Below are positions 1-64,000 of a stretch of DNA of 64,000 nt, in pieces. Position 1 is the stretch's first letter; the number at the start of each line of letters is the position of its first letter. Origin of the DNA: Kutzneria viridogrisea (GTDB lineage: Bacteria; Actinomycetota; Actinomycetes; Mycobacteriales; Pseudonocardiaceae); contig JACJID010000009.1 in the NCBI GenBank assembly GCA_014138725.1, positions 310,001-374,000 on the forward strand, read 5' to 3'. Under the pieces are notes generated by a model. It saw only the letters and a program-made list of their open reading frames with translations. It was not told the origin of the DNA and made no database searches. The translations under genes were made by a program, and so were the position numbers.

Positions 1-390
1 GACGAACGCCAGGTGCTGATGGCGATCCTGGACCACGACCCCACCGTGCTGGCCGACCGACCCGGTCTGCTGATCATCGCGGACAAGGGCTACGTCTCCC
101 GCGAGCTGGACGCCTACCTGGCCGAGCGCGGGGTGCGGCTGTTGCGCCCGTCGTATCGCAACCGCACTCCGCATCCGGCCCAGCACCTGCTCAAACCCGT
201 CCGGCAGTTGATCGAGTCGGTCAACGACAGCCTCAAAGGTCAGCTCGACCTGGAGTTGCATGGCGGCCGCACCATCGACGGCGTGACCGCGCGCATCGCC
301 CAACGCCTGCTCGCACTGACCGCTGCGATCTGGCACAACCGGGCCACCGGCCAGCCCGTCACCCGATCCCTGATCGCCTACGACCACTGA
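1..390 (+). CDS. IS982-type transposase, 3' end (cut by window edge)
   Basis: The reading frame is open from base 1, so this is the C-terminal part (about 129 residues) of a longer transposase that begins outside the window. The visible part has the pattern I know from actinobacterial IS982-family DDE transposases: an 'ADKGY' strand carrying a catalytic aspartate, 'LLRPSYR', 'KPVRQLIESVNDSLKGQLDLE' split around the last acidic residue, and the tail 'ALTAAIWHN...RSLIAYDH'. It ends normally at TGA. No right-end inverted repeat could be confirmed because the left end is not in view. Its position beside a decayed biosynthetic cluster is consistent with a role in that decay. The family assignment is by recognition only. 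Confidence 0.8.
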   Translation, partial: DERQVLMAILDHDPTVLADRPGLLIIADKGYVSRELDAYLAERGVRLLRPSYRNRTPHPAQHLLKPVRQLIESVNDSLKGQLDLELHGGRTIDGVTARIAQRLLALTAAIWHNRATGQPVTRSLIAYDH

Positions 391-406
391 TCAGTTAGGA
401 CTTACT

Positions 407-653
407 CGTCTAGGCGGCGGCGTTGCTCGTGGGCCACAGCCGTCCAGCTAGGCGGCGGCGTTGCTCATGCGCAGCCACTGACGAGCTATGCGGCAGCGCT
501 ACTCGTGCGCCACAGCAGACGAGACCGGCTGCGGCCCCCTCGAACCTCGCGGAGCGTGCTGCCAATACCCGCTCGTCGAGCTGTGCGGCCGCATTCCTGC
601 TGGGACGTGCGCGGCGAGCATGCACCCAACTGCTCCGGACGGCCGCATGAAGG
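407..653. repeat. 19-bp degenerate tandem repeat array 1
   Basis: About 13 consecutive units keep a 19-bp phase. For example CAGCTAGGCGGCGGCGTTG at 445 is 38 bp after a near-identical unit at 407, and GAGCTATGCGGCAGCGCTA (483) is 95 bp, five units, before GAGCTGTGCGGCCGCATTC (578). Units alternate in type, giving a 38-bp higher-order period in the first six. It is the same family as the arrays near 13.3-13.6 kb and 41.0-41.3 kb but more eroded. Frames reading through it are artefacts. Confidence 0.75.
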
Positions 654-916
654 AATCGTCAGTTTTCCGGACGTGCGACAGGCGCACAAATGAGCAATAC
701 CAATTCTGCTACTGGTCGATCACGCTGCGCTACTGCCAGGCTGCCCGCACAGTTCTCGGTGGGCACCACCGAGCAGATGCGCGAATACTCTGGAAATCGC
801 GACTCGGAGGTCGTGTGCGAGGCGGGGTAGCCCCCGGAAACCAAATGTCCGGCCCGCCCACTCCGCCATGTCAGGCGAGGCAGCCGGGTCATGCTCTGCC
901 CGTGACCGGTCCCGGG
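654..916. other. No gene recognised between repeat array 1 and the ketosynthase remnant
   Basis: Nothing in this stretch resembles a known protein in any frame. It is slightly less GC-rich than its surroundings. It sits where the missing C-terminal half of the truncated ketosynthase would be expected, so it is probably non-homologous replacement sequence or a degraded remnant. Confidence 0.4.
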
Positions 917-1450
917 TCAGCCGATACGGGCCAGTCCCCTGGCGTCCCGGCGCGAATGGCCACGGGAAATCCGCAACGGGTCGAAGTGCTCGTCGCAGGC
1001 CACCGCCATGGACAACCGCGAGGAGGGAATCCTCCTGGTGCGCAAAGGTTCCATTGCCTGCGGACCGTGCTCGACCGTGACGGCCGTCAACTGGCCCAGG
1101 TCGTGGGACTCACCGTCGGTGGTGCCGACGCAGACCTGGCAGCGGGCGCCGGACAGGTCCTGCTCGGTGAGTCCGGCATCGGCCATGGCCATCCGGCCCG
1201 CAGCTGCGGCGTACTGGCTGGCCCGGCCCCACTGCGGCACCGACAGCCTGCGCAGCCAGCGCTCAGGCTCGAACTCGGGGACCTGGCAGCCGTTGGTGTG
1301 GGCGTAGCCGGTGGTGTCGAAGGCGGTGATCGGGCTGACTCCGCTGCGACCGGTACGCAGGCCCTCGGTGAACTCCACCGCCCCGGTGCCGATGCTGGAG
1401 ACCGCGCCGAGGCCGGTGACGACAACTCGCTTGTGTAGCAAGGTGTTCAT
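917..1450 (-). pseudogene. Beta-ketoacyl-ACP synthase remnant, truncated before the active site
   Basis: The first ~150 residues are a good N-terminal half of a FabF-type ketosynthase: 'KRVVVTGLGAVSSIGTG', 'RSGVSPITAFDTTGYAH', 'RASQYAAAAGRMAMADAGL', 'VGTTDGESHDLGQL', 'SSRLSMAVA'. Homology stops just before the catalytic cysteine, and about 25 unrelated residues lead to a stop. Total length is ~177 residues against ~410 for the family, so it cannot catalyse condensation. ATG at 1450 has an upstream AGGAG; a TTG at 1465 is possible. It follows an acyl carrier protein and an alpha-oxoamine synthase fragment, so this was once a small KS/ACP/AOS cluster. Confidence 0.7.
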
Positions 1451-1706
1451 GTCTCCTGTTACCAACCGGCTGTCTGGCCAGCACAGCGCGCACGCTGCGC
1501 AGGTCGGTCATTCCGTCCACTTCGGACTGATCGATGGAGATGCCGAACTCCTTCTCCAGCGCGGCGAGCACGCCGATCAGCGAGAGCGAGTCGGCTCCGT
1601 GGTCCGCCACGAACCGGTCGGTCTCGCCGAGCTCCTCGGGCTCGATCTCCAGGCGGTCGCAGACGATCTCGAGGATCCTGGCGTCGCGATCTTCGGTGAT
1701 CTGCAC
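1263..1706 (-). CDS. Acyl carrier protein with read-through C-terminal extension
   Basis: Residues 1-82 are an acyl carrier protein: helix 1 'ARILEIVCDRLEIEPEEL', the phosphopantetheine site 'GADSLSLI' with Ser40 in the DSL motif, and 'LEKEFGISI'. The family length is about 80, but this frame has no stop there. It runs on for ~65 residues overlapping the ketosynthase gene by nearly 190 nt in another frame. A TAA lies in an alternative frame exactly where an ACP would end (near 1464), so a single-base indel is likely. GTG start at 1706 with a GGGGA-like RBS. Functional status is doubtful because both neighbours are broken. Confidence 0.6.
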   Translation of the reverse strand: MQITEDRDARILEIVCDRLEIEPEELGETDRFVADHGADSLSLIGVLAALEKEFGISIDQSEVDGMTDLRSVRAVLARQPVGNRRHEHLATQASCRHRPRRGLQHRHRGGGVHRGPAYRSQRSQPDHRLRHHRLRPHQRLPGPRVRA

Positions 1707-1724
1707 GGGTTTCCCCAGTTCTGT

Positions 1725-2642
1725 TCAGGCCGCGACCAGGCGGCGGGTGGACTTCCAGGTGCGCAGCCCGGCCTCGTCCCGGACCGCCGCGCAGGCGTCC
1801 AGGACGCGTTGCAGGTCGGACTCGGTGAGCTCGGAGTGCACCGAGAGCCGCTGCGCGCAGCGGTTCGCCGGTACCGCCAGCGGCACGAACGGCGCCCCGA
1901 AGACGCCCTGCGCGTCGAGCAGCCGCTGGAGCAGGCACAACGCCTGCTCGCTGCCCGGCTGCAACGGGATGATCTGGCTCCCGCTCGGCGCAATGTTGTA
2001 GCCGAGCCCAGTGAGCCCGTCCCGCAGCACCAGCGCGTTGCGGGCGCGCCTGCTCCTCCGGTCGTCGGCCACCAGGATCAGACCCAGCTCGGCGACCAGC
2101 CCGGCGCCGCTCGGGCCGAGCACACCGAGGGCGTGCGACTCGTCCGCGATGAGCGCGCACCCGGTCCACTCGGCCAGGTCCACGTACTCGACCAACGGGC
2201 AGAGGTCCCCGGTGACGCTGTAGAGGGTGTCGAACGCGATCAGCCCGGGGCCGTGCTTGCCGATCGTGCGTTCCAGGTGCTCGAAGTCGTTGTGCGCGAA
2301 CGGCCTTGCCACCGCCTCGGCGGCGTGGACACGGGCCAGCAGCGAGGCGTGCGCGGTGACGTCCACGTAGACGGGGCTACCGGGTGCCGCGACGGCCTGG
2401 ATGAGCCCGACGTTGGCGGCCCACCCGGACTGGCAGAGCATCGTCGCCGGGGCGTCCAGGAACCGGGCCAGCCGCCGTTCCAGTTCGCGGAGTCTACGAG
2501 GAGCCGGGAACCGAGAAACGCCACCGCGAACTCGGACAGAGGTTCGACAAGGTCGCCTACCAGACACTACTGACCTAGTTTTCGCAGGTGGAAGCCACCC
2601 GAACGGCCTAGTGTCACACCGGAAAACCGCTTCGACATTCAC
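1725..2642 (-). pseudogene. Alpha-oxoamine synthase (KAPA synthase/CqsA-like) with internal deletion
   Basis: This is a PLP fold-type I alpha-oxoamine synthase. 'ATMLCQSGWAANVGLIQAV', 'FDTLYSVTGDLCPL' and 'ADESHALGVLGPSGAGL' (the Asp-Glu-Ser-His PLP-binding loop) are all present. After 'GAGLVAELGL' the frame jumps straight into the C-terminal domain 'GLTGLGYNIAPSGSQIIPL'. The ~70 residues that normally lie between, including the Schiff-base lysine, are absent. The first ~50 residues before 'LRELERRLARFLDAP' do not look homologous, so the 5' end is also damaged. It probably once condensed an acyl thioester (perhaps supplied by the adjacent ACP and KS) with an amino acid. CqsA-like versus KAPA-like cannot be decided. 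Confidence 0.7.
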
Positions 2643-2741
2643 TCATACGAGTGAGAAATGAAACGGTTCAGCAAACCGGCACGCTGCACATTCCCACAAT
2701 GAAAGCGTCACAGAAATAGTTTACCCGAGTGACGGGAAGCA

Positions 2742-3167
2742 CTATTGCGGAATCGACCCAGTCAGCGCTTCGCGTAACGCACCGGCATCCCGCGCCCAGG
2801 CGAGCACCACGCTCTCGTCCTCCAGTCGCAGCGGCACGCCCATGGTTCCCTTCGGCGGCAGCCAGCCCCCGCCGAGCACCCTGGCGCCCAGCGATTCCTC
2901 CCCGTCGAGGACCTCGGCGATGCGCGCCACGGGCAGTTCCTCCTTGCCCTGCCGCAGAGACTCAGCGGTCAGCGACACGCTGCACACGCTGCGGCGCGCG
3001 CGGACCCACATCGCCGCGGCGGCAGCGAGCCCGAGCCCGGCCAGCGACCAGCCGAGCGGGTGCACCGGCCCGCTCAGCGTCTCCATTGCGAGCCCGAGCA
3101 GGGCGAACACCGGGCCCCAGAGCACCGGCCAGTACGAAGAGCCCGGTTCGGCGTACACCTCGGTCAT
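2742..3167 (-). CDS. DUF3093-type small membrane protein
   Basis: 141 residues. Two adjacent hydrophobic helices near the N-terminus (about residues 14-30 and 40-58) are followed by a soluble domain containing 'VCSVSLTAESLRQGKEELPVARIAEVLDGEESLGARVLGGGWLP' (broken here only by description) and ending 'ALREALTGSIPQ'. This arrangement matches the DUF3093 proteins common in Actinobacteria, whose function is unknown to me. The ATG overlaps the stop of the upstream membrane gene as ATGA, so it is the last gene of a translationally coupled three-gene unit downstream of hemB. Confidence 0.7.
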   Translation of the reverse strand: MTEVYAEPGSSYWPVLWGPVFALLGLAMETLSGPVHPLGWSLAGLGLAAAAAMWVRARRSVCSVSLTAESLRQGKEELPVARIAEVLDGEESLGARVLGGGWLPPKGTMGVPLRLEDESVVLAWARDAGALREALTGSIPQ

Positions 3168-3565
3168 GCCTTCTCCGCGAGCCAGCGCGAGGTGGCGCCG
3201 TGCCAGGTCACCACGAGCGCGGCGACCACCAACACGATCGACACCAGATTCGCCACGCTGCCCAGACCGCTGAGCACGAGCAGCACCAGTTGCAGCGCGG
3301 CTACGGCGCTGAGCGCGACCCGCGCCCAGCGCCTGCCCGCGCGCAACGCCAAGGCGAACCCGCTGTAAGCGGCGGCGAACAACAGGGCGACCACGGTGTT
3401 GCTCATCAACACGCTGGTGACGGCGTCCTCGACCTGCTCGGGCCGCACCACGTTGCGCGCGATCACAGCGGTGCGCACCTCGGACCGCAGCAGCCACAGG
3501 TAGCCGCCACTGAGCAGACCGAGCAGTGCGAGCCCCAGCCACAACCCCACCGCGACGCGCACCAT
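3164..3565 (-). CDS. Four-helix membrane protein, paralogue of the upstream gene
   Basis: 133 residues with four predicted membrane helices: 'VAVGLWLGLALLGLLSGGYLW', a helix around 'VVALLFAAAYSGFALAL', 'RWARVALSAVAALQLVLLVL' and 'LVSIVLVVAALVVTW'. The 'RRWARVA' cytoplasmic loop followed by a helix is shared with the upstream gene, so the two look like tandem duplicates. Its ATG overlaps the previous stop (ATGA) and its own stop overlaps the DUF3093 start, so the genes are translated as a coupled set. The function is unknown. The position after hemB resembles the small membrane genes after hemB in mycobacteria. Confidence 0.65.
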   Translation of the reverse strand: MVRVAVGLWLGLALLGLLSGGYLWLLRSEVRTAVIARNVVRPEQVEDAVTSVLMSNTVVALLFAAAYSGFALALRAGRRWARVALSAVAALQLVLLVLSGLGSVANLVSIVLVVAALVVTWHGATSRWLAEKA

Positions 3566-4023
3566 CAGCCCTGCTTCAACTCGGTGAAGTAGGCGCTGCT
3601 CTTGGGCAGGAAGAGCATCAGCAGACCGACCAGACCCGCCAGCGTGCCCAACTGGGTCGGCGTGGTCGGCGCCAGCGCGATCGACGCGAGCTGCACCAGA
3701 GCGAGCACGACGAACGCGACGCGCGCCCAACGGCGTTGTGCGCGCAGCATGTACGCGAACAGCCCGGCCAGCACCGCGAGCAGGACGAACACCACCTCGT
3801 ACACGATGAGCTGCGCGTTGAGCGCGTCGAGCACCTGCTCGGGGGTGAGCGTGGTGTTCTTCTGCTGCTTGGCGAACTCCTGCACGACGGTGTTGTGCGA
3901 GGCGATCAGGAGCACGGCGGTCGCCAGGTACAGGGCCGCGTCGACCGCCCACAGCACGATGCCGACCTGGACCGCCCTGGGCCGCACGGGGACGGCTGGC
4001 TGGTCCGATTCAGGTGTGGTCAC
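3565..4023 (-). CDS. Four-helix membrane protein with periplasmic loop
   Basis: 152 residues. A short Pro-rich cytoplasmic N-terminus leads to helix 1 'VGIVLWAVDAALYLATAVLLI', an extracytoplasmic loop containing 'LTPEQVLDALNAQ', then three further helices around 'VVFVLLAVLAGLFAYML', 'RWARVAFVVLALVQLASIAL' and 'LGTLAGLVGLLMLFL'. It shares the 'RRWARVA' motif and topology with the next gene downstream. ATG start at 4023; there is no strong Shine-Dalgarno sequence in the short gap after hemB. The function is unknown. It heads a three-gene membrane operon. Confidence 0.65.
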   Translation of the reverse strand: MTTPESDQPAVPVRPRAVQVGIVLWAVDAALYLATAVLLIASHNTVVQEFAKQQKNTTLTPEQVLDALNAQLIVYEVVFVLLAVLAGLFAYMLRAQRRWARVAFVVLALVQLASIALAPTTPTQLGTLAGLVGLLMLFLPKSSAYFTELKQG

Positions 4024-4032
4024 GAGCGCACG

Positions 4033-4113
4033 TTAGCGCGCGTCGGCGGCCCTGGCGAAGTGCGCGGCCGAGCTGCGCACGTGGAACAGCACCAGGACCG
4101 CCAGAGCGATCAC
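4033..4113 (-). CDS. Possible 26-residue hydrophobic small ORF
   Basis: In the gap between hemB and the membrane operon a leftward frame opens with GTG and reads 'MIALAVLVLFHVRSSAAHF', ending at TAA ten bases before the next gene. The frame actually stays open back into the end of hemB without an obvious start. A single amphipathic or hydrophobic helix is all that can be described. It may be a real coupled small membrane peptide or chance in GC-rich DNA. Confidence 0.2.
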   Translation of the reverse strand: MIALAVLVLFHVRSSAAHFARAADAR

Positions 4114-4153
4114 CGGCTGGACAAGAACAGGACCGGGCGCCAGCGGGCTGGCT

Positions 4154-5128
4154 TCAGGGACGCAGCCAGCGGGAGGCCTCGACCGCCCAGTAGGTGAGCA
4201 CCGTGTCGGCGCCCGCCCTGCGGATCGAGGTCAGGGTCTCCAGGATCGTGCGCTCGCGGTCCAGCCAGCCGTTGGCGGCCGCGGCCTCGACCATCGCGTA
4301 CTCACCGGACACCTGGTAGGCGGCCACCGGCACCTCGGAAACCTCGGCCACCGCGCGCACCACGTCCAGGTAGGGTAGCCCGGGCTTGACCATCACCACG
4401 TCCGCGCCCTCGGCCAGGTCCAGCGACAGCTCGCGCAGCGCCTCCCGGGCGTTGGCCGGATCCTGTTGGTACGTCTTGCGGTCGCCCTTGAGCTGCGACT
4501 CGACCGCCTCGCGGAACGGCCCGTAGAAGGCCGAGGCGTACTTGGCGGTGTAGGCCAGGATCGCGGTGTCCACGAAGCCCGCCTCGTCCAGGGCTTCGCG
4601 GATGACGCCGATCTGGCCGTCCATCATGCCGCTGGGGCCGACCATGTGCGCCCCGGCGCGGGCCTGCTCCACGGCCATGTCCGCGTACAACTTGAGGGTG
4701 GCGTCGTTGTCCACGCCGCCATGTTCGTCCAGCACCCCGCAGTGCCCGTGGTCGGTGAACTCGTCCAGGCAGCAGTCCGACATGAGCACGGTGTCATCGC
4801 CCAGCTCGACGCGCAGGTCGCGCAGCGCCACGTTGAGGATGCCGTCCGGGTCGGTCGCGCCCGAGCCGACCGCGTCCCGGGTCTGCGGCACGCCGTACAG
4901 CATCAGCCCGCCGACCCCGGCCTGTACGGCCTCGACGGCGGCCTTGCGCAGGCTTTCCCTGGTGTGCTGGACGACCCCGGGCATGGAGGCGATCGGCACC
5001 GGCTCGGCCGCGCCCTCCTTGACGAACATCGGCAGGATCAGCTGCCTCGGCTCGACAGTGGTCTCGCTGACCAGGCGGCGCAGGGCCGGGGTGGTGCGCA
5101 GGCGGCGCGGGCGGTGGGTCGGGAACAC
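4154..5128 (-). CDS. hemB: Delta-aminolevulinic acid dehydratase (porphobilinogen synthase)
   Basis: 324 residues, the usual length. It condenses two 5-aminolevulinate molecules to porphobilinogen, the second common step of cytosolic haem and corrin synthesis. Both active-site lysines are visible: Lys196 in '[14 protein letters not shown]' and Lys248, the Schiff-base residue, in '[14 protein letters not shown]'. The metal loop '[15 protein letters not shown]' supplies Cys119, Cys120 and Cys130. It is cysteine-containing like zinc enzymes, but an Asp replaces the middle Cys of the classical CxC spacing. The start is ATG at 5128. It lies after hemD but is separated by a strong hairpin at 5155-5183, so it may have partly independent expression. 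Confidence 0.95.
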
Positions 5129-5154
5129 CGGCTGTACTCCCTCGAATGTGGGCG

Positions 5155-5183
5155 GTGCCGTGACGGACCAGCCGTCACGGCAC
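5155..5183 (-). terminator. Perfect hairpin between hemD and hemB
   Basis: A 12-bp perfect stem, GTGCCGTGACGG pairing with CCGTCACGGCAC, around a 5-nt loop. It lies nine bases after the hemD stop. No T-tract follows on the transcript strand, so it may be a factor-assisted terminator, an attenuator or an mRNA-processing/stability hairpin within the hem operon. Confidence 0.6.
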
Positions 5184-5191
5184 CTCGGGTA

Positions 5192-6739
5192 CTACGAGCG
5201 GCGCAGGCGCTTTGCCTTGCGCGGCGGGGGAAGCGCGCCCTCGGCCCGCAGCCTGGCCGCGTGCTGGGCCAGTGCGTCGACCAGTGAGGGCACGTTGGCG
5301 AACTCGGGCTGCACGTCCACGCGCAGACCGAACTCGCGGGCGGTCTCGGCCGTCTGCGGGCCGATGCAGGCCACCAGGGTCCTGGTGTGCGGCTTACCCG
5401 CGATGCCGACGAGGTTGCGCACGGTGGAGGAGGAGGTGAAGCACACCGCGTCGAACCCGCCGGACTTGATCATCTCGCGGGTGTCGGCGGGCGGCGGCGC
5501 GGCCCGCACGGTGCGGTACGCCGTCACGTCGTCGATCTCCCAGCCGCGCTCGCGCAGACCGGCCGCCAGGGTCTCGGTGGCGATGTCGGCGCGCGGCAGC
5601 AGCACCCGGTCCACCGGGTCCAGGATGTCGTCGTAGGGCGGGAAGTCGGCGAGCAGGCCCTCGCTGGACTGCTCCCCGGAGGGGATCAGCTCGGGGATGA
5701 TGCCGAAGGAGCGCACCTTGGCCGCCGTGCTCTCGCCGACGCAGGCGATCTTCACGCCGGAGAACGCGCGGGCGTCCAGGCCGAACTCGCGGAACTTCTC
5801 CCACACCGCGCGCACGGCGTTGGTGGAGGTGAACACGACCCACTGGTAGCGGCCGTCCACCAGCCCCTTGACCGAGCGCTCCATCTGCGCCGGGCTGCGC
5901 GGCGGCTCCACCGAGATGGTGGGCACCTCGACCGGGATCGCACCGTGCTCGCGCAGCCGCTCGCTCATCGCACCGGCCTGCTCCTTGGTGCGGGGCACCA
6001 GGACTCGCCAGCCGTACAGGGCCCGCGACTCCCACCAGGACAGCTTGGACCGGTTCGCGGCGGCGCCGCCCACGGTGACCACCAGCTGGCCGAGCAGGTC
6101 ACCGGCGTCGGCGGCCAGCGAGGCGAGCGAGGTGTCCACGGTGCGCTGCGAGCAGGCGGTGCCGTCCACCGTCACCGCGACCGGGGTCTGCGGGGCGAGG
6201 CCGTGCTCCACCAGAGATGAGGCCGCCTCGGCCAGGTGGCTGCCGGTGGCGTGCAGCACCAGCGTGCCGGGCGCGGAGGCCAGCCCCACCCAGTCCACAG
6301 TGGACCGAACGTCGGCCTCGGTGTGCACCGCGCCGAGCGCGACGCCCGCGTAGGCGGGAACCGCTGTGCCACCGGGAACTCCCGGCACCACGTCGAAGTC
6401 CACAGTGGACTTCGCGACCGACTGAGCCTCCTTGACCACTGAGTCGAGGGTGAGCGGGTCACCGGCGACCAGGCGCACAACGCTGCGCCCGGCCTTGGCC
6501 TCGGCCACCAGGTCCCTCGCCACGTCGGCGGACTCACCGACGGCGGGGCGCACCTCGGCGCCGTCCGCGATGGCGAGCACCTCGGCGGGTACGTCGGGGT
6601 CGGTCACCACCAGTTCCGCCCTGGCCAGCAACTCGTTGGCCCGGACGGTCAGCAACCCGGCGTCACCGGGGCCTGAGCCCACGAACGCGACGCGTCCGGG
6701 AGTCTTTCGTGCGCGGGTCGTCATCTGGGCGTTTCCCAT
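5192..6739 (-). CDS. hemD: Bifunctional uroporphyrinogen-III methyltransferase/synthase
   Basis: 515 residues, a fusion. Residues ~15-250 form a SUMT (CobA-like) tetrapyrrole methylase domain: 'VAFVGSGPGDAGLLTVRA', 'VVRLVAGDPL', 'VVPGVPGGTAVPAYAGV'. Residues ~260-490 are the HemD uroporphyrinogen-III synthase domain: 'GWRVLVPRTKEQAGAMSERL', 'WVVFTSTNAVRAVWEKF', 'VACIGPQTAETAREFGL'. It closes and inverts ring D of hydroxymethylbilane and may also make precorrin-2 or sirohydrochlorin precursors. ATG at 6739 is chosen because AGGAG lies six bases upstream; a second ATG is 15 bases inside. It is coupled to hemC by a 16-nt gap made by a short duplication. The methylase domain keeps its glycine-rich loop but its activity is not certain. 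Confidence 0.9.
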   Translation of the reverse strand: MGNAQMTTRARKTPGRVAFVGSGPGDAGLLTVRANELLARAELVVTDPDVPAEVLAIADGAEVRPAVGESADVARDLVAEAKAGRSVVRLVAGDPLTLDSVVKEAQSVAKSTVDFDVVPGVPGGTAVPAYAGVALGAVHTEADVRSTVDWVGLASAPGTLVLHATGSHLAEAASSLVEHGLAPQTPVAVTVDGTACSQRTVDTSLASLAADAGDLLGQLVVTVGGAAANRSKLSWWESRALYGWRVLVPRTKEQAGAMSERLREHGAIPVEVPTISVEPPRSPAQMERSVKGLVDGRYQWVVFTSTNAVRAVWEKFREFGLDARAFSGVKIACVGESTAAKVRSFGIIPELIPSGEQSSEGLLADFPPYDDILDPVDRVLLPRADIATETLAAGLRERGWEIDDVTAYRTVRAAPPPADTREMIKSGGFDAVCFTSSSTVRNLVGIAGKPHTRTLVACIGPQTAETAREFGLRVDVQPEFANVPSLVDALAQHAARLRAEGALPPPRKAKRLRRS

Positions 6740-6755
6740 CACTTGCTCCTGGCCA

Positions 6756-7694
6756 TCACTTGCTCCCAGGGCCACTGAGCACCGTGGCGCCGAGATCGAG
6801 CAGTTCGGCCGCCAGCGCACGGCCCAACTGCTCAGCTGCGGTCAAGTCACCGGTGGCCGAAGCTCGCAGAAGGTCGTTCTGCGGCGTCGCGGCAACCCCG
6901 CGCAGGGACAGTCGGAGGACCGACCTTCCCGCGTCGTCGAGGTCTTCCACCACATCGGCCAGTGCGCCGACGGGCGCGCTGCACCCCGCCTCCAGCGCGG
7001 CGAGCATCGCGCGCTCTGCGGTGACAGCGGCCCTACTGGCCTGATCGTCCAAACAAGATCGGAGCAGGTGCTCGGTGTCGACGTCGTCGACCCGGCACTC
7101 CACCGCCAGCGCACCCTGTGCGGGCGCGGGCAGCATCTGCAGGGGGTCCAGCACCTCGGTGATCACCTCGAGGCGGCCGATGCGGGCCAGGCCCGCGCGG
7201 GCCAGCACCACGGCGTCCAGCTCGCCCTTGGTGACCTTGCCGATGCGGGTGTCCACGTTGCCGCGGATCGGCACCACGTTCAGGCCGAGGCCCAGCGCCG
7301 CCAGCTGCGCCGCCCTGCGCGGCGAGCCGGTGCCCACAGTGGACCCGCTGGGCAGCTCGCCCAGGGTCAGCCCGTCCCGGGCGATCAGGGCGTCCCGGGG
7401 GTCCTGCCTGGTCGGCACGGCCGCCATGGACAGCCGGGGGTCGGGCGCGGTGGGCAGGTCCTTGTAGGAGTGCACCGCGATGTCCACCTCGCCGGCCGCC
7501 AGCGCGTCGCGCAGGGCCGAGGTGAACACGCCGATGCCGATCTCCGCGATGGGCGCCGAGCTGCGGTCACCAGGGGTGGACACGGTCACGATCTCCACGC
7601 GTGCACCGGCGCGCTCCAGCTGCTGCGCGACCGTTCCGGTCTGCGCGAGCGCGAGCGCGCTGCCTCGCGTGCCGATCCTCAGGGTCCGGTTCAC
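6756..7694 (-). CDS. hemC: Porphobilinogen deaminase (hydroxymethylbilane synthase)
   Basis: 312 residues, the normal length. It polymerises four porphobilinogens on a dipyrromethane cofactor to give hydroxymethylbilane. '[14 protein letters not shown]' at the N-terminus, 'HSYKDLPT' (catalytic Asp loop), '[11 protein letters not shown]' and 'RGNVDTR' (substrate-binding arginines) are present. Cys238 in '[10 protein letters not shown]' is the cofactor attachment site. It starts with GTG at 7694, overlapping the hemA stop as GTGA, so translation is coupled to hemA. It feeds the HemD synthase encoded next. Confidence 0.96.
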
Positions 7695-9016
7695 CGGTCT
7701 CCACCGCCGTGCTCTGTCGTGACGTTGCGTGGTGCGCTGACCACTGCGGGTGCCTGCGGGTCGAGCCCGAACAGCTCGCGCAGTGCGTCCGCGTAGCCGG
7801 CCCCGCCCGGGGCCGAGGCCAGTTCCTTGACCCGCACGGTCGGGGTGTGCAGCAACTTGTCCACCACCCTGCGGACCGTCCTGGCCAGCTCCGCCCTAGT
7901 GGAATCATCCAGGTCCGGGAGCCGTGAGTCCAATCGCAGCAACTCGGCGTCCACGACCTCGGCGGCCCTGCGGCGCAGCGCGGTCACCGTCGGGGTGACC
8001 TCCGCCGACCGCTGGCCCGCCAGGTAGTCGCGCACGCCCTCGGCCACGATCTGCTTTGCCCGCGCGGAGTCCAGCGCCACCGGGGCGTCGGCCAGCCGCT
8101 GTTGCAGGCTGGTCAGATCCACCAGGGTCACCCCCGGCAGGGACTGCACGATCGGGTCCACATCGCGGGGCAGCCCGAGGTCGCACACCACCAGCGGCCG
8201 GTCCGGCCTGCCCGCGAACTGCCCGGGGCCGACCACCACGTCGGTGGCCCCGGTGCAGGCCAGCAGCACGTCCGCGGCGGGCAGCTCGGCCGCCAGCCCG
8301 GACAGCGCCACCGCACGGGAGCGCACGCCCTCGGCGCGCAGCGAGGCGGCCAGCCGGTCCCCGTTCACGGCGGTCCGGTTGGCGATGACCACCTCGCCGA
8401 TGCCCGCGCGGCGCAGGTGCGCGGCGGCCAGCCCGCCCATGGAGCCCGCGCCGACCAGCACCGCGGTGCGCCCGGCCAGGCCGCCGAGCACGCGCTCGGC
8501 GTCGGACAGCGCCTCGGACACCACGGAGGCGCCCGCGTGGTCGATGCCGGTCTCGCTGTGCACCCGCTTGCCCACGCGCAGCGCCTGCTGGCTCAGCTCG
8601 TGCAGGGTCTTGCCGACGGTGCCCGCCTCGTCGGCCGTGGCGTACGCGGAGCGCAGCTGGCCGAGGATCTGGGCCTCGCCGATGACCATGGAGTCCAGCC
8701 CGGCGGCCACCGAGAACAGGTGCTCCACCGCCGCGGCCGCGTAGTGCACGTAGAAGTGGTCGCACAGGCCGTTGACCTCGACCCCGGAGTGCCTGCTCAG
8801 CACCGAGGTGACGTCGGCGAGACCGCCGTGGAACGCCTCCACCACCGCGTAGACCTCGATGCGGTTGCACGTGGACAGCAACAGAGCCTCGGACACGTGC
8901 TCGCACCGCAGCAACTCGTCGAGCAGCTTGCCGTGGTCGTCACCGGAGACGGCAAGCCGCTCCAGCAGCCCCACCCCGGCCGTTCGGTGCGACACACCGA
9001 CTGCGAGCAGACTCAC
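7691..9016 (-). CDS. hemA: Glutamyl-tRNA reductase
   Basis: 441 residues. It catalyses NADPH-dependent reduction of Glu-tRNA(Glu) to glutamate-1-semialdehyde, the first committed step of the C5 haem pathway. The catalytic cysteine is Cys50 in '[11 protein letters not shown]'. The family signatures 'GVSHRTA', '[13 protein letters not shown]', the NADPH fold '[17 protein letters not shown]' and the C-terminal dimerisation helices are all visible. The GTG start at 9016 overlaps the rex stop (GTGA), placing haem synthesis under co-translation with the redox sensor Rex. Order rex-hemA-hemC-hemD is the typical actinobacterial arrangement. Confidence 0.96.
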
Positions 9017-9762
9017 CCCGGCACCACCATTCCGCCCTCGTCCGCGTAGGCGGCCTCGTCCGCCCGCCGCGCCACGTGGAACGACAAGATCTGCATCTCC
9101 ACCGCCAAGTCAACCTTGCGCACCTCGACGTGGTCAGGAACCTGGAGCACGACGGGTGCGAAGTTCAGGATGCATTGCACGCCCGCGGATACCAAACGGT
9201 CGCAGACGCCCTGTGCCGCGGGGGGCGGGGTGGCGATGACCCCGATCGAGACCTCCCGCTCCGCGCACACGCGGGGGATGTCCTCGATGTGGTCCACCAG
9301 GATGCCGCCCACCGGCACGCCTATCAGGTCCTCGTCCACGTCGAACAGCGCGGAGACCGGGAACCCGCGTCCGGGGAAGCCGCCGTAGTTGGCCAGGGCG
9401 TGACCGAGATTACCGATGCCGACCACGCAGACGCTGTGCTTGCGGGTCAGCCCGAGGATGCGCTCGATCTGCCCGACGAGCACCTCGACCTCGTACCCGA
9501 CCCCGCGCGTGCCGTACGAGCCGATGTAGGACAGGTCCTTGCGCAGCTTCGCCGAGTTGACCCCCGCGGCGGCCGAGAGCTCCTCGCTGGAGACGGTCGT
9601 CACGCTCTGCTCGGCCATGCCGGAGAGCACTCGGAGATAGACCGCGAGCCTGGCGACGGCCGCCTCCGGAATGGCCCTGGCCCGCTCGCGGACGGCGGGT
9701 TCGTCGACTGCGGACCCGGGGGCGCTCACGACCTCGTCAGCCTCACCCCGTCGTGCACCCAC
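9013..9762 (-). CDS. rex: Redox-sensing transcriptional repressor Rex
   Basis: 249 residues. An N-terminal winged helix (~30-105, '[29 protein letters not shown]') binds operators, and a Rossmann domain ('[16 protein letters not shown]', residues ~111-127) senses the NADH/NAD+ ratio. C-terminal '[16 protein letters not shown]' forms the domain-swapped helix. The GTG start at 9762 has GAGGAG nine bases upstream. It heads the hem operon, and a near-consensus Rex operator lies at 9826-9843, implying autoregulation and redox control of haem synthesis. In Streptomyces, Rex similarly controls rex-hemACD; that parallel is from memory. Confidence 0.95.
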
Positions 9763-10149
9763 GCTGGTAGCTCCTCAGCTGCTCGTCCAGGCGATCCGCC
9801 CCATCGACACCGCAACGGTAGTCGCTTGTGAACGGATGCACAAAGTCGCCGGACGGGGGCGTGGGACGGCACACAGCGAGCTGGGGCACACGGTTCACCG
9901 GTTCGGATGACACGGCCGAGCGGGTCAGTGGTCCCCGGCCGGCAATCCGTCGCCACCGGGCCCCAATTCTGCGGCCGACAGTCGACAAGAATGCACGAAA
10001 AACGCCGGATCACCATCGTTGACAGCCACTCGCCAGATGTCGAATTCACGTCCTCTCGCCCCGGACCGGGACATGCCGAACCTGTTCCGCCAGGTGCGCA
10101 CCACCTGCGAGGAGACAGTGAATACGGCAGAGGAGTCGGAAAAAGCACT
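9763..10149. other. Intergenic region upstream of rex, no credible gene
   Basis: About 390 bases between the rex start and the fasciclin-gene terminator. Besides the Rex operator I see no protein-like frame in it. Open frames across it on both strands have no recognisable domains and are explained by high GC. It presumably holds the rex-hem promoter; exact -10 and -35 boxes could not be assigned with confidence. Confidence 0.5.
9826..9843. promoter_or_regulatory. Rex operator (ROP)
   Basis: TTGTGAACGGATGCACAA lies 64-81 bases upstream of the rex start. The known actinobacterial Rex site is TTGTGAA-N4-TTCACAA. Here the left arm is perfect, the 4-nt spacer is right and the right arm has one mismatch. 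The site is where the promoter of rex-hemACD should be, so it is probably the autoregulatory operator. Confidence 0.8.
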
Positions 10150-10178
10150 ATGGGAGTGGCCGTGACGGCCACTCCCAT
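10150..10178 (-). terminator. Intrinsic terminator of the fasciclin gene
   Basis: A perfect 12-bp stem (ATGGGAGTGGCC with GGCCACTCCCAT) around a 5-nt loop, 21 bases after the stop of the leftward fasciclin gene. On the transcript strand it is followed within six bases by five T residues. This is a good Rho-independent terminator. Confidence 0.85.
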
Positions 10179-10199
10179 CGAGGAGAACAATCAACCAGT

Positions 10200-10847
10200 T
10201 CAGCTGGCCGGAGTCAGCACCTTGCCGATGACGAACACGGTGGCGTTGCCGGTGGGGATGTTTCCGCAGAGCACCGGGGCGTCGTTGACCATCAGGTTCG
10301 ACTTGTCGCCGGTGATCTTGACGGTGCCGCCCTGCAGGGTGGCTTCCGCGCCGTCCTTGATCAGCTGGTCGCCGTTGAGGCGCTTGGCGACCACGTGGTA
10401 CTGAAGGATCTTGCCCAGCTTGGCCGGGTCCTTGGCCAGCGCGTTGAAGGCGTCGTCACCGAGCGCGGCGAAGGCCGGGTCGGCCGGGGCGAAGACCGTG
10501 ATGGCCTTCTGCGAGTTCAACGTGTCGACCAGGCCCGCGGCCTTGACGGCGGCGACGAGCTTGGTCAGCAGCGGGTTGTTGCTGGCGGCGGTGGCCACCG
10601 GGTCGTTGGCCATCCCGTTCAGCGAGCCCTTGCCGTCAGCCGGGATGGAGCTGCAGGCCGAACCGAAGGTGTCGGTGACCTTGGTGACGCCGTCGCTCGA
10701 CATGGCCTCGGACGTGGTGGTCGCCGCGGCGGCGCTGGTGGTCGTCGTGGAGCCCGCGGAGTTGGAGCTACCACCGCTGCAGGCGGCGAGCGAGACGGCG
10801 GCGGCGACAGCGATACCGGCGGCTGCCAGTCGGTGGAACTTCCTCAC
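10200..10847 (-). CDS. Secreted fasciclin-domain lipoprotein (MPT83/MPT70-like)
   Basis: About 215 residues. A signal peptide with lipobox 'SLAACSGG' indicates a lipid-anchored exported protein. A Ser/Thr/Ala-rich linker follows, then one fasciclin (FAS1) domain: 'LLTKLVAAVKAAGLVDTLN', the H1 motif 'ITVFAPADPAFAAL', 'LQYHVVAKRL' and the H2 motif 'NATVFVIGKVLTP'. GTG at 10847 is preferred because GAGGAG lies eight bases upstream; a GTG nine bases earlier is too close to that site. In mycobacteria such proteins are surface antigens with an adhesive fold. Its neighbour encodes a membrane molybdopterin oxidoreductase, a pairing often seen in Actinobacteria. Confidence 0.88.
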   Translation of the reverse strand: MRKFHRLAAAGIAVAAAVSLAACSGGSSNSAGSTTTTSAAAATTTSEAMSSDGVTKVTDTFGSACSSIPADGKGSLNGMANDPVATAASNNPLLTKLVAAVKAAGLVDTLNSQKAITVFAPADPAFAALGDDAFNALAKDPAKLGKILQYHVVAKRLNGDQLIKDGAEATLQGGTVKITGDKSNLMVNDAPVLCGNIPTGNATVFVIGKVLTPAS

Positions 10848-10896
10848 CTGGATCACTCCTCAGTGATTGCGAGAACCCGGATATTTCGGGCTAAGA

Positions 10897-10924
10897 GAAC
10901 ATCTCGACCTTCACTGAGATGTTC
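10897..10924 (-). terminator. Inverted repeat after the molybdopterin oxidoreductase gene
   Basis: GAACATCTC and GAGATGTTC form perfect 9-bp arms around a 10-nt loop, 45 bases after the stop of the leftward oxidoreductase gene. It could be its terminator, though only a weak T-rich tract follows. Since it also sits ~50 bases upstream of the fasciclin start, an operator for that gene is the alternative. Confidence 0.5.
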
Positions 10925-10969
10925 GAAACAACCTCGCGATCGGTTCGATCCCGGTTGGTAACGGTTCGG

Positions 10970-12553
10970 TCACTGAGCGACGAAAACGATCGTGTGCAGG
11001 CCAGTCGCCCCGTTCGGGATGGGGCTGACCCGGTCCGCGGTCTGCGTGTAGCCCGAACTGTCGGTGGCACGGCACAGCACGGTGTGGCTGCCCGACTTGA
11101 GGTCGAACTCCTTGCGCCACATGCGCCAGGTCTCCTTGCCGACCTCGGTGGTCAGCTCGGCCTCCTGCCAGGGCCCGCCGTCCATCTGCACCTCGACCTT
11201 GGCGATGCCCTTGGTCTGCGCCCAGGCGATGCCCGCGACCACGACCGTGCCCGCGGGCACGGTGGACAGGCCCTGCGGGATGTCGATGCGCGACTCGGTC
11301 TTGATCGGCGCCTTGGCCGTGTAACCGCGCGGCACCCAGTAGCTCTGCTTGGCGGCGAAGGTGGTCAGCTCGATGTCGGTGACCCACTTCGTGGCCGACA
11401 CGTAGCCGTACAGGCCGGGAACCACCAGGCGGGCCGGGAAGCCGTGCTCGGGCGGCAGCGCCTGGCCGTTCATGCCGATGGCCAGCATGGCGTTGCGGCC
11501 GGGGTCGATCGTCTCCGACACCGGACTGCCCGCCGTGTACCCGTCCACGCTGGTGGAGAACACCTGGTCCGCGCCAGGCTGGATGCCCGCCTCGGCGAGC
11601 AGGTCGCGCAGCAGCACCCCGGTGAAGTTGGCGGTGGAGATGTACGGGCCGCCAACCTCGTTGGAGACGCAGGTCATCGTGATGGTCCTGGTCACCAGCT
11701 GGCGCTTGGCGATGTCGTCGAAGCTCAGCCGCAGCTCGCGGTCGACCATGCCGTGGATGCGCAGCGACCAGTCCTCGGCGCGCAGCCTGGGCACCGACAG
11801 AGCGGTGTCGATCCGGTAGAACTCCTGGTTGGAGGTCAGGAAGGTGGGCGTGCCCTGGCGCGCGAAGTCAGCGCCGGGGGCGATGTCGGGCTGCGGGTAG
11901 TGCGCGATCAGCTTGCTCACCTGTGCGCGCGAGCCCTCCACGTCCACGCTGCCCGCGACGAACTGCCCGCCGAGCCCGGCCAGCCCGGAGCCGACGGCCA
12001 CCCCGACCGAGCCGAGCAGGAATTTGCGCCGGTCCGGGCCCTCGGCGGCCTGCCCCGGCTCGGTGGCCGCCACGGCCTGCCGCAGGGCGAGGCCGTGCAG
12101 CCCGCGGAACACCAGCAGGCCGGCCACCAGGCTGGTGATCGGCGCCAGCACGGCGAGCTGGCCCAGGTCGGGCCGCGCGTAGACCGCCGCCACGGCGACC
12201 AGGCCCAGAGCGATGGCGAAGATCGAGCCCGGCAGCGGGCCGCGCCGGGACACCAGCCCGGCGAGCACGGCGGCCACGAGCAGGAACCCCGCCATGCCGC
12301 CGAGCAGCACCACCTTGTCGGCGGTGCCGAAGGTCCGGACCGCGAAGTCCTTGAGCGGCAACGGGGTCAGATCGATGAAGGTGTTGCCCACGGCCAGGAA
12401 CGGCGAGGCGTTCGGGTCGATCAGGCCAGCGACCAGGTGGCCCGAGGCCAGGGCGGCCGCGACGCCCAGCACGCCGACGAGCAGAGCCACCGGCCAGCTC
12501 AGCGTGGGGGTCGTTGAGGGACGGCGCTCGACTGTCGGAGCTGATGCGTTCAC
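10970..12553 (-). CDS. Membrane-anchored molybdopterin-dependent oxidoreductase (sulfite-oxidase family)
   Basis: 527 residues. Four N-terminal membrane helices lie within residues ~18-150. Then comes 'DRRKFLLGS' (~174), resembling a degenerate twin-arginine motif before a fifth hydrophobic stretch, and a periplasmic sulfite-oxidase-type molybdopterin domain. The molybdenum ligand is Cys295 in 'TMTCVSNEVGG', with 'NFTGVLLRDLL' and 'PGLYGYVSATKWVTDIEL' following. A C-terminal Ig-like dimerisation domain ('TVVVAGIAWAQTKGIAKVEVQMDGG', split) completes it. The substrate is unknown. GTG start at 12553. A leftward terminator-like hairpin sits in its leader at 12634-12669. Confidence 0.88.
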   Translation of the reverse strand: MNASAPTVERRPSTTPTLSWPVALLVGVLGVAAALASGHLVAGLIDPNASPFLAVGNTFIDLTPLPLKDFAVRTFGTADKVVLLGGMAGFLLVAAVLAGLVSRRGPLPGSIFAIALGLVAVAAVYARPDLGQLAVLAPITSLVAGLLVFRGLHGLALRQAVAATEPGQAAEGPDRRKFLLGSVGVAVGSGLAGLGGQFVAGSVDVEGSRAQVSKLIAHYPQPDIAPGADFARQGTPTFLTSNQEFYRIDTALSVPRLRAEDWSLRIHGMVDRELRLSFDDIAKRQLVTRTITMTCVSNEVGGPYISTANFTGVLLRDLLAEAGIQPGADQVFSTSVDGYTAGSPVSETIDPGRNAMLAIGMNGQALPPEHGFPARLVVPGLYGYVSATKWVTDIELTTFAAKQSYWVPRGYTAKAPIKTESRIDIPQGLSTVPAGTVVVAGIAWAQTKGIAKVEVQMDGGPWQEAELTTEVGKETWRMWRKEFDLKSGSHTVLCRATDSSGYTQTADRVSPIPNGATGLHTIVFVAQ

Positions 12554-12633
12554 ACCTCAAGTTCGTCCGCGCAGGGGGATCGGTTCAAGCCTGACCGGCT
12601 TACGGATGTGTGACGGCCCGTCCACCAGGGCAG

Positions 12634-12669
12634 AAAAAAGGTCCGAGCGACCCCCAGGACGCCCGGACC
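12634..12669 (-). terminator. Leftward intrinsic terminator in the leader of the molybdopterin oxidoreductase
   Basis: On the minus strand a 10-bp stem with one mismatch (GGTCCGGGCG with CGCTCGGACC) and a 10-nt loop is followed directly by six T residues. No leftward gene precedes it, because the next gene to the right runs the other way. It must therefore act on a leader transcript or a small or antisense RNA. Confidence 0.65.
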
Positions 12670-12671
12670 CC

Positions 12672-12714
12672 TTGACGGCTGTACAGCCAACTGGATGATA
12701 CGTACACTATATTT
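12672..12714. promoter_or_regulatory. Divergent promoter region with GGCTGTACAGCC palindrome
   Basis: Between the oxidoreductase and the HTH regulator lies an AT-rich island (12694-12718) preceded by TTGACG (12672) and a perfect 12-bp palindrome GGCTGTACAGCC (12677-12688). The hexamer spacing is not canonical (16 to GATGAT, 19 to TGATAC). The palindrome within the spacer is a plausible operator, perhaps for the adjacent regulator. Confidence 0.4.
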
Positions 12715-12804
12715 AACCAAACAAGCCCTTCCAGTGAACTTCCCGGTCGTTTTGATAACTGGGAAGATCGGGTGCAGAGGCTTCGCGATACGAGGAGGTG
12801 TGCC

Positions 12805-13245
12805 GTGGCCACCCTGGCGGAGCGACTGAACACCCTGTTCGCCACCGTTGTGCAGGTCGACGCGCACGGCAGGCGTCGCGAGTACTCCACCCCGCACGTG
12901 GCGCGGACGATCAGCGAGGACCCCGCGCACGACACCACGGTGTCCCGCGTCTACCTGGCAACCTTGCGGTCCGGCGCCAACACCAACCCGACCATCGCCG
13001 TGATCCGCGCGCTGGCGAAGTTCTTCGACGAGCACCGCGCACCCGGTACCTCGCACATCACCGCCGCGTACCTGCTCGGCGACGAGCCCGAGGACGCCGA
13101 GGAGCGCGAGCTGCGCGCGAAGCTGGCCGACCGGCACGTACGGATGATCGCCATGCGCGCCGGGGACATGACACCGGCGGTGCGCAAGCAGGTGCTGAAG
13201 ATGATCGACGTGCTGCTCGCCGAGGACGAGGAACAGCAGCCCTAG
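12805..13245 (+). CDS. XRE-family DNA-binding regulator (EspR-like layout)
   Basis: 146 residues. The N-terminal ~80 residues form a lambda-repressor-type helix-turn-helix in the variant found in EspR-like actinobacterial regulators: '[13 protein letters not shown]', '[27 protein letters not shown]' (split), '[14 protein letters not shown]', then 'YLLGDEP'. The C-terminus is a short acidic helical tail, '[16 protein letters not shown]', probably for dimerisation. GTG start at 12805 with AGGAGG six bases upstream. It is divergent from the molybdopterin oxidoreductase and ends at a 19-bp repeat array. The target is unknown; the palindrome in its promoter suggests autoregulation. Confidence 0.8.
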
Positions 13246-13282
13246 CGGCCCAGGTGGCCGCGCAACGCCTCATCGACAGCTG

Positions 13283-13624
13283 ATCTGCGTGTGCCGTGCT
13301 GCTGTGCTGACGCACTGCTCATCTGCTGACGCGGTCGAGGAACGCCGCAGCACAGCTCCGCCGCTCGCGCACTGCTCCACCGCCGCAGCACTGCTCATCC
13401 GCTGACGCAGTCGAGGAACGCCGCAGCACAGCTCCGCCGCTCGCGCACTGCTCCGCTGCTGCGGCATTGCTCCAGCGCTACGGCGCAGCTCCACCGCTGA
13501 CGCACTGCTCCACCGCTCGCGCACTGCTCCAACGCTGAGACAGTGCTCCACCGCCGACGCGCACGAGATACGCCGACGCACAGCTCGTCCGCATCACCCC
13601 ACCACGAGTGCGGCGGCACAGCTC
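13283..13624. repeat. 19-bp degenerate tandem repeat array 2 (18 units)
   Basis: Eighteen successive units keep exact 19-bp phase over 342 bp. Typical units are CACCGCTGACGCACTGCTC (13492), CACCGCTCGCGCACTGCTC (13511) and GAACGCCGCAGCACAGCTC (13340 and 13416). A four-unit block at 13321-13396 is repeated at 13397-13472 with few differences, showing duplication in 76-bp steps. The array fills the space between two convergent genes, and its last unit contains the stop codon of the glutaredoxin gene. Confidence 0.92.
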
Positions 13625-13862
13625 AGGCGAGCAGTGCCGCCCTCAGCCGGCTCTCCTCCACCTTCCAGTACCCGTGCTCCGCCTCGTCCACGAGGATCAC
13701 CGGCACCCGGTCGCCGTACTCGGCGCGCAGTTCGGGGTCGCTGTCCACGTCCTGGCTCGACCAGGGCACGCCGAGCTCCCCGCAGATCCGGTCGAGGTCG
13801 GCGGCGGCCTGCTCGCAGGCGTGGCAGTCCACCCTGGTCATCAGGGTCACGTGGTGCGTCAC
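13623..13862 (-). CDS. Glutaredoxin-like thiol-disulfide protein
   Basis: 79 residues, the size of NrdH-type and short glutaredoxins. The thioredoxin-fold N-terminus is 'VTLMTRVDCHACEQAAADL' with redox pair Cys13-His-Ala-Cys16. The cis-proline loop is 'RVPVILVDE', and 'SQDVDSDPELRAEYGDR' precedes it. It probably acts in cytosolic thiol exchange, possibly mycothiol-linked given mshA in this window. The gene matches the glutaredoxin upstream of hemA in mycobacteria. Its stop lies inside the last unit of repeat array 2. Confidence 0.85.
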   Translation of the reverse strand: MTHHVTLMTRVDCHACEQAAADLDRICGELGVPWSSQDVDSDPELRAEYGDRVPVILVDEAEHGYWKVEESRLRAALLA

Positions 13863-13878
13863 GGCACCAGCCTAGGCG

Positions 13879-15363
13879 TCAGTCCTGGGGCAGTCGGAGC
13901 CTGCTGCGCACCAGCTTGCCGGTGGGCGAGTGCGGCAGCACATCGGTGAACTCCACGCTGACCGGCACCTTGAACTTGGCCAAGTGCTCGGTGCAGTGCG
14001 CGAGCACGTCCTCGGTGCTCAGCCGAGCGTCGGCGCCGAGCACGAGCACGGCCTTGACCGCCTCGCCGGTGCTCTCGTCCGGGATGCCGACCACGGCGGC
14101 CTCGGCCACCTGGGGCAGCTCGGCGAGCACCTTCTCCACCTCGTGCGGGTACACGTTGAACCCGTTGACGATGATCAGGTCACCGGCGCGGTCCACCAGG
14201 TGCAGGTCGCCGTCGGGGTCGAGGTAGCCCACGTCACCGGTGCGGAACCAGCCCTCCGCGTCGGGGCCGTGCGCCCCGTCCGGCCAGTAGCCGCTGAACA
14301 GGTTCGCCCCGCGCACGGACACCAGGCCCGCGTCGTCGTCGGGGAACTCCAGCTCCTCGTCCTCCACGAACGGCTGGCCGTCGTTGTCGACCAGGCGCAG
14401 CTCGACACCGGGCAGCGGCTTGCCCACCGAACCGGCCTTGGGCTTGCCGCCGACCAGCGTGGAGGTCAGCACCGGAGCGGTCTCGGTCAGTCCGTAGCCC
14501 TCGTACACCGGCAGGGTCGTGGCGTGCTCGACGGCGTCCAGCAGCGCCGGGCCGAGCGGGGCGGCACCCGAGGTGAGCAGGCGCACCGTCATGAACGCCT
14601 CGCGCAGTCGCGCGGCGCCGACCTGGAGCATCGCCTGGTACATGGGCGGCACGCCGACCACGGTGGTGACGCGGTGCCGCTCGATGACGTCCACGGCGCG
14701 CTCGGCCTCGAACCGCTCCAGCAGCACGGCGGTGGCGCCGGCGGCGGCGACCTGGAACAGACCGGGGCCCAGGCCGTAGGAGTGGAACAGCGGCAGGGCG
14801 AGCAGCACGCGGTCGGCGGCGGTGACCGGGGCGGGCCGCAGCGCGGCGCACTGCGAGACGTTGGCCAGCAGCGCGCGGTGCGAGAGCATCGCGCCGCGCG
14901 GCACACCGGAGGTGCCCGAGGTGTACGCGAGCACGGCGATGTGTTCACCACCGCGAACCGAGCCCAAGGGCTCCTGGCCCTCGACTCCCTCAACCGGGGG
15001 AGGCGGCAGCACGGTGGGCACGCCCCCGCCCTCGCCGACGAGGACCCGCGACCCGCTGTCCTCGACGATCCGGGCCAGCTCACGCACGGGCGCGCTGGGG
15101 CTGACCGGCACCACCACGGCCCCGGCACGCAGCGCGCCGAACACGGCGACGCAGAACTCCGGCGAGGTGGGCAGCCGCACCGCGACCCGGTCACCGGGTG
15201 CGACGCCGACACCGATGAGCCGACGGGCTTCAGCACTGGTCAGGGCGTCGAACTGCCGCCAGTTGAGCGTGGCCCCGGTGCTCGCATCGATGAACGCCGG
15301 GTGGTCGGGTCCGCGCTGGGCGGCCACGCTGACCAGATCGGCGACGTTGCCCGCTGGGGTCAT
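13879..15363 (-). CDS. AMP-forming acyl-CoA synthetase
   Basis: 494 residues. It belongs to the ANL adenylating superfamily: P-loop-like 'AVLAYTSGTSGVPRGAML' (A3), 'YEGYGLTETAPVL' (A5), 'GWFRTGDVGYLDPDG' (A7), 'GFNVYPHEVEKVL' (A8) and the C-terminal catalytic lysine region 'HSPTGKLVRSRL' (A10). It activates a carboxylic acid, probably a fatty acid, to the CoA thioester via an acyl-adenylate. ATG at 15363 is chosen because GAGGAGG lies six bases upstream; a longer in-frame extension has no RBS. It is divergent from the ECF sigma gene. Confidence 0.9.
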   Translation of the reverse strand: MTPAGNVADLVSVAAQRGPDHPAFIDASTGATLNWRQFDALTSAEARRLIGVGVAPGDRVAVRLPTSPEFCVAVFGALRAGAVVVPVSPSAPVRELARIVEDSGSRVLVGEGGGVPTVLPPPPVEGVEGQEPLGSVRGGEHIAVLAYTSGTSGVPRGAMLSHRALLANVSQCAALRPAPVTAADRVLLALPLFHSYGLGPGLFQVAAAGATAVLLERFEAERAVDVIERHRVTTVVGVPPMYQAMLQVGAARLREAFMTVRLLTSGAAPLGPALLDAVEHATTLPVYEGYGLTETAPVLTSTLVGGKPKAGSVGKPLPGVELRLVDNDGQPFVEDEELEFPDDDAGLVSVRGANLFSGYWPDGAHGPDAEGWFRTGDVGYLDPDGDLHLVDRAGDLIIVNGFNVYPHEVEKVLAELPQVAEAAVVGIPDESTGEAVKAVLVLGADARLSTEDVLAHCTEHLAKFKVPVSVEFTDVLPHSPTGKLVRSRLRLPQD

Positions 15364-15556
15364 GCTCGACCTCCTCATCGAAGCGATCGTCGGATTTTGG
15401 CACGCCCCTCGCGCGTCATGCACCGCGGCACCGCCGCGTCTCATATATGACCCAGACATCGCTACCTACTTCCGAGTAACAACCCGTATGCTGCCGATAC
15501 GCCTCGGGTGCCCCCGCCCATCCGCTGCGTCGACCAAGGGAGGTGCTGCTACCCCT

Positions 15557-16156
15557 ATGAGCAGCCCTGCCCGCTCCGAGCAGACCGACCCCGACCCCGT
15601 CATGGACGAACCCGGCGAGGCGTGGGACCTGGTGCACGCCGCCCAGTCAGGCGACACCCAGGCGTTCGGCCTGCTCTACGACCGCTACGTGGACTCGGTG
15701 TACCGCTACGTGCTGTTCCGCGTCGGTGACCGGACCCTGGCCGAGGACGTCACCAGCGAGACCTTCCTACGGGCGCTGCGCCGCATCGGCTCGGTCAGCT
15801 ACCAGGGCCGCGACGTGGGCGCCTGGTTCGTCACGATCGCCCGCAACCTGGTGCTCGACCACGTGAAGTCCAGCCGCTACCGGCTGGAGGTCACCACCGC
15901 CGAGCTGGACGACAACCGCGAGGTCACCGCGGGGCCCGAGCAGGCGGTGCTCACCGAGGCCACCACCAGCGAGCTGCTGCGCTGCGTGGGCCAGCTCAAC
16001 TCCGACCAGCGCGAGTGCATCGTGCTGCGCTTCCTGCAGGGCCTGTCGGTGGCCGAGACGGCCAGCCAGATGGGCCGTAACGAGGGCGCCATCAAAGCGC
16101 TCCAGCACAGGGCCGTGCGGCGGCTCGCACAGCTGCTCCCGACGGAGCTGCGGTAA
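15557..16156 (+). CDS. ECF sigma factor, BldN-like
   Basis: 199 residues. Region 2 is 'AFGLLYDRYVDSVYRYVLFRVGDRTLAEDVTSETFLRAL' (split here), with the -10-binding helix and 'DVGAWFVTIARNLVLDHVKSSRYR'. Region 4 is 'LNSDQRECIVLRFLQGLSVAETASQMGRNEGAIKALQHRAVRRL' (split), with a clear helix-turn-helix. The wording and the adjacent DUF5667 gene place it in the BldN group of sigma factors that govern morphological or surface functions in Streptomyces. ATG at 15557 follows GGGAGGTG. A sigma-BldN-type promoter immediately downstream of this gene suggests that it drives its own anti-sigma gene. Confidence 0.85.
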   Translation: MSSPARSEQTDPDPVMDEPGEAWDLVHAAQSGDTQAFGLLYDRYVDSVYRYVLFRVGDRTLAEDVTSETFLRALRRIGSVSYQGRDVGAWFVTIARNLVLDHVKSSRYRLEVTTAELDDNREVTAGPEQAVLTEATTSELLRCVGQLNSDQRECIVLRFLQGLSVAETASQMGRNEGAIKALQHRAVRRLAQLLPTELR

Positions 16157-16214
16157 CCCGTTCCGGCTAGTGATCACCGTGGTTGTGAACATCACGTGTC
16201 GCAGCGCGACGATG

Positions 16215-16243
16215 CGTAACCGATGCAGCCTGGCAGTCGTTTC
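16215..16243 (+). promoter_or_regulatory. Sigma-BldN-type promoter for the anti-sigma gene
   Basis: CGTAAC at 16215-16220, a 17-bp spacer, then CGTTTC at 16238-16243. The Streptomyces sigma-BldN consensus, as I recall it, is CGTAAC-16/17-CGTT(G/N)A. Placement is 34 bases upstream of the anti-sigma start and directly after the gene for the matching sigma factor, which fits an autoregulatory loop. Confidence 0.65.
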
Positions 16244-16276
16244 TCGAAACAGGAAACGAGCGAGGTGGGCGTGGGC

Positions 16277-17401
16277 ATGCAGGACGAGCGGTTCGCTCGG
16301 GCCGTCGAGGAGATCCCCGGCGACGGCCCGGTGCCCGCCGACCCCGGACTCGCCGTGGTGGCGATGCTCAGACAGGCCGCGACCGCGCTCGACCCCACTC
16401 CGCAGGCACGCAGCCGGATGCGCGCGAAGCTGCTGGTCGAACTGGGCGTCGAGGACACCGAACCGGACCCGACCCCGGCCGTCACCCCGCTGGCGCCACA
16501 GCGGGTCCGGCGGCTGGGCGCCTCGGGGCGGCTGGTGGTCGCACTGGCCGCCGCGCTGTGCCTGGTGCTGTCCCTTGGCGCGATGAGCCTGCTGATGAGC
16601 AGGGACGCGCTGCCAGGGGACGCGCTGTACGCCGTCAAGCGGACTGCCGAGTCGGCCTCCTTCGGACTGACCTTCGGCGAGGGCTCGAAGGGCCGCAAGC
16701 ACCTGGAGTTCGCCTCGGCCCGGCTCGACGAGTTGACCGCACTGGTCGACAAGTACCCAACTCCGGCGGGGCCGCCCTCGGGACCTGCGCTGACCGCGCT
16801 CACCGACCTGGACACCGACGCCGCAGCTGGATCGCGGCTGCTCACCACCGAGGCCACCAACGGGGACGGCAGCACGCTCACCGTGCTGCGCGACTGGGCT
16901 CGCACCGAGTCCGCCCGGCTGACCGCCCTGCGGCCCAGGCTGCCCGACCCCGCTGGCCAGCGCGCCGCCAGCAGCACGAGCGTGCTCACCTCCATCGCCG
17001 AGCGCTCCGAGGCGCTGAGCGCACGGCTGGGCTGCTACGCCATCACCTCGGGCACCAGCGACGAGATCGGCCCGCTGCCCGCCAGCGGTGCCTGCGCCAA
17101 GCCAGGTACGACCGCGCCACCGCCCGTTACGCCGGTGCCCGGCTCCCCCGCCCCCACGGCCCCGCACGACCCGGTGCGCTCCTCGGCGGCCAAGCCCGTG
17201 CCCGGTAGCACCCCGGGAACGGTCCTGCCCTCGCTCGCGCTGCCCACGCCGACCAGCCAGGGCGGGCCGCTGACCCCGCCGTTCCCGCCCGTACCGGGTG
17301 GCGGCGACACCCCGTCGGTGCTGACCGTCCCGCTGCCGCTGCCACTGGGCAGCCTGCCGCCCCTGCTGCCCGGTCTGCCGGGTCTGGTGCTCGGCGGCTG
17401 A
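16277..17401 (+). CDS. DUF5667 membrane protein, candidate anti-sigma factor (RsbN-like)
   Basis: 374 residues. A cytoplasmic N-terminal domain of ~90 residues ('RFARAVEEIPGDGPV', 'LRQAATALDPTPQARSRMRAKLL') precedes one membrane helix (~98-118, 'LVVALAAALCLVLSLGAMSLL'). The DUF5667 signature then follows: 'RDALPGDALYAVKRTAESASF...RKHLEFASARLDELTALV'. The last ~90 residues are Pro/Thr/Gly-rich and extracytoplasmic. A one-helix protein with a cytoplasmic N-domain next to an ECF sigma gene is the layout of a membrane anti-sigma factor. ATG at 16277 is preferred; a GTG six bases earlier is possible. It probably sequesters the BldN-like sigma factor at the membrane. Confidence 0.75.
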   Translation: MQDERFARAVEEIPGDGPVPADPGLAVVAMLRQAATALDPTPQARSRMRAKLLVELGVEDTEPDPTPAVTPLAPQRVRRLGASGRLVVALAAALCLVLSLGAMSLLMSRDALPGDALYAVKRTAESASFGLTFGEGSKGRKHLEFASARLDELTALVDKYPTPAGPPSGPALTALTDLDTDAAAGSRLLTTEATNGDGSTLTVLRDWARTESARLTALRPRLPDPAGQRAASSTSVLTSIAERSEALSARLGCYAITSGTSDEIGPLPASGACAKPGTTAPPPVTPVPGSPAPTAPHDPVRSSAAKPVPGSTPGTVLPSLALPTPTSQGGPLTPPFPPVPGGGDTPSVLTVPLPLPLGSLPPLLPGLPGLVLGG

Positions 17402-17478
17402 CCTGAGTTCATCACCAGAGGTAGATCGCTACCCTTGCACGATGACGGACCGGCGGAACCTGACCGGGAGGCGCTGCG

Positions 17479-18414
17479 GTGTACCGCAACCGTGACGGAG
17501 CGGACGCACAGCCCCGCAAGCGGCTGTTCTCCACGGAGGACGAGGCGCTCGACCGCATGGCAGAGGAGGCGGGCCAGGCGTCCGCCGAGGCCGCGGTCGC
17601 CGCGGCAGCCGAGCTGGAGGCGTCCCTCGCCGTACCCCCTGACCTGACCGCGGCCGCCTTCTTCGACGTGGACAACACGATGATGATGGGCGCCTCGATC
17701 TTCCACTTCGCCCGCGGCCTCGCCGCGCGCAAGTACTTCACCACCTCCGACCTGGCCGGCTTCGCCTGGAAGCAGATCAAGTTCCGGATCGGTGGCAAGG
17801 AGAGCCCGGAGAGCGTGCGGCAGAGCCGCGAGCAGGCGCTGTCCTTCGTCGCGGGCCGCAGCGTGCAGGAGCTGGTCACGCTCAGCGAGGAGATCTACGA
17901 CGAGCTGATGGCCAACCGGATCTGGTCGGGCACCAGGGCGCTCGCGCAGATGCACCAGGACGCCGGGCAGCGGGTCTGGCTGGTGACCGCGACCCCGGTG
18001 GAGCTGGCCTCGATCATCGCGCGGCGGCTGGGCCTGACCGGGGCGCTGGGCACCGTGGCGGAGAGCCGGGACGGGGTCTACACCGGGCGGCTGGTCGGCG
18101 ACCTGCTGCACGGCAAGGCCAAGGCGCACGCGGTGCGGGCACTGGCCGCGCGCGAGGGCCTGGACCTGCGGCGCTGCACGGCGTACTCGGACTCGATCAA
18201 CGACGTGCCGATGCTGTCCGCGGCGGGCACCGCGGTGGCGGTGAACCCGGACTCCGCGCTGCGCGAGCTGGCCCGCACACGGGGCTGGGAGATCCGCGAC
18301 TTCCGCACCGGACGCAAGGCCGCGCGCATCGGCGTGCCCTCGGTACTCGGCGCTGGCGTGCTCGCCGGGGCGGTGGCCGCGGGGCTGGCCTACCGGCGGC
18401 GCGAGCGTTCCTGA
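17479..18414 (+). CDS. HAD-IB family phosphatase (SerB-like)
   Basis: 311 residues. The HAD motif I is '[12 protein letters not shown]' with nucleophile Asp63 and Asp65. Motif II is '[15 protein letters not shown]', and motifs III/IV are '[12 protein letters not shown]' and '[16 protein letters not shown]'. The cap is helical, as in subfamily IB. An N-terminal ~50-residue Ala/Glu helix and a C-terminal membrane helix ('[16 protein letters not shown]') suggest membrane association. It matches the serB1 position in the mycobacterial block, but whether it is a phosphoserine phosphatase or acts on a lipid phosphate is not decided. GTG start at 17479 with GGGAGG upstream. Confidence 0.85.
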
Positions 18415-18541
18415 CCGTCCACGCAACCAACGCCGACCATGTGCGTCCTGTGCTGTGACAGGACGGACTGCGGCGCTTTGTTGTTGTACCCCAAGGAGTT
18501 CCGCGCCGACCTGGCGTCGGTGCGCAACGCTGAGGTCGGTT

Positions 18542-18581
18542 GACCGGTCCGGACCGCGTTCGGGGGCGGCCCGGACCGGTC
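18542..18581. terminator. Bidirectional terminator hairpin
   Basis: GACCGGTCCGGACC pairs with GGCCCGGACCGGTC (one mismatch) around a 12-nt loop. It sits between the rightward HAD gene and the leftward YbjQ-like gene, eight bases from the latter's stop, so it can terminate both. Confidence 0.65.
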
Positions 18582-18588
18582 GTCGGTC

Positions 18589-19065
18589 TCAGCGCTGGGG
18601 GGCGTAACCGGGCGGCGGCTGCGGGGGCTGCTGTTGCTGCTGCGGCTGGGCCTGCGGGGCGGGCGCCGCGTGCGGCTGTGCCCCGGCCTGACCCACCTGC
18701 TGTTGCTGCTGCTCCAGCGGCACGATGAACACAGCGGTGCCATAGGCGGCGATCTCGCTCATCGTCTGCGCGATCTCGTTGCAGTCGAAGCGCATCGCCA
18801 GGACCGCGTTGGCCCCGTAGCCCATGGCCATCTGGGCCATGCGGCCGACGGCCTCGTTGCGGGAGTCGGTGAGCATCTGCGTGTACTGCGTGATCTCGCC
18901 GCCGCCCAGTGACTTGAGGCCGGCGACGAAGTTCACGCCGATCGCACGACTGCGCACGGTGAGGCCGAAGACCTCACCGAACACGTGCGCGACCCGGCAG
19001 CCGGGCACGTCGTTCATCGTGGAGATGAGGATCGGGAACTGAGGCGGAGGAGTGGGCTGACCCAT
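18589..19065 (-). CDS. YbjQ/UPF0145 heavy-metal-binding-like protein with Gln/Pro-rich tail
   Basis: 158 residues. Residues ~8-110 form the YbjQ (DUF74) pentameric fold: 'ILISTMNDVPGCRVAHVFGEVFGLTVRSR' (split), 'GLKSLGGGEITQYTQMLTDSRNEAVGRM', 'GANAVLAMRFDC'. The last ~45 residues are low-complexity, very rich in Gln, Pro and Ala. The family function is unsettled. ATG at 19065 is used because homology starts at 'PQFPILIST'; no good RBS is visible. It is divergent from the D-amino-acid oxidase gene with a short shared promoter region. Confidence 0.8.
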   Translation of the reverse strand: MGQPTPPPQFPILISTMNDVPGCRVAHVFGEVFGLTVRSRAIGVNFVAGLKSLGGGEITQYTQMLTDSRNEAVGRMAQMAMGYGANAVLAMRFDCNEIAQTMSEIAAYGTAVFIVPLEQQQQQVGQAGAQPHAAPAPQAQPQQQQQPPQPPPGYAPQR

Positions 19066-19136
19066 GGCCGCGAATCGTAGCCGCACCATCCTCTGTGGAC
19101 TCGGCATTCGGGTGGGAATGGCCTACCGTGACCTCC

Positions 19137-20111
19137 ATGCGCGACGACGTGCTCGTGCTCGGCGCGGGTGTGATCGGCCTGACCACCGCCGTGTGCCTGG
19201 CCGAGGCGGGGCTGCGGGTCCGCGTGCTGGCCGCCGAGCCGCCCGTCGCGACCACCTCCGTGGCCGCGGGCGCGATGTGGGGCCCCGCCTTCGCCGAACC
19301 CGCCGAGCAGGTGCTGGGCTGGAGCCGCACCGGGCTCGCCGAGTTCACCGCGCTGGCCGGGGACGAGACCACCGGGGTCAGCCTGGTCCGCGGCCGGATG
19401 GCGGCCCGCTTCCCGCTGCCGCTGGACGGGGAGCTGCCCCCGCAGGTGGCCGTCGTGCCCGAGCTGGCCGACTGCCTGCCCGAGGAGTTGCCCGAGGGCT
19501 ACCTCAGCGGCCAGTGGTGCCGGGTCCCGCTGATCGACATGCCTCGCTACCTGCGCTACCTCACCGGGCGCCTGCGCAGCGCGGGCGGCACGCTGGAGAT
19601 CAGGTCGGTGGCCCGGCTGCTCGACCTGGTCGACCTCGCACCGGTGCTGGTCAACTGCGCTGGGGCCGGCGCGCGCAGGCTGGTACCGGACCTGGCCCTC
19701 CAGGCGGTGCGCGGGCAGTCGGTGGTGGTGACCAACCCGGGCGTGCACGAGTTCTTCGTGGAGGTCAGCAACGAGCCGGAGATGACCTGCTACTTCCCGC
19801 ACGGCGAGCACGTGGTGCTGGGCGGGGTCAGCCTGGAGGGCGACTGGAGCACCGAGCCCGACCCGGCGGTCGCCGAGCAGATCCTCGCGCGCTGTGCAGC
19901 TGTGCAGCCGCTGTTCAGCAACGCCGAGGTGGTCGAGCACCGCGTCGGCACACGACCAACGCGTGCGCCGATCAGGGTGGAGGCGACCGAGCTGGGCGGC
20001 GCGCGGCTGGTGCACTGCTACGGCCACGGAGGGCTGGGCGTGACCCTGTCCTGGGGCAGCGCGCGGCAGGCTGCCGCGCTGGCGGCCCCGGACCGGCTCA
20101 GTCCGTCCTGA
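19137..20111 (+). CDS. FAD-dependent D-amino-acid oxidase
   Basis: 324 residues. The N-terminal dinucleotide fold is 'VLVLGAGVIGLTTAVCLAEAG'. DAAO family features follow: 'TTSVAAGAMWGPA', 'VLVNCAGAGARRL', 'RGQSVVVTNPG', and the C-terminal 'HCYGHGGLGVTLSWGSA' that closes over the flavin. It oxidatively deaminates D-amino acids to keto acids, ammonia and peroxide; a role in recycling wall-derived D-amino acids is inference. It ends convergently inside the next gene, with a 14-nt overlap and no terminator. Confidence 0.88.
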   Translation: MRDDVLVLGAGVIGLTTAVCLAEAGLRVRVLAAEPPVATTSVAAGAMWGPAFAEPAEQVLGWSRTGLAEFTALAGDETTGVSLVRGRMAARFPLPLDGELPPQVAVVPELADCLPEELPEGYLSGQWCRVPLIDMPRYLRYLTGRLRSAGGTLEIRSVARLLDLVDLAPVLVNCAGAGARRLVPDLALQAVRGQSVVVTNPGVHEFFVEVSNEPEMTCYFPHGEHVVLGGVSLEGDWSTEPDPAVAEQILARCAAVQPLFSNAEVVEHRVGTRPTRAPIRVEATELGGARLVHCYGHGGLGVTLSWGSARQAAALAAPDRLSPS

Positions 20112-20592
20112 CGTTCAGCGTCAGGTTGATCCGGTCCGGGGACGGGTAGCTGATCGTGCCCTCCCCGCGTGCCGTGGCGTACTTGCCGCAGCCGCCCACG
20201 ATGGCGAGCGGGTTGTCCACCGGCGAGGGCAGCACCAGCGGGTGCTCGGTGCTCAGGTGCAGTTCCCCGTTGAAGCCCAGCTTCAGCACGAGGCTCATCT
20301 GCACGATGACCTTGGGCGGGGTGTCCGGGGTGACGTTGACGACGATGCCGTGCGCCGAGCCGTCCCCCGCGGCCGCCGCGTTGGCGTCGAACAGCTCCAG
20401 CTGCATCGCGAAGGGCGTGCCGAAGGCGGGGGTCGCGGGCAGCGAGTTCTTCGAGCGGGCGGCCACCAGCTTGATCGTCTCGTTGGCGGAGGCCGCGGCG
20501 GGCGAGGACCCGGCGAGCACCAGCCCACCGGCGGCCACTGCCGGTGCCGCGAACAGCGCTGCCCTTCTGGACAGCTCAGCGGGGGTAGCCAT
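20098..20592 (-). CDS. Secreted allene-oxide-cyclase-barrel/dirigent-like protein
   Basis: 164 residues. A twin-arginine-like signal peptide comes first ('ELSRRAALFAAPAVAAGGLVL', cleavage near 'PAAASA'). The mature ~130-residue domain is rich in beta strands and carries 'PFAMQLELFDANAAAAGDGSAHG', 'VIVQMSLVLKLGFNGELHLS' and 'NPLAIVGGCGKYATARGEGTI'. The last of these is the hallmark loop of the allene oxide cyclase/dirigent beta-barrel. In plants these barrels cyclise oxylipins or steer radical coupling; bacterial members are uncharacterised to my knowledge. It shares its 3' end with the oxidase gene. Confidence 0.65.
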   Translation of the reverse strand: MATPAELSRRAALFAAPAVAAGGLVLAGSSPAAASANETIKLVAARSKNSLPATPAFGTPFAMQLELFDANAAAAGDGSAHGIVVNVTPDTPPKVIVQMSLVLKLGFNGELHLSTEHPLVLPSPVDNPLAIVGGCGKYATARGEGTISYPSPDRINLTLNVRTD

Positions 20593-20660
20593 GAACCGAG
20601 CGTAGGCACAGGCAGGCAGCGTTGCCCGCCAGCGCCCGCACTGCCACGCGTTCGAGTGAG

Positions 20661-21629
20661 CTAGCCGAGGAAGACGTTTCGACGCTGGGTGAGCAGCCGG
20701 TACAGGCTCTGCTGGATCGTCTCGCGCACCTGGTCGGTCAGGTTGAACACCAGCATCGGGTCGTCGGCCGCGCTGGGCTCGAACTCGTCGGTGCGGATCG
20801 GCTCGCCGAACTCGATGTACCACTTCGAGGGCAGCGGCACCGCGCCCAGCAGCCCCAGGTGCGGGAACAGCGGGGTCACCGGGAAGTACGGCAGCCCGAA
20901 CAACCGGGCGATCAGCTTGATCTCACCGATCTTGGGGTAGATCTCCTCGGCGCCGACGATGGACACCGGGATGATCGGCGTGCCGGTGCGCAGGGCCGCG
21001 GAGACGAAGCCGCCCCGGCCGAAGCGCTGCAACTTGTAGCGGTCCTTGAACGGCTTGCCGATGCCCTTGAAGCCCTCGGGCCACACGCCGACCAGGTCGC
21101 CACCGCGCAGCAGCCGCTCGGCGTCCGGGCTGCAGGCCAGGGTCTGCCCGGTCTTGCGCGCCAACGAGCTGATCATGGGTAGGCGGAACACCAGGTCCGC
21201 GCCCAGCATGCGCAGGTGCCGGTTCGCCGGGTGGTGCTCGTGCACGGCGTAGGCGGTCATCACCGCGTCCATCGGCAGCGTGCCCGAGTGGTTGGCCACC
21301 AGCAGCGCGCCGCTGTCGGACGGCACGTTGTGCAGCCCGATGGTCTCCACCCGGAACCACTTCTCGTAGAGCGGGCGCAGCAGCGGCATCAGCACGTTGT
21401 CGGTGAGCTCGCGGTCGAAGCCGAACTCGTCGACCTGGTACTCACCGGAGACCCTGCGGCGCAGGAACGCCAGCAGATCGGCCAGCCTGCGCTCCCAGTC
21501 CGGCTGCTGCCCGGTCTCGCGCTCCTCCTGCCCGGCGGGCGGCACCTGCTCGATCCTGGGCCGTGCCGCCGAGTTCGCGGGCACCGGTCGGTCGGTTCCG
21601 TGCAGCGGGATCACTCGCGCATCCGGCAT
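20661..21629 (-). CDS. Lysophospholipid acyltransferase (PlsC-like)
   Basis: 322 residues. The acyltransferase motif I is 'LLVANHSGTLPMDAVM' (HX4D). Motif III is 'LVGVWPEGFKGIGKPF', near which the glycerol-phosphate-binding glycine lies, and a later 'TPIIPVSIVGAEEIYPKIG' motif follows. The N-terminal ~75 residues are a charged extension. ATG at 21629 is chosen because GGAGG is eight bases upstream; an ATG three codons earlier is too close. It follows the epimerase gene after 13 bases, as in the mycobacterial galE2-Rv0502 pair. It is likely a membrane-surface enzyme acylating a glycerolipid or a related polar lipid. Confidence 0.87.
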   Translation of the reverse strand: MPDARVIPLHGTDRPVPANSAARPRIEQVPPAGQEERETGQQPDWERRLADLLAFLRRRVSGEYQVDEFGFDRELTDNVLMPLLRPLYEKWFRVETIGLHNVPSDSGALLVANHSGTLPMDAVMTAYAVHEHHPANRHLRMLGADLVFRLPMISSLARKTGQTLACSPDAERLLRGGDLVGVWPEGFKGIGKPFKDRYKLQRFGRGGFVSAALRTGTPIIPVSIVGAEEIYPKIGEIKLIARLFGLPYFPVTPLFPHLGLLGAVPLPSKWYIEFGEPIRTDEFEPSAADDPMLVFNLTDQVRETIQQSLYRLLTQRRNVFLG

Positions 21630-21642
21630 CGCGTGCACCTCC

Positions 21643-22686
21643 TCACCTGATGGGGAGTCTGGCGGCGAGGTCGAGGATCCCCCGCTCGGCGGCCACCAGA
21701 CTGTCGGGGTCGAACACCGGGCGCAGCGCCCGGCCGCTCACGTAGTCGTCGAACGCCTGCGTGGTGGTCCACCTCGGTGCGAAGCCGAAGTCGCGCTTGA
21801 GCCGGGTCGTGTCCACCACGCGGCCGAAGTTGAGGAACCGCATCTGGTCCGGGGAGAAGTCGACCAGCCGGGCACTGCGCACCACGCGGCCCACCACGGG
21901 CACCGCCATGCTGGGCACCGGCAGCGCGACCCGGCCCGCCCTGCGGATCGCCTGGGACAGCATCAGCACCCCGTCACCACCGACGTTGTACGTGCCCGCC
22001 AGGTCGTGCAGGGTGGCCCGCTCCACCACGGCCAGCGCGTCCTCGGAGTGCAGCAGCTGCATCCTGGCGTCGTAGCCGAGCACCGTCGGCACGACGGGCA
22101 GGGCGAAGTACCTGGTCAGCACGGTGTCGATGCGCGGGCCGATGAAGTTGGTGAAGCGCAACGTGGTGACGTCCACATCGGGCCTGCGCCGACCGAAGCC
22201 GCGCACGTAGCCCTCCACCTCGACGGCGTCCTTGGCGTACCCGCTGGGGGGCAGGTCCTTGGGCGCCATCTCCTCGGTGAACATCGCGGGGTCGCGGGAG
22301 CTGGCCCCGTACACCGCGCTGGTGGACTTGACCACCAGCTTGCGCACCAGCGGCGAGCGCTGGCAGGCGGCCAGCAGCTGCATGGTGCCGATGACGTTCA
22401 TCTCCTTCATCGCCGTCCGGCCGGTGGGGCCTGCCGGGTTGGCGGTGACGGAGGCGTGCACGACCGTGTCGACCTTGGCGCTGGCGATCACCTTGGTGAT
22501 CAGCGGGTTGCGGATGTCGGCGCGGACGAACTCGGCTCGGCCCATCCTGCGCAGCAGGTCCCGGGGCGGGGGCACGGTGTCCACGCCGAGCACACGCTCG
22601 ATGGCCGGGTTGGCGGCCAGGCGCGCGGCGAGGTGGCCGCCGAGGAAGCGGCTTACTCCGGTGACGAGGACCACAGTGGGCGCCAT
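21643..22686 (-). CDS. NAD-dependent epimerase/dehydratase (extended SDR; GalE2-like)
   Basis: 347 residues. The N-terminal nucleotide-binding loop is 'VVLVTGVSRFLGGHLAARL'. The SDR catalytic Ser-Tyr-Lys is visible as 'KSTSAVYGASSR' and 'PPSGYAKDAVEVEGY'. 'NVIGTMQLLAAC' precedes the active site, and 'TYNVGGDGVLMLSQA' sits in the substrate domain. The sugar or sterol substrate cannot be deduced. It is coupled to the downstream acyltransferase. In mycobacteria the equivalent gene also sits between the bS22/HTH genes and that acyltransferase. Confidence 0.85.
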   Translation of the reverse strand: MAPTVVLVTGVSRFLGGHLAARLAANPAIERVLGVDTVPPPRDLLRRMGRAEFVRADIRNPLITKVIASAKVDTVVHASVTANPAGPTGRTAMKEMNVIGTMQLLAACQRSPLVRKLVVKSTSAVYGASSRDPAMFTEEMAPKDLPPSGYAKDAVEVEGYVRGFGRRRPDVDVTTLRFTNFIGPRIDTVLTRYFALPVVPTVLGYDARMQLLHSEDALAVVERATLHDLAGTYNVGGDGVLMLSQAIRRAGRVALPVPSMAVPVVGRVVRSARLVDFSPDQMRFLNFGRVVDTTRLKRDFGFAPRWTTTQAFDDYVSGRALRPVFDPDSLVAAERGILDLAARLPIR

Positions 22687-22840
22687 GGGACTCCCTGGCA
22701 GGTGGCGGTGACGCTGGCGATGCTACTCCCGGCCAACGACCGGAACAGGGGCCAAGCACGCCGCATTGACGCAGGTCACGCAGGGTTTACGGGGTTCTCA
22801 CCCGTTCGGCCGGATTTTGGTACCGGCCAGTAACGCAGAA

Positions 22841-22869
22841 CGGCACCCGTCCGATGAGGACGAGTGCCG
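22841..22869 (-). terminator. Hairpin after the bS22 gene
   Basis: On the minus strand CGGCACTCGTCC and GGACGGGTGCCG form a 12-bp stem with one mismatch and a short loop, 22 bases after the bS22 stop. No strong T-tract follows. It probably separates bS22 from the downstream epimerase gene. Confidence 0.6.
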
Positions 22870-22890
22870 CCTGAGCTCGGGTGTCGCGCG

Positions 22891-22992
22891 TCACTTGCCG
22901 CGCTTGCGCCGCTGCACCCTGGTCTTGCGAAGCAGCTTGCGGTGCTTCTTCTTCGACATGCGCTTGCGGCGCTTCTTGATGACCGAGCCCAT
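22891..22992 (-). CDS. Small ribosomal protein bS22 (AURKAIP1/COX24 domain)
   Basis: 33 residues, begins [20 protein letters not shown] and is almost entirely Lys and Arg. This is the highly conserved actinobacterial AURKAIP1/COX24-domain peptide, known from mycobacterial 70S structures as ribosomal protein bS22, bound near the decoding site of the small subunit. It is too short for most gene finders. The ATG at 22992 has AAGGATG upstream. It stands alone between two hairpins, downstream of the small HTH gene exactly as in M. tuberculosis (Rv0500A/Rv0500B order, from memory). Confidence 0.93.
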
Positions 22993-23100
22993 GCGGCATC
23001 CTTAGCTCTAGACGGTGTGGTTCTTGGTGTGCCCGGTGCCTCGCCGCCCTGACGGGGCCGGCTCCAGGCACGAACGGCCTTCCATGTTACCCGCACGCCT

Positions 23101-23132
23101 GCGCCCGGCTGGCACCAGCACCAGCCGGGCGC
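23101..23132 (-). terminator. Terminator of the small HTH gene
   Basis: A perfect 12-bp stem, GCGCCCGGCTGG with CCAGCCGGGCGC, around an 8-nt loop, 13 bases after the stop of the leftward HTH gene. No T-tract follows. It implies that bS22 has its own promoter in 22993-23100. Confidence 0.7.
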
Positions 23133-23145
23133 TCAGCGGACACTC

Positions 23146-23364
23146 TCAGCCCGCGTCGTAGTAGGCGTTCTCCAGGTAGGCGTGCACCGCCTTCTCGGGA
23201 ACCCGGAACGACTTGCCCACCCTGACGGCAGGCATCTCGCCCGAGTGCACCAGGCGGTACACCGTCATCTTGGACACCCTCATGAGGGTGGCCACCTCGG
23301 CGACCGTGAGGAACTGCACCTGTGCGAGGCCGGGGTGTTCGGTCTCCTTCTGCTGCGCCGGCAT
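23146..23364 (-). CDS. Excisionase-like helix-turn-helix DNA-binding protein
   Basis: 72 residues. A single winged helix-turn-helix of the excisionase/MerR-like 'helix-turn-helix 17' kind: 'FLTVAEVATLMRVSKMTVYRL', 'GEMPAVRVGKSFRVPEKAVHAYL'. It is the equivalent of Rv0500A, which lies between proC and the bS22 gene in mycobacteria. Its role is not established to my knowledge; it is not associated with a prophage here. The start context is ATG at 23364 with no clear RBS. It ends in a strong terminator. Confidence 0.85.
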   Translation of the reverse strand: MPAQQKETEHPGLAQVQFLTVAEVATLMRVSKMTVYRLVHSGEMPAVRVGKSFRVPEKAVHAYLENAYYDAG

Positions 23365-23586
23365 GTATCACCGCGTCCTTAAACACGTGTCGCGCCGTCG
23401 GCTTCCCCACCGGCGGTATCGACACGCACGTGCTCACCTGAGCGTAGCGGGACAGGTGGGGCTCCTGCGACGTCCGCGACTGCCCGTGCGCCCAGTGGCC
23501 ACCGGATACACCCGAAGGCACCACTGATCTGCGCGGTTGAGCCCGTTCGGCTGCCCGGCGGACACCGCCCACAGATCAGGTGAACC

Positions 23587-24393
23587 CTAGTCGTGGGCGC
23601 GGCCCAGCTCCTCCGAGCGGTCCCTGGCGGCCTCGATGGCAGCCAGCAGCGCCGCGCGCACCCCGTGCCTCTCCAGCTCGCGGACGGCCATGATCGTGGT
23701 GCCCGCCGGTGAGGTCACGGCCTCGCGCAGGGTCACGGGGTGCTCCCCCGAGTCGGCCAGCATCGTGGCCGCCCCCACCGCGGACTGGATGATCAGTTGG
23801 GCCGCGACCGCCCGGGGCAGGCCGAGCAGGATGCCCGCGTCGATCATGGCCTCGACCAGGAAGAAGAAGTAGGCGGGCCCGGAACCGGACAGGGCCGTCA
23901 CCGCGTCCTGCTGGGACTCGGGCACGCGCAGCACCTTGCCCACGCTGCCCAGCAGGCCCTCCACCAGCTCCAGGTGCTCCGGCCTGGCGTGCGCGCCCGC
24001 CGAGATCGCGCTCATCGCCTCGCCGACCAGCATCGGGGTGTTCGGCATGACCCGCACCACCGGCGTGCCCTCGGGCAGCTCGCGCTCGAACAGCTTGGTG
24101 GGCAGGCCCGCGCACAGCGACACGACCAGTGCCCCCGGCTTGAGCACCGGGGACAGCTCGCCCAGCAGCGGCTCGATGTCCTGGGGCTTGACCGCCACCA
24201 CCAGCACGTCCGCCGTGGCGGCCGCGTCCGGCACCGACACCGCGCGCACCCCGTGGCGCGCCGTGAGCTCCTCGCAGCGCTGCGGGTAGCGCTCGGTGAA
24301 CATCAGGTCCGCCGTCGACCAGCCCCCGTGCAGCAGGCCCGACAGCAGCGCCTCACCGATCTTGCCAGCCCCCAGCACCGCGATCGTCGTCAT
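23587..24393 (-). CDS. proC: Pyrroline-5-carboxylate reductase
   Basis: 268 residues. It reduces 1-pyrroline-5-carboxylate to proline with NAD(P)H. Rossmann loop 'IAVLGAGKIGEALLSGLL' at the N-terminus, 'VVAVKPQDIEPLLGEL', 'VVRVMPNTPMLVGEAMSAI', and the C-terminal signature 'GSGPAYFFFLVEAMIDAGILLGL' (split) followed by 'EAVTSPAGTTIMAVREL'. ATG at 24393 begins right at the fold; a longer frame upstream lacks support. It is close to a proline dehydrogenase gene, so biosynthetic and degradative proline enzymes are encoded within 3 kb. Confidence 0.95.
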   Translation of the reverse strand: MTTIAVLGAGKIGEALLSGLLHGGWSTADLMFTERYPQRCEELTARHGVRAVSVPDAAATADVLVVAVKPQDIEPLLGELSPVLKPGALVVSLCAGLPTKLFERELPEGTPVVRVMPNTPMLVGEAMSAISAGAHARPEHLELVEGLLGSVGKVLRVPESQQDAVTALSGSGPAYFFFLVEAMIDAGILLGLPRAVAAQLIIQSAVGAATMLADSGEHPVTLREAVTSPAGTTIMAVRELERHGVRAALLAAIEAARDRSEELGRAHD

Positions 24394-24453
24394 GCCGACA
24401 AGCCTGCCAGACAGCCGCCCACCTGCGGATGAGCGGCCCACGACATGGCCACC

Positions 24454-25299
24454 TCAGGAGCTGTTCGTCTCCTGGGGGCTCAGCGCGAGCTGGCGGGCCT
24501 GGCAGACGAGTCGGCCGGTGCTGTCCAGGATGGTGGCGTCCTGGTCGAACCACTGGCCGTAGACGGCTCGGCAGTCGACCTGCACGCGCAGCCAGCCGGG
24601 CTCGGGGCGCGAGCGGACCAGGCCGGTCAGCTGCACGGTCGGCGACCAACCCACCCGGCCGAGGTTGAACGTGACCGGCATGGAGATGTCCCCGGCGACC
24701 AGCGCGAAGTACGGGTCGGGCTGTTCGCCGTCACGCGGGCGCACCCACAGGCGCAGGCGCAGCGGATCACCGGTGCGCCGCTCCAGGAAGCCCGCTCCGA
24801 CCGGGTCGACGAGCACCTCGCAGGCGCGGGCGAGCTTGAACACGCCGACCAGGTTGGGCAGCGCGCCGATGTCGATGGCCCCGGGCGGCGGCAGCACGGG
24901 CAGATCGGGCAGGTCGCGCCAGGCGGGCCGCTCCTCGGGCAGGCGGCCGACGGTGACCATGCCCTCCACGCAGGTGCTGCCCCGTTGCTCCAGTGCGACG
25001 CGCACGACGGTCACGGTCCGCCCGGCCTTGCGGACCTCGGTGCGCAGCATCACCGGGCCCACCGAGGGCGGGCGCAGGAACTGGGCGCTGACCGAGAGCG
25101 GCTCCAACTGCCCGGCACCGGAGCCGTCCGCCACGAGCACGGCGGCCTTGGCCAGCAGCGCAAGCAGGAAGCCCCCGTGCGGCTTGGGGCCGACGGTCCA
25201 ATCGGCGGGCAGGTCGGCGATGGCTGTGCCGTCACCGAGCGGGCGCACCGCCGTGGCCGCGGCGAAGGAACGGAGCACCGGCGTCTGTTCGGGGCTCAT
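24454..25299 (-). CDS. Thioesterase (TesB/hotdog-type acyl-CoA thioesterase)
   Basis: 281 residues, a double hotdog fold. N-terminal half: 'DWTVGPKPHGGFLLALLAKAA' with the hotdog helix and 'PLSVSAQFLRPPSVGPVMLRTEVRKAGRTV' (split). C-terminal half: 'GDISMPVTFNLGRVGWSPTVQLT', 'GWLRVQVDCRAVYGQWFDQDATILDSTG' (split). It probably hydrolyses acyl-CoA; the natural chain length is unknown. The ATG at 25299 overlaps the stop of a mini-ORF element (ATGA). That element couples it to the proline dehydrogenase gene upstream. Confidence 0.82.
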   Translation of the reverse strand: MSPEQTPVLRSFAAATAVRPLGDGTAIADLPADWTVGPKPHGGFLLALLAKAAVLVADGSGAGQLEPLSVSAQFLRPPSVGPVMLRTEVRKAGRTVTVVRVALEQRGSTCVEGMVTVGRLPEERPAWRDLPDLPVLPPPGAIDIGALPNLVGVFKLARACEVLVDPVGAGFLERRTGDPLRLRLWVRPRDGEQPDPYFALVAGDISMPVTFNLGRVGWSPTVQLTGLVRSRPEPGWLRVQVDCRAVYGQWFDQDATILDSTGRLVCQARQLALSPQETNSS

Positions 25300-25376
25300 G
25301 CCCGCACCTCGCTAGCGCTCGGCGAGGACATGAGCCCCGGCACCGCGCTGAATGACTCGCTCGCGAGCTCGCTCAT
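25296..25376 (-). repeat. MIRU-like 81-bp mini-ORF element, copy A (26 aa)
   Basis: The element fills the whole gap between proline dehydrogenase and the thioesterase. It reads ATG...TGA for 26 codons, starting MSELASES and ending PSASEVRA. Its ATG overlaps the upstream stop (ATGA) and its TGA overlaps the downstream ATG (ATGA). Copies B (30213-30293) and C (38859-38909) share the (M/V)(S/T)ELA start and SxxSE end, and at DNA level the CCTCGCT and CTCGC(A/G)AGCTCG blocks. Confidence 0.85.
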
Positions 25377-26299
25377 GCCGTACCCACCAGCGAGCGCAGG
25401 AAGAAGGCGGTGTTGGCCGGTCGCTCGGCCAGGCGCCGCATGAGGTAGCCGTACCACTGTTCGCCGTAGGGCACGTAGACGCGCACCGCCTCACCTGAGT
25501 CCGCGAGCCTTCGCTGCTCGTCGGGTCGGATTCCGTAGAGCATCTGGTACTCGTAGCTGCCCGGCTCGCGGTCGTACCAGAGCGCCCGCTCCGAGATCAC
25601 CGACACCAGCCGGGGGTCGTGCGTGGCGAACATCGGGTAGCCGTTGCCGGACAGCAGTGCGTTCGCGCAGCGCACGTAGTTCAGGTCCACCTCGTGCCGG
25701 TCGGCGTAGGCCACGCCCTCTGGCTCGGCGTAGGCGCCCTTGCACAGCCGCACGCGCGAACCGGCCCCGGACAGCGCGACACAGTCGTCCAGCGTCCTGC
25801 GCAGGTACGCCTGGAGCACGGCGCCCACCCAGGGCCAGCTGCGCCGCACCTCGGCGAGCACGCGCAGGGTGGAGTCGGTGGTGGTGTGGTCCTCCATGTC
25901 GAGGGTCACCGTGGTGCCGCACTGCTCGGCGGCGGCGCAGATGCGCGAGGCGTTGTCCAGGGCGAGCCGCTCGTCCAGCGCTTGGCCGACAGCCGAGAGC
26001 TTGACGCTCACCTCGGTGTGCCCGGCCAGCCCCTCGGCGTGCAGCCGGTCCAGCAGCAGCAGGTAGGACTGCACGGTCTGCTCGGCCAGCGCGCGGTCGG
26101 TGGTGTCCTCGCCCAGGTAGTCCAGCGAGACGGACAGGCCGCCGTCCACCAGGGTCCTCGTCACGGTCACCGCCTGGTCGGCGGTCTCCCCGGCGACGAA
26201 CCGGGCGACCACGTCACGGGCCACCGGCGCGGTCGCCACCAGGCGGCGGACGGCGTCGTTGGCCCCTGCGGCCAAGATCAACGTTCGCAGCGGGTGCAC
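25373..26299 (-). CDS. Proline dehydrogenase (monofunctional)
   Basis: 308 residues, the usual size for the FAD-dependent (beta-alpha)8 monofunctional enzyme. It oxidises proline to 1-pyrroline-5-carboxylate, passing electrons to quinone at the membrane. Conserved blocks: 'VSVKLSAVGQALD', 'VTLDMEDHTTTDSTL', 'VLQAYLRRTLDDC', 'VRLCKGAYAEPEGVAY', 'FATHDPRLV', 'YEYQMLYGIRPDEQRRL', and the C-terminal 'VRVYVPYGEQWYGYLMRRLAERP' (split) that closes the active site. The stop is shared with the start of mini-ORF copy A. No delta-1-pyrroline-5-carboxylate dehydrogenase gene is nearby. Confidence 0.93.
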   Translation of the reverse strand: MHPLRTLILAAGANDAVRRLVATAPVARDVVARFVAGETADQAVTVTRTLVDGGLSVSLDYLGEDTTDRALAEQTVQSYLLLLDRLHAEGLAGHTEVSVKLSAVGQALDERLALDNASRICAAAEQCGTTVTLDMEDHTTTDSTLRVLAEVRRSWPWVGAVLQAYLRRTLDDCVALSGAGSRVRLCKGAYAEPEGVAYADRHEVDLNYVRCANALLSGNGYPMFATHDPRLVSVISERALWYDREPGSYEYQMLYGIRPDEQRRLADSGEAVRVYVPYGEQWYGYLMRRLAERPANTAFFLRSLVGTA

Positions 26300-26371
26300 G
26301 GCGTGACTCTACGTCGGCGAGCGCACCGGTGGTGAAAGGTGTTCGCAATCACCAGGCTGTTGTCACAGAGC

Positions 26372-27157
26372 TCAGTCCTGTCCGAGGTTCAACCGTGCGA
26401 ACAGCAGTGCCTCGGCCAGTTCGGCGGCACGTGCGGTGGCGCTGCGTGCTTTGCGGGTGTTGACCTCCAGCACGACCTGTCCCTCGAACCCGCTGGTGGC
26501 CAGCTTCTCGCACAGCGCGGCACAGGGCTGCACCCCGCGACCGGGCACGAGGTGCTCGTCCCGAGGCGCGCCGCTGCCGTCGGCGAGGTGCACGTGGACC
26601 AGGCCGGAGCCCATACGTTCGGCCATGGCCAGCGGATCGGACTGCGCGGCGGCCGTGTGCGACAGGTCCAGGGTGTAGTGCCGGTGGCCGACCTCGGTCG
26701 GGTCCACCGAGGGCCGGAACGCCGAGACCTCGGCACCCAGCGGGCGCACCGGGAACATGTTCTCCACGGCGATGGCCACCGAGGTGGACTCCTCCAGCTC
26801 GGCGATCAGGTCGCTGAAGCGCTCGGCGTAGCGGCGCTGCCAGCGGAACGGCGGGTGCACGACCACCGTGGGCGCGTCGAGCACCTGAGCCGCGATGACC
26901 GCGCGGCGCAGCCGGACCTCCGGGTCGGGGGACCAGACCCGCTGGCTGATCAGCAGGCACGGGGCGTGCACCGCCAGCACCGGCACCGCGTGCCGGTCGG
27001 CCAACTCCAGCAGCGCGTCCATGTCCTGGCTGACCGGGTCGGCCCAGACCATCACCTCGACCCCGTCGTAGCCCAGCTCACCGGCCAGCTCGAAGGCGGC
27101 CGCCGCGGGCTGCGGCCAGACCGAGGCGGTCGACAGGCCGACCGGGATCCTGCCCAA
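26372..27157 (-). CDS. Sugar phosphate isomerase/epimerase (xylose-isomerase-like TIM barrel)
   Basis: About 261 residues. An AP-endonuclease-2/xylose-isomerase TIM barrel: '[22 protein letters not shown]', '[10 protein letters not shown]', '[10 protein letters not shown]' (metal-binding His), '[10 protein letters not shown]', 'IAVENMFPV' (metal-binding Glu), '[11 protein letters not shown]' (Asp/His), '[22 protein letters not shown]' and 'VVLEVNT' (Glu). All metal-binding positions are retained. The substrate is unknown. The start is uncertain: TTG at 27157 is the best fit to homology, nine bases after the upstream stop. It corresponds to Rv0498 in the mycobacterial order. Confidence 0.8.
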
Positions 27158-27165
27158 GGCGAGCT

Positions 27166-28470
27166 CTAGTGCCCGACGAGCAGCAGCACGGCGGGTGAGA
27201 CCGTCACGATCAGCCCGACCAGCACGGCGAGCACCATGGTCTGCAGGTCGTCCGCCTTGCGGATCTTGCGGACCACGATGACCAGCCCGATGATCACCGC
27301 GACCGCGGCGGCCAGCGCGGCGGCGGGCAGCGCGTTCCACAGCAGCTGGAAGCCCAGCCACAGCGCGGCGCCGCCGACCAGGCCGACCCCGAGCTGCACG
27401 GCCATCATCAGCCACTCGCGGCCGGGCGAGGCAGCGGGGGCCTCCTCCGCGGACTCCTCGTCGGTCTCCAGCGGGGCGTCCACCCCGGCCGGAGCCGCGT
27501 CGGGCGCCACCGAGTAACCCGCGAAGGCGTCGCCCTCGGCGTACTCGTAGTCCTCTTCGTACTCCTCGTACTCGCCGTCCACGTACGGGCCGGGGTGCGC
27601 CTGCGTGCTCTCCTGCGGAGTGACCTCGGCCGAGTCGTACTCGTCCTCGTCGAGCAGCGGACCGAGGTGGGCCTGGGTGTGCTCCCCGGTGTCCACCAGC
27701 GGACCCGGGTGCGCCTGCGTGCTCTCCGCGACCGCCTCGGGCCGCCGGGGCTGCGGGCGCCCAGGGGCCTGCGGCGGCTCCTCGGTGATCCGGGGCAGCT
27801 GCTCGGTCGCCGACTCGGGCGGGGCACCGGCCAGCCGCGCGGACAGCCCACCGGCCTCCGGCGGCACCGGGCGGTGCTGGGTCGTGTCACCGACGTTGTC
27901 CACGCCACCGGGCCCGACCGGCCGGAAGTAGCCGGTGGGCTGGGGTGCGGGCGGCTGGCCCTGCGGGGCGCCCGGCGGCGGTCCCTGCGGGGGTCTCGGT
28001 CCCAGGTCCGAACGCGACAGGTTGGTCCGCGAGGACTCGATACGCGGCGGCGGGGTGCGGCCGGGCGCGGGCCTGCCCGGGCGGTTGGGCAGCGGCTGCG
28101 CGCCGGAGGGCTGCTGCGCGGGCGCGCCAGGTGGCGGCGCCACCGGCGGCGGGGCCTGCGGCGGCCGGATCGGCTGCTGCACCGCGGCCTGCGGCGGCTG
28201 CGGGGTCTGGGGCGGCGCGGGCGCCTGCTGGGGGCGCACCGGCGGACCGCTGACGCTGGTCTCCTCGGCCGGGTCGTCCCTGATCGGCAGCATGCGCCCG
28301 CTGTCGGACAGCACCCGGTCGATGATCGTCTGGGGTGCTGTCTCGCTCGGCTCGTCGGCCCTGCGCCTGCGCCTGCGCGCGGGTGCGGCCTCCTCGGCTT
28401 TGCCGCCGTACTGCGCGAGCAACTCCGCGACCGTGCGCTGGGTGTGCTCCGAACCGCTTTCTCGACTCAT
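27166..28470 (-). CDS. Proline-rich membrane protein with TQAH repeats (Rv0497-like)
   Basis: 434 residues. N-terminus '[25 protein letters not shown]' (split) is the conserved cytoplasmic motif of this actinobacterial family. Then ~200 residues of Pro/Gln/Ala/Gly-rich sequence follow, then an acidic region with three copies of a 'TQAHxGPxxD' motif (near residues 245-305). Three membrane helices at the end contain '[20 protein letters not shown]', '[17 protein letters not shown]' and '[20 protein letters not shown]'. ATG at 28470 overlaps the ppx stop (ATGA). The function is unknown. A role at the cell envelope is inferred only from its topology and conserved linkage to ppx and senX3-regX3. 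Confidence 0.75.
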
Positions 28471-29462
28471 TGATTCCACCGTGCCCCGAACTGGGCCGTC
28501 CGTCCAGTGCCACCGGCACCGTCCGAGCCGTCCGAGCGGTCCAACCGTCGAAGGATGACACCTTCGCGCAGTGCCCAGGGGCAGATTTCCAGTTCCGACA
28601 GTGACAGCGCTCGCATGGTGGCCTCAGCCACGAGCGCACCGGCGACCAGCTGGTGGGCCCGGCTGGAGCTGACCCCCTCCAACTCGGCGAGGTCGGAGGC
28701 CGACATCCGGGAGATGAAGGCGATCAGCTGTCGCAGCCCGGACACGGTCAGCACCCGGCGGGCGCGCGGTCCCTCCGAGGAGGGCGCCGCGCCGGTCAGC
28801 CTGGCCAGCGTCCGGAAGGTCTTGGAGGTGGCGACCACCAGGTCCGGGTCGCCGATCCGGCGGACCCGCTTGGCCACCGGGGCGATCTGCTCGTCCAGCC
28901 ACTCCACCGTGTCCCGCAGCTCGTGCCTGCTCGGCGGGTCGTGCTTGAACCGCGTTCTGGTGACCCGGCCCGCGCCCAGCGGGATGGAGCAGGCCAGGTC
29001 GGGGTTCTCGTCCCGGCCCACGGCCAGCTCCAGCGAGCCGCCGCCGATGTCGAGCACCAGCAGCCTGCCCGCCGACCAGCCGTACCACCGGCGGGTGGCG
29101 AGGAAGGTGTAGCGGGCCTCGTCCTCGCCGGAGAGCACCTGGAGGTCCACCCCGGTCTCCGCGCGGACCCGGTCCAGCACGGCCGCGCTGTTGCCCGCCT
29201 CGCGCACCGCCGAGGTGGCGAAGGCCATCAGGTCCTCGCAGCCGAACTGCAGGGCCGAGGCCTTGCCGTCGGCGACCGCCCTGACCAGCGCGTCCGAGCC
29301 CGCCTTGGAGAGCAGGCCGTTGTGCGTGATCTGCTCGGCCAGGCGCAACATCGTCTTCTCGGAGCTCATCGGCGTTGGATGGGCACCACGATGCGCGTCC
29401 ACGACCAGCAGGTGGACCGTGTTCGAACCGACGTCAAGCACCCCTAGGCGCACGTCGAGCAC
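28467..29462 (-). CDS. Exopolyphosphatase/guanosine pentaphosphatase (Ppx/GppA)
   Basis: About 331 residues, matching the short two-domain Ppx of Actinobacteria. The ASKHA fold is clear: 'LGVLDVGSNTVHLLVVDA' (phosphate 1), 'MAFATSAVREAGNSA', 'GEDEARYTFLATRR' with the catalytic Glu, 'LLVLDIGGGSLELAVGRD' (phosphate 2) and 'GAGRVTRTRF'. It removes terminal phosphate from polyphosphate or pppGpp. The start is GTG at 29462, or GTG nine bases later. It lies downstream of the phosphate two-component system and is coupled to the Pro-rich membrane protein. Confidence 0.9.
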   Translation of the reverse strand: MLDVRLGVLDVGSNTVHLLVVDAHRGAHPTPMSSEKTMLRLAEQITHNGLLSKAGSDALVRAVADGKASALQFGCEDLMAFATSAVREAGNSAAVLDRVRAETGVDLQVLSGEDEARYTFLATRRWYGWSAGRLLVLDIGGGSLELAVGRDENPDLACSIPLGAGRVTRTRFKHDPPSRHELRDTVEWLDEQIAPVAKRVRRIGDPDLVVATSKTFRTLARLTGAAPSSEGPRARRVLTVSGLRQLIAFISRMSASDLAELEGVSSSRAHQLVAGALVAEATMRALSLSELEICPWALREGVILRRLDRSDGSDGAGGTGRTAQFGARWNQ

Positions 29463-29492
29463 CGTACCTGGCTGGCGTGACGATCCCGTAAT

Positions 29493-29525
29493 CCCCCATC
29501 CGGTGACACGGCACACGGATGGGGG
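29493..29525 (-). terminator. Terminator after regX3
   Basis: CCCCCATCCG and CGGATGGGGG form a perfect 10-bp stem with a 13-nt loop, 11 bases after the regX3 stop on the leftward strand. There is no T-tract. It separates regX3 from ppx. Confidence 0.7.
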
Positions 29526-29535
29526 GACCCCACGG

Positions 29536-30216
29536 TCAGGACTCGAACTTGTAGCCGAGGCCACGCACCGTGACCAGATGCTGCGGGGCGGACGGGTCCG
29601 GCTCGATCTTGGAGCGCAGCCGCTTGACGTGCACGTCCAGCGTCTTGGTGTCGCCCACGTAGTCCGCGCCCCACACCCGGTCGATCAGCTGGCCGCGGGT
29701 GAGCACCCGGCCCACGTTGCGCAACAGGTACTCCAGCAGGTCGAACTCCTTGAGCGGCAGCGAGACCTCGCCGCCGTCCACGGTGACCACGTGCCGCTCC
29801 ACGTCCATCCGCACCGGGCCCGCCTCCAGGACCTGGGGCAGCAGCTCCTCGGACTCGCCGCCGCGCCGCAGCACGGCCCGGATCCGGGCGATCAGCTCGC
29901 GGGCCGAGTACGGCTTGGTCACGTAGTCGTCGGCACCCAGCTCCAGGCCGACCACCTTGTCGATCTCGCTGTCCCGCGCCGTCACCATGATCACCGGCAC
30001 GGCGGAGCGCTGCCGCAGCGCCTTGCACACGTCGGTCCCGCTCATGCCGGGCAGCATCAGGTCGAGCAGCACGATGTCGGCCCCGTTGCGGTCGAACTCC
30101 TCCAGCGCCTCCTGGCCGGTGATGGCCACGGCCGCGGTGAAGCCCTCCTTGCGCAGCAGGAACGCGAGCGGGTCGGCGAAGGACTCCTCGTCCTCGACGA
30201 TGAGCACCCTGGTCAC
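29536..30216 (-). CDS. regX3: OmpR-family response regulator RegX3
   Basis: 226 residues. The receiver domain runs ~1-120 with phospho-acceptor Asp52 in 'DIVLLDLMLPGMSG', acidic pocket 'VEDEE' (residues 8-12) and Lys in 'DYVTKPYSARELIARI'. A winged-helix output domain runs ~130-226 with 'LPLKEFDLLEYLLRNVGRVLTRGQLIDRVWG' (split) and 'VHVKRLRSKIEPDP'. In mycobacteria and corynebacteria it activates phosphate-starvation genes. The GTG start at 30216 overlaps the stop of mini-ORF copy B, which bridges it to senX3. Confidence 0.95.
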   Translation of the reverse strand: MTRVLIVEDEESFADPLAFLLRKEGFTAAVAITGQEALEEFDRNGADIVLLDLMLPGMSGTDVCKALRQRSAVPVIMVTARDSEIDKVVGLELGADDYVTKPYSARELIARIRAVLRRGGESEELLPQVLEAGPVRMDVERHVVTVDGGEVSLPLKEFDLLEYLLRNVGRVLTRGQLIDRVWGADYVGDTKTLDVHVKRLRSKIEPDPSAPQHLVTVRGLGYKFES

Positions 30217-30293
30217 AGACCCTCCTCGCTAACGCTCGTCGAGTCCGCGACCAGCGTCTCTGCGCCCAATGGTGCCCTCGCAAGCTCGGTCAC
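30213..30293 (-). repeat. MIRU-like 81-bp mini-ORF element, copy B, between senX3 and regX3
   Basis: The element exactly spans senX3 to regX3 and encodes 26 codons from GTG to TGA, beginning VTELARAP and ending STSVSEEGL. The GTG overlaps the senX3 stop (GTGA) and the TGA overlaps the regX3 GTG (GTGA). It is the same length as copy A and related in both sequence and position. MIRUs were originally described in this same intergenic position in mycobacteria. Confidence 0.85.
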
Positions 30294-31546
30294 AGCTTTC
30301 CTCCATGATCGGGACTACCGACACCGTTGCCGGTGTCCACACCGTCCGCTCCGGTCGGGACGAGTGTGGTGTCTCGGTCAGCCGCGTCCTGTTCGGCGCG
30401 TGGCTGCTCCTCGTCACCGGCCGACGACGCCGAGGCGCCGTGTGCCGGGATGCGCAGGGTGAAGGTGGAGCCGGTGCCAGGACGGCTCCACAGGCGGACC
30501 TCGCCACCGTGGTTGGCGGCCACGTGCTTGACGATGGCCAGGCCAAGGCCGGTGCCGCCGGTCGCGCGCGAACGCGCCGGATCGGCCCGGTAGAAGCGTT
30601 CGAACACGCGGTGCTGCTGGTCCAGCACGATGCCGATGCCCCGGTCGGTGACCGCGATCTCCACGAAGTCCCCGTCCCTGCGGCGGCTGACCGAGACCGG
30701 GCTGTCCGGCGGCGAGTAGGCCAGCGCGTTGTCCAGCAGGTTGCTCAGCGCGGTGACCAGCAGCGTGCGGTCCCCGTCCACGACCAGCTCGCTCGGCCCG
30801 TCGGTGTCGATGTCGATGCCCGCGGACTCGGCGGCCAGCCTGCTGCGGCCCAGGGCCTCGCGGACCACCTCGTCCACCGACACCGGGGTCATCTCCGGCA
30901 ACTGCTCGGCGCCCTGTAGCCGGGACAGCGCGATCAGCTCGGTCACCAGCCTGCCCAGCCGGGTCGCCTCGTGCAGGATCTTGCTGCTGAACCGGCGTAC
31001 CTCGACCTGGTCGTCGGCGGCGTCGAGCACCGCCTCGGCAAGCAGCGCCAGCGCACCGACCGGGGTCTTCAGCTCGTGGCTGACGTTGGCGACGAAGTCA
31101 CGGCGGATGGCCTCCAGCCGCACGGCGTCGGACTCGTCGGAGGCGTCGACCACGGTGAAGCCGTCACCGAGCGGGCGCACCTCGCCGCGCACGGCCTCGG
31201 GTTGCCTGCCCACGCGGGACTGCAGCGGGGACAGGTCCACCTCCATCACCTCGCCGGACTGGCTGACCAGCTCCGCGGCCTTGCGTGCGCGGTCGTCGAC
31301 CTGGCTCCCCTTGACCACGCCCAGCGCCGCGGCCCTGGGGTTGTGCAGGACCACGTCGCCGAAGCTGTTGAGCACCACGACGCCGTTGTGCGAGGAGTGC
31401 ACGACGCGCTGGACGAGGTCGGAGACGGTCAACACCGCTGGTTTGCCTGCCGTTCTCCGTGCCGCCGATCGGGCGATCAAGGAACCAGCCAAGGCGCCGA
31501 TCAGCAGCAGGCCGATCGACAGGGCGATGTAGCCCAATGCGGTCAC
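30290..31546 (-). CDS. senX3: Sensor histidine kinase SenX3
   Basis: 418 residues. One or two N-terminal membrane helices ('GYIALSIGLLLIGALAGSLIA'; no sizeable extracytoplasmic domain), then a PAS-like domain ('SSHNGVVVLNSFGDVVLHNPRAAAL', split). The dimerisation box is 'FVANVSHELKTPVGAL' with phospho-acceptor His157. The ATPase domain carries N box 'LLDNALAYSP', G1 'DRGIGI', F 'FERFYRAD' and G2 'GGTGLGLAIVKH'. The acidic C-terminal tail of ~50 residues is disordered. It phosphorylates RegX3 and likely responds to phosphate supply. A PHO-box-like triple repeat lies ~85 bases upstream. Confidence 0.94.
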   Translation of the reverse strand: MTALGYIALSIGLLLIGALAGSLIARSAARRTAGKPAVLTVSDLVQRVVHSSHNGVVVLNSFGDVVLHNPRAAALGVVKGSQVDDRARKAAELVSQSGEVMEVDLSPLQSRVGRQPEAVRGEVRPLGDGFTVVDASDESDAVRLEAIRRDFVANVSHELKTPVGALALLAEAVLDAADDQVEVRRFSSKILHEATRLGRLVTELIALSRLQGAEQLPEMTPVSVDEVVREALGRSRLAAESAGIDIDTDGPSELVVDGDRTLLVTALSNLLDNALAYSPPDSPVSVSRRRDGDFVEIAVTDRGIGIVLDQQHRVFERFYRADPARSRATGGTGLGLAIVKHVAANHGGEVRLWSRPGTGSTFTLRIPAHGASASSAGDEEQPRAEQDAADRDTTLVPTGADGVDTGNGVGSPDHGGKL

Positions 31547-31630
31547 GTTCGCATCGTAAGCAGGTCAGGGGCCTACCGGCCTAGCCCACAGGCGCCAACC
31601 GTGACACCGACTACACCTGCGGACGGCATT

Positions 31631-31663
31631 GTTCTACCTCCGGTCAGCCCGTGTTCACCCACT
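31631..31663. promoter_or_regulatory. PHO-box-like triple 11-bp repeat upstream of senX3
   Basis: Three adjacent 11-bp units read GTTCTACCTCC, GGTCAGCCCGT and GTTCACCCACT. The Streptomyces PhoP box uses direct 11-bp repeats of GTTCACC-N4; here the third unit is perfect over GTTCACC and the other two have two mismatches each. The position between aldo-keto reductase stop and senX3 start suggests binding by RegX3 for autoregulation. The repeats face away from senX3. Confidence 0.45.
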
Positions 31664-31678
31664 CGTGTCCTAAGCCGC

Positions 31679-32551
31679 TCACCCGAGAGCGTCCAGCTCA
31701 GCCACGTCCTGTTCGGACAGTCGCAACGAAGCGGCCGCCACGTTGTCCGACAGGTGCGTGAGCGAGGAGGTGCCGGGGATCGCCAGCAGATTGGGTGAAC
31801 GCTGGAGCAGCCAGGCCAGCGCGATCTGCGGCACCGTGGCGCCGTGCCGCTCGGCGACGGCCCCGATGCGCTCGTCGGTGATCAGCTGGAAGCCACCGAG
31901 CGGGAAGAACGGCACGTAGGCGATGCCCTGCTCAGCGCACTGGCGGACCAGCTGCTCGTCGGAGCGCTGGACGATGTTGTAGTAGTTCTGCACGCACACG
32001 ACCGGGGCGATGGTCTGCGCCTGCGCGACCTGCGCCGGGGTGACATTGCTGACGCCCAGGTGCCGGATCAGCCCCTGCTCGCGTAGCTGCGCCAGCACCG
32101 TGAACGGCTCCTCCAGCGAACGCTCCTCCGGACCGTGCACCCCGGGCATACGCAGGTTGACCGCGTCGATCTGGTCCACGCCCAGCCTGCGCAGGTTGTC
32201 GTGCACCGCCTCGCGCAGCTCCTCCGTGCCCAGCGCCTCCGGCCAGCCGCCCTCCGGGGTGCGGCGCGCGCCGACCTTGGTGACCAGCACCAGGTCCTCG
32301 CCGTAGGGGTGCAGTGCCTCGCGCAGGATCTCGTTGGCCACGTGCGGGCCGTAGAAGTCGCTGGTGTCGATGTGGTTGACACCCAGCTCCACGGCCCTGC
32401 GCAGGACCTGGACCGCCTGCTCGCGGTCGGCGGGCGGGCCCATCACGCCGGGACCGGTCAGCTGCATCGTGCCGTAACCGAGGCGGGCGACCGGTCGGTC
32501 CCCGCCGAACTCCCAGTGACCCGCCTTGGCCGCGGTGATCTGCATCGTCAT
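31679..32551 (-). CDS. Aldo/keto reductase
   Basis: 290 residues, an NADPH-dependent TIM-barrel oxidoreductase. Catalytic tetrad: Asp and Tyr in 'VNHIDTSDFYGPHVANEIL', Lys in 'DLVLVTKVGARR', and an Asn/Met sequence 'AVNLRMPGVHG' where the family often has His. 'HLGVSNVTPAQVAQAQ' and 'IAYVPFFPLGG' are standard, and the C-terminal cofactor motif is 'LLAIPGTSSLTHLSDN'. The substrate is unknown. ATG at 32551. It follows gpmA after a strong terminator. Confidence 0.88.
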   Translation of the reverse strand: MTMQITAAKAGHWEFGGDRPVARLGYGTMQLTGPGVMGPPADREQAVQVLRRAVELGVNHIDTSDFYGPHVANEILREALHPYGEDLVLVTKVGARRTPEGGWPEALGTEELREAVHDNLRRLGVDQIDAVNLRMPGVHGPEERSLEEPFTVLAQLREQGLIRHLGVSNVTPAQVAQAQTIAPVVCVQNYYNIVQRSDEQLVRQCAEQGIAYVPFFPLGGFQLITDERIGAVAERHGATVPQIALAWLLQRSPNLLAIPGTSSLTHLSDNVAAASLRLSEQDVAELDALG

Positions 32552-32571
32552 GGCCACAGCCTGACGCATGA

Positions 32572-32602
32572 AGCCCCCGCGAGCAGCACGCTCGCGGGGG
32601 CT
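32572..32602 (-). terminator. Terminator of gpmA
   Basis: A perfect 13-bp stem (AGCCCCCGCGAGC with GCTCGCGGGGGCT) and 5-nt loop, 13 bases after the gpmA stop on the leftward strand. It is among the strongest hairpins in the window; no T-tract follows. Confidence 0.8.
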
Positions 32603-32615
32603 GTCGCAGAACTGG

Positions 32616-33353
32616 TCAGCGGCCCTGGCTGGCCACGGCCTTGATCGCGTCGGCAGCCGCGTTCGGGTCCAGGTAGGTGCCGCCGGGATTGGTCGGCCTC
32701 AGGTCGGCGTCCAGCTCGTAGCACAGCGGGATGCCGGTCGGGATGTTCAGCCCGGCGATGGCCTCGTCGGAGACCCCGTCCAGGTGCTTGACCAGCGCCC
32801 GCAGCGAGTTGCCGTGCGCGGCGACCAGCACGGTCCTGCCCGCGCGCAGGTCCGGCACGATCGCCGACTCCCAGTACGGCAGCAGCCGCTGCACCACGTC
32901 CTTGAGGCACTCGGTGCGCGGCAGGGCCGGGCCGAGGTCGGCGTAGCGCGGGTCGGCGTCCTGGCTGAACTCGCCGCCCAGCTCGATCGGCGGCGGCGGG
33001 GTGTCGTAGGAGCGGCGCCACAGCATGAACTGCTCCTCGCCGTACTGCTCCAGGGTCTGCTTCTTGTTCTTGCCCTGCAACGCGCCGTAGTGGCGCTCGT
33101 TGAGCCGCCAGTCGCGGCGCACCGGGATCCAGTGCCGGTCGGCGCCGTCCAGCGCGATGTTCGCGGTGGAGATCGCCCTGCGCAGCAGCGAGGTGTGCAC
33201 GACATCGGGCAGCAGACCCGCCTCGCGCAGCAGCTCACCGCCGCGCTTGGCCTCGGTCAGCCCCTTCTCGGACAGCGGCACGTCCACCCAACCGGTGAAC
33301 AGGTTCTCGGCGTTCCAGACGCTCTCGCCGTGACGCAGCAGGACCAGGCTCAT
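32616..33353 (-). CDS. gpmA: Phosphoglycerate mutase (2,3-BPG-dependent)
   Basis: 245 residues, normal for dPGM. It interconverts 3- and 2-phosphoglycerate in glycolysis via a phosphohistidine. The phospho-acceptor is His8 in '[19 protein letters not shown]'; other signatures are '[15 protein letters not shown]', '[16 protein letters not shown]' and the second histidine in '[16 protein letters not shown]'. ATG at 33353 is set by homology. It lies upstream of senX3-regX3 as in mycobacteria (gpm1), here with an aldo-keto reductase inserted between. Confidence 0.95.
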
Positions 33354-33450
33354 GCCGCCCAGCCTGCCAGGCACCCCCGATTGCACGCTCCCCGGCCCCG
33401 ACCGGGTACCGATACCTTGTGCGCACGCACCGCCTGAATGGGGGAACCCC

Positions 33451-34638
33451 GTGGGCCACATGCCGCACCAGGTCGCACCGGCGATCGGGCTGTTACTGGC
33501 AGGCAGCACGCTGACCGCACCGGCTCAGTCCGCCGACCACCTGGTCAGCACCGCCGAGTACTACGAGGTCGGCGGCACGGTGCTGACCCAGTACACCGGC
33601 GGCTCGGCCGTGTCGGAGAACAACAGGGAGAGCCGCCGACTGCGCTTCGGCGGGGTGGACAGCGCGGCGGCGGTCAGCGGAGCCGCACAGGGCGCGAGCC
33701 AGGTGCTCTACGACGCGCTCGACCTGGACCGGGACAACCCCGACGGCAGCAGGACGCTCACCCTGGGCATCGGCCCGCTCGGCGCCACCGAGGTGCCCGC
33801 ACGCACGCTCGTGGTCGGTGCGGGCGAGGTGCCGATCGACCTGGACCGCTCCGGGGAGCAGGTCCTCACGCTCCAGCAGCGCGGTGACGGTGCTCTTGTG
33901 CTACGGCGCCGCAGCAACGACGCGGCGGTGCTGCTGGGCGTGTACCCAGCTGCTCTGCCCAAGCCGTTCAACCCGACCCCGTGGCAGTACCAGGGCGCCT
34001 TCCGCAGTGGTCAGTCCAACGTGGGCCTGCCCTTCGGCTACGGCCGGGGACGCCTGTTCAGCCTCGCCGGGTCCGATGCGGCGGCCCGGGTCGTCTGGGC
34101 CGCCGAGGGCCAGGACTTCGCAGTGGTGCACGCCCCGGACGGGGCCGAGGCCACCGGCTTCCTGCTCGCCGCCGACGGGATCGCCCTGGTCCGCACCACC
34201 TCGGACAGCTACTGGCGGATCGACGGCGACCAGTTCACCGCCCTGCCCGCCGCCGCCTTCACCGAGGTGGCCGCCGCCTTCCTGCCCCGTGCCGCCGCCG
34301 CACTGGCCGCGGGCGGCCGGGCAGTGGCACTCGGCGTGTCCGGTCCGCGTCCCGGGGAGCCCACGAAGCTGCTCGTCGCCGACCTGGGTTCCGGACAGAC
34401 CAGCACCTACCCGCTGCTGGACGACTCGGTGCCGCGACTGGAGTCGCTGGCCTGGTCGGTGGCCGACCCGAACCAGGTGTACCTGCTGCGCACGAGCCCG
34501 TGGATGAGCCCGCACCAGGCCGACCACTACCTGATCCAGTCGGTGGACGCGCGCAGCGGCTCGGCGCGCCAGGTGTTCCCCGCGAGCGGGACCAGCACCG
34601 GCTGGCACCCCCGCCTGTGCCCCGCCGACGTGGGCTGA
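33451..34638 (+). CDS. Secreted protein of unknown function, possible beta-propeller
   Basis: About 395 residues. A short signal peptide, '[21 protein letters not shown]', leads to a long extracytoplasmic region with no membrane helix. Blocks such as '[21 protein letters not shown]', '[26 protein letters not shown]' (split), '[13 protein letters not shown]' and '[22 protein letters not shown]' have the strand-turn-strand rhythm of propeller blades, but no family was recognised. GTG at 33451 has GGGGGA upstream; an ATG three codons later is possible. It is divergent from gpmA. Confidence 0.6.
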
Positions 34639-34642
34639 GGCG

Positions 34643-34930
34643 CTACACCGGCGGGGTGAGCCCGATCAGCGCCGAGGCGCCCTCGCACAGCGGGCACACC
34701 CGTCCGGAGTTGATCGTCCTGGGCACCCCGGCGATCAGGCCGAGCACCGGGTGCGCGATCTCGCCGACCCCGCCGCAGAAGTGGCAGACCGTGCGCGGGT
34801 CGCGGTAGGCGGGGACGGCGTCCTCCTCGTCCTCGTCCTCGTCGTACTCCTCGTCGAAGTCCTCGTCGTCCTCGAGGTCGTCGCCGAACTCGTCCTGGAA
34901 GCCCTCCGGCTCGTCCTCGTCGCTGTGCAC
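34643..34930 (-). CDS. Acidic zinc-ribbon-type small protein
   Basis: About 95 residues. The first half is extremely acidic, with long Asp/Glu runs around 'DEEYDEDEDEEDA'. The second half carries two CxxC knuckles, 'TVCHFCGG' and 'RVCPLCEG', about 27 residues apart, which should bind one zinc ion. The start is uncertain: GTG at 34930 has GGGAG upstream, but the frame is open to 34987. It is convergent with the secreted protein (4 bases between stops) and divergent from the monooxygenase-like gene. Its role is unknown; an acidic partner plus a zinc ribbon suggests a nucleic-acid or ribosome-associated function, which is inference only. Confidence 0.65.
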   Translation of the reverse strand: MHSDEDEPEGFQDEFGDDLEDDEDFDEEYDEDEDEEDAVPAYRDPRTVCHFCGGVGEIAHPVLGLIAGVPRTINSGRVCPLCEGASALIGLTPPV

Positions 34931-35058
34931 GGTCACCACTCCCGTCCGGCGACGACCGGCCTCGTCTGCCTGCTGGGCACGGTACAACTCGCTGATCAGC
35001 TCCGACAGACGGATCTTGGCACCGATCCGGTGAAGCCCGAACGACCAGAGGAGATCAT

Positions 35059-35370
35059 GTGTTCGGATTGACCGCCCTGTTCACGCTGCACGACGAATCA
35101 GCCGCCCTCGGCTTCGACGCGCTCACCGCCCGCACGCTGCCGCTGATCAAGTCGGCCGAGCCCGGCACCCTCGTGTACGCCGTGCACGAGGTCGCCGGCG
35201 ATCCGCTCGCCCGAGTCTTCTACGAGCTGTACTCCGACCGGGCCGCGTTCGAGGCCCACGAGGAGCAGCCGCACGTGCGCCACTTCCTCGCCGAGCGAGA
35301 GCAGTACCTCGCGGGCGTGCGCGTGGAGTTCCTGTCCTTTGTGGACGGAAAGGGCACGCCCAGCTCCTGA
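35059..35370 (+). CDS. Antibiotic-biosynthesis-monooxygenase-domain (ABM) protein
   Basis: 103 residues, one dimeric ferredoxin-like alpha+beta barrel. The pattern is 'LTALFTLHDESAAL', 'SAEPGTLVYAVHEVAGDPLARVFYELYSDRAAFEAHEEQPHVRHFL' (split), typical of the ABM/LsrG fold. Family members are cofactor-free oxygenases or signal-degrading enzymes, and many are uncharacterised. The start is GTG at 35059 after GAGGAG; an out-of-frame ATG one base earlier quickly meets a stop. It is followed by a bidirectional terminator. Confidence 0.82.
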   Translation: MFGLTALFTLHDESAALGFDALTARTLPLIKSAEPGTLVYAVHEVAGDPLARVFYELYSDRAAFEAHEEQPHVRHFLAEREQYLAGVRVEFLSFVDGKGTPSS

Positions 35371-35401
35371 ATCCCGCTCAGCGCAACGCTTTTCGGTGTC
35401 A

Positions 35402-35433
35402 GGGGAACGCCCCGACCACGCAGGGCGTTCCCC
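35402..35433. terminator. Bidirectional terminator
   Basis: GGGGAACGCCC and GGGCGTTCCCC form a perfect 11-bp stem with a 10-nt loop between the convergent ABM-domain gene and the acyl-CoA ligase, six bases from the latter's stop. Confidence 0.75.
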
Positions 35434-35439
35434 GTCGGC

Positions 35440-37008
35440 TCACTTCGCGGCGGCCTCGCGGCTGCGCAGGTCCTTGCGCAGGATCTTGCCCGCGGCGGAC
35501 TTCGGGATCGCCTCCAGGAACTCCACCACGCGGACCTTCTTGTGTGGGGCAACGCGTTCCGCGACGAAGCCCATGACCTCGGCCTCGCTCAGCTCGGCAT
35601 CGGCCTGGCGCACCACGAACGCCTTGGGCACCTCCTCACCCTCGGCGTCGATGACCCCGATGACCGCGGCGTCGGCGATGCTCGGGTGCGTCAGCAGCAG
35701 CGCCTCCAACTCGGCGGGCGGCACCTGGTAGCCCTTGTACTTGATCAGTTCCTTGACCCGGTCGACGATCGTGACCACGCCGCGCTCGTCGATGACGGCG
35801 ACGTCCCCGGTGTGCAGGAAGCCGTCCTCGTCCAGGGTCGCCGCGGTGGCCTCGGCGTTGTTCAGGTAGCCCTTCATCACGTTGGGGCCCTTGCACCACA
35901 ACTCGCCGCGCTCGCCGGTGCCGACCTCCTCGCCGGTGGCCAGGTCGACGATCTTGTTCTCCATGTTCGGCAGGATCAGTCCCACGCTGCCGATGCGGAT
36001 GTCCTCGCGGGCATCCGGGATGCTGTGGCTGACCGGGCTCATCTCGGTCATGCCGTAGCCCTGCCGCACCACGCAGCCCAGCCGCTTGTGCACGGCCTCG
36101 GCGAGTTCCTCGTCCAGCGGGGCGGCACCGGAGAACAGCACCTTGAGCGCGGACAGGTCGTAGTTGTCGACGATCGGGTGCTTGGCCAGCGCCACCGCGA
36201 CCGGCGGCGCGATGTAGACCCGGTCGGTGCGGTGCTCGGCGATGATGCGCAGGAACTCGGGCAGGTCGAACTTGGGCATCGTGACCACGGTCGCCCCGAT
36301 GGACAGCGGGTGGTTCATCGTGACCTGCATGCCGTAGATGTGGAAGAACGGCAGCACGGCCAGCACCCGCGTGTCCGAGCCGACGTGCATCATCGGGCCG
36401 GTCTGCACCAGGTTGGACACCAGGTTGCGGTGGGTCAGCATGACGCCCTTGGCCCGCCCGGTGGTGCCCGAGGAGTACGGCAGCACCGCGAGGTCCTCGG
36501 CGGGGTCGAACTCCACCTGGGGTGCGGCAGCGGTGCTGGCGAGCAGGTCGCTGAGCCCGGTGTGCCCCTCGGCCCCGTCCAGCACGACGATCTCGGAGAT
36601 CCCGGCCAGTTCGGCGGCGGGCACCGCGCGGTCCAGGAACGGCGAGATCGTGAACAGCAGCTTGGCCCCGGAGTCGGTGAGCTGGCTGGCGATCTCGTTC
36701 GGCGTGTAGAGCGCGTTGATCGTGGTGGCGGTGCCGCCCGCGCGCAGCACACCGTGGAAGGCCACGGCGTAGTAAGGCGTGTTCGGGCTGAAGATGCCCA
36801 CCACGTCCCCCTTGCGCACGCCCCGTTCGGCCAGCGCGGCGGCGACCCGGTCGACGGCCCCGGCCAGCTCGCCGTAGGTGATGACCCGGCCGGAGGGCCC
36901 GTCGATCATCGCGGGCCGGTCGGCACGGGCCGAGACGTCACCGAACAGCAGTTCGTGGACTGGGAGGTCCGGGATGTCGACATCGGGGAAGGAACTGCGG
37001 AAGACCAT
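35440..37008 (-). CDS. AMP-dependent acyl-CoA ligase (4-coumarate:CoA ligase-like)
   Basis: 522 residues of the ANL superfamily. A3 is 'LAVLPYSSGTTGRAKGVMLTH', A4 'LPFFHIYGMQ', A5 'RQGYGMTEMSPVSH', A7 'GFLHTGDVAVIDERG', A8 'RVKELIKYKGYQVPPAELEALL' (split) and A10 'PKSAAGKILRKDLR' with the catalytic Lys. Its wording is closest to plant-type 4CL-like ligases that activate aryl or medium-chain acids; the substrate is not known. ATG at 37008 follows AGGTAGG. It is a second ligase, distinct from the one at 13.9-15.4 kb. Confidence 0.9.
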   Translation of the reverse strand: MVFRSSFPDVDIPDLPVHELLFGDVSARADRPAMIDGPSGRVITYGELAGAVDRVAAALAERGVRKGDVVGIFSPNTPYYAVAFHGVLRAGGTATTINALYTPNEIASQLTDSGAKLLFTISPFLDRAVPAAELAGISEIVVLDGAEGHTGLSDLLASTAAAPQVEFDPAEDLAVLPYSSGTTGRAKGVMLTHRNLVSNLVQTGPMMHVGSDTRVLAVLPFFHIYGMQVTMNHPLSIGATVVTMPKFDLPEFLRIIAEHRTDRVYIAPPVAVALAKHPIVDNYDLSALKVLFSGAAPLDEELAEAVHKRLGCVVRQGYGMTEMSPVSHSIPDAREDIRIGSVGLILPNMENKIVDLATGEEVGTGERGELWCKGPNVMKGYLNNAEATAATLDEDGFLHTGDVAVIDERGVVTIVDRVKELIKYKGYQVPPAELEALLLTHPSIADAAVIGVIDAEGEEVPKAFVVRQADAELSEAEVMGFVAERVAPHKKVRVVEFLEAIPKSAAGKILRKDLRSREAAAK

Positions 37009-37408
37009 GCCTACCTGCCTCGTTCGCCTCGGCACCTGCAGCGTCATTGGTGGCAGACGCTGCCACAAGCACCCCATCGTGAGCGAGCCCACACGAGGGG
37101 GTCAAGAAATGATCTCTCTCACCGAATCGTTACGCCAGCTGAGTCGTTTCACTCGAACAGACCAGCGAATCTACTTGTGGTGTCGTTCCGGGATCTGCCA
37201 AGTTGTGGTGGCTGCCCGGATCGGCTCTCACGCACTCCCCGAGCCGGGAAGCAGCACGTGTGGTTCGTCACCCCCGTCGGACCACACGCCCCGTCCGGCC
37301 TCCTGAGGCACCCCCCTCGCCCAGGACTGCCGCAGCGGCGGGAACCTGACGCGGGGCGGCGGGAGCTGCGACTCCCCCTCGAACTCCAGCCGCCCCGCGT
37401 GTTCCGCC
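37009..37408. other. Intergenic region with promoter of the ligase and a terminator
   Basis: Four hundred bases without a credible gene. A strong hairpin at 37350-37399 closes the DUF4349 gene. The remainder, noticeably AT-richer around 37100-37200, probably contains the promoter for the leftward acyl-CoA ligase. No RNA structure was recognised. Confidence 0.5.
37350..37399 (-). terminator. Terminator of the DUF4349 lipoprotein gene
   Basis: CGCGGGGCGGC pairs perfectly with GCCGCCCCGCG, with an inner GGAG/CTCC extension, ten bases after the DUF4349 stop on the leftward strand. No T-tract follows. Confidence 0.65.
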
Positions 37409-38260
37409 TCAGTCCTGCTCGGCGACCTCGGGTGCCACCACCCGGCGCCTGCGCAGCAGCCACCACACCGCGGCCCCCGGGATGCCGATCACCACTGCGA
37501 AGGGCAGCACGGCGCCCAGCGCGAGGCCGATGCCCTGCAACGTGCCGAGCAGAGCCGTCCACCCGGCGCCGAGCCCGTTGAGGAACCCCGGCTGCTCGGC
37601 GGGCGGCGCTGCGCCCTCGGACCTGCTGAGGTCGACCGCGATCGTCGACATGCCGACCTGCCCGGCCAGCGCGTCGTGCCGCTGTTGCAGGGAGGCCAGG
37701 TCGGCCTCGCGCTTGGTCAACTCGCTCTCGACCGCCGTGATGTCCGCGATCGAGTTCGCCTTCTCCAACAGCGCGCGCACCCGGTCCACGCTGGTGCGCT
37801 GGGCCGCCAGCCTGCTGTCCACGTCCACGACCTGCTCGGTCACGTCCTCGGCGTGCTCGGTGCGACTGGTCGTGTCGCCCAGCGCGGCGAGCCGGTCGAG
37901 CACCGCGCCCGTCTTGTCCACCGGCACCTTCAAGGTCAGCGTGGCGTGCCCGCCGCCGCTGTTCTCGTCACTGGAGTAGCCGCCCGCGTCAGTGCCGATC
38001 TTGCGTGCGCTGTTCACCGCCGAGGGCACGTCCGGGACCTTGACCGCCAGGTTGGCGGTCCGCACGATCTGCCGCCCGGTGCCCGCGGGCGCGAAGGTGC
38101 TGGCCACCGGCTGCTTCTGCTGCGGCGAGCCGCCCGAGGCGTCCGCCTTGCCCACCCCCGGCGCCACCGCGACCGACGACTCCGACCGCCCGCCCGCCGT
38201 GCACCCGGCCAGCAGTGCGGTCGCTGCCACGGCGAGCACCAGGGTTCTCGGTAACTTCAC
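37409..38260 (-). CDS. DUF4349 lipoprotein with coiled coil
   Basis: 283 residues. A lipobox, 'ALLAGCTAGG', marks a lipid anchor at Cys. The DUF4349 domain reads 'RQIVRTANLAVKVPDVPSAVNSARKIGTDAGGYSSDENSGGG' (split) and 'LTLKVPVDKTGAVLDRLAALGDTTSRTEHAEDVTEQVVDVDSRL' (split). A coiled coil 'LAAQRTSVDRVRALLEKANSIADITAVESEL' (split) is followed by one C-terminal membrane helix. GTG at 38260 has GGGGAGGA five bases upstream. The function is unknown. The two anchors suggest a protein bridging the outer face of the membrane. Confidence 0.82.
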   Translation of the reverse strand: MKLPRTLVLAVAATALLAGCTAGGRSESSVAVAPGVGKADASGGSPQQKQPVASTFAPAGTGRQIVRTANLAVKVPDVPSAVNSARKIGTDAGGYSSDENSGGGHATLTLKVPVDKTGAVLDRLAALGDTTSRTEHAEDVTEQVVDVDSRLAAQRTSVDRVRALLEKANSIADITAVESELTKREADLASLQQRHDALAGQVGMSTIAVDLSRSEGAAPPAEQPGFLNGLGAGWTALLGTLQGIGLALGAVLPFAVVIGIPGAAVWWLLRRRRVVAPEVAEQD

Positions 38261-38334
38261 GACAATCCTCCCCACTCAGGTCTGCACCGGTGACGGTGCC
38301 GGCCCGAGCGGGCGTTGCCCGTGGAAAGTCACAA

Positions 38335-38862
38335 TCAGGATTCGTCGGCCACCGAGGGCTCGTCCCGTCCCGCGCCGACCAGGTGCTGGAAGGCGTTGAG
38401 GTTGGCCAGCGACTCACCGCGGGAGACCCGCCAGTCCCACTCCCTGCGGATCGCCGAGGCGAAGCCGATCTCCAACAGGGTGTTGAAGTCCCCGTCCGCG
38501 GCCTCCAGCACCTGGCCGAGCACGCGGTCCAGTTCCTCCGGCGTGACCGCGCCCAGGCCGATCCTGCCGACCAGGTAGATGTCGCCCCTGCTGTCCAGCG
38601 TGTAGTGCACCCCGTAGAGACGAGCGTTGCGCCGCAACAGGAATCGGTACAGGTCCTGGTGTGCCTCGTCCGGCTGGCGGCACACGAACGCCTCCACCAC
38701 GAGCGCGTGTTCGGTCACCAGCAGCCAGCAGTTCGTCTGCTGCTTCTTGGTCCCGGGCAGCGTGACGAAGTAGCGCCCCGGCCCCTTGCGGTCGTGGCTG
38801 ATCTCGTTCTCGCGCAGCACGTCACCGATGACGCCGTCCAGCTCGTCCAGCGTCGGACTCAT
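38335..38862 (-). CDS. YbjN-domain protein (Rv0487-like)
   Basis: 175 residues. A YbjN/type-III-secretion-chaperone-like alpha/beta fold: 'LDGVIGDVLRENEIS', 'GRYFVTLPGTKKQQTNCWLLV', 'VVEAFVCRQPDEAHQDLYRFLLRRNARLYGVHYTLD' (split), 'DIYLVGRIGLGAVTPEELDRVLGQVLEAAD' (split). The family is cytosolic and of uncertain function, perhaps a folding or assembly factor. ATG at 38862 overlaps the stop of mini-ORF copy C, so it is coupled through that element to mshA, next to which it is also found in mycobacteria. Confidence 0.82.
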   Translation of the reverse strand: MSPTLDELDGVIGDVLRENEISHDRKGPGRYFVTLPGTKKQQTNCWLLVTEHALVVEAFVCRQPDEAHQDLYRFLLRRNARLYGVHYTLDSRGDIYLVGRIGLGAVTPEELDRVLGQVLEAADGDFNTLLEIGFASAIRREWDWRVSRGESLANLNAFQHLVGAGRDEPSVADES

Positions 38863-38909
38863 CGGCACACCTCGCTGGCGCCCGATGATCCGCTCGCAAG
38901 CTCGCTCAC
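38859..38909 (-). repeat. MIRU-like 51-bp mini-ORF element, copy C, between mshA and the ybjN-like gene
   Basis: A short form of the element: 16 codons, VSELASGS then SGASEVCR, from GTG to TGA. The GTG overlaps the mshA stop (GTGA) and the TGA overlaps the next gene's ATG (ATGA). Relative to copies A and B it lacks 30 bp (ten codons) from the middle, so the frame is kept. Long and short forms thus coexist. Confidence 0.85.
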
Positions 38910-40183
38910 ACCGCCACCTCCCGTCGATCGAATGCCGACAGGAAATCACGCCGTGCCTCGACGTACCCGTCAAGCAGCGCCTCGGTGGTGCGGTCCCAGG
39001 AGAACCTGCGCGCGTGGCCCACCGCGTTGCTCGCCAACTCCTCGCGCAGTGCCGGTCGCAGCGCCACCTCGCCCAGCACCCTGGACCAGGTTCCCGCGTC
39101 GTGGTCGGGCACCAGCAGGCCCGTCACCTGGTCGACCACCGCGATCGGCAGGCCGCCCACCGCCGCTGCCACCACCGGCGTGCCGCACGCCTGGGCCTCC
39201 AGCGCGACGAGGCCGAACGACTCGTTGTGGCTGGGCACCGCGACCACGTCCGCCGCCCGGTACACCTGGGCCAGCGCCGCACCCCGCTGCGGAGGCATGA
39301 ACCGCACCACGTCGAGCAGCCCCAGCTCCCCGGCCAACTCCTGGAGCGCGCGCGGCTGCTCCAGGCCCGAGCCCGAAGGCCCGCCGACCACGAGCACCAC
39401 AAGGCGCTCGCGCAGACCAGGTGCGTCGGCGACCATCCGCGCCGCCGCGCGCAGCAGCACGTCCGGGGCCTTGAGCGGTTGGATACGGCCCACGAAGGCC
39501 AGCACCACCGCGTCCGCGGGCAGACCGAGCCGCTGACGGGCCTCCGCCTGGCTGCCCGGGGTGAACCGCTCCAGGTCGACGCCCGGTGGCACGGCCAGCA
39601 CCTTGCTGGGATCCGCGTCGTACAGGTCGACCAGTTCGCGCGACTCGACCGCCGTGTTGGCGACCAGCCGATCGGCCTCCGCGACGACCTGCTCCTCGCC
39701 GATGACCCGCATCCTCGGCTCCGGGGTGTCGCCTTCGGCCAGCGCCGCGTTCTTGACCTTGGCCAGGGTGTGCGCCGTGTGCACCAGCGGCACGCCCCAG
39801 CGCTCCCTGGCCAGCCATCCGACCTGGCCAGACAGCCAGTAGTGGGAGTGCACGACGTCGTAGTGCCCGGGCTCCTGGCGAGCCTCCGCGCGCAGCACGC
39901 CCGCGGTGAACGCGCAGAGCTGGCCGGGCAACTCGTCCTTGGCAAGGCCCTCGAAGGGACCCGCGACCACGTGCCGGACGGTGACGCCCGGCGCCAGCTC
40001 GGCGACTGGGGGAAGGTCCGAGGACGTGGCCCTGGTGAACACCTCGACCGCCACACCGCGGTTGGCCATCCTGGTGGCGGTCTGCGCGATGTAGACGTTC
40101 ATGCCGCCCGCGTCGCCGGTGCCCGGCTGCTCCAGCGGCGAGGTGTGCACCGAGAGCACGGCGATCCTGCGCAGCGGTGTCAC
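38906..40183 (-). CDS. mshA: D-inositol-3-phosphate glycosyltransferase (mycothiol synthesis)
   Basis: 425 residues. A GT-B glycosyltransferase of family GT4: N-terminal '[22 protein letters not shown]' (split; the GDAGGMNVY loop is diagnostic of MshA), '[15 protein letters not shown]', '[21 protein letters not shown]' (split), and C-terminal '[20 protein letters not shown]', '[21 protein letters not shown]' (split). It transfers GlcNAc from UDP-GlcNAc to 1L-myo-inositol-1-phosphate, the first step to mycothiol, the main actinobacterial thiol. The GTG start overlaps the upstream hydrolase stop (GTGA). Confidence 0.95.
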
Positions 40184-41001
40184 GACTCGATCCTGCTCGC
40201 CGTGGCGGCGCAGCGGTGCACGAACGTGACGAGGTCAGCACGGAATTGGTCCGCGCGCTCCACGAACGGCATGTGCCCGGTGTCGGCGTACCAGCTGACC
40301 TCGGCGCCGGGGATGAGCCCGGCGGCGTAGTCCGTGGCCTTGGGGTCGACCACCGCGTCCTTCGTGCCGTGCACCAGCAGTGCGGGTACGTCGACGCGTT
40401 CGAGCACGTCCGCGCTGGCGACATCGCGGCGGAACAGGGCAGCACGCACGGACGGGGGCACCCGCAGCGATGTCGCCAGCGCGCGCTGCACGTCGGCGCC
40501 GGGCGCGGGGTCGGCCGTCATGCTCACCGTGAGGTCGAGCAGCGCTGGCACCGCTCGGGACGGGTCGTCCGACAGGGCGTCGGGCAGCGCGGCGCGCATG
40601 GCGGGGCCGATGTGCCCACCAGATCGGCCGCGGCCTATCTCCGTGATCGCGCCGACCAGCACGACGCCCGCGACTCCTCGTGTGCCGTGACGGCGCAGGT
40701 AGTCGGTGATGACCAGGCCGCCGTACGACCAGCCCACCAGAACTGCTGGAGCGCCGACGTGGTCGAGCACCGCCGACACGTCGCCCGCCCAGACGTCCGG
40801 GTCGTCATAGCCGCCGCTGGGCACGTCCGACTCGCCGTGGCCACGCAGGTCGACGGCGAGCACTCGCAGCTCGTCGCTGATCTGCTCTGGCCAGGCCGTT
40901 GCGGCTGCCGCCCACCCGTGCAGCAGCACCACTGCCGGCGCGCCGTGTGGCCCCGTCTCGTGCACGGCGAGTTGTGTTCCGTCTGGCGTGGTCACCCTCA
41001 C
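40180..41001 (-). CDS. Alpha/beta hydrolase
   Basis: 273 residues. Oxyanion loop '[14 protein letters not shown]', '[13 protein letters not shown]', nucleophile elbow '[15 protein letters not shown]' with Ser at its centre, acid '[14 protein letters not shown]' and base histidine '[14 protein letters not shown]'. All three catalytic residues are present, so it should be an active esterase, haloperoxidase-like or lactonase-type enzyme; the substrate cannot be inferred. The start is GTG at 41001 or six bases later. It lies directly upstream of, and coupled to, mshA, which may mean a thiol- or inositol-related role. Confidence 0.82.
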
Positions 41002-41037
41002 CCTGTGCACAACACCTGCACCATGGCGTGTTCTTCC

Positions 41038-41322
41038 CATCTGTGTCGCTGCGCTTCAGCTGGGCGGCGGCGATTGAGCTGCGCTGAGGCATTCGAGCTA
41101 GGCGGCAGCGGTCGAGCTGCGCTGACGCAGTCGAGCTGTGTCGCCGCGGTCGAGCAGCGCTGACCCACTGCAGCTGTGCCACAGCGATCGAGCAGCGCTG
41201 ACGCACCGCAGCTGTGCCACAGCGGTTGAGCAGCGCCGACGCACTCCAGCTGTGCCGCCGCAGTCGAGCTGTGCAGCAGCGCTCCAGCAGCGCGCAGGCA
41301 CTCGAGCAACGACGAATCATTG
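41038..41322. repeat. 19-bp degenerate tandem repeat array 3 (15 units)
   Basis: Fifteen units in strict 19-bp phase over 285 bp. Two unit types alternate in the centre: GAGCAGCGCTGACGCACCG (41190) then CAGCTGTGCCACAGCGGTT (41209) then GAGCAGCGCCGACGCACTC (41228) then CAGCTGTGCCGCCGCAGTC (41247), giving a 38-bp higher-order repeat. It lies between the hydrolase start and the L,D-transpeptidase stop and fills almost the whole intergenic space. Confidence 0.92.
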
Positions 41323-41356
41323 CTGACACGCCCGTGTCAAACCCTGACAAAAAGTG

Positions 41357-42523
41357 TCACCGTAGGGCCGAGAGTGCCTGCCACTGGCCCCAGTCCAGTG
41401 CCCAGTCGTAGATGTCCCCGTCGGCCGAGGACAGCGCGACCGAGGAGCCGGTGACCTCCACCGGGTCTCCGAAGATCGCGGTGCCGAAGTACTCCTGCGC
41501 GTTGGCCGTGGACAGGTTGATGCAGCCGTGGGTGACGTTGCTGTTGCCCTGGTTGCCGATGGTGTTCGGGTTGGCGTGGATGAACTCACCGTTGTTCGAG
41601 ATCCGCACGGCCCAGCGCTCGCGGGCATCGGTGTAGTAGGGCGGGTTGGACATGACCTTGTCCTCCCACTTCTCCGTGACCACGTGGATCCCGGACCTGG
41701 TGACGCGGTCCTGACTCGCGCCCGAGCCCATGCTGGCGTCGTAGCTGGCCACCTCGGCGCCGTCGCGGATCACGGTCATCCGGTGCGTGTTCACGTCGGC
41801 CTTGACGATCTGCGAGCGGCCGATGGTGAACGTCGAGGTGACGTCGTCCTTGCCGTAGCGGCCTTGGCCGTAGGGCACGCCGTACAGGTTGGCTGTGACG
41901 GTCACCTTGGTGTTGGGCGCCCAGTAGTTCTGCGGCCGCCAGTGCACGCGCGAGCCGGTGTCGTTGTCCGGCAGCCAACCCCAGGCCCCCGTCGTGGCGG
42001 GTTCGGACTTCACCGACAGGGCCTTCTCCGCCGCGACCCGGTCCTCCACGTGCCCGGCGAACTGGATGATGATCGGCGCGGCGATGCCGACGGTCCCGTT
42101 GTCGTCGATGTTGAGCATGCCGCGCACCAGGGTGCCCGGCGCGACAGTGCTGAAACTGCCGCGCAGCTCGGTGGCCTTGCCGTCGGCGTTGAGGGCCTTG
42201 CCCTCGTAGCTGTAGGTCTCGCCGAACTCCAGCCGACCGGTGCTCGTCCAGGTCTTGCCGTCGTCCGAGGGCCGCCCTTCGACCGGTGTCCCGGACTTGC
42301 CCACCAGCTTGACCTCGCCGACCTTGCCGTCGCTCGCGGTCAGCGTGAGCTTGGTGTTGACCGTGATGTCCTTGCTGCCGTCGGCGATGGCCGAGGTGAG
42401 CTTGGCGGGCGGGGCCGGTGGTTTGGTTGGCGTCTGCGGCGTACCAGCTCCGCCGGAGCACGCCGTGAGCAGCAACGCAGCGCCTGTCACCAGAGTGGCC
42501 GCCAAGCGTGTCCGCGCTCTCAC
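41357..42523 (-). CDS. L,D-transpeptidase lipoprotein (LprQ-like)
   Basis: 388 residues. Lipobox 'LLLTACSGG' anchors it outside the membrane. Two Ig-like domains (~40-240, with 'DITVNTKLTLTASDGKVGEVKL' split and 'GMLNIDDNGTVGIAAPIIIQF' split) precede the YkuD catalytic domain. The active site is 'ISNNGEFIHANP' (His) and 'NSNVTHGCINLSTANA' with catalytic Cys near 334. It forms 3-3 crosslinks in peptidoglycan, acting on D-Ala-depleted stem peptides. The GTG start at 42523 has GGGGAGGT seven bases upstream. It matches Rv0483 (lprQ), located next to murB and the SDR in the same order. Confidence 0.93.
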   Translation of the reverse strand: MRARTRLAATLVTGAALLLTACSGGAGTPQTPTKPPAPPAKLTSAIADGSKDITVNTKLTLTASDGKVGEVKLVGKSGTPVEGRPSDDGKTWTSTGRLEFGETYSYEGKALNADGKATELRGSFSTVAPGTLVRGMLNIDDNGTVGIAAPIIIQFAGHVEDRVAAEKALSVKSEPATTGAWGWLPDNDTGSRVHWRPQNYWAPNTKVTVTANLYGVPYGQGRYGKDDVTSTFTIGRSQIVKADVNTHRMTVIRDGAEVASYDASMGSGASQDRVTRSGIHVVTEKWEDKVMSNPPYYTDARERWAVRISNNGEFIHANPNTIGNQGNSNVTHGCINLSTANAQEYFGTAIFGDPVEVTGSSVALSSADGDIYDWALDWGQWQALSALR

Positions 42524-42655
42524 TTACTTACCTCCCCGAAATTGCTTCCGTTCTGGGGGACGTTCGGCCGGGTGAATCAGTCATCGTTTCCGCCTGTGAG
42601 CTTGCTCACCGGAGGTCGCTTCGCAACCCGAGTCGGGAGGAGGCAGGATCGGCGT

Positions 42656-43396
42656 GTGAGCACCGATCGCCCCACCGCCATCGTCACCGGAGCCAGCTCG
42701 GGCATCGGCGAGGCCACCGCCCGCCGACTGTCCGCCGAGGGGTTCCACGTCGTGCTCGGCGCCCGCCGCCTCGACCGGCTGGGGAAGATCGCCGCCGAGA
42801 TCGACGGCACGCCACTGGAACTGGATGTCACCGACACCGAGTCGGTCGCGGCGTTCTGCGAGCAGGTCCAGGACTGCCGGGTGCTGGTGAACAACGCGGG
42901 CGGCGCCGCGGGCCTGGAGACGGTCGCTGCCGCGGACGAGGACCACTGGCGCTGGATGTGGGAGACGAACGTGCTGGGCACGCTCCGCCTCACCAAGGCG
43001 CTGCTGCCGAAGCTGGTCGCGTCGGGGGACGGCCACGTGGTGACGGTCACCTCCATCGCGGCGCAGGAGATCTACGACGGCGGCGCCGGCTACACGGCGG
43101 CCAAGCACGCCCAGTCGGCGCTGCACCGCACCCTGCGCGGCGAGGAACTGGGCAAGCCGGTGCGCTTCACCGAGGTCCTGCCGGGCATGGTGGAGACCGA
43201 CTTCTCGCTGGTCCGCTTCGACGGTGACGCCGAGCGCGCGGCCAACGTCTACAAGGGACTGGTCCCGCTGGTCGCCGAGGATGTGGCGGACGTGATCGCG
43301 TTCGCGGTCACCAGGCCCGCGCACGTGAACCTGGACCAGATCGTCATGAAGCCGCGCGCCCAGGCGTCGGCGACCAGGGCTCACCGCGAGCCCTAG
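42656..43396 (+). CDS. Short-chain dehydrogenase/reductase
   Basis: 246 residues, classical SDR. Cofactor loop 'AIVTGASSGIGEATARRL', 'VLVNNAGGAAGLETV' (NNAG), catalytic Ser in 'VTVTSIAAQEIYDG' and Tyr-x3-Lys in 'GYTAAKHAQSALHRTL'. The C-terminal region 'EVLPGMVETDFSLVRF' is typical. The substrate is unknown; the nearest memory match is the YdfG-type serine/3-hydroxy-acid dehydrogenases (Rv0484c position). GTG start at 42656 with GGAGGAGG upstream. It is divergent from the L,D-transpeptidase, and its stop shares a CTAG with the convergent protease gene. Confidence 0.9.
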   Translation: MSTDRPTAIVTGASSGIGEATARRLSAEGFHVVLGARRLDRLGKIAAEIDGTPLELDVTDTESVAAFCEQVQDCRVLVNNAGGAAGLETVAAADEDHWRWMWETNVLGTLRLTKALLPKLVASGDGHVVTVTSIAAQEIYDGGAGYTAAKHAQSALHRTLRGEELGKPVRFTEVLPGMVETDFSLVRFDGDAERAANVYKGLVPLVAEDVADVIAFAVTRPAHVNLDQIVMKPRAQASATRAHREP

Positions 43397-44394
43397 GTGA
43401 TCAGCTCTACGTCGAGCTCGTCGAGAACCCGGTCGATCGGGTTGGCGAACGCGGCCGTGCCGGACAGGTTGCCCGCGAAGTAGAGGCCGACGACGCGGTT
43501 GTCCACGTCGACCAGGACGGCGCCGGAATCCCCGTAGTCGCCCATGACCCCGCCGCCGACGACCTCGACGCGCAGTTGGTTGCGCAGTACGCGGACGCCG
43601 AGCCCGTCCCGGTAGTCGATCTTCAGCGTGGCGTCGGTCGAGGTGATCAGGCCCATCGTCAGCCCTGTCGTACGGCCGCGCTTGCGCACCACGGCGCCAC
43701 GGGTCGCGACCGCGGTGCCGGTGATCGGGCCGATGTCCACGATGGACGCACGGTGCGGGTGGCTGGTCACCAGCAGCGCGGCGGCCCCGTCCACGGAGCC
43801 GGACAGCGCGGCGCGGCAGAGCGTGCCGATCGAGTCGTCCTGGCAACCACCGTCGGCCCGCGAGGGGTGCACCATCGAGTCGCCGACCGACCAGGCGTCG
43901 TCCACGCAGGCGGCGTGGAAGGTGGTCAGGCCCATGACCTGGCCATTGCCGGACCGGTCGGTGACCAGCGCGCCGAGCGTGCCCACGATCACGTACTCCC
44001 CGGTCCGCGGCGCGTCCGGCGGGCACAACAGGATCGATCGCGCCGGCCCCATGCTGATGCCGCCGAGCACCACCTCGTGCCGCTCCGCGCCCCGGGCGTC
44101 CGGGAACTCGGCGTCCTGGGCCAGCAGCGCACGGTGCAGCACGAACTCGTCGGCGACCACGTCCACGGCGACGCCCTCGACCTCGGCGGGGAGCACCTCG
44201 CCGGGTGCGATGCGGGCGAGCGGCAGCTTCTCCCTGACGTAGGCGGTGATCCCCAGTTGGCCGGTGCGCTCACCGGCAGTGATCTTCTCGGCGATGTCCA
44301 CGCCGACAACTCCCCGCAGCGCGAGCAGGTCGTCCTCGACCCGCCGCTTGACCGGTCTGATGCCCGACCGGACCAACTCGTCCGCGCTGGTCAT
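43393..44394 (-). CDS. Trypsin-fold serine protease-like protein
   Basis: 333 residues without a signal peptide or membrane helix. The C-terminal ~200 residues carry chymotrypsin-fold motifs: 'MGLTTFHAACVDDAW' where the catalytic His would be, and 'GVMGDYGDSGAVLVDVDNRVVGLYFAG' (split) with the GDSG serine loop. The N-terminal ~110 residues, 'LLALRGVVGVDIAEKITAGERTGQLGITAYVREKLP' (split), form a separate domain often seen in cytoplasmic bacterial trypsin-like proteins. ATG at 44394 follows GAGGAGG. Whether it is an active protease is not certain, as the Asp of the triad was not assigned. It is convergent with the SDR, sharing CTAG. Confidence 0.75.
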   Translation of the reverse strand: MTSADELVRSGIRPVKRRVEDDLLALRGVVGVDIAEKITAGERTGQLGITAYVREKLPLARIAPGEVLPAEVEGVAVDVVADEFVLHRALLAQDAEFPDARGAERHEVVLGGISMGPARSILLCPPDAPRTGEYVIVGTLGALVTDRSGNGQVMGLTTFHAACVDDAWSVGDSMVHPSRADGGCQDDSIGTLCRAALSGSVDGAAALLVTSHPHRASIVDIGPITGTAVATRGAVVRKRGRTTGLTMGLITSTDATLKIDYRDGLGVRVLRNQLRVEVVGGGVMGDYGDSGAVLVDVDNRVVGLYFAGNLSGTAAFANPIDRVLDELDVELIT

Positions 44395-44467
44395 GGCGAC
44401 CTCCTCGACGCGCGAATCCCCCATCTACCATGTAACACGCGTGGTGAGTAGGACGTCACTCGGCGTC

Positions 44468-44495
44468 ACCCGTTCAGCCGCTGGGCCGAACGGGT
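44468..44495 (-). terminator. Hairpin after murB
   Basis: ACCCGTTC and GAACGGGT form a perfect 8-bp stem around a 12-nt loop that can pair further (GGCC/AGC). It lies about 50 bases after the murB stop on the leftward strand, with no T-tract. Confidence 0.5.
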
Positions 44496-44546
44496 CCTCC
44501 CGAACCGGTTGCCCGGAACGGAGCAGTGCGCGCTGCTGCGATCAGC

Positions 44547-45638
44547 TCACAGGGCGCAACCGACCAGCACGGGCTCGGCTGCCAGGCGCACGCCGAAGGC
44601 TGCGAACACCCCGTCGCGGACCTGCCCGGCCAGTGCGAGCAGGTCGGCGGTCGACGCCTGGCCGCGGTTGGTCAGCGCCAGGGTGTGCTTGGTGGACAGC
44701 GACACCCTGTCACCGGCCGCGCTGAAGCCCTTGCCGAACCCCGCGCGCTCGATCAGCCAGGCCGCCGACAGCTTCGTGCTGCCGGTGTCGGCCGGGTAGC
44801 GCGGAACGGCGGTGTCCGCGCCGACGCGCTCGCCGATGCGGCGCAGCACCTCGGGCAGCTCCTCGTCGGCAACAATCGGGTTGGTGAAGAAGGAGCCCGC
44901 GCTCCACGTGTCGTTGTCCGCGGGGTCCAGCACCATGCCCTTGCCCCGGCGCAGCTCGAGCACCGCCTCGCGGGCGGCGCCGACCGGGACCCGCTCGCCG
45001 ATCTGCACGCCCAGCACCCTGGCCAGCTCGGCGTAGCGGATCGGCGCCGACTCACCCCCGTCGCGCAGGGCGAAGCGGGCGCGCAGCACGACCGCGGAGT
45101 CGGTGCCCTTGAGCACACTGTTGCGGTAGGTCAGACCGAGCTGTTCGGCGCGGACCTGGTGCACCCGGCCGCTGCGGCGGTCCAGCAGGTCGACGGAGGT
45201 CAGCATGTCGGCGATCTCCACCCCGTACGCGCCGACGTTCTGCACGGGGGTCGCACCGACCAGGCCGGGGATGCCGGACAGGCACTCCAGGCCGCCAAGG
45301 CCCTGCTCGACGGCGTTGGCCACGGTGGCGTCCCAGTCCTCACCGGCCTCGACCGTGAGCTGCACGAGACCGTCGCCGACCCGGTCCACCCCGCGCCCGG
45401 TGTTGGCGACCTGTACCACCAGCCCGTCGAAGCCCTCGTCACCGATGACCAGGTTCGAGCCGCCGCCCAGCACCAGCAGCGGATCGCCATCGGCGTCGGC
45501 GGCACGCACCGCGTCCACCACCTCGGCGGAGCTGGTGGCACGGAGGAAACGGGCGGCAGGGCCGCCCAGACGCAGGGTGGTGTACCCGGACAGCGGTACG
45601 GACCTGCGCAGTTCGGCACTGGACAGCGGGGTGGTCAC
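44547..45638 (-). CDS. murB: UDP-N-acetylenolpyruvylglucosamine reductase
   Basis: 363 residues, type I MurB. It reduces UDP-GlcNAc-enolpyruvate to UDP-MurNAc using an FAD and NADPH in the cytosol. 'YTTLRLGGPAARF', the FAD loop 'LLVLGGGSNLVIGDEGFDGLV' (split), 'SGIPGLVGATPVQNVGAYGVEI' (split), 'YRNSVLK', 'SAGSFFTNPIV' with the proton-donor Ser, and 'GFGKGFSAAGDRVSLSTKHTLAL' (split) are present. The start is taken as GTG at 45638, only 25 bases from the divergent DUF2505 gene, with no visible RBS; a leaderless mRNA is possible. In-frame starts further upstream would overlap that gene. Confidence 0.94.
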   Translation of the reverse strand: MTTPLSSAELRRSVPLSGYTTLRLGGPAARFLRATSSAEVVDAVRAADADGDPLLVLGGGSNLVIGDEGFDGLVVQVANTGRGVDRVGDGLVQLTVEAGEDWDATVANAVEQGLGGLECLSGIPGLVGATPVQNVGAYGVEIADMLTSVDLLDRRSGRVHQVRAEQLGLTYRNSVLKGTDSAVVLRARFALRDGGESAPIRYAELARVLGVQIGERVPVGAAREAVLELRRGKGMVLDPADNDTWSAGSFFTNPIVADEELPEVLRRIGERVGADTAVPRYPADTGSTKLSAAWLIERAGFGKGFSAAGDRVSLSTKHTLALTNRGQASTADLLALAGQVRDGVFAAFGVRLAAEPVLVGCAL

Positions 45639-45663
45639 AGACGTCAACGGTAGCCTCCGCGAC

Positions 45664-46173
45664 ATGGCACGCCGCATTGAGCACCGGGCGACCACCCGGT
45701 GGACCGCCGCCCAGGTGCACGCAGCACTGGTCGACCCGACCTACCTCCAGGACCGGTTGACGGTGCTCGGGGGCAAGGGCGCCACGCTGCTGGAACACAG
45801 CTCCGACAACGGGAACTCGCGGTTCCGGCTGCGGCACGGGATCGCGTCGGCGGACCTGCCGCCCGCGGTGCGCAGCTTCCTCAAGGGCGATCTTGTGATT
45901 GAGCGCACGGAGACCTGGCAGCCCGCGACGAACGGCGGCTACCAGGGCACGGTCCAGGCGGGCATCCCCGGTGTGCCTGGTCACATCAAGGGGCAGATGC
46001 TGCTGGTGGACGGGGCCGACGGCGGCAGCGTGCTGGGCATGCGCGGCGAGGTCGTGGTGAACATCCCGCTGTTCGGCGGCAAGATCGAGGAGACCATCGC
46101 GGCCCAGGTGGTCAAGCTGCTCCAGAAGGAGTCCGAGCACACCGCGGGCTGGCTGGCCGAGCACAGCTCCTGA
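45664..46173 (+). CDS. DUF2505 protein (SRPBCC-like; Rv0481c-like)
   Basis: 169 residues. A START/SRPBCC-like lipid-binding fold annotated in Actinobacteria as DUF2505: 'RRIEHRATTRWTAAQVHAALVDPTYLQDRL' (split), 'FRLRHGIASADLPPAVRSFL', 'GTVQAGIPGVPGHIKGQMLLV', 'PLFGGKIEETIAAQVVKLLQKE'. The function is unknown. It is divergent from murB with only 25 bases between the assumed starts, as also next to murB in mycobacteria. No RBS is visible, so leaderless initiation is possible. Confidence 0.82.
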   Translation: MARRIEHRATTRWTAAQVHAALVDPTYLQDRLTVLGGKGATLLEHSSDNGNSRFRLRHGIASADLPPAVRSFLKGDLVIERTETWQPATNGGYQGTVQAGIPGVPGHIKGQMLLVDGADGGSVLGMRGEVVVNIPLFGGKIEETIAAQVVKLLQKESEHTAGWLAEHSS

Positions 46174-46182
46174 CCTCGTACG

Positions 46183-47010
46183 ATGGCGACGAAGAAGCCC
46201 CGGCTGGCTGCCGGGCGGGCCCGCGCGCTCGGCCTGCCGACCCGGGGCACCACGAATCCCAATCGGCTGCGCAGGGTGGACCGGTGGGTGGTCGGCACCC
46301 AGGCCACCGCCGAGGCGTTGCGGTCGGCGGCCGATCCGCTGGTGGTCGACCTCGGCTACGGGGCGACGCCGGTGACCACGGTCGAGATGGCCGGCAGGCT
46401 GCGAGCGGTGCGCCCGGACATCCGCACGGTCGGTCTCGAACTGGACGCCGAGCGGGTGGCCGCGGCCGAGCACGCCAACGACCCGCCGCGCCTGCTGTTC
46501 CGGCGTGGCGGGTTCGAGCTGGCCGGGCTGCGGCCGACGCTGGTGCGTGCGTTCAACGTGCTCCGGCAGTACACGGAGGAGCAGTCCACCGAGGCGTGGG
46601 ACAGGCTGCGCGGGCGGTTGGCCCCAGGCGGCCTGCTGGTCGAGGGGACCTGTGACGAGATCGGCCGACGGTGCAGCTGGGTGTTGCTGGACGCCGACGG
46701 CCCGCGCACCTTCACGCTGGCGTGCAAGCCCGCCGACCTGGAGAACCCCACCGACCTCGCGGAACGGCTGCCGAAGGCACTGATCCACCGCAACGTGCCC
46801 GGTGAGCGGGTGCACGGGTTGTTGTCCGAACTGGACGACTGCTGGGCCACCGCGGCACCGTTCGTGCCGTTCGGGCCGCGGGCGCGCTGGGTCGAATCGG
46901 TCCGGCTGCTGGCCGCGCGGGGCTGGCCGGTGCTGGACGACCGGCGCCGGTGGCGGCTGGGCGAACTGACCGTTCCCTGGACGGCTGTCGCACCCGGCCC
47001 CATCGACTAG
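46183..47010 (+). CDS. Class I SAM-dependent methyltransferase-like protein
   Basis: 275 residues. The SAM-binding motif I is 'PLVVDLGYGATPVTTVEMAGRL', with the acidic residue of motif II in 'TVGLELDAERVAAAEH'; 'FNVLRQYTEEQSTEAWDRL' and 'RLAPGGLLVEGTCDEIGRRCSWVLL' (split) follow. The N-terminal ~45 residues are basic ('TKKPRLAAGRARALGLPTRG'). The substrate is unknown; the basic segment hints at nucleic acid or ribosome contact. ATG at 46183 is nine bases after the upstream stop, so it forms an operon with the DUF2505 gene and the downstream genes. Confidence 0.8.
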   Translation: MATKKPRLAAGRARALGLPTRGTTNPNRLRRVDRWVVGTQATAEALRSAADPLVVDLGYGATPVTTVEMAGRLRAVRPDIRTVGLELDAERVAAAEHANDPPRLLFRRGGFELAGLRPTLVRAFNVLRQYTEEQSTEAWDRLRGRLAPGGLLVEGTCDEIGRRCSWVLLDADGPRTFTLACKPADLENPTDLAERLPKALIHRNVPGERVHGLLSELDDCWATAAPFVPFGPRARWVESVRLLAARGWPVLDDRRRWRLGELTVPWTAVAPGPID

Positions 47011-47020
47011 CGTCAGGGCT

Positions 47021-47767
47021 GTGGATCACTTGCAACTGGTCGCGAAGCTGACCGAGCAGGCCGAAGCGATGCGGGCCGCGGTGCGGCAGACCGGTCCGGA
47101 CGCGCCGGTGCCGACCTGCCCGGAGTGGACCGTCCGGGACCTCGTCGAGCACACGGCCAAGGTGCACGGCTGGGCGCTGACCGCGGTCACCAGCGGGGAC
47201 ACCTCGCAGCGGCCCCCCTTCCCCGACAGCGTGCCCTCGGACTGGTCCGAGCTGTTGACGCACTGGCAGGGCGTGACCGAGCAGCTCGCCGGGGAGCTGA
47301 CCAAGGCCGATCCGGACACGCCGACCTGGGCGTTCAACGGGGTCAACGGGAAGGTCGGCTTCTGGTCCCGTCGACAGGCCCACGAGACGGCGATCCACCG
47401 CCTTGACGCCGAGGCCGCGCTGGCCCAGGGCACCGCGCTGCCTCCGCTGGTGTTCGACCCGGAGATGGCCGCTGACGGGGTGGACGAGTACCTGTCGGTG
47501 CTGGCGCCCATCCTCAGCCAGCGCAAGCCGGGCGGGGTCCAGATCGACGGGCGCGTGCTCTACCACGCCGCCGACGCGGGCCGGACCTGGCAGGTGACGC
47601 TGACCGCGGGCAGCCCGGCCGTTGTCGGGCCGGCCCCGGGTTCGGGCACCGACGTGGACGTGACCGTGGCGGGCACCGCGGACGCGCTGTACCGCGCGGT
47701 GTGGGGACGGCCCAGCAACGCGATCATCACCGGCGAGGCAGAACTGCTCAAAGCGCTCGCCCCGTGA
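47021..47767 (+). CDS. Mycothiol-dependent maleylpyruvate-isomerase-fold protein
   Basis: 248 residues. The N-terminal ~150 residues match the MDMPI/DinB-like four-helix bundle: 'LTEQAEAMRAAVRQTG', 'PTCPEWTVRDLVEHTAKVHGW' (metal-binding His), 'FWSRRQAHETAIHRLDAEAAL' (two His). This is followed by an SCP2-like C-terminal domain ('TWQVTLTAGSPAVVG', 'DVDVTVAGTADALYRAVWGRP'). Members use mycothiol as thiol cofactor for isomerisation or detoxification, consistent with mshA in this window. GTG start at 47021. The exact reaction is unknown. Confidence 0.85.
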   Translation: MDHLQLVAKLTEQAEAMRAAVRQTGPDAPVPTCPEWTVRDLVEHTAKVHGWALTAVTSGDTSQRPPFPDSVPSDWSELLTHWQGVTEQLAGELTKADPDTPTWAFNGVNGKVGFWSRRQAHETAIHRLDAEAALAQGTALPPLVFDPEMAADGVDEYLSVLAPILSQRKPGGVQIDGRVLYHAADAGRTWQVTLTAGSPAVVGPAPGSGTDVDVTVAGTADALYRAVWGRPSNAIITGEAELLKALAP

Positions 47768-47796
47768 CCCCCTCCCGTCTGGGAGAATGACCGGCT

Positions 47797-48672
47797 GTGC
47801 CACTGCCTGAACGCCGATACGTGATCACCCTGGGCTGCCCTGACCGGACCGGGATCGTCGCCGGGATATCCGGCTTCCTCGCCGAGGCCGGCGGCTGGAT
47901 CGTCGGGGCCGCCTACCACACAGATCCGGTCACGAACTGGTTCTTCACCAGGCAGGAGGTGCGGGCCGACTCGCTGCCGTTCGGCCCCGCGGAGCTGCGT
48001 GCGCGCTTCACCGACGTGGTCCGCAAGTTCGGTCCCAGGGTGGACTGGCAGATCACCGACACCGCGGAGCGGCGCCGGGTCGTGCTGCTGGTGTCCAAGG
48101 AGGGGCACTGCCTGTACGACCTGCTGGGCAGGGTGGCCTCGGGCGAGCTCGACGTCGAGGTCACCAGCGTGATCGGCAACCACAAGGACCTGGCCAAGAT
48201 CACTGAGGCGCACGGCATCCCGTTCCACCACGTGCCCTTCCCCGCTGGTGACGGCGAGGGCAAGGCGGCGGCCTTCGCCCAGCTGCGGCAGCTCGTCGAC
48301 GGGCACCACCCGCACGCCATCGTGCTGGCCCGGTTCATGCAGGTGCTGCCGCACGAGCTGTGCGCGGCATGGGCGGGCAAGGCGCTGAACATCCACCACA
48401 GCTTCCTGCCCTCGTTCGTCGGCGCCCGGCCGTACCACCAGGCGCACACGCGCGGGGTCAAGCTGATCGGCGCGACCTGCCACTACGTGACCGCCGAACT
48501 GGACGCGGGGCCGATCGTCGAGCAGGACGTGATCCGGGTGGACCACGGGGACTCGGTCGCCGACATGGTCCGCAAGGGCAGGGACATCGAGAAGGTCGTG
48601 CTGGCCCGCGGGCTGCGCTGGCACCTGGAGGACCGGGTGCTCGTGCACGGCAACCGCACGGTCGTGTTCTAG
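47797..48672 (+). CDS. purU: Formyltetrahydrofolate deformylase
   Basis: 291 residues. An N-terminal ACT domain ('YVITLGCPDRTGIVAGISGFLAEAG', split) is followed by a formyltransferase-like catalytic domain: 'RVVLLVSKEGHCLYDLLGRV', 'VIGNHKDLAKITEAHGIPFHHVP' (split), 'IVLARFMQVLPHELC', 'ALNIHHSFLPSFVGARPYHQA' (split; Asn and His of the active site) and 'ATCHYVTAELDAGPIVEQD' with the catalytic Asp. It hydrolyses 10-formyl-THF to formate and THF, balancing one-carbon pools. GTG start at 47797. It ends convergently with the YbaK-like gene, sharing the CTAG stop bases. Confidence 0.95.
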   Translation: MPLPERRYVITLGCPDRTGIVAGISGFLAEAGGWIVGAAYHTDPVTNWFFTRQEVRADSLPFGPAELRARFTDVVRKFGPRVDWQITDTAERRRVVLLVSKEGHCLYDLLGRVASGELDVEVTSVIGNHKDLAKITEAHGIPFHHVPFPAGDGEGKAAAFAQLRQLVDGHHPHAIVLARFMQVLPHELCAAWAGKALNIHHSFLPSFVGARPYHQAHTRGVKLIGATCHYVTAELDAGPIVEQDVIRVDHGDSVADMVRKGRDIEKVVLARGLRWHLEDRVLVHGNRTVVF

Positions 48673-49223
48673 CCGCCCAGGCCCTCGATCACCTCGGCAC
48701 CGGCCAGCTTGGCGAGCAGGTCGCCGGGCACCAGGAGCTTGCCGCCGCGGATTCCGCTGCCGATCACCAGCTCGGGCGCCGCCGCGACGCGCGAGTCGAG
48801 CAGGAGCGGCCAGTCCGCGGGCAGGCCGATCGGGGTGATGCCGCCGTACTCCATGCCGGTCAGCCCGACCGCGTCCGTCATCGGCGCGAAGGAGGCCTTG
48901 CGCACGTCGAGCCTGCGCTTGACCAGGCCGTTCACGTCGGCGCGCGTGGTCGCCAGCACCAGGCACGCGGCGTAGCGCACCTCACCGGCGCGCTTGCCCG
49001 CGACCACCACGCAGTTGGCCGAGGCCTCGATCGGTGAGCCGTAGTGCTCGCAGAACGCCGCCGTGTCGGCCAGCTCCGGGTCGATCCGCACCGCACCGAT
49101 CCGGTCCGCCTCGGCCGGGTCCAGTCGGCGCACGGCCTCGGCGACCGGCGCGGCGAGCAGGTCCATGCGCTCGGTCACCGGCCCGACGTCCAGGCTGCCC
49201 GCGATCGTCCACACCGTCGTCAT
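48669..49223 (-). CDS. YbaK/EbsC-type aminoacyl-tRNA deacylase
   Basis: 184 residues. The YbaK fold is seen in 'SANCVVVAGKRAGEVRYAACLVLATTRADVNGLVKRRLDVRKASFAP' (split), with the conserved Lys of 'VVAGKR', and 'GMEYGGITPIGLP' (GGxxP loop). Such enzymes hydrolyse mischarged aminoacyl-tRNAs, e.g. Cys-tRNA(Pro) or Ala-tRNA(Pro), in trans. The N-terminal ~50 residues are an extra helical segment found in actinobacterial members. ATG at 49223. It is convergent with purU with a 4-nt overlap and no terminator. Confidence 0.85.
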   Translation of the reverse strand: MTTVWTIAGSLDVGPVTERMDLLAAPVAEAVRRLDPAEADRIGAVRIDPELADTAAFCEHYGSPIEASANCVVVAGKRAGEVRYAACLVLATTRADVNGLVKRRLDVRKASFAPMTDAVGLTGMEYGGITPIGLPADWPLLLDSRVAAAPELVIGSGIRGGKLLVPGDLLAKLAGAEVIEGLGG

Positions 49224-49232
49224 GACCCCACA

Positions 49233-49970
49233 CTAACCAGCCAGGAAGTCCACCAGCAGTGAGCGGATCTCCTTGCGGTGCGTGATCAGCGGCGCGGCGG
49301 AGTCGAACAGCTCCAGGTGCGCTGCGGGGAAGGCCCTGGCCACGTCCTTGGCGACCTGCTCGGGGTGCAGCGGATCGCCCACAGCTCCGATGACCAGCAC
49401 GGGTGCGGCCACGGAGCTGAGCTGCGTCGCATCAGCAACGGGGACTTGTTCGGGGATGGCGCGCAACGCCGAGCTGAGCCGCAGCAGTGCAGCAGTGCGT
49501 CGGTCGACGTGATCGCCCACGTCCATGCCCGTAGGGACCTCGGCGGCGACCAGTTCGCGCAGTTCTCGCACGTCACCGGCTTGAGCTGCGTCAGCGAGCC
49601 GCTCGTAGGACCACATCGCGGCAGGCGCGCGAGGCCGGTCGAGCGCGGCGGGCAGCAGCAATACGAGTCGATCGAATCGGTGGGGATGCGCGGCGGCGAT
49701 GGAGGTCAGCGCTCCCGCGCCGAGCGAGGTGCCGATTGCTCTGCTCGCGCCGATCTCGTCGGCGACGCCGAGCAGATCGGCGGCGATCCTGGAGTAGCTC
49801 CAGTAGTCATCAGGAGCGTCCGGGGCGTCACCGTGCGAGGGCAGCGTGGCCACGACCCGGGTGCCCGACAGCCCTGAGGCCGGGATGCGGGCCTCGCCCT
49901 CGGTGGCGCCCAGGCCCGGTGCAATCAGGGTGACCGGCGAGCCGCGGCCGTGCGACCGCCAGCGGATCAC
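49233..49970 (-). CDS. Alpha/beta hydrolase
   Basis: 245 residues. 'VTLIAPGLGATEGEARIP' supplies the oxyanion region. The nucleophile elbow is 'AIGTSLGAGALTSIA' (GTSLG), the acid is in 'VLVIGAVGDPLHPEQVA', and a His in 'DSAAPLITHRKEI' may be the base. The class is clear but the substrate is unknown. GTG at 49970 overlaps the upstream stop as GTGA; a GTG one codon earlier is possible. It is the last gene of a leftward unit that starts with the XRE regulator at 51.4 kb. Confidence 0.78.
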   Translation of the reverse strand: MIRWRSHGRGSPVTLIAPGLGATEGEARIPASGLSGTRVVATLPSHGDAPDAPDDYWSYSRIAADLLGVADEIGASRAIGTSLGAGALTSIAAAHPHRFDRLVLLLPAALDRPRAPAAMWSYERLADAAQAGDVRELRELVAAEVPTGMDVGDHVDRRTAALLRLSSALRAIPEQVPVADATQLSSVAAPVLVIGAVGDPLHPEQVAKDVARAFPAAHLELFDSAAPLITHRKEIRSLLVDFLAG

Positions 49971-50269
49971 CACTTGTTGCCGCGCTGCACCTCGTTCAGC
50001 TTGGGGCGCACGTCCACGATGTAGACCAGGGATGCGACCAGCGCGGCCATCCAGAACACGAAGCCGGCGCTGCCTGGGTAGAACAGCAGCAGCCCCGCCA
50101 TGGCGCCCGCGGTGATCAGCGACCAGGAGACCTTCGTCATGCGGTCGATGGCGGTGAAGGCGTCCGCACGTTGCAGGAGTGCGTGCAGCAGGGCGTAGGC
50201 ACCAACCGGCATGGCCGCAAACCAGATCGTCTGCAGCACCAGGTAGTCGAGACGGAGGGGCACGGACAC
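49967..50269 (-). CDS. DUF2516 membrane protein (Rv0476-like)
   Basis: 100 residues, three membrane helices: 'YLVLQTIWFAAMPVGAYALL', 'WSLITAGAMAGLLLFY' and 'GFVFWMAALVASLVYIVDV', ending 'RPKLNEVQRGNKW'. This matches DUF2516, which follows hbhA in mycobacteria. The function is unknown. The start is taken as GTG at 50269, with an in-frame GTG two codons later. Its stop overlaps the hydrolase start. Confidence 0.82.
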   Translation of the reverse strand: MSVPLRLDYLVLQTIWFAAMPVGAYALLHALLQRADAFTAIDRMTKVSWSLITAGAMAGLLLFYPGSAGFVFWMAALVASLVYIVDVRPKLNEVQRGNKW

Positions 50270-50310
50270 CAGCCTACGTCCAAGAGGCACGAGAGCGCAC
50301 GAAGGCCGCA

Positions 50311-50336
50311 GCAGTGCTCCTACGCGGGAGCACTGC
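50311..50336 (-). terminator. Terminator of the HbhA-like gene
   Basis: GCAGTGCTCC and GGAGCACTGC form a perfect 10-bp stem around a 6-nt loop, 12 bases after the stop of the leftward HbhA-like gene, before the DUF2516 start. No T-tract follows. Confidence 0.65.
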
Positions 50337-50348
50337 CGCGGCGCCGCG

Positions 50349-51017
50349 TCAGCTCTCGTCGGTGGTCTTCTTCGCGGTGGCAGCCGGGGTCGCGGGCTTG
50401 CGCGGGGCGGAGGCCTTGTTCGCGGCCTTGCGGGTCACGCTGCGGGTCTCCGCGGCGACCTCGCCACCGGCCTCGACCACGTCCTCGGCGACCTGCTCGG
50501 CCAGGTCCTCGACCTTCTCGGCGGCCTTCTCGCCCACCGAGCGGGTGCGCCGGGCGACCTTGCCCAGCACGTCGTCGGCCAGGCCGCGGGCGTCGGCGGC
50601 AAGGTCCTCTGCGCGGTGCTGCGCGGCCTCGACCTGGTCCAGCGCCCGCTTGACCTGCGGCTGCGCGCGCAGCTTGCCCAGGGTCTCCGCGCCGTGCTCG
50701 GCGAGGTACTCGTAGAGGTTGGACGCGGCGGTGGTGTAGGTGTCCAGCAGCTTGCGCAGCTCGGCCGGGTCCAGCTTCTCGCGCAGGCCACCCAGGTCGG
50801 AGGGCAGCTCGTCCACGGCGGTGCGGGCAGCCTCGGCGCGCTCGTTCACCTGGGTCCTGGCCTTGGCCAGCGCCTCGGTGACGGCCTTGCCCGCCAGGTC
50901 GCCGGCGCCCAGGGCGGCCAGCAGCGGGGTGCGGGCCTGCTCCAGCACGGTGCCGACGGCCGCGACGGCCTGCTCGCCGACCTTGCGCACGTCCTCGGTG
51001 GTGGGAAGGGTGGGCAT
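50349..51017 (-). CDS. HbhA-like heparin-binding haemagglutinin homologue
   Basis: 222 residues, almost wholly helical and rich in Ala, Glu, Lys and Arg. A ~150-residue amphipathic coiled coil ('VGEQAVAAVGTVLEQARTPLLAALGAGDLAGKAVTEALAKARTQV' split; 'LRKLLDTYTTAASNLYEYLAEHGAETLGKLRAQPQV' split) is followed by a Lys/Ala/Pro tail, 'KAANKASAPRKPATPAATAKK' (split). In mycobacteria the Lys-rich tail binds heparan sulfate; here it is shorter and less basic, so adhesion is doubtful and a membrane or lipid-body role is as likely. ATG at 51017 follows AGGAG by eight bases. Only five bases separate it from the XRE gene. Confidence 0.82.
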   Translation of the reverse strand: MPTLPTTEDVRKVGEQAVAAVGTVLEQARTPLLAALGAGDLAGKAVTEALAKARTQVNERAEAARTAVDELPSDLGGLREKLDPAELRKLLDTYTTAASNLYEYLAEHGAETLGKLRAQPQVKRALDQVEAAQHRAEDLAADARGLADDVLGKVARRTRSVGEKAAEKVEDLAEQVAEDVVEAGGEVAAETRSVTRKAANKASAPRKPATPAATAKKTTDES

Positions 51018-51022
51018 ACTGA

Positions 51023-51445
51023 TCACTCCTCGGTGTCCTCGGTCTCGGCGGGGTGTTCACCTTGTGCGGAGCGCGTCATTGCGTTCTCCCGCCGGAAGGT
51101 CTCGTAAACGTCGAGCAGCACCTGCTTCTGCCGCTCGGTCAGGTCGTGGTCGGCGAGCACCGCGTCCACCACGGCGCCGCCCGCGCGCTCCTGCAGGATC
51201 CCGGCCTGCACGTAGAGCGCCTCCGCGGAGATGCGCAGACCCTTGGCGATCTGCTGCAGGATCTCCGCGCTCGGCTTGCGCAGGCCGCGCTCGATCTGGC
51301 TGAGGTACGGGTTGGAGACCCCGGCGAGCTTCGCCAGCTGCCGCAACGAGATCTGTGCGGTGTTGCGCTGCTGGCGGATGTACTCACCGATGTCGCGTCC
51401 GAGGTCGGCGACCGCTTCGACCGCCTGGTTGACGCCCTTGTCCAT
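51023..51445 (-). CDS. XRE-family transcriptional regulator (Rv0474-like)
   Basis: 140 residues. A canonical Cro/C1 helix-turn-helix: 'IGEYIRQQRNTAQISLRQLAKLAGVSNPYLSQIERGLRKPSAEILQQIAKGL' (split). It is followed by a helical tail 'LLDVYETFRREN' and an acidic end. ATG at 51445 has GGGAG upstream; an ATG seven codons earlier is possible. It leads the hbhA-DUF2516-hydrolase gene set, as in mycobacteria where the equivalent gene precedes hbhA, so it may regulate that set. Confidence 0.88.
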   Translation of the reverse strand: MDKGVNQAVEAVADLGRDIGEYIRQQRNTAQISLRQLAKLAGVSNPYLSQIERGLRKPSAEILQQIAKGLRISAEALYVQAGILQERAGGAVVDAVLADHDLTERQKQVLLDVYETFRRENAMTRSAQGEHPAETEDTEE

Positions 51446-51556
51446 CCGTCCACTCCCTGTCGTCATACCCACGGTACGCCGCAGTGCTAGCAGTTGCAAG
51501 CGGACTGCTTGCACCATTCGAGCGTGCTTGCGGTCACAGCGACTACGTTGTGCCGC

Positions 51557-52696
51557 ATGGGCGATGACCTCGAACGCGAGGCGGCGGTGCTGCGTCGTCA
51601 GCTGGTCGACGCCATGCTCACCGAGGACCTGCTGACCGACCCACACTGGCGGGCGGCGTTCCAGGAGGTGCCCCGGCACCTCTTCCTACCCTGGTTCTTC
51701 AACCGGCTCGGCAGCGGTGACTGGTCACTGGTCACCAGCCTGGACGAGCGGTGGCTCCCCTCGGCGTACCAGGACCGCGTGCTCGTCACCCAACTCGACG
51801 GCACCGAGATCGCACGGCAGGCAGCAGCACTCGGCCCGGTCAGCGGCACGCCCACCTGCTCGTCCAGCATGCCCACCATCATGGCGATCATGCTCGAGGC
51901 ACTGGAAGTCCACAGTGGACACAAAGTCTTGGAGATCGGCACCGGGACCGGCTACAACACGGCACTGCTGTGCCACCGGCTCGGCGGGGACCTGGTCAGC
52001 ACCGTGGACGTGGACCCGGACATCGTTGCCAGAGCAGAGGAAAACCTCAGCCGTGCCGGGTACGCACCGGCGTCGGTTACCGGCGACGGCGCGCTCGGCC
52101 ATGCCGCCAACTCGCCGTACGACCGCGTGCTCTGCACCTGCTCCGTGTCCCGGATTCCGTTGCCCTGGCTGGAACAGACCGTTCCGGGGGGCCAGGTCGT
52201 GACCACCCTCAACCGCCCCATCGGCGCCGGACTGGTACGGCTGACCGCGACCGGCGGACCGCACGCGGAGGGTCGAGTACTGCTCGACGACGGGCGCTTC
52301 ATGCCGCTGCGCGCACATCGAACCGCCTGGAGTGGCTGGCCACGCGGCCCGCAGACCTCGCGTCGGCAGACCGAGTTGTCCGCGCGGACCTTGCTGCGAC
52401 CGGGGCTGCGGTTCGAGTTCTACGCGGGGCTGCTGCTACCCGGGGTCATGCCCTGGACCGACGAGCAGGGCGGCACCTGGCTGGCCCACGCCGACGGATC
52501 CTGGGCGAACTACGTCGAAGGCGTTGTCGTGCAAGGCGGTCCGCGCAGTCTGTGGGACCTGGCCGAAACGGCGTACGAGCAGTGGGATGCACTGGACCGG
52601 CCGTGCAGGGACAGGTTCGGGCTCACCGTGACCCCCGAGGCGCAGTACTTCTGGCTGGACACCCCGGACAGCCCTCACCGGTGGCCGCTGGCCTGA
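51557..52696 (+). CDS. Protein-L-isoaspartate O-methyltransferase family protein
   Basis: 379 residues. The N-terminal ~210 residues match the PCMT fold: 'DPHWRAAFQEVPRHLFLPWFF', 'TCSSSMPTIMAIMLEALEV' (where repair enzymes have the Ser-Gln-Pro loop), 'HKVLEIGTGTGYNTALLCHRL' (split; SAM loop) and 'STVDVDPDIVARAEENL'. A ~160-residue C-terminal domain of unknown role follows. Actinobacterial proteins of this layout often act in lanthipeptide or FxLD-type peptide modification, but no precursor peptide is seen here, so a general repair role or an orphan function is equally possible. ATG at 51557. Confidence 0.8.
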   Translation: MGDDLEREAAVLRRQLVDAMLTEDLLTDPHWRAAFQEVPRHLFLPWFFNRLGSGDWSLVTSLDERWLPSAYQDRVLVTQLDGTEIARQAAALGPVSGTPTCSSSMPTIMAIMLEALEVHSGHKVLEIGTGTGYNTALLCHRLGGDLVSTVDVDPDIVARAEENLSRAGYAPASVTGDGALGHAANSPYDRVLCTCSVSRIPLPWLEQTVPGGQVVTTLNRPIGAGLVRLTATGGPHAEGRVLLDDGRFMPLRAHRTAWSGWPRGPQTSRRQTELSARTLLRPGLRFEFYAGLLLPGVMPWTDEQGGTWLAHADGSWANYVEGVVVQGGPRSLWDLAETAYEQWDALDRPCRDRFGLTVTPEAQYFWLDTPDSPHRWPLA

Positions 52697-52710
52697 GTAC
52701 CGTGTGCCAC

Positions 52711-53154
52711 GTGAAGATCTCGGTTTCCGCGGACATGCTCGACGGTATCGGCGCCGACATCGCCGACGAACTGCGGCGGCGCGGCCATGAGGTGCTCGCG
52801 CACGGTGCGATCAACCCGGGCGAACCGGACGATTGGGCGCACGCCAGCGAGGCCGCGGCGCGTGACGTGGCCGAGGGCCGCGCCGACCAGGCCGTGGTGT
52901 GCTGCTGGACCGGCACGGGCGCCTCGATCGCGGCGAACAAGGTGCCGGGTGTGCGGGCCGCGCTGTGTGGCGACGCCTACACCGCCCAGGGCGCGCGGCG
53001 CTGGAACGACGCCAACGTGCTCGCGCTGAGCCTGCGCACGACCTCGCTGCCGGTGCTCGACGAGATCCTGGACTCCTGGTTCGCCGCCGACGTCACCGAT
53101 GACGCGAACGACCTGGCCAGCATCAAGCACGTCACGGAGATGGAGCAGCGCTGA
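52711..53154 (+). CDS. RpiB/LacA-family sugar-phosphate isomerase-like protein
   Basis: 147 residues, the length of the RpiB/LacA family. N-terminal 'KISVSADMLDGIGADIADEL', then 'RADQAVVCCWTGTGASIAANKVPGVRAALC' (split) with the catalytic-Cys loop position, 'NDANVLALSLRTTS' and a C-terminal helix. RpiB normally carries CGTGxG here; this protein has 'CWTGTGAS', a shifted cysteine, so it may act on a different sugar. The start is GTG at 52711, or GTG nine bases upstream. It is followed by a strong terminator. Confidence 0.8.
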   Translation: MKISVSADMLDGIGADIADELRRRGHEVLAHGAINPGEPDDWAHASEAAARDVAEGRADQAVVCCWTGTGASIAANKVPGVRAALCGDAYTAQGARRWNDANVLALSLRTTSLPVLDEILDSWFAADVTDDANDLASIKHVTEMEQR

Positions 53155-53160
53155 CCGCCC

Positions 53161-53190
53161 GCCGCGCGGCTCCCCCGGGGGCCGCGCGGC
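53161..53190 (+). terminator. Terminator after the RpiB-like gene
   Basis: GCCGCGCGGC, then TCCCCCGGGG, then GCCGCGCGGC: a perfect 10-bp outer stem whose loop can itself pair (CCCC/GGGG). It starts six bases after the stop of the rightward gene and has no T-tract. Confidence 0.75.
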
Positions 53191-53268
53191 TAACGATTCG
53201 GCGCACCGCGTGACGACGCGCCACCGACCCTGGACGGTCCGTGACGGGGCGTCGGTCATGATTCAGCG

Positions 53269-55296
53269 GTGTCCATCTCCCGGCAGCGTGCCGTAGTCGT
53301 GGCCTGTGTGCTGATCGCCGTGCTGGCGACGATCGGCTTGGTGTGGACCGACAACGGCATCAACCCGACGCTGTGGCTGTCGACCGTGACCGCGCTGTTC
53401 ATCGTGCTCATCGGCGTGCTCGACCCGTGGATGCGCAACTCGGCCTCCACCGATCCCAGCACCCCGGCGCAGCTGGCCAGCGCATCGACCGGGCTGGCCC
53501 AGGCCGTCAGCGCGCAGTTGCGTGCCGAGTCCGAGGTGCGCGAACTCAGTCGGCCCTACCAGCTGCCGCTGACCTGGTCGGCGACTCCGCTGGTACCCGC
53601 CGACAACCCCGCTGCCCCGGACCAGTTGTCCGGGTCGGTCGACGCCGTGGTGCCCTGGTTCCGCGCTCTGCCCGGCAGGCGCGTCGTGGTGCTCGGACCT
53701 GCGGGTTCGGGCAAGAGCTCGCTGGCGCTGCTGCTCGCGCTGGGCCTGCTGGAGGACTTCGGCCCGCACGACCAGCTACCGGTACTCCTGCCGCTCGGCT
53801 CGTGGAACCCCCGGGTGGACCTGCGGACGTGGATCACCCAACGCCTGCGCGAGGACTACCCGGCACTGCGCAACACCGAGTTGTACGGCAGCTATGCCGC
53901 GGAACTGCTCGTCGACCAGCGCCGCGTCCTGCCCGTGCTCGACGCGTTCGACGAGATCCCGGCGAACCTGCGGGTCGCGGCGCTGCAGGGGATCAACAAG
54001 GCGGTGCCCCCGGCCACGCCCCTCGTGCTGACCTCGCGCCCCACGGCGTACGGCTCCGCAGTGTCCCGGGTCGGGCCGCTGCGCAACGCCTCGGTGATCG
54101 AACTGGACCCGGTCGAGCAGGACGCGCTGGCCACCGTGCTGCGTGGCAGTTCGACCCGCGTGGCGGCGTCCCGCTGGGAACCGCTGCTGCTGCACCTGCG
54201 GCACGACCCGGACGGCCCGCTGGCGGAGACGCTGAGCAGCCCGCTGATGGTGTGGCTGGCCAGGACCCGCTACGCCGACGTGGCCACGAACCCGACCGAA
54301 CTGCTCGACCCGGGCCGGTTCCCGAACCGCGCCTCGATCGAGGAGTTCCTGCTGGACGGGCTGGTGACCGCGGTGTTCCCCTCGCTGGCGGACGAGGGCG
54401 CGCGCACCGACCACCTGCCCGCCACCTCGGACATGTGGGAACCCGAGCAGGCCAGGCGGTGGCTGGTCTTCCTGGCGACCAGGATGCAGCACCGGGAACT
54501 GCCCTGGTGGGAGCTGCGGCGCCTGGTCCACCGGTACTGGCTGACCGTGCTCGGCGCGGTCTCGCTGGGGCTGATGACGGCGCTGAGCGTGGGGCTGATG
54601 GTGGCGCTGGTGAACCGGCTGACCGTGCTCAGCACCGCCACCGTGACCGGCTCGATCGCGGGCACGCTGGCCACCGCGGGCACGCTGTTCAGCACGACCT
54701 CACGTGGACGTGCCGCCTCGGCATCGGTGCGCTTCGGGGCGGCACGCAGCATGTTGGTGGTCAGCCTGATCAGCGGTACGGCGGTCGGGCTGGTCTTCGG
54801 CGCGCTGTTCGGCGCTGATCCCGGGCTGATCTCAGGTCTGAGCGTGGCCATCGCCACCGCCCTGCGCTTCTCACTGGGCAGCCCGGTGGAGCTGAGCAGG
54901 CCGCCCAGCGCGGAGGCGACCATGTCCCGTGACCGCGCGCTCGTCGGCCTGGTGGTGCTCGTGTTCGGCATCGGCGTGGGATCGGCCGCAGCGCTGCTGT
55001 TCGGCGCGGGCCGTACTGGGATGGTGTGGCTCGGCTTCAGCGCGGGTGCACTGCTCGGGTTCGTGCTGTCGGCGATGTCGCGCAACTGGTGGTGGTTCAG
55101 CGTGGCGCGGGCCTGGCTGGCGATGCGCGGGCGGCTGCCGTACCGATTGCTGGAGTTCCTGGAGGACGCCCACCAGCTGGGCGTGCTGCGCCAGGTGGGA
55201 GCGCGCTACCAGTTCCGCCATGCTCGTGTGCAGGAGCACCTGGCTCAGGCCTCGGCGGACGAGCACGGCGCAATCAAACCTGACAAGAAACCCTGA
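53269..55296 (+). CDS. Membrane-anchored NACHT-type (STAND) NTPase
   Basis: 675 residues. Two N-terminal helices (~8-26, 33-51) anchor the protein. The NTPase core has Walker A 'VVLGPAGSGKSSLALLL' (143-151), Walker B 'RVLPVLDAFDEIP' (220-230) with the acidic pair typical of NACHT domains, and sensor 'PLVLTSRPTAYGSAV'. From ~415 on there are six or more membrane helices ('YWLTVLGAVSLGLMTALSVGLMVAL' split and others), then a short soluble tail 'YRLLEFLEDAHQLGVLRQVGARYQFRHARVQEHL' (split) resembling a winged-helix end. Similar proteins are frequent in Actinobacteria and uncharacterised; some NACHT proteins act in phage defence. GTG start at 53269. Confidence 0.8.
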   Translation: MSISRQRAVVVACVLIAVLATIGLVWTDNGINPTLWLSTVTALFIVLIGVLDPWMRNSASTDPSTPAQLASASTGLAQAVSAQLRAESEVRELSRPYQLPLTWSATPLVPADNPAAPDQLSGSVDAVVPWFRALPGRRVVVLGPAGSGKSSLALLLALGLLEDFGPHDQLPVLLPLGSWNPRVDLRTWITQRLREDYPALRNTELYGSYAAELLVDQRRVLPVLDAFDEIPANLRVAALQGINKAVPPATPLVLTSRPTAYGSAVSRVGPLRNASVIELDPVEQDALATVLRGSSTRVAASRWEPLLLHLRHDPDGPLAETLSSPLMVWLARTRYADVATNPTELLDPGRFPNRASIEEFLLDGLVTAVFPSLADEGARTDHLPATSDMWEPEQARRWLVFLATRMQHRELPWWELRRLVHRYWLTVLGAVSLGLMTALSVGLMVALVNRLTVLSTATVTGSIAGTLATAGTLFSTTSRGRAASASVRFGAARSMLVVSLISGTAVGLVFGALFGADPGLISGLSVAIATALRFSLGSPVELSRPPSAEATMSRDRALVGLVVLVFGIGVGSAAALLFGAGRTGMVWLGFSAGALLGFVLSAMSRNWWWFSVARAWLAMRGRLPYRLLEFLEDAHQLGVLRQVGARYQFRHARVQEHLAQASADEHGAIKPDKKP

Positions 55297-55300
55297 CAAC

Positions 55301-57598
55301 TCACTCGGCGCGCAGCTCAACCGGCCTGCTCGCCCTGCGCAGCGTCGGCAGTGTTGCTGCGGTGACGCCCAGCACCAACGCCGCGGCGGAGCTCGTGAGC
55401 AGCACCACTCCAGCCCAGTCGAAGACCACCGGCCGGGAGATGACACCGAGCAGGAATGCGCCGAGGACGAGCCCGGTGAGCACCGCGACGGCGGTGGCAA
55501 TGAGCACCGGCACGAGGTTCTGCCAGAGGATCGACCTGGCCAGGGTCCGCACAGGCACACCACTGGCCGCGAGCACCGCCAACTGCCTACGACGTTCGCG
55601 CACCTGTTCGACCGCGAGCACCAGCAGGCTGGCGCCCGCGAGCAGCAGAGTGATGCCGGAACCGAGCAGTACGGCGTTGCGCACCGTGCGGAACTGGCGG
55701 ACCTGGTCGCTCACAGTGGTCGCGCCGCCGTCGTCGACCTGGGCGCGCCAGCCCAGTGCCGTCACAGCGTTGGCGACCTGGTCGGCGCTGGCCGGGTCGC
55801 TGTCGCGCAACTGCACCTGGATCGACATGTCGCCCTGCGGCACCGTCATGCCGCGGAACGCCCCGGGCGTGGCGAGCACACCGAACAGCGGCGTCTGCGG
55901 TGCAGCTGTGCCGCTGCCTATCTGCACCGCTGACGCAGTGGAGATAGGCAGCATCCATGGAGCAGTGCTGCGACTCTGGCTGTAGCTGCGCACCACCACC
56001 TGCTGCCCCGGCCTGGGTGACCAGCCGCTGCCGACGAGGAACGCGTCACCGTCCGAGCAGTGCCCCAGCGGAAGTCGGGCGAGCAACGACTCGCACGAGG
56101 CGATCGTCAGCTGTGTGGACTCGCCCGAACCCGGGTCGCTCACCTGCAAGGTGGTCTGCGGCAGCACACCGCGAACCGCAGGCAGCCCGCGAAGACGTGA
56201 TGCCCAAACTTCCAGGTCCTCTACCGAGACGTCTGCAAGCTGCACGTTTGACCGACCAGTCAGCCCGGCCCGCTCCATGGGTGCGCCAACCGATGCGCCG
56301 ACTCCGGCGATGACGCTCTGCAACGCGATACCGCCAGCAAGCACCACGGCGATGCCGCCGACAACACGAGCCGGTGTGCCGCTGTCGAGCTGCATGCGCC
56401 GGATCGCCAACTGCCAGGAGGTAGCACCACCAACAAGGTGCACGACCGTTCGTTCAAGTAACCAGGGCAGCAGTAGCGGCACGCCGAGCAGGAAGGTGCA
56501 CACGCCCGCGACGAGCACATCTGTACGCATCGCGCCCGACGCACCACCTTGGCTCAGCAGCAGGGCAAGGCCGATTACCACGGGGACAAGCCGCCACCAC
56601 AGTCGTCGCCGTGCAGGTCGACCGAGGCGCACGACGCCAAGCGGCTCGACGGCGGTGCGGCGCATGGCGATCAACGAGGAGACGACCGCCAGCGCGGGCA
56701 CCGCCACCACGATCACACCGACCAACGCGGGCACAGGGAGTACGTCCGCGGCGAAGGCGCTCACGCCGAACAGGTCGATCTGCTCGACGAACCCACGACC
56801 AAGCAGGAACAGCACAGCACCGACGAACAGCCCCACCACCGTGCCGAGCAGCGCCTCACCTGTTGCGATGCGGCGCACCTGCCGCGCGCTGCCCCCGACG
56901 AGGCGCAGCGCCGCAAGACGCCGATCACGGGCGGCCCCGGCAAGCCGGGTGCTGGTCGAGACGAACACGAGCACCGGGAACAACAGGGCGACCAACCCCA
57001 CGACGGCCAGCAGCCAGACCGCAGGCACCACCTCGTGCACGGCGTCTATGTCGCCGAACGAGTAGACCGGATTCCAACCCTGATCAATCGTGCCGTGATC
57101 AGGCGTCCCCACGTAGAACCGGTACTCAGCGGGACCTTTCAGCCCGTTGTCGGCGATCACGCCGATGACGCCGTTGGGGAACCGGGGGCGCAGTGCCGCT
57201 CCGGCCTCGGACGCGAGCAGGTCGGCAAGCGCAGGCGACACCACGGCTTCGCCCGCGCCGGGCAGCTTGTCCACACCAGGTGGCTTGGGGGAACTGGGAC
57301 CGCTGGGCGACACCCAGTAGCCGGTGAGCCGCACACCTCGGTAGTCGTCGAGCGCGCTGTTGCGGAAGTAGAGCGGGTCCACTCCTGGCAGCACGACCGT
57401 GCTGGCGCTCTGCGCCATGCCGCGAGCGGACTGCCCGGCCACGATCGTCGGCACGGAAGCGCCGATCAGCAGGACTCCCACCGCGAAGCCGATCCCCAAC
57501 GCAGTGAGCCCCAAGCGGATCCAGCCCCGCCGACCGCCACCGGCCGCCAGCCGCACACCGAGTGCGAGGTCTCGTTGCCAGGAAAAGAAAGTATGCAC
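55301..57598 (-). CDS. ABC transporter permease, FtsX/MacB-like
   Basis: 765 residues. An N-terminal helix ('IRLGLTALGIGFAVGVLLIGA') leads to a MacB-like extracytoplasmic domain (~60-180), then FtsX-type helices ('LLAVVGLVALLFPVLVFVS', 'GTVVGLFVGAVLFLLG', 'PALVGVIVVAVPALAVVSSLI'). A second extracytoplasmic domain (~420-600) and a second FtsX block ('LGSGITLLLAGASLLVLAVEQVRERRRQLAVLAASGV', split) complete it. Conserved 'RDRRLAALRLVG' and 'RRRQLAVLAASG' coupling loops are seen in both halves. It should pair with the ATPase at 60.6 kb, exporting or sensing an envelope-active compound such as a peptide. Its 3' end abuts the NACHT gene. Confidence 0.85.
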   Translation of the reverse strand: MHTFFSWQRDLALGVRLAAGGGRRGWIRLGLTALGIGFAVGVLLIGASVPTIVAGQSARGMAQSASTVVLPGVDPLYFRNSALDDYRGVRLTGYWVSPSGPSSPKPPGVDKLPGAGEAVVSPALADLLASEAGAALRPRFPNGVIGVIADNGLKGPAEYRFYVGTPDHGTIDQGWNPVYSFGDIDAVHEVVPAVWLLAVVGLVALLFPVLVFVSTSTRLAGAARDRRLAALRLVGGSARQVRRIATGEALLGTVVGLFVGAVLFLLGRGFVEQIDLFGVSAFAADVLPVPALVGVIVVAVPALAVVSSLIAMRRTAVEPLGVVRLGRPARRRLWWRLVPVVIGLALLLSQGGASGAMRTDVLVAGVCTFLLGVPLLLPWLLERTVVHLVGGATSWQLAIRRMQLDSGTPARVVGGIAVVLAGGIALQSVIAGVGASVGAPMERAGLTGRSNVQLADVSVEDLEVWASRLRGLPAVRGVLPQTTLQVSDPGSGESTQLTIASCESLLARLPLGHCSDGDAFLVGSGWSPRPGQQVVVRSYSQSRSTAPWMLPISTASAVQIGSGTAAPQTPLFGVLATPGAFRGMTVPQGDMSIQVQLRDSDPASADQVANAVTALGWRAQVDDGGATTVSDQVRQFRTVRNAVLLGSGITLLLAGASLLVLAVEQVRERRRQLAVLAASGVPVRTLARSILWQNLVPVLIATAVAVLTGLVLGAFLLGVISRPVVFDWAGVVLLTSSAAALVLGVTAATLPTLRRASRPVELRAE

Positions 57599-57622
57599 TC
57601 GTCCACTCCCCTGGCGTCGCGT

Positions 57623-58210
57623 TCAGCGCTGTGCCTGCGCACCGAACGTGCGCCAGCTCCACATCGGCAGCGTTCTGATCAATGAGGCGATGCCGAGCAC
57701 CGAGGCCAGCGCTGCCACGACCTCGAATGGCCATGACGGTGCCGGACTGGTCGGAGCCCCGAACTCGTAGACGGCGTTGTCGCGGCCGACGGTCCTGTCT
57801 CCCACGTAGTAGCGGAGTTCACCATCTTCGGCGAGGCCGTCCTCAGCGATCAGTGAGACGACGCCCATCGGGAACAACGGTCGCAGCGCGTCGCCGTCAT
57901 GGGAGAGCAACAGGGCCTCCAGGCCCGGGGAGACGACCGCCTCCCCGGGCCCCGGCAACCGGCTGACTCCCGGTGGTAACAAGGTGTTCGACTCACCGGG
58001 TCGCACCGCGTACCCGATCACCGCCTGTCCGTGGTGGTCACCAAACTGTGCGCGCAGGTACAGCGGCTCGACCCCGGCGACCGGGTGCTGAACCGCACTG
58101 AAGGTCAAGGCCCCGGTCCGGGCCTCGCGGCTGGCGATCACCTGTGGCACCAGCAGTGCGGCGGCCACCGCGGCAATCGCCGCCGCGAGCAGCACGGACC
58201 TGCGCAGCAC
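57623..58210 (-). pseudogene. Truncated FtsX-like permease: N-terminal extracytoplasmic domain only
   Basis: 195 residues. The N-terminal helix 'SVLLAAAIAAVAAALLVP' is followed by a domain parallel to residues ~60-190 of the neighbouring permeases ('GVEPLYLRAQFGDHHGQAVIGY', 'LPPGVSRLPGPGEAVVSPGLEALLLS', 'ALRPLFPMGVVSLIAEDGL', each also found in the paralogues). One C-terminal helix 'WPFEVVAALASVLGIASLI' follows, and then the frame stops. The transport-domain helices are absent. It sits between two full permeases with gaps of 3 and 24 bases. It is either a decayed duplicate or a retained stand-alone sensor domain. The intact ends and signal-like helix favour expression. Confidence 0.6.
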
Positions 58211-58213
58211 GGC

Positions 58214-60607
58214 TCACTCGCCCCGCAATCCCTCGACGCTGGCCGCGCGCCACAGGGAGGGCAGGGTCAACATCGTCACCGCGAGCACGGCGAGCGCCCC
58301 GGTGCCGCAGTAGGCCGCGATCATTGGCCAGTCCAGTGCGACTGTCCTGCCGCTGATGCCGAGCAGCAGCACGGCTAGCCCGACACCGGTGGCCAATGCG
58401 ATCACCACGCCGAGCACGATCGGGATCGTGTTCTGCCACAGCAGGGAGACCGCCAGCACCTTGCGCTGGACACCGTTGGCCATCAACACCGCCAGCGCCC
58501 TGCGCCGTTCCCGGATCTGTTCCAGCGCCACCACCATCAGGCTCGCCGCGGCGAGCAGCAGGGTGATGATCGAACCGATGTTGAGCACCCTGCTGATCAA
58601 CAGGAAGATGTCGTTGCCGTCCTGGTTGTTCGAGTAGACGTTGGCTTTCCAGCCCAGCGGGGCCAGCGCGTTGCGGGCGTACTCGACGAACCGCGGATCA
58701 GGCGTCTTCGGTGCGATCGAGGCGTGGGCGTACAGGGCGGGGTTGGTGACCTTCGCGATCGCCCCCTTGGTCACCAACAGGGAGCCGACCGCGGAACCGC
58801 TGTCCTTCACAGGATCGACCGAGCGAAGGGTGGCGGGAACCGTCCACTTGGGCAACTTCGCGAGGTCCTGCCCATAGCTACCGGAGAACCAGACCTGTTG
58901 CCCGGCAACAGGTACGAACGTGTGCGAGTCCGGGGAAGGCCGCGTCGCCCCGGGCAGGGGGACGTAGAAGGCGTCTCCCTCCGCGCAGCGGTCGAGCTTG
59001 ACCATTGCACGGAGTTCCTCGCAGCTGCCCAGTTCGAGGTTGACCCGCTGGCCCTTGGCGTCCTGTACTTGGCCGTTCACGGCGAACTTCGCCTTGCCCA
59101 GGCCGACCAGCCCGCCCAGTGCGCTCCGGAACACGTCGACCTCGGTGAGGCTGGTGGCCGGCATGCCCGCCCAGAACTCGGTGTTGGCGGAGCTGCGGGG
59201 GGTGGCCTCACTGCGCGCCGGGATGAACAGGGTCTGGAGGGCGATCGCCCCGGTCAACACCACCGCGACACCGCCGACGACCCGCGCCGAGGTCCCACTG
59301 TCCAGTTGCAGGCGCCGAATGGCCAGTTGCCAGGACGGTGACCCACCGCGCAGCAGCACGACGACTCGCTCCACGACCCACGGAAGGATCACTGGAACCG
59401 AGATCAGCAACAGGATGATGCCCGCGACGACCGCTGCCTGGCTCGAGTTGTCCACGGTCCGTTCGAACGACTTGGACTTCCACAACAGCAGGCCAACACC
59501 GACCACGACCGGGATCAGCCGCCACCACAGCTTGCGACGCCCCTGCCTGCCCCGGCGCACGACGCCCAACGGCTCGATGATCGTCCTGCGCAGGGAGAGC
59601 GTGGCGACACCGACCGAGAGCAGGGGGACCAGCACGAGGATCAGCGCGATGAGTGTCCACTCAGGACGGATGTCCGCAGCGAAGATCCCACCCCGCAACG
59701 CGGAGAAGCTGAGTGCGGGCACGACCTGCCTCGCGACGAGGAACATCGCGACACCGACGAACAACCCGGCGATCGCACCGACGAACGCCTCACCGGCAGC
59801 GATCCGGCGCACCTGTTTGCCGTCCGCGCCGACCAGGCGCAGCGCGGCGAGCCTGCGGTCCCGGGCGGAGGCGGCGAGCCTGGTGCTGGTCGCGACGAAC
59901 ACGACCACCGGGATCAGGAAGGTGGCCGCGCCGAGCGCGATCAGCAGCCATTCGATGCCACGCAGTTCACGCGGGGCCTCCTGCCAGCCGAAGTTGTGGA
60001 TGCGGCCGACCTCGGTCTGCCCAGCGAGGCTGGGCAGGCCCACGTAGAAGAACAACTCGTTCGGCCCGGTGAGCCCCTCGTCGGCGATGGTGCCGATGAC
60101 CCGCTGGGAAAACCGGGGTCGCAGCAGGTCGCCGCCCGGGGAGTTGAGCAGTTCGGCCAGTGCGGGGGACAGCACGACCTCACCGGGGCCAGGCAGCCTG
60201 TCCACGCCGGGGGCGTGCGGCGGGTTCGGGCCGTTCAGCTGGACCACGTAGCCCTGCAGGCCACGGCCCTGGTACTCGTCGTTGCGCAGTTCGATGTCGA
60301 CCGGGTCCACCCCGGCAACCGACTGCTGCTGGGCCTCAACAGAACCGTGCGACGGGATGGCGCGCGCGTTGCCCCGTTCGTTGCGGACCTGGAGCATGTG
60401 CGGCAACGAGGTCGCCGCGAGCAGCACGGCGACGCCCAGCCCTACGCCGACCGCGGTCAGCGCGAGCCGCGCCCAGGAGGTCCGGCCGCCCCCGAGTGCG
60501 AGCCGGACCCCCAGGGCGAGATCGCCCACCCAGCGGGTGAGCAGGGCGCCCGGCCCCCGAGACCGGGCGCCAACCGTTTCCCGAGAACGGTTGTCGGAGG
60601 AGTTCAC
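58214..60607 (-). CDS. ABC transporter permease, FtsX/MacB-like
   Basis: 797 residues, same layout as the permease at 55.3 kb: helix 'LALTAVGVGLGVAVLLAATSL', MacB-like domain with 'GVDRLPGPGEVVLSPALAELL' (split), first FtsX block with 'RDRRLAALRLVGADGKQVRRI' (split), second extracytoplasmic domain and C-terminal block 'IRERRRALAVLMANGVQRKVL' (split). The N-terminal ~30 residues are a Ser/Arg-rich cytoplasmic extension. The GTG start at 60607 overlaps the ATPase stop (GTGA). It probably forms the transporter with that ATPase; the second full permease may give a heterodimer. Confidence 0.86.
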   Translation of the reverse strand: MNSSDNRSRETVGARSRGPGALLTRWVGDLALGVRLALGGGRTSWARLALTAVGVGLGVAVLLAATSLPHMLQVRNERGNARAIPSHGSVEAQQQSVAGVDPVDIELRNDEYQGRGLQGYVVQLNGPNPPHAPGVDRLPGPGEVVLSPALAELLNSPGGDLLRPRFSQRVIGTIADEGLTGPNELFFYVGLPSLAGQTEVGRIHNFGWQEAPRELRGIEWLLIALGAATFLIPVVVFVATSTRLAASARDRRLAALRLVGADGKQVRRIAAGEAFVGAIAGLFVGVAMFLVARQVVPALSFSALRGGIFAADIRPEWTLIALILVLVPLLSVGVATLSLRRTIIEPLGVVRRGRQGRRKLWWRLIPVVVGVGLLLWKSKSFERTVDNSSQAAVVAGIILLLISVPVILPWVVERVVVLLRGGSPSWQLAIRRLQLDSGTSARVVGGVAVVLTGAIALQTLFIPARSEATPRSSANTEFWAGMPATSLTEVDVFRSALGGLVGLGKAKFAVNGQVQDAKGQRVNLELGSCEELRAMVKLDRCAEGDAFYVPLPGATRPSPDSHTFVPVAGQQVWFSGSYGQDLAKLPKWTVPATLRSVDPVKDSGSAVGSLLVTKGAIAKVTNPALYAHASIAPKTPDPRFVEYARNALAPLGWKANVYSNNQDGNDIFLLISRVLNIGSIITLLLAAASLMVVALEQIRERRRALAVLMANGVQRKVLAVSLLWQNTIPIVLGVVIALATGVGLAVLLLGISGRTVALDWPMIAAYCGTGALAVLAVTMLTLPSLWRAASVEGLRGE

Positions 60608-61311
60608 CGAGCCAGCTCCACTTCGCGGGACTTGCCGTCCCGGACGACGACCTCGCGGTCGGAGTAGGCGGCAACCCTGGGTTCGTGCGTGACCAGCACC
60701 ACGGCCGCGTTCGTGTCCTTCGCGGCGGCCACCAGCAGCTGCATGACGCGCTCGCCGTTGAGCGAGTCGAGGGCACCGGTGGGCTCGTCGGCGAAGACCA
60801 CCTTCGGGCCGGTGACCAGTGCGCGTGCCACGGCGACCCGCTGGCCCTGGCCGCCGGAGGTCTCCCCCGGCCGCTTGGCGGCGACGTCGGCGACCTCGAG
60901 CCGCTCCAGCCACTCGGTGGCCCTGGACTCGGCCTCCTTGCGGCGCATGCCACCGAGCCGCAGCGGCAGCGCGACGTTCTCCAGGCTGGTCAGCTCGGGC
61001 ACGAGCTGACCGAACTGGAACACGAAGCCGAACTCGGTGCGTCGCAGTTCGCTGCGCACGCCGTCGGACATGGCGCTGAGCTCGGCACCTCGGTACAGGA
61101 CCTGGCCGGAGTCGGGTTGCAGGATGCCTGCCAGGCAGTGCAGCAGCGTGGACTTGCCGGAACCCGAAGGCCCCATCACCGCAACCACCTCGCCTGCGTG
61201 CATCCGCAGTCCCGCGCCGTCGAGCGCGGGCGTGGGCCCGAAGGACTTGCGCAGGTCGATCGCTTCGAGCAGAGCAACGCTCTCGTCTGTGATCAGTGCT
61301 CCGGCGTTCAC
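60604..61311 (-). CDS. ABC transporter ATP-binding protein (MacB/LolD type)
   Basis: 235 residues. Walker A 'VMGPSGSGKSTLLHCLAG', Q-loop 'FVFQFGQLVPELTSLENV', signature 'ETSGGQGQRVAVARALV', Walker B 'KVVFADEPTGALDS' and H-loop 'VVLVTHEPRVA' are complete. Its length and the 'PTGALDS' D-loop belong to the MacB/LolD family that works with FtsX-type permeases on extracytoplasmic substrates without pumping through the membrane. GTG at 61311 has AAGGAGA upstream and overlaps the PadR stop (GTGA). It is the second gene of the PadR operon. Confidence 0.94.
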   Translation of the reverse strand: MNAGALITDESVALLEAIDLRKSFGPTPALDGAGLRMHAGEVVAVMGPSGSGKSTLLHCLAGILQPDSGQVLYRGAELSAMSDGVRSELRRTEFGFVFQFGQLVPELTSLENVALPLRLGGMRRKEAESRATEWLERLEVADVAAKRPGETSGGQGQRVAVARALVTGPKVVFADEPTGALDSLNGERVMQLLVAAAKDTNAAVVLVTHEPRVAAYSDREVVVRDGKSREVELAR

Positions 61312-61832
61312 GACCGAATCTCCTTGGCGAGTTGGTTCAGCCGGGCGGTGGTGAGCTCGAGCCACCGCAGGTCGGCTTCCAGGTGGAACAACGCGTGGTC
61401 GCAGATGAGCTGGTCAGCCAGGTCACCGCCGGACTTTCGGCGGGTCAGCTCACGCATCAGTCTCAAGTGCGCCGAGCGCTGCACGTCCAGCACCTCCGCT
61501 GCGGCACGACCGGACAGCAGGGCAAGCACGACCTTCGTGTAGAGCGTGTTCTGGAGGTACGGCTCGGGCTTCTCCGGCGTGGCGAGCCACTCGTGCACGT
61601 CCGTGACGCCCGCACCGGTGATGGCGTAGCGCTTCCGGTCAGGACCGCCGCCAGCCTCGACACCCTCGACCTCGACGAGGCCGTCACGGAGCAGTCTCGA
61701 CAGTGTCGAGTAGACCTGGCCGTAGTGCAGCGGCCGATCGTGACCGAAGCGCTCGTCGTAGGCGCGCTTGAGGTCGTAACCGTGCCGAGGGCCGGTCTCC
61801 AGCAACCCCAGCAACGTGAGCCCGATTGACAT
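61308..61832 (-). CDS. PadR-family transcriptional regulator
   Basis: 174 residues. The winged helix is 'LTLLGLLETGPRHGYDLKRAYDERF' (split) with 'LHYGQVYSTLSRLLRDGLVEVEG' (split) and wing 'GPDRKRYAITGAGVTDVHEWL'. The C-terminal helices ('VLALLSGRAAAEVLDVQRSAHLRLM' split; 'ALFHLEADLRWLELTTARL') form the dimer interface. It is expected to repress its own operon and be released by a ligand, often a compound handled by the adjacent transporter. ATG at 61832. A perfect palindromic operator lies 20 bases upstream. Confidence 0.92.
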   Translation of the reverse strand: MSIGLTLLGLLETGPRHGYDLKRAYDERFGHDRPLHYGQVYSTLSRLLRDGLVEVEGVEAGGGPDRKRYAITGAGVTDVHEWLATPEKPEPYLQNTLYTKVVLALLSGRAAAEVLDVQRSAHLRLMRELTRRKSGGDLADQLICDHALFHLEADLRWLELTTARLNQLAKEIRS

Positions 61833-61851
61833 GCGAGCCACTGTACATCGA

Positions 61852-61874
61852 GTGTATACGCCCGGTCTATACAC
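61852..61874. promoter_or_regulatory. PadR operator palindrome
   Basis: GTGTATA, nine bases, then TATACAC: perfect 7-bp inverted arms 20-42 bases upstream of the padR start. PadR sites are typically ATGT-N8-10-ACAT-like palindromes of this size. It also overlaps probable promoter hexamers of the divergent genes, so it may control both the ABC operon and the vanY-like gene. A half site, TGTACA (61842-61847), is adjacent. Confidence 0.75.
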
Positions 61875-61960
61875 CCTGCGCATACCACGCAACCTGCGAC
61901 TTTGCTCGGTCGTCTGCCCTGGCAGCGGGTGACTACTCACCCGGTGAACAGGAGGACGAC

Positions 61961-62506
61961 ATGCGATACGGATGGGTTGCCACGGCGCTGGGCACGGCGG
62001 TGGCGGCAGGGGTGATCACCGTGTTCGCGGGCCAGGCGGTGACGCGTGTCAGCGGATCAGCACAGCCGGCGCACATCTCGTCGGCGGCCGGGCACCCCGA
62101 CCGACCGTGTCCGGTGGACGGCACCTACCAGGACAAGGACCCGAGTGGCATGAAGCCCGCGGCGATCACCGCATGGCTGGATGTGACGCGGATCGCGGCA
62201 GGCGAGGGAGTGACGCTCTGCCTGCACGACGGCAAGCGCGACGCAGAGCAGCAGCGCGCGGAGTTCGAGGACTACGTGCGGAAGTATGGCGCCGAGGTAG
62301 CCGCCACCTACGTGCTACCCCCGGAACGCTCCATGCACGTGCAGGGCACAGCCGCGGACGTGCAGCCCAGGGCGTCAGCGCAGTGGCTGGAGCAGAGCAG
62401 GGGCAAGTACGGCTGGTGCCGCCGGTACGACAACGAGTTCTGGCACTTCGAGTACGACCCGTCCTACGCGACCGGCGGCTGCCCAGCCCGACAGCCGCAC
62501 GCCTGA
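61961..62506 (+). CDS. D-alanyl-D-alanine carboxypeptidase, VanY family
   Basis: 181 residues. An N-terminal signal or anchor helix ('WVATALGTAVAAGVITVFAG') is followed by a compact VanY peptidase domain: 'YGAEVAATYVLPPERSMHVQGTAADV' (split) with the SxHxxGxAxD zinc motif (His and Asp), and 'NEFWHFEYDPS' with the catalytic Glu and third zinc-ligand His. All catalytic residues are present. It trims the terminal D-Ala from peptidoglycan stem peptides. ATG at 61961 follows GGAGGA. It is divergent from the PadR-ABC operon, sharing the palindromic operator region, which suggests a joint response to wall-directed stress (inference). Confidence 0.9.
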   Translation: MRYGWVATALGTAVAAGVITVFAGQAVTRVSGSAQPAHISSAAGHPDRPCPVDGTYQDKDPSGMKPAAITAWLDVTRIAAGEGVTLCLHDGKRDAEQQRAEFEDYVRKYGAEVAATYVLPPERSMHVQGTAADVQPRASAQWLEQSRGKYGWCRRYDNEFWHFEYDPSYATGGCPARQPHA

Positions 62507-62866
62507 TCAGCAGGCGCAGAGGCAGAACGTGTGACCTTCGGGGTCGGCGTAGACGCGGAAGGTCCGCTGGGTGTCGAGCAGCCGGGCGCCGAGTCCGAGC
62601 ACCCGCTCCTGCTCGGCGTCGAGGTCGTCCACACCCAGGTCGAGGTGCAGCATCTGCGGCCGGTCCTGCGCGGGCCAGGTGGTCGGCTTGAAGTCGGCGG
62701 CGTACTGGAAGGCCAGGTTCACGCCGCCGTCCGGGTTGACCAGCACCGCCCGCTCGTCGACGTCCTCGTCCTCGCGCAGCTTCCAGCCGGTCACCTCGGC
62801 GTAGAAGCCGGCGAGCGACCTCGGCCGCAGGCTGTCCAGCACGATCGTCCGCACCGAGACGGTCAT
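62507..62866 (-). CDS. VOC-superfamily (glyoxalase-like) protein
   Basis: 119 residues, one VOC unit of two beta-alpha-beta-beta-beta modules: 'TIVLDSLRPRSLAGFYAEVTGW' (split), 'VNLAFQYAADF', 'MLHLDLGVDDLDAEQERVLGLGA' (split) and 'FRVYADPEGHTFCLCAC'. His in 'MLHLDL' and Glu in 'DPEGH' are the usual metal-site positions. Function could be resistance, isomerase or binding; it is not specified further. ATG at 62866, with GGAGGTG upstream. Its stop directly abuts the vanY-like stop (TGATCA), so the two genes end back to back without a spacer. Confidence 0.88.
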   Translation of the reverse strand: MTVSVRTIVLDSLRPRSLAGFYAEVTGWKLREDEDVDERAVLVNPDGGVNLAFQYAADFKPTTWPAQDRPQMLHLDLGVDDLDAEQERVLGLGARLLDTQRTFRVYADPEGHTFCLCAC

Positions 62867-62950
62867 CACACACCTCCACAGATCGAAACCAGTGAAACGA
62901 CTTTGCCGGTTACGGCACGAGACGGCAACCGGTTTGGCGCCTAAAGTGGT

Positions 62951-63499
62951 GTGGTGACTGGTCTGGCCGCCGGCGCTCGCGCCGTGCAGGAATCCGGCTG
63001 GGACGCCGAACGGGACGTGGAGTTGCTACTTGCCTTCCTGAACACCGTGAGCGTCGAAGAAGCCTCCGATGTGCTCGATGACGAGCGCTCCTGGCTGAGA
63101 TGGGTGACCGAGCGCGGTCTCGGCGCCCCGGGGCTTCCGGACCGGGTGAAGACCGTCCGCGACGCCTTGCGCTGCGTGGTGCTGGCGCACCACAACGAGC
63201 AGGGCACGAGCCCCGCGCCCCCGGTGGACGGGGCCGGCGGCACCATCCGGATCGAGCTCAGCGGCGGCGTTCCCGTGCTGACCGCCAGCGACGCGCTGGG
63301 CGCCGTGCTGGCCGCTGCCGCCCGCCTGGCAGTGATGGGCTACTGGGACCGGATCAAGATCTGTCCCGCCGACGACTGCGGCTGGGCCTTCTGCGACCGC
63401 TCCCGCAACCGCTCGCGGACCTGGTGCTCGATGCGGGTCTGCGGCAACCGCGAGAAGGCCCGCAACTGGCGGGAACGCGCCCGCGGCGCCGCCTCCTGA
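62951..63499 (+). CDS. CGNR zinc-finger/ABATE-domain regulator
   Basis: 182 residues. An N-terminal ABATE domain (~15-130, 'ELLLAFLNTVSVEEASDVLDDERSWLRWV', split) presumably binds a ligand. The C-terminal CGNR zinc finger is 'IKICPADDCGWAFCDRSRNRSRTWCSMRVCGNREKARNWRERAR' (split), with Cys-x4-Cys...Cys-x4-Cys and the family CGNR tetrapeptide. Family members are putative DNA-binding regulators with few studied cases. GTG at 62951 (or 62954). It is divergent from the VOC gene, which it may regulate. Confidence 0.9.
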   Translation: MVTGLAAGARAVQESGWDAERDVELLLAFLNTVSVEEASDVLDDERSWLRWVTERGLGAPGLPDRVKTVRDALRCVVLAHHNEQGTSPAPPVDGAGGTIRIELSGGVPVLTASDALGAVLAAAARLAVMGYWDRIKICPADDCGWAFCDRSRNRSRTWCSMRVCGNREKARNWRERARGAAS

Positions 63500-63610
63500 C
63501 GCTCGCGATCGCCCGCCTACCTGGTGACAATCCCCCGCCACTCCCAGGGGGGCGACCCCGACACCAGTCTACCGCCCCACCCCGACAGTCGATCTTCGCC
63601 AAGATCCACA

Positions 63611-63637
63611 TGTGGACAACTCGCCGCCTGTGCACAA
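63611..63637. promoter_or_regulatory. Pair of DnaA-box-like sequences
   Basis: TGTGGACAA (63611-63619) is the exact complement of the actinobacterial DnaA box TTGTCCACA, and TGTGCACAA (63629-63637) differs by one base. They are 18 bases apart in the short intergenic space at the 3' end of the DUF445 gene. Two boxes alone are not an origin; they could be a DnaA-titrating or regulatory site, or chance. Confidence 0.35.
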
Positions 63638-63639
63638 CC

Positions 63640-64000
63640 TCAGAAGAACAGCTGTGACAAGGCGTAGATCACCAGCCCGGCGAGCGCGCCGACCACGGTG
63701 CCGTTGATCCGGATGAACTGCAGGTCCCTGCCGACCTGCAACTCGATCTTGCGCGCGGTCTCCTCGGCGTCCCAGCGCTCGATCGTGTCCGTGATCAGCG
63801 TGGTGATCTCGCCCCGGTAGTTGCCGACCACGTACGCGGCAGCCCCCTCCAGCCAGCCGTCGACCTTCTCGCGCATCGTGTCGTCCTCGACCAACCGGCC
63901 GCCGACCGAGACCAGCCCCTCCAGCACGCGCTTGCGCAGCTCGCTGGACGGGTCCTCGGCGGCGTCGAGCAGCATGCGCTTGGCCGTGGCCCACGCGGAG
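63640..64000 (-). CDS. DUF445 family membrane protein, C-terminal part (cut by window edge)
   Basis: The frame runs off the right edge, so only the C-terminal ~119 residues are seen. They show the DUF445 tail: 'REKVDGWLEGAAAYVVGNYRGEITTLITDTIERWDAEETARKIELQVGRDLQFIRINGTVVGALAGLVIYAL' (split across that range), ending in one membrane helix. Full-length members are ~400 residues with an N-terminal helix and a long coiled coil. The function is unknown. Transcribed leftward, it converges with the CGNR gene. Confidence 0.85.
   Translation of the reverse strand, partial: SAWATAKRMLLDAAEDPSSELRKRVLEGLVSVGGRLVEDDTMREKVDGWLEGAAAYVVGNYRGEITTLITDTIERWDAEETARKIELQVGRDLQFIRINGTVVGALAGLVIYALSQLFF

Follow-up and report, generated by a model that had tools for sequence, protein, structure and literature searches.

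The senX3-regX3 gap of Kutzneria viridogrisea consists entirely of an 81-nt GTG..TGA open reading frame (ORF) of 26 codons, and the question that it raises is what such an ORF is and how it came to lie between two overlapping stop and start codons. The DNA analysed was a stretch of 64,000 nucleotides, referred to throughout as the window. Mycobacterial MIRUs were reportedly first described by Supply et al. in 1997 in this very junction. To our knowledge, neither the movement of MIRUs nor the reason for their start-codon sites has been explained. The parts of a 2025 review that deal with them (PMC12548453) describe MIRUs as apparently mobile, as inserting at start codons and as containing an ORF coupled at −4 nt. 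Passages of two further papers (PMC2734929 and PMC7884335) give additional background, the former noting the routine use of MIRUs in tuberculosis typing. A passage of PMC4128351 describes an M. bovis gene with a 5′ UTR formed entirely by a 77-nt class I MIRU, the ortholog in M. marinum being leaderless.

Results

The junction and its neighbors

The ORF, its coordinates and its GTGA overlaps on both sides had been given in a preliminary description made from the sequence alone, and all were confirmed by sequence and ORF reading (Table 1). The senX3 TGA sits within the GTGA that starts the mini-ORF, and the mini-ORF TGA overlaps the regX3 GTG. With the first codon taken as Met, the peptide reads MTELARAPLGAETLVADSTSVSEEGL. 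The right helix of this copy extends into the right GTGA (columns 44-47 with 78-81), and this GTGA was probably carried by the element. The GGAGGA at the end of senX3 is, by its sequence, a candidate for a Shine-Dalgarno-like function; a motif of this type precedes regX3 in empty sites and precedes the mini-ORF in the occupied copy. Directly downstream of regX3 lies a gene for a Ppx/GppA-type exopolyphosphatase (window 28467-29459, minus strand).

Table 1. Coordinates, within the window, of the senX3-regX3 junction and of the two other copies (columns are those of the unit)
Feature	Position	Strand	Basis or remark
regX3, OmpR-type response regulator	29536..30216	-	Pfam Response_reg, Trans_reg_C
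senX3, sensor histidine kinase	30290..31546	-	Pfam HisKA, HATPase_c
GGAGGA at senX3 end	30299..30304	-	sequence
Mini-ORF, senX3-regX3 copy	30213..30293	-	26 codons + stop; sequence
Left GTGA	30290..30293	-	putative target site, senX3 stop and mini-ORF start; sequence, empty sites
Inserted 77 bp	30213-30289	-	presumably directly after target GTGA; empty sites in relatives
Left-end hairpin, columns 1-22	30272..30293	-	covariation; copy itself checked
Internal tetranucleotide GCAC	30272-30275	-	three bases pair with left GTGA in this copy
Right-end hairpin, columns 48-77 (stem 48-54/71-77)	30217..30246	-	register scan; Shine-Dalgarno-like GAGG in loop
Element-borne Shine-Dalgarno-like GAGGAGGG ahead of regX3	30220..30227	-	sequence
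Right GTGA	30213..30216	-	mini-ORF stop and regX3 start; sequence
Second copy	25296..25376	-	77-bp unit, ATGA at both ends, 26-codon mini-ORF; 55.9 bits
Third copy	38859..38909	-	GTGA left, ATGA right, 16-codon mini-ORF; 30.5 bits

Copies in the genome and across the order

A blastn search with the junction returned 14 matches genome-wide, the junction being one of them. A sequence-only model built from 14 copies (the senX3-regX3 and second window copies among them, the third window copy outside the set) returned 109 matches at E ≤ 10, of which 80 were kept at E ≤ 0.0135 and 29 were dropped. The 80 matches fall at 69 sites, 61 of them with a single unit, five double and three triple, and in the eight arrays the repeat period is 75, 77 or 78 bp. 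The unit of 77 bp is within the MIRU length range of about 40 to 100 bp. The 17-mer of its 5′ end, with up to three mismatches, occurs 58 + 60 times, as against 15 + 12 times for the backwards control. It was concluded that the element is not a product of chance, because of the blastn copies, the profile matches and the excess of the 17-mer over its control. The distribution over contigs is uneven: the 2.23-Mb contig C1 has three sites where 15.0 would be expected, and C7 and C11 have none between them as against 3.9.

Applied unfiltered to the whole window, the family model gave 64.8 bits at the junction (30224-30293), 55.9 bits at 25307-25375 and 30.5 bits at 38854-38909, the next best stretch having 12.6 bits, in agreement with an earlier claim of two related elements in the window. 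The second copy lies between the genes for proline dehydrogenase and an acyl-CoA thioesterase. The third, which has an internal deletion (40-bp core) and still keeps the phase of its mini-ORF, lies between mshA and a YbjN-domain gene. Given these neighbors, the suggested role of the element in keeping two-component genes linked is not specific.

All seven genomes of the genus, the present one included, were positive, with 73, 61, 20, 31, 83, 80 and 5 matches at E ≤ 0.001. Across the order, a search with stricter filters gave matches in 115 of 298 genomes, a count that includes the present one; they represent 32 of 77 genera and eight family codes, and some match only marginally. The possibility raised in the preliminary description, that the element has no relatives elsewhere, clearly fails on these counts. 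The best E was below 1e-8 in family codes f1, f2, f8, f15 and f16, of which f8 is the code holding Mycobacterium; f1 presumably stands for Pseudonocardiaceae, f16 for Geodermatophilaceae and f8g28 for Mycobacterium in the GTDB sense. In the best-scoring loci of other genomes, an ORF of 26 to 27 codons with xTGA at both ends was present in 33 of 36, locus L120, displayed on the wrong strand, being left out of the count. Eight probable Mycobacterium genomes were searched closely; three gave matches that were weak, incomplete or imperfect, the best of them at E 4.8e-5, and five gave none at E < 0.05. In four probable Mycobacterium loci (L253, L254, L255 and L265), weak-scoring partial or imperfect copies stand at gene starts, a placement that fits the rule described below, and those in L253 and L255 are in frame into long ORFs. 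Among 80 named RegX3 loci of 5 to 20 kb from other genera (1.53 Mb), two family-model matches were found at E < 0.001, in Antrihabitans and Actinokineospora, so that in most of these loci few or no members of the family lie close to regX3. Phages, plasmids and viral contigs, searched with one unit or one pattern, gave no family match.

Searches of an open-access library listed no description of such elements outside mycobacteria, which is weak evidence of novelty as subscription papers were mostly outside its scope. A Kutzneria albida paper (PMC4210621) was considered as a source on MIRUs and rejected, as the "MIRU" matches in the part of its text concerned are the word "mirum".

Empty sites in relatives

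Within the genus, the senX3-regX3 junction is occupied in three of seven genomes (by 77, 77 and 74 bp) and is a bare GTGA or ATGA in the other four. The element is absent from all 29 junctions read in other genera of the Pseudonocardiaceae (the best RegX3 scorers of 53 genomes); 26 of these have a bare 4-bp overlap, GTGA or ATGA, and three have TAGTGA. Of the 80 named loci mentioned above, 76 junctions were readable and 60 had a bare overlap. The site of the second window copy is a bare ATGA in all five congeners read. That of the third is empty (GTGA or TTGA) in all six other-genus regions, no congener region having been found for comparison. Two sites outside the window were also read. The copy at C6:192929 is present in the own strain only (one of seven genus genomes), the closest relative having GTGA and the other five TGATGA. 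The copy at C3:1286934 is occupied in five of the seven, and the own unit there is strongly unlike the units of the four congeners, with the x bases swapped (GTGA..ATGA as against ATGA..GTGA). Judging from this unlikeness, the own unit may represent a separate insertion, i.e., a second hit, or a replacement at the same start codon.

Relatives thus had an empty site, lying at a stop/start overlap, at all five loci examined, and four sites vary within the genus. The left x matched that of the empty site at four of the five loci, and the right x differed from it at three, namely, at the third window copy, at C6:192929 relative to the closest empty relative and in the congeners' copy at C3:1286934. 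Since the left x is kept and the right x differs, the comparison suggests that the element inserts just 3′ of xTGA and brings the right xTGA along.

A 71-bp insert was also seen at the senX3-regX3 junction of Amycolatopsis antarctica (L289, approximately 9925-10003). It begins GTGACCGAGCTC, ends in GTGA and is unmatched by the family model, and it is perhaps a third insertion, related or convergent.

Placement at start codons and retention of frame

An xTGA head was found in 74 of the 80 matches; nearly all of the empty sites that were read had xTGA or TGATGA. The six matches without this head (at four of the 69 sites) include two second units of arrays and were left out of the site counts. 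At 50 of the 65 xTGA-head sites, the terminal xTGA overlaps an ORF lying downstream, which has 60 codons or more in 47 cases and fewer in three. The other 15 run on in frame; an unlinked stop at the end of the mini-ORF was found at none of the 65. The three short-ORF sites are an array, a 54-codon ORF and a frame exception, C1:236781, where the mini-ORF stop is out of phase and a few bases beyond the ATG. The run-on sites include one array of three units, closed by ATGA after 78 codons, and two sites (C2:1441816 and C8:413826) with a weak coding bias (0.08). As a control, 813 further xTGA sites from these loci gave 193 unlinked stops, 62 coupled sites and 435 in frame in long ORFs, the remainder being 64 long ones without coding bias and 59 that overlap a short ORF. 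The 873 xTGA sites of the window were assigned by a crude gene caller, which placed 22 at gene starts and 117 in intergenic DNA; a p value of 9e-53 depends on this caller and on independence of sites and was not relied on.

The comparison between frames is partly trivial, as frame 1 starts at TGA and frame 2 is the frame of the downstream gene, and more weight was placed on the control above and on length variants. Sixteen coupled sites had a span other than 26 codons, and two of these (C4:1022149 and C5:256854), whose units have the full 77 bp and a stop one codon ahead of the usual one, were excluded. In the remaining coupled sites and arrays, whose span is other than 77 bp, the phase was kept in 13 of 14 (binomial p 6e-6). 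A Shine-Dalgarno-like motif was present within 16 nt of the downstream start in 48 of the 50 coupled sites. At 39 of the 65 sites the upstream gene stops at the TGA of the element; the remaining 26 have no long upstream ORF that ends, or can be recognised as ending, in this TGA. The common factor was therefore deduced to be the start codon rather than the stop/start overlap, which is common and not required for placement of the element. Placement at start codons could result from selection after random insertion.

Hairpins at the two ends

For analysis of structure, 74 unique units were used (40 from the own and 34 from other genomes), each with a length of exactly 77 bp and an xTGA at either end, length variants being left out. 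The left x (column 1) pairs with column 22 in 72 of the 74, as does column 5 with column 18, in several pair types. The 1-22 pairs comprised 48 G-C, 19 A-T, 5 G-T, 1 A-C and 1 G-A (Fisher p 5e-12 on 73). Columns 19-22 are mostly TCAC, GAAC, TCAT or GAAT, i.e., they are complementary to the left xTGA, either fully or but for two G-A mismatches. A register scan gave as best the left helix (sum 23) and a right helix of columns 48-54/71-77 (sum 125), separately in the own and in the other genomes. The column statistics thus show a hairpin with compensatory changes at each end of the element. Permutation values ignore the kinship of the copies and overstate significance; more weight is given to the agreement between own and foreign units and to the variety of pair types.

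Extension of the right helix into the right xTGA (pair 47-78) was found in 31 of the 34 foreign units and in nine of the 40 own units, in which columns 44-47 are mostly GAAG or GCAG. The senX3-regX3 copy is among the own units with an extended helix, with 10 of 11 pairs formed from 44-81 to 54-71. The right-helix pairs 53-72 and 54-71 (called outermost) showed no excess over expectation. In folding against shuffles, the middle segment was more stable (mean z of −0.97, n = 90) and the whole unit was not (mean z of 0.00). For comparison with MITEs, which have terminal inverted repeats and a target duplication, the pairing of the two ends with each other was considered. RNAalifold on 14 copies produced only an end-to-end fold, with nine end-to-end column pairs, none of which had a two-sided change; the two-hairpin structure is local to each end.

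Discussion

Proposed translation relay and mode of movement

The senX3-regX3 copy is very probably one copy of a dispersed, non-autonomous 77-bp mobile element, which would insert directly behind the xTGA of a start codon and hand ribosomes on to the downstream gene. A transposase acting in trans would presumably move it. This is consistent with the preliminary description of a mobile or inherited in-frame element, given the 69 sites, the empty sites in relatives and the in-frame rule. The target would be an xTGA (x being G, A or T) whose xTG is a gene start, most often overlapping the preceding stop. To this the element would add a 26-codon in-frame mini-ORF starting in the old xTGA, a Shine-Dalgarno sequence of its own and a new right xTGA, the last being at once the mini-ORF stop and the codon from which the downstream gene would now start. 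Before insertion, the GGAGGA-type site at the end of senX3 would have served regX3; after insertion, it would precede the mini-ORF, with GAGGAGGG preceding regX3. A ribosome finishing senX3 would then restart on the mini-ORF, cross both hairpins, stop at the second GTGA and restart on regX3. In this way a mobile element can live in a highly constrained operon site, a stop/start overlap, apparently by coding its own passage.

The hairpins could act in the mRNA, each holding a start codon until it is opened by the ribosome from the preceding ORF, a prospect that we rate only slightly below even. The left hairpin would hold the start of the mini-ORF and the right one the downstream start, with the Shine-Dalgarno sequence in its loop, and downstream translation would be made dependent on that upstream. 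Both xTGA do lie within or beside covarying stems, the mini-ORF crosses both hairpins with its frame kept, and mismatches are often G-T on the sense strand (24 T51-G74; at 1-22, five G-T against one A-C). However, same-strand single-stranded DNA would give the same pattern, and A-C pairs are also present (at 50-75, 5 of 74). The folding energy of the whole unit is not below that of shuffles, and the 26 sites at which no long upstream ORF ends in the element also argue against this role.

Guide-directed, single-strand transposition as in IS200/IS605 is judged the likeliest mechanism of movement for the family and is proposed tentatively, at rather less than an even chance. The internal tetranucleotide (TCAC, GAAC, TCAT and so forth) would pair with the target xTGA on the left and the element's own xTGA on the right, and a Y1 transposase would cut in trans. 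This proposal is supported by the covariation of the left x with column 22, by the reach of the right helix to the right x in most foreign units and in the senX3-regX3 copy, and by the kept left x and differing right x relative to empty sites, as expected for landing 3′ of the target. IS200/IS605 elements and their non-autonomous derivatives likewise have a short, specific left target that is kept, an inner stretch complementary to the target, hairpins at both ends and no clear target duplication. They differ from the present family, which apparently has no linked transposase, has start-codon placement and has a different order of the left guide, this being 3′ of its hairpin and placed otherwise in IS608. 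Further points against the proposal are the low proportion of own units with the 47-78 pair and the prevailing GAAG or GCAG of their columns 44-47, the left G of the own copy at C3:1286934 as against A in the empty sites, and the TGATGA, rather than GTGA, of five congeners at C6:192929. In addition, the copies are related and their covariation may be partly inherited, and the pairings may serve translation instead.

A more speculative extension is that Mycobacteriales harbor a start-codon-targeting element whose guide tetranucleotide reads xTGA and which lands behind it, nearly silent for expression by virtue of its mini-ORF, Shine-Dalgarno sequence, hairpins and terminal xTGA, with MIRUs being a second family that uses the same trick. 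If this is true, the same four bases of senX3-regX3 were hit independently by at least two families.

Relation to mycobacterial MIRUs and other repeats

The same junction was read in 14 probable Mycobacterium loci, which had repeats of 53 to 56 bp in four, a degenerate 44 bp in one, a bare overlap in five and other spacers in four. Of the named records, those of Mycobacterium sp. E2733 and 852014-50255 have 53 bp at this place. A MIRU model, R2, was made from four sequences of the 53- to 56-bp repeats, M. tuberculosis class I MIRU not being among the sequences compared. R2 had no match in the own genome at E ≤ 0.01 and gave 3.7 bits at the junction. Its strong matches were only in probable Mycobacterium, the best E per genome elsewhere being 1e-2 to 2.4e-5, which was taken as background. 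In 16 pairwise comparisons of the 77-bp family with the 53-bp MIRU, with 500 shuffles each, p was 0.054 to 0.67, which is within chance. Neither approach supported homology to the 53-bp MIRU.

Identity of the element with the mycobacterial MIRU, whether through vertical inheritance or through transfer, is improbable. That identity would account for the same junction with the same stop/start rule, for the length of 77 nt that is also found in the class I MIRU of M. bovis (passage of PMC4128351) and for the GAGCG-TAGCGA-GAGG stretch common to the element and one 53-bp MIRU. It is opposed by the R2 and pairwise results, and the bare overlaps in 26 of the 29 loci from other Pseudonocardiaceae genera argue against one old insertion. 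The two kinds of element are alike in falling in the 40- to 100-bp length range, in start-codon insertion, in a small ORF coupled at −4 nt, in apparent mobility, in tandem arrays and in sharing this junction. They differ in that no sequence homology is demonstrable, in that the family unit is 77 bp as against 53 to 56 bp in the mycobacterial copies read, in that the 77-bp family has a covarying hairpin at each end, and in that it reaches a best E below 1e-8 in four codes besides that of Mycobacterium (f1, f2, f15 and f16). The term MIRU-like used in the preliminary description therefore holds for junction, stop/start rule and mobility and does not extend to sequence homology. From the sequences compared, the element appears to be built like a MIRU at the same site, with homology to MIRU not established. 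It belongs to a real mobile family of MIRU-like elements across several families of the order, which is new as far as the searches of open-access literature can tell. With dozens of similar copies, sites that vary among congeners and covarying ends, this soil-actinomycete family makes both MIRU questions, that of movement and that of start-codon sites, testable in organisms that are harmless.

We know of no fixed in-frame start-codon rule for BOX, RUP or REP/ERIC, the last of which resemble the family in being short, dispersed and non-autonomous. The BOX and RUP elements of pneumococcus have the same three properties in common with it (PMC3049150).

Frame rather than peptide

Between same-site insertions, pN/pS in the ORF frame was 1.27 (three genomes) and 1.79 (five genomes), as against 0.44 to 0.68 in the other two frames, values that come from small numbers and may be biased by nucleic-acid structure. 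Both length changes between same-site insertions were of 3 bp. From the pN/pS above 1 and the 3-bp changes it was deduced that the frame matters more than the peptide, and it would appear from these sequences that frame and nucleic-acid structure are kept and the peptide is not. A functional, conserved leader peptide of the type (V/M)SELAS... is thus scarcely credible and was rejected on the ORF-frame values: residues common to the copies, to which the preliminary description had drawn attention, would fit it, but they do not point to selection on the peptide, whose middle part varies freely, and copies with internal deletions persist.

One copy, at C3:832271 (L010 1599-1635, minus strand), has lost its 3′ end and is now the N terminus of an ORF, i.e., a repeat turned into protein. 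The ORF behind it reaches VVVIGGGP, a motif that, as read by eye, is like those of FAD-binding proteins.
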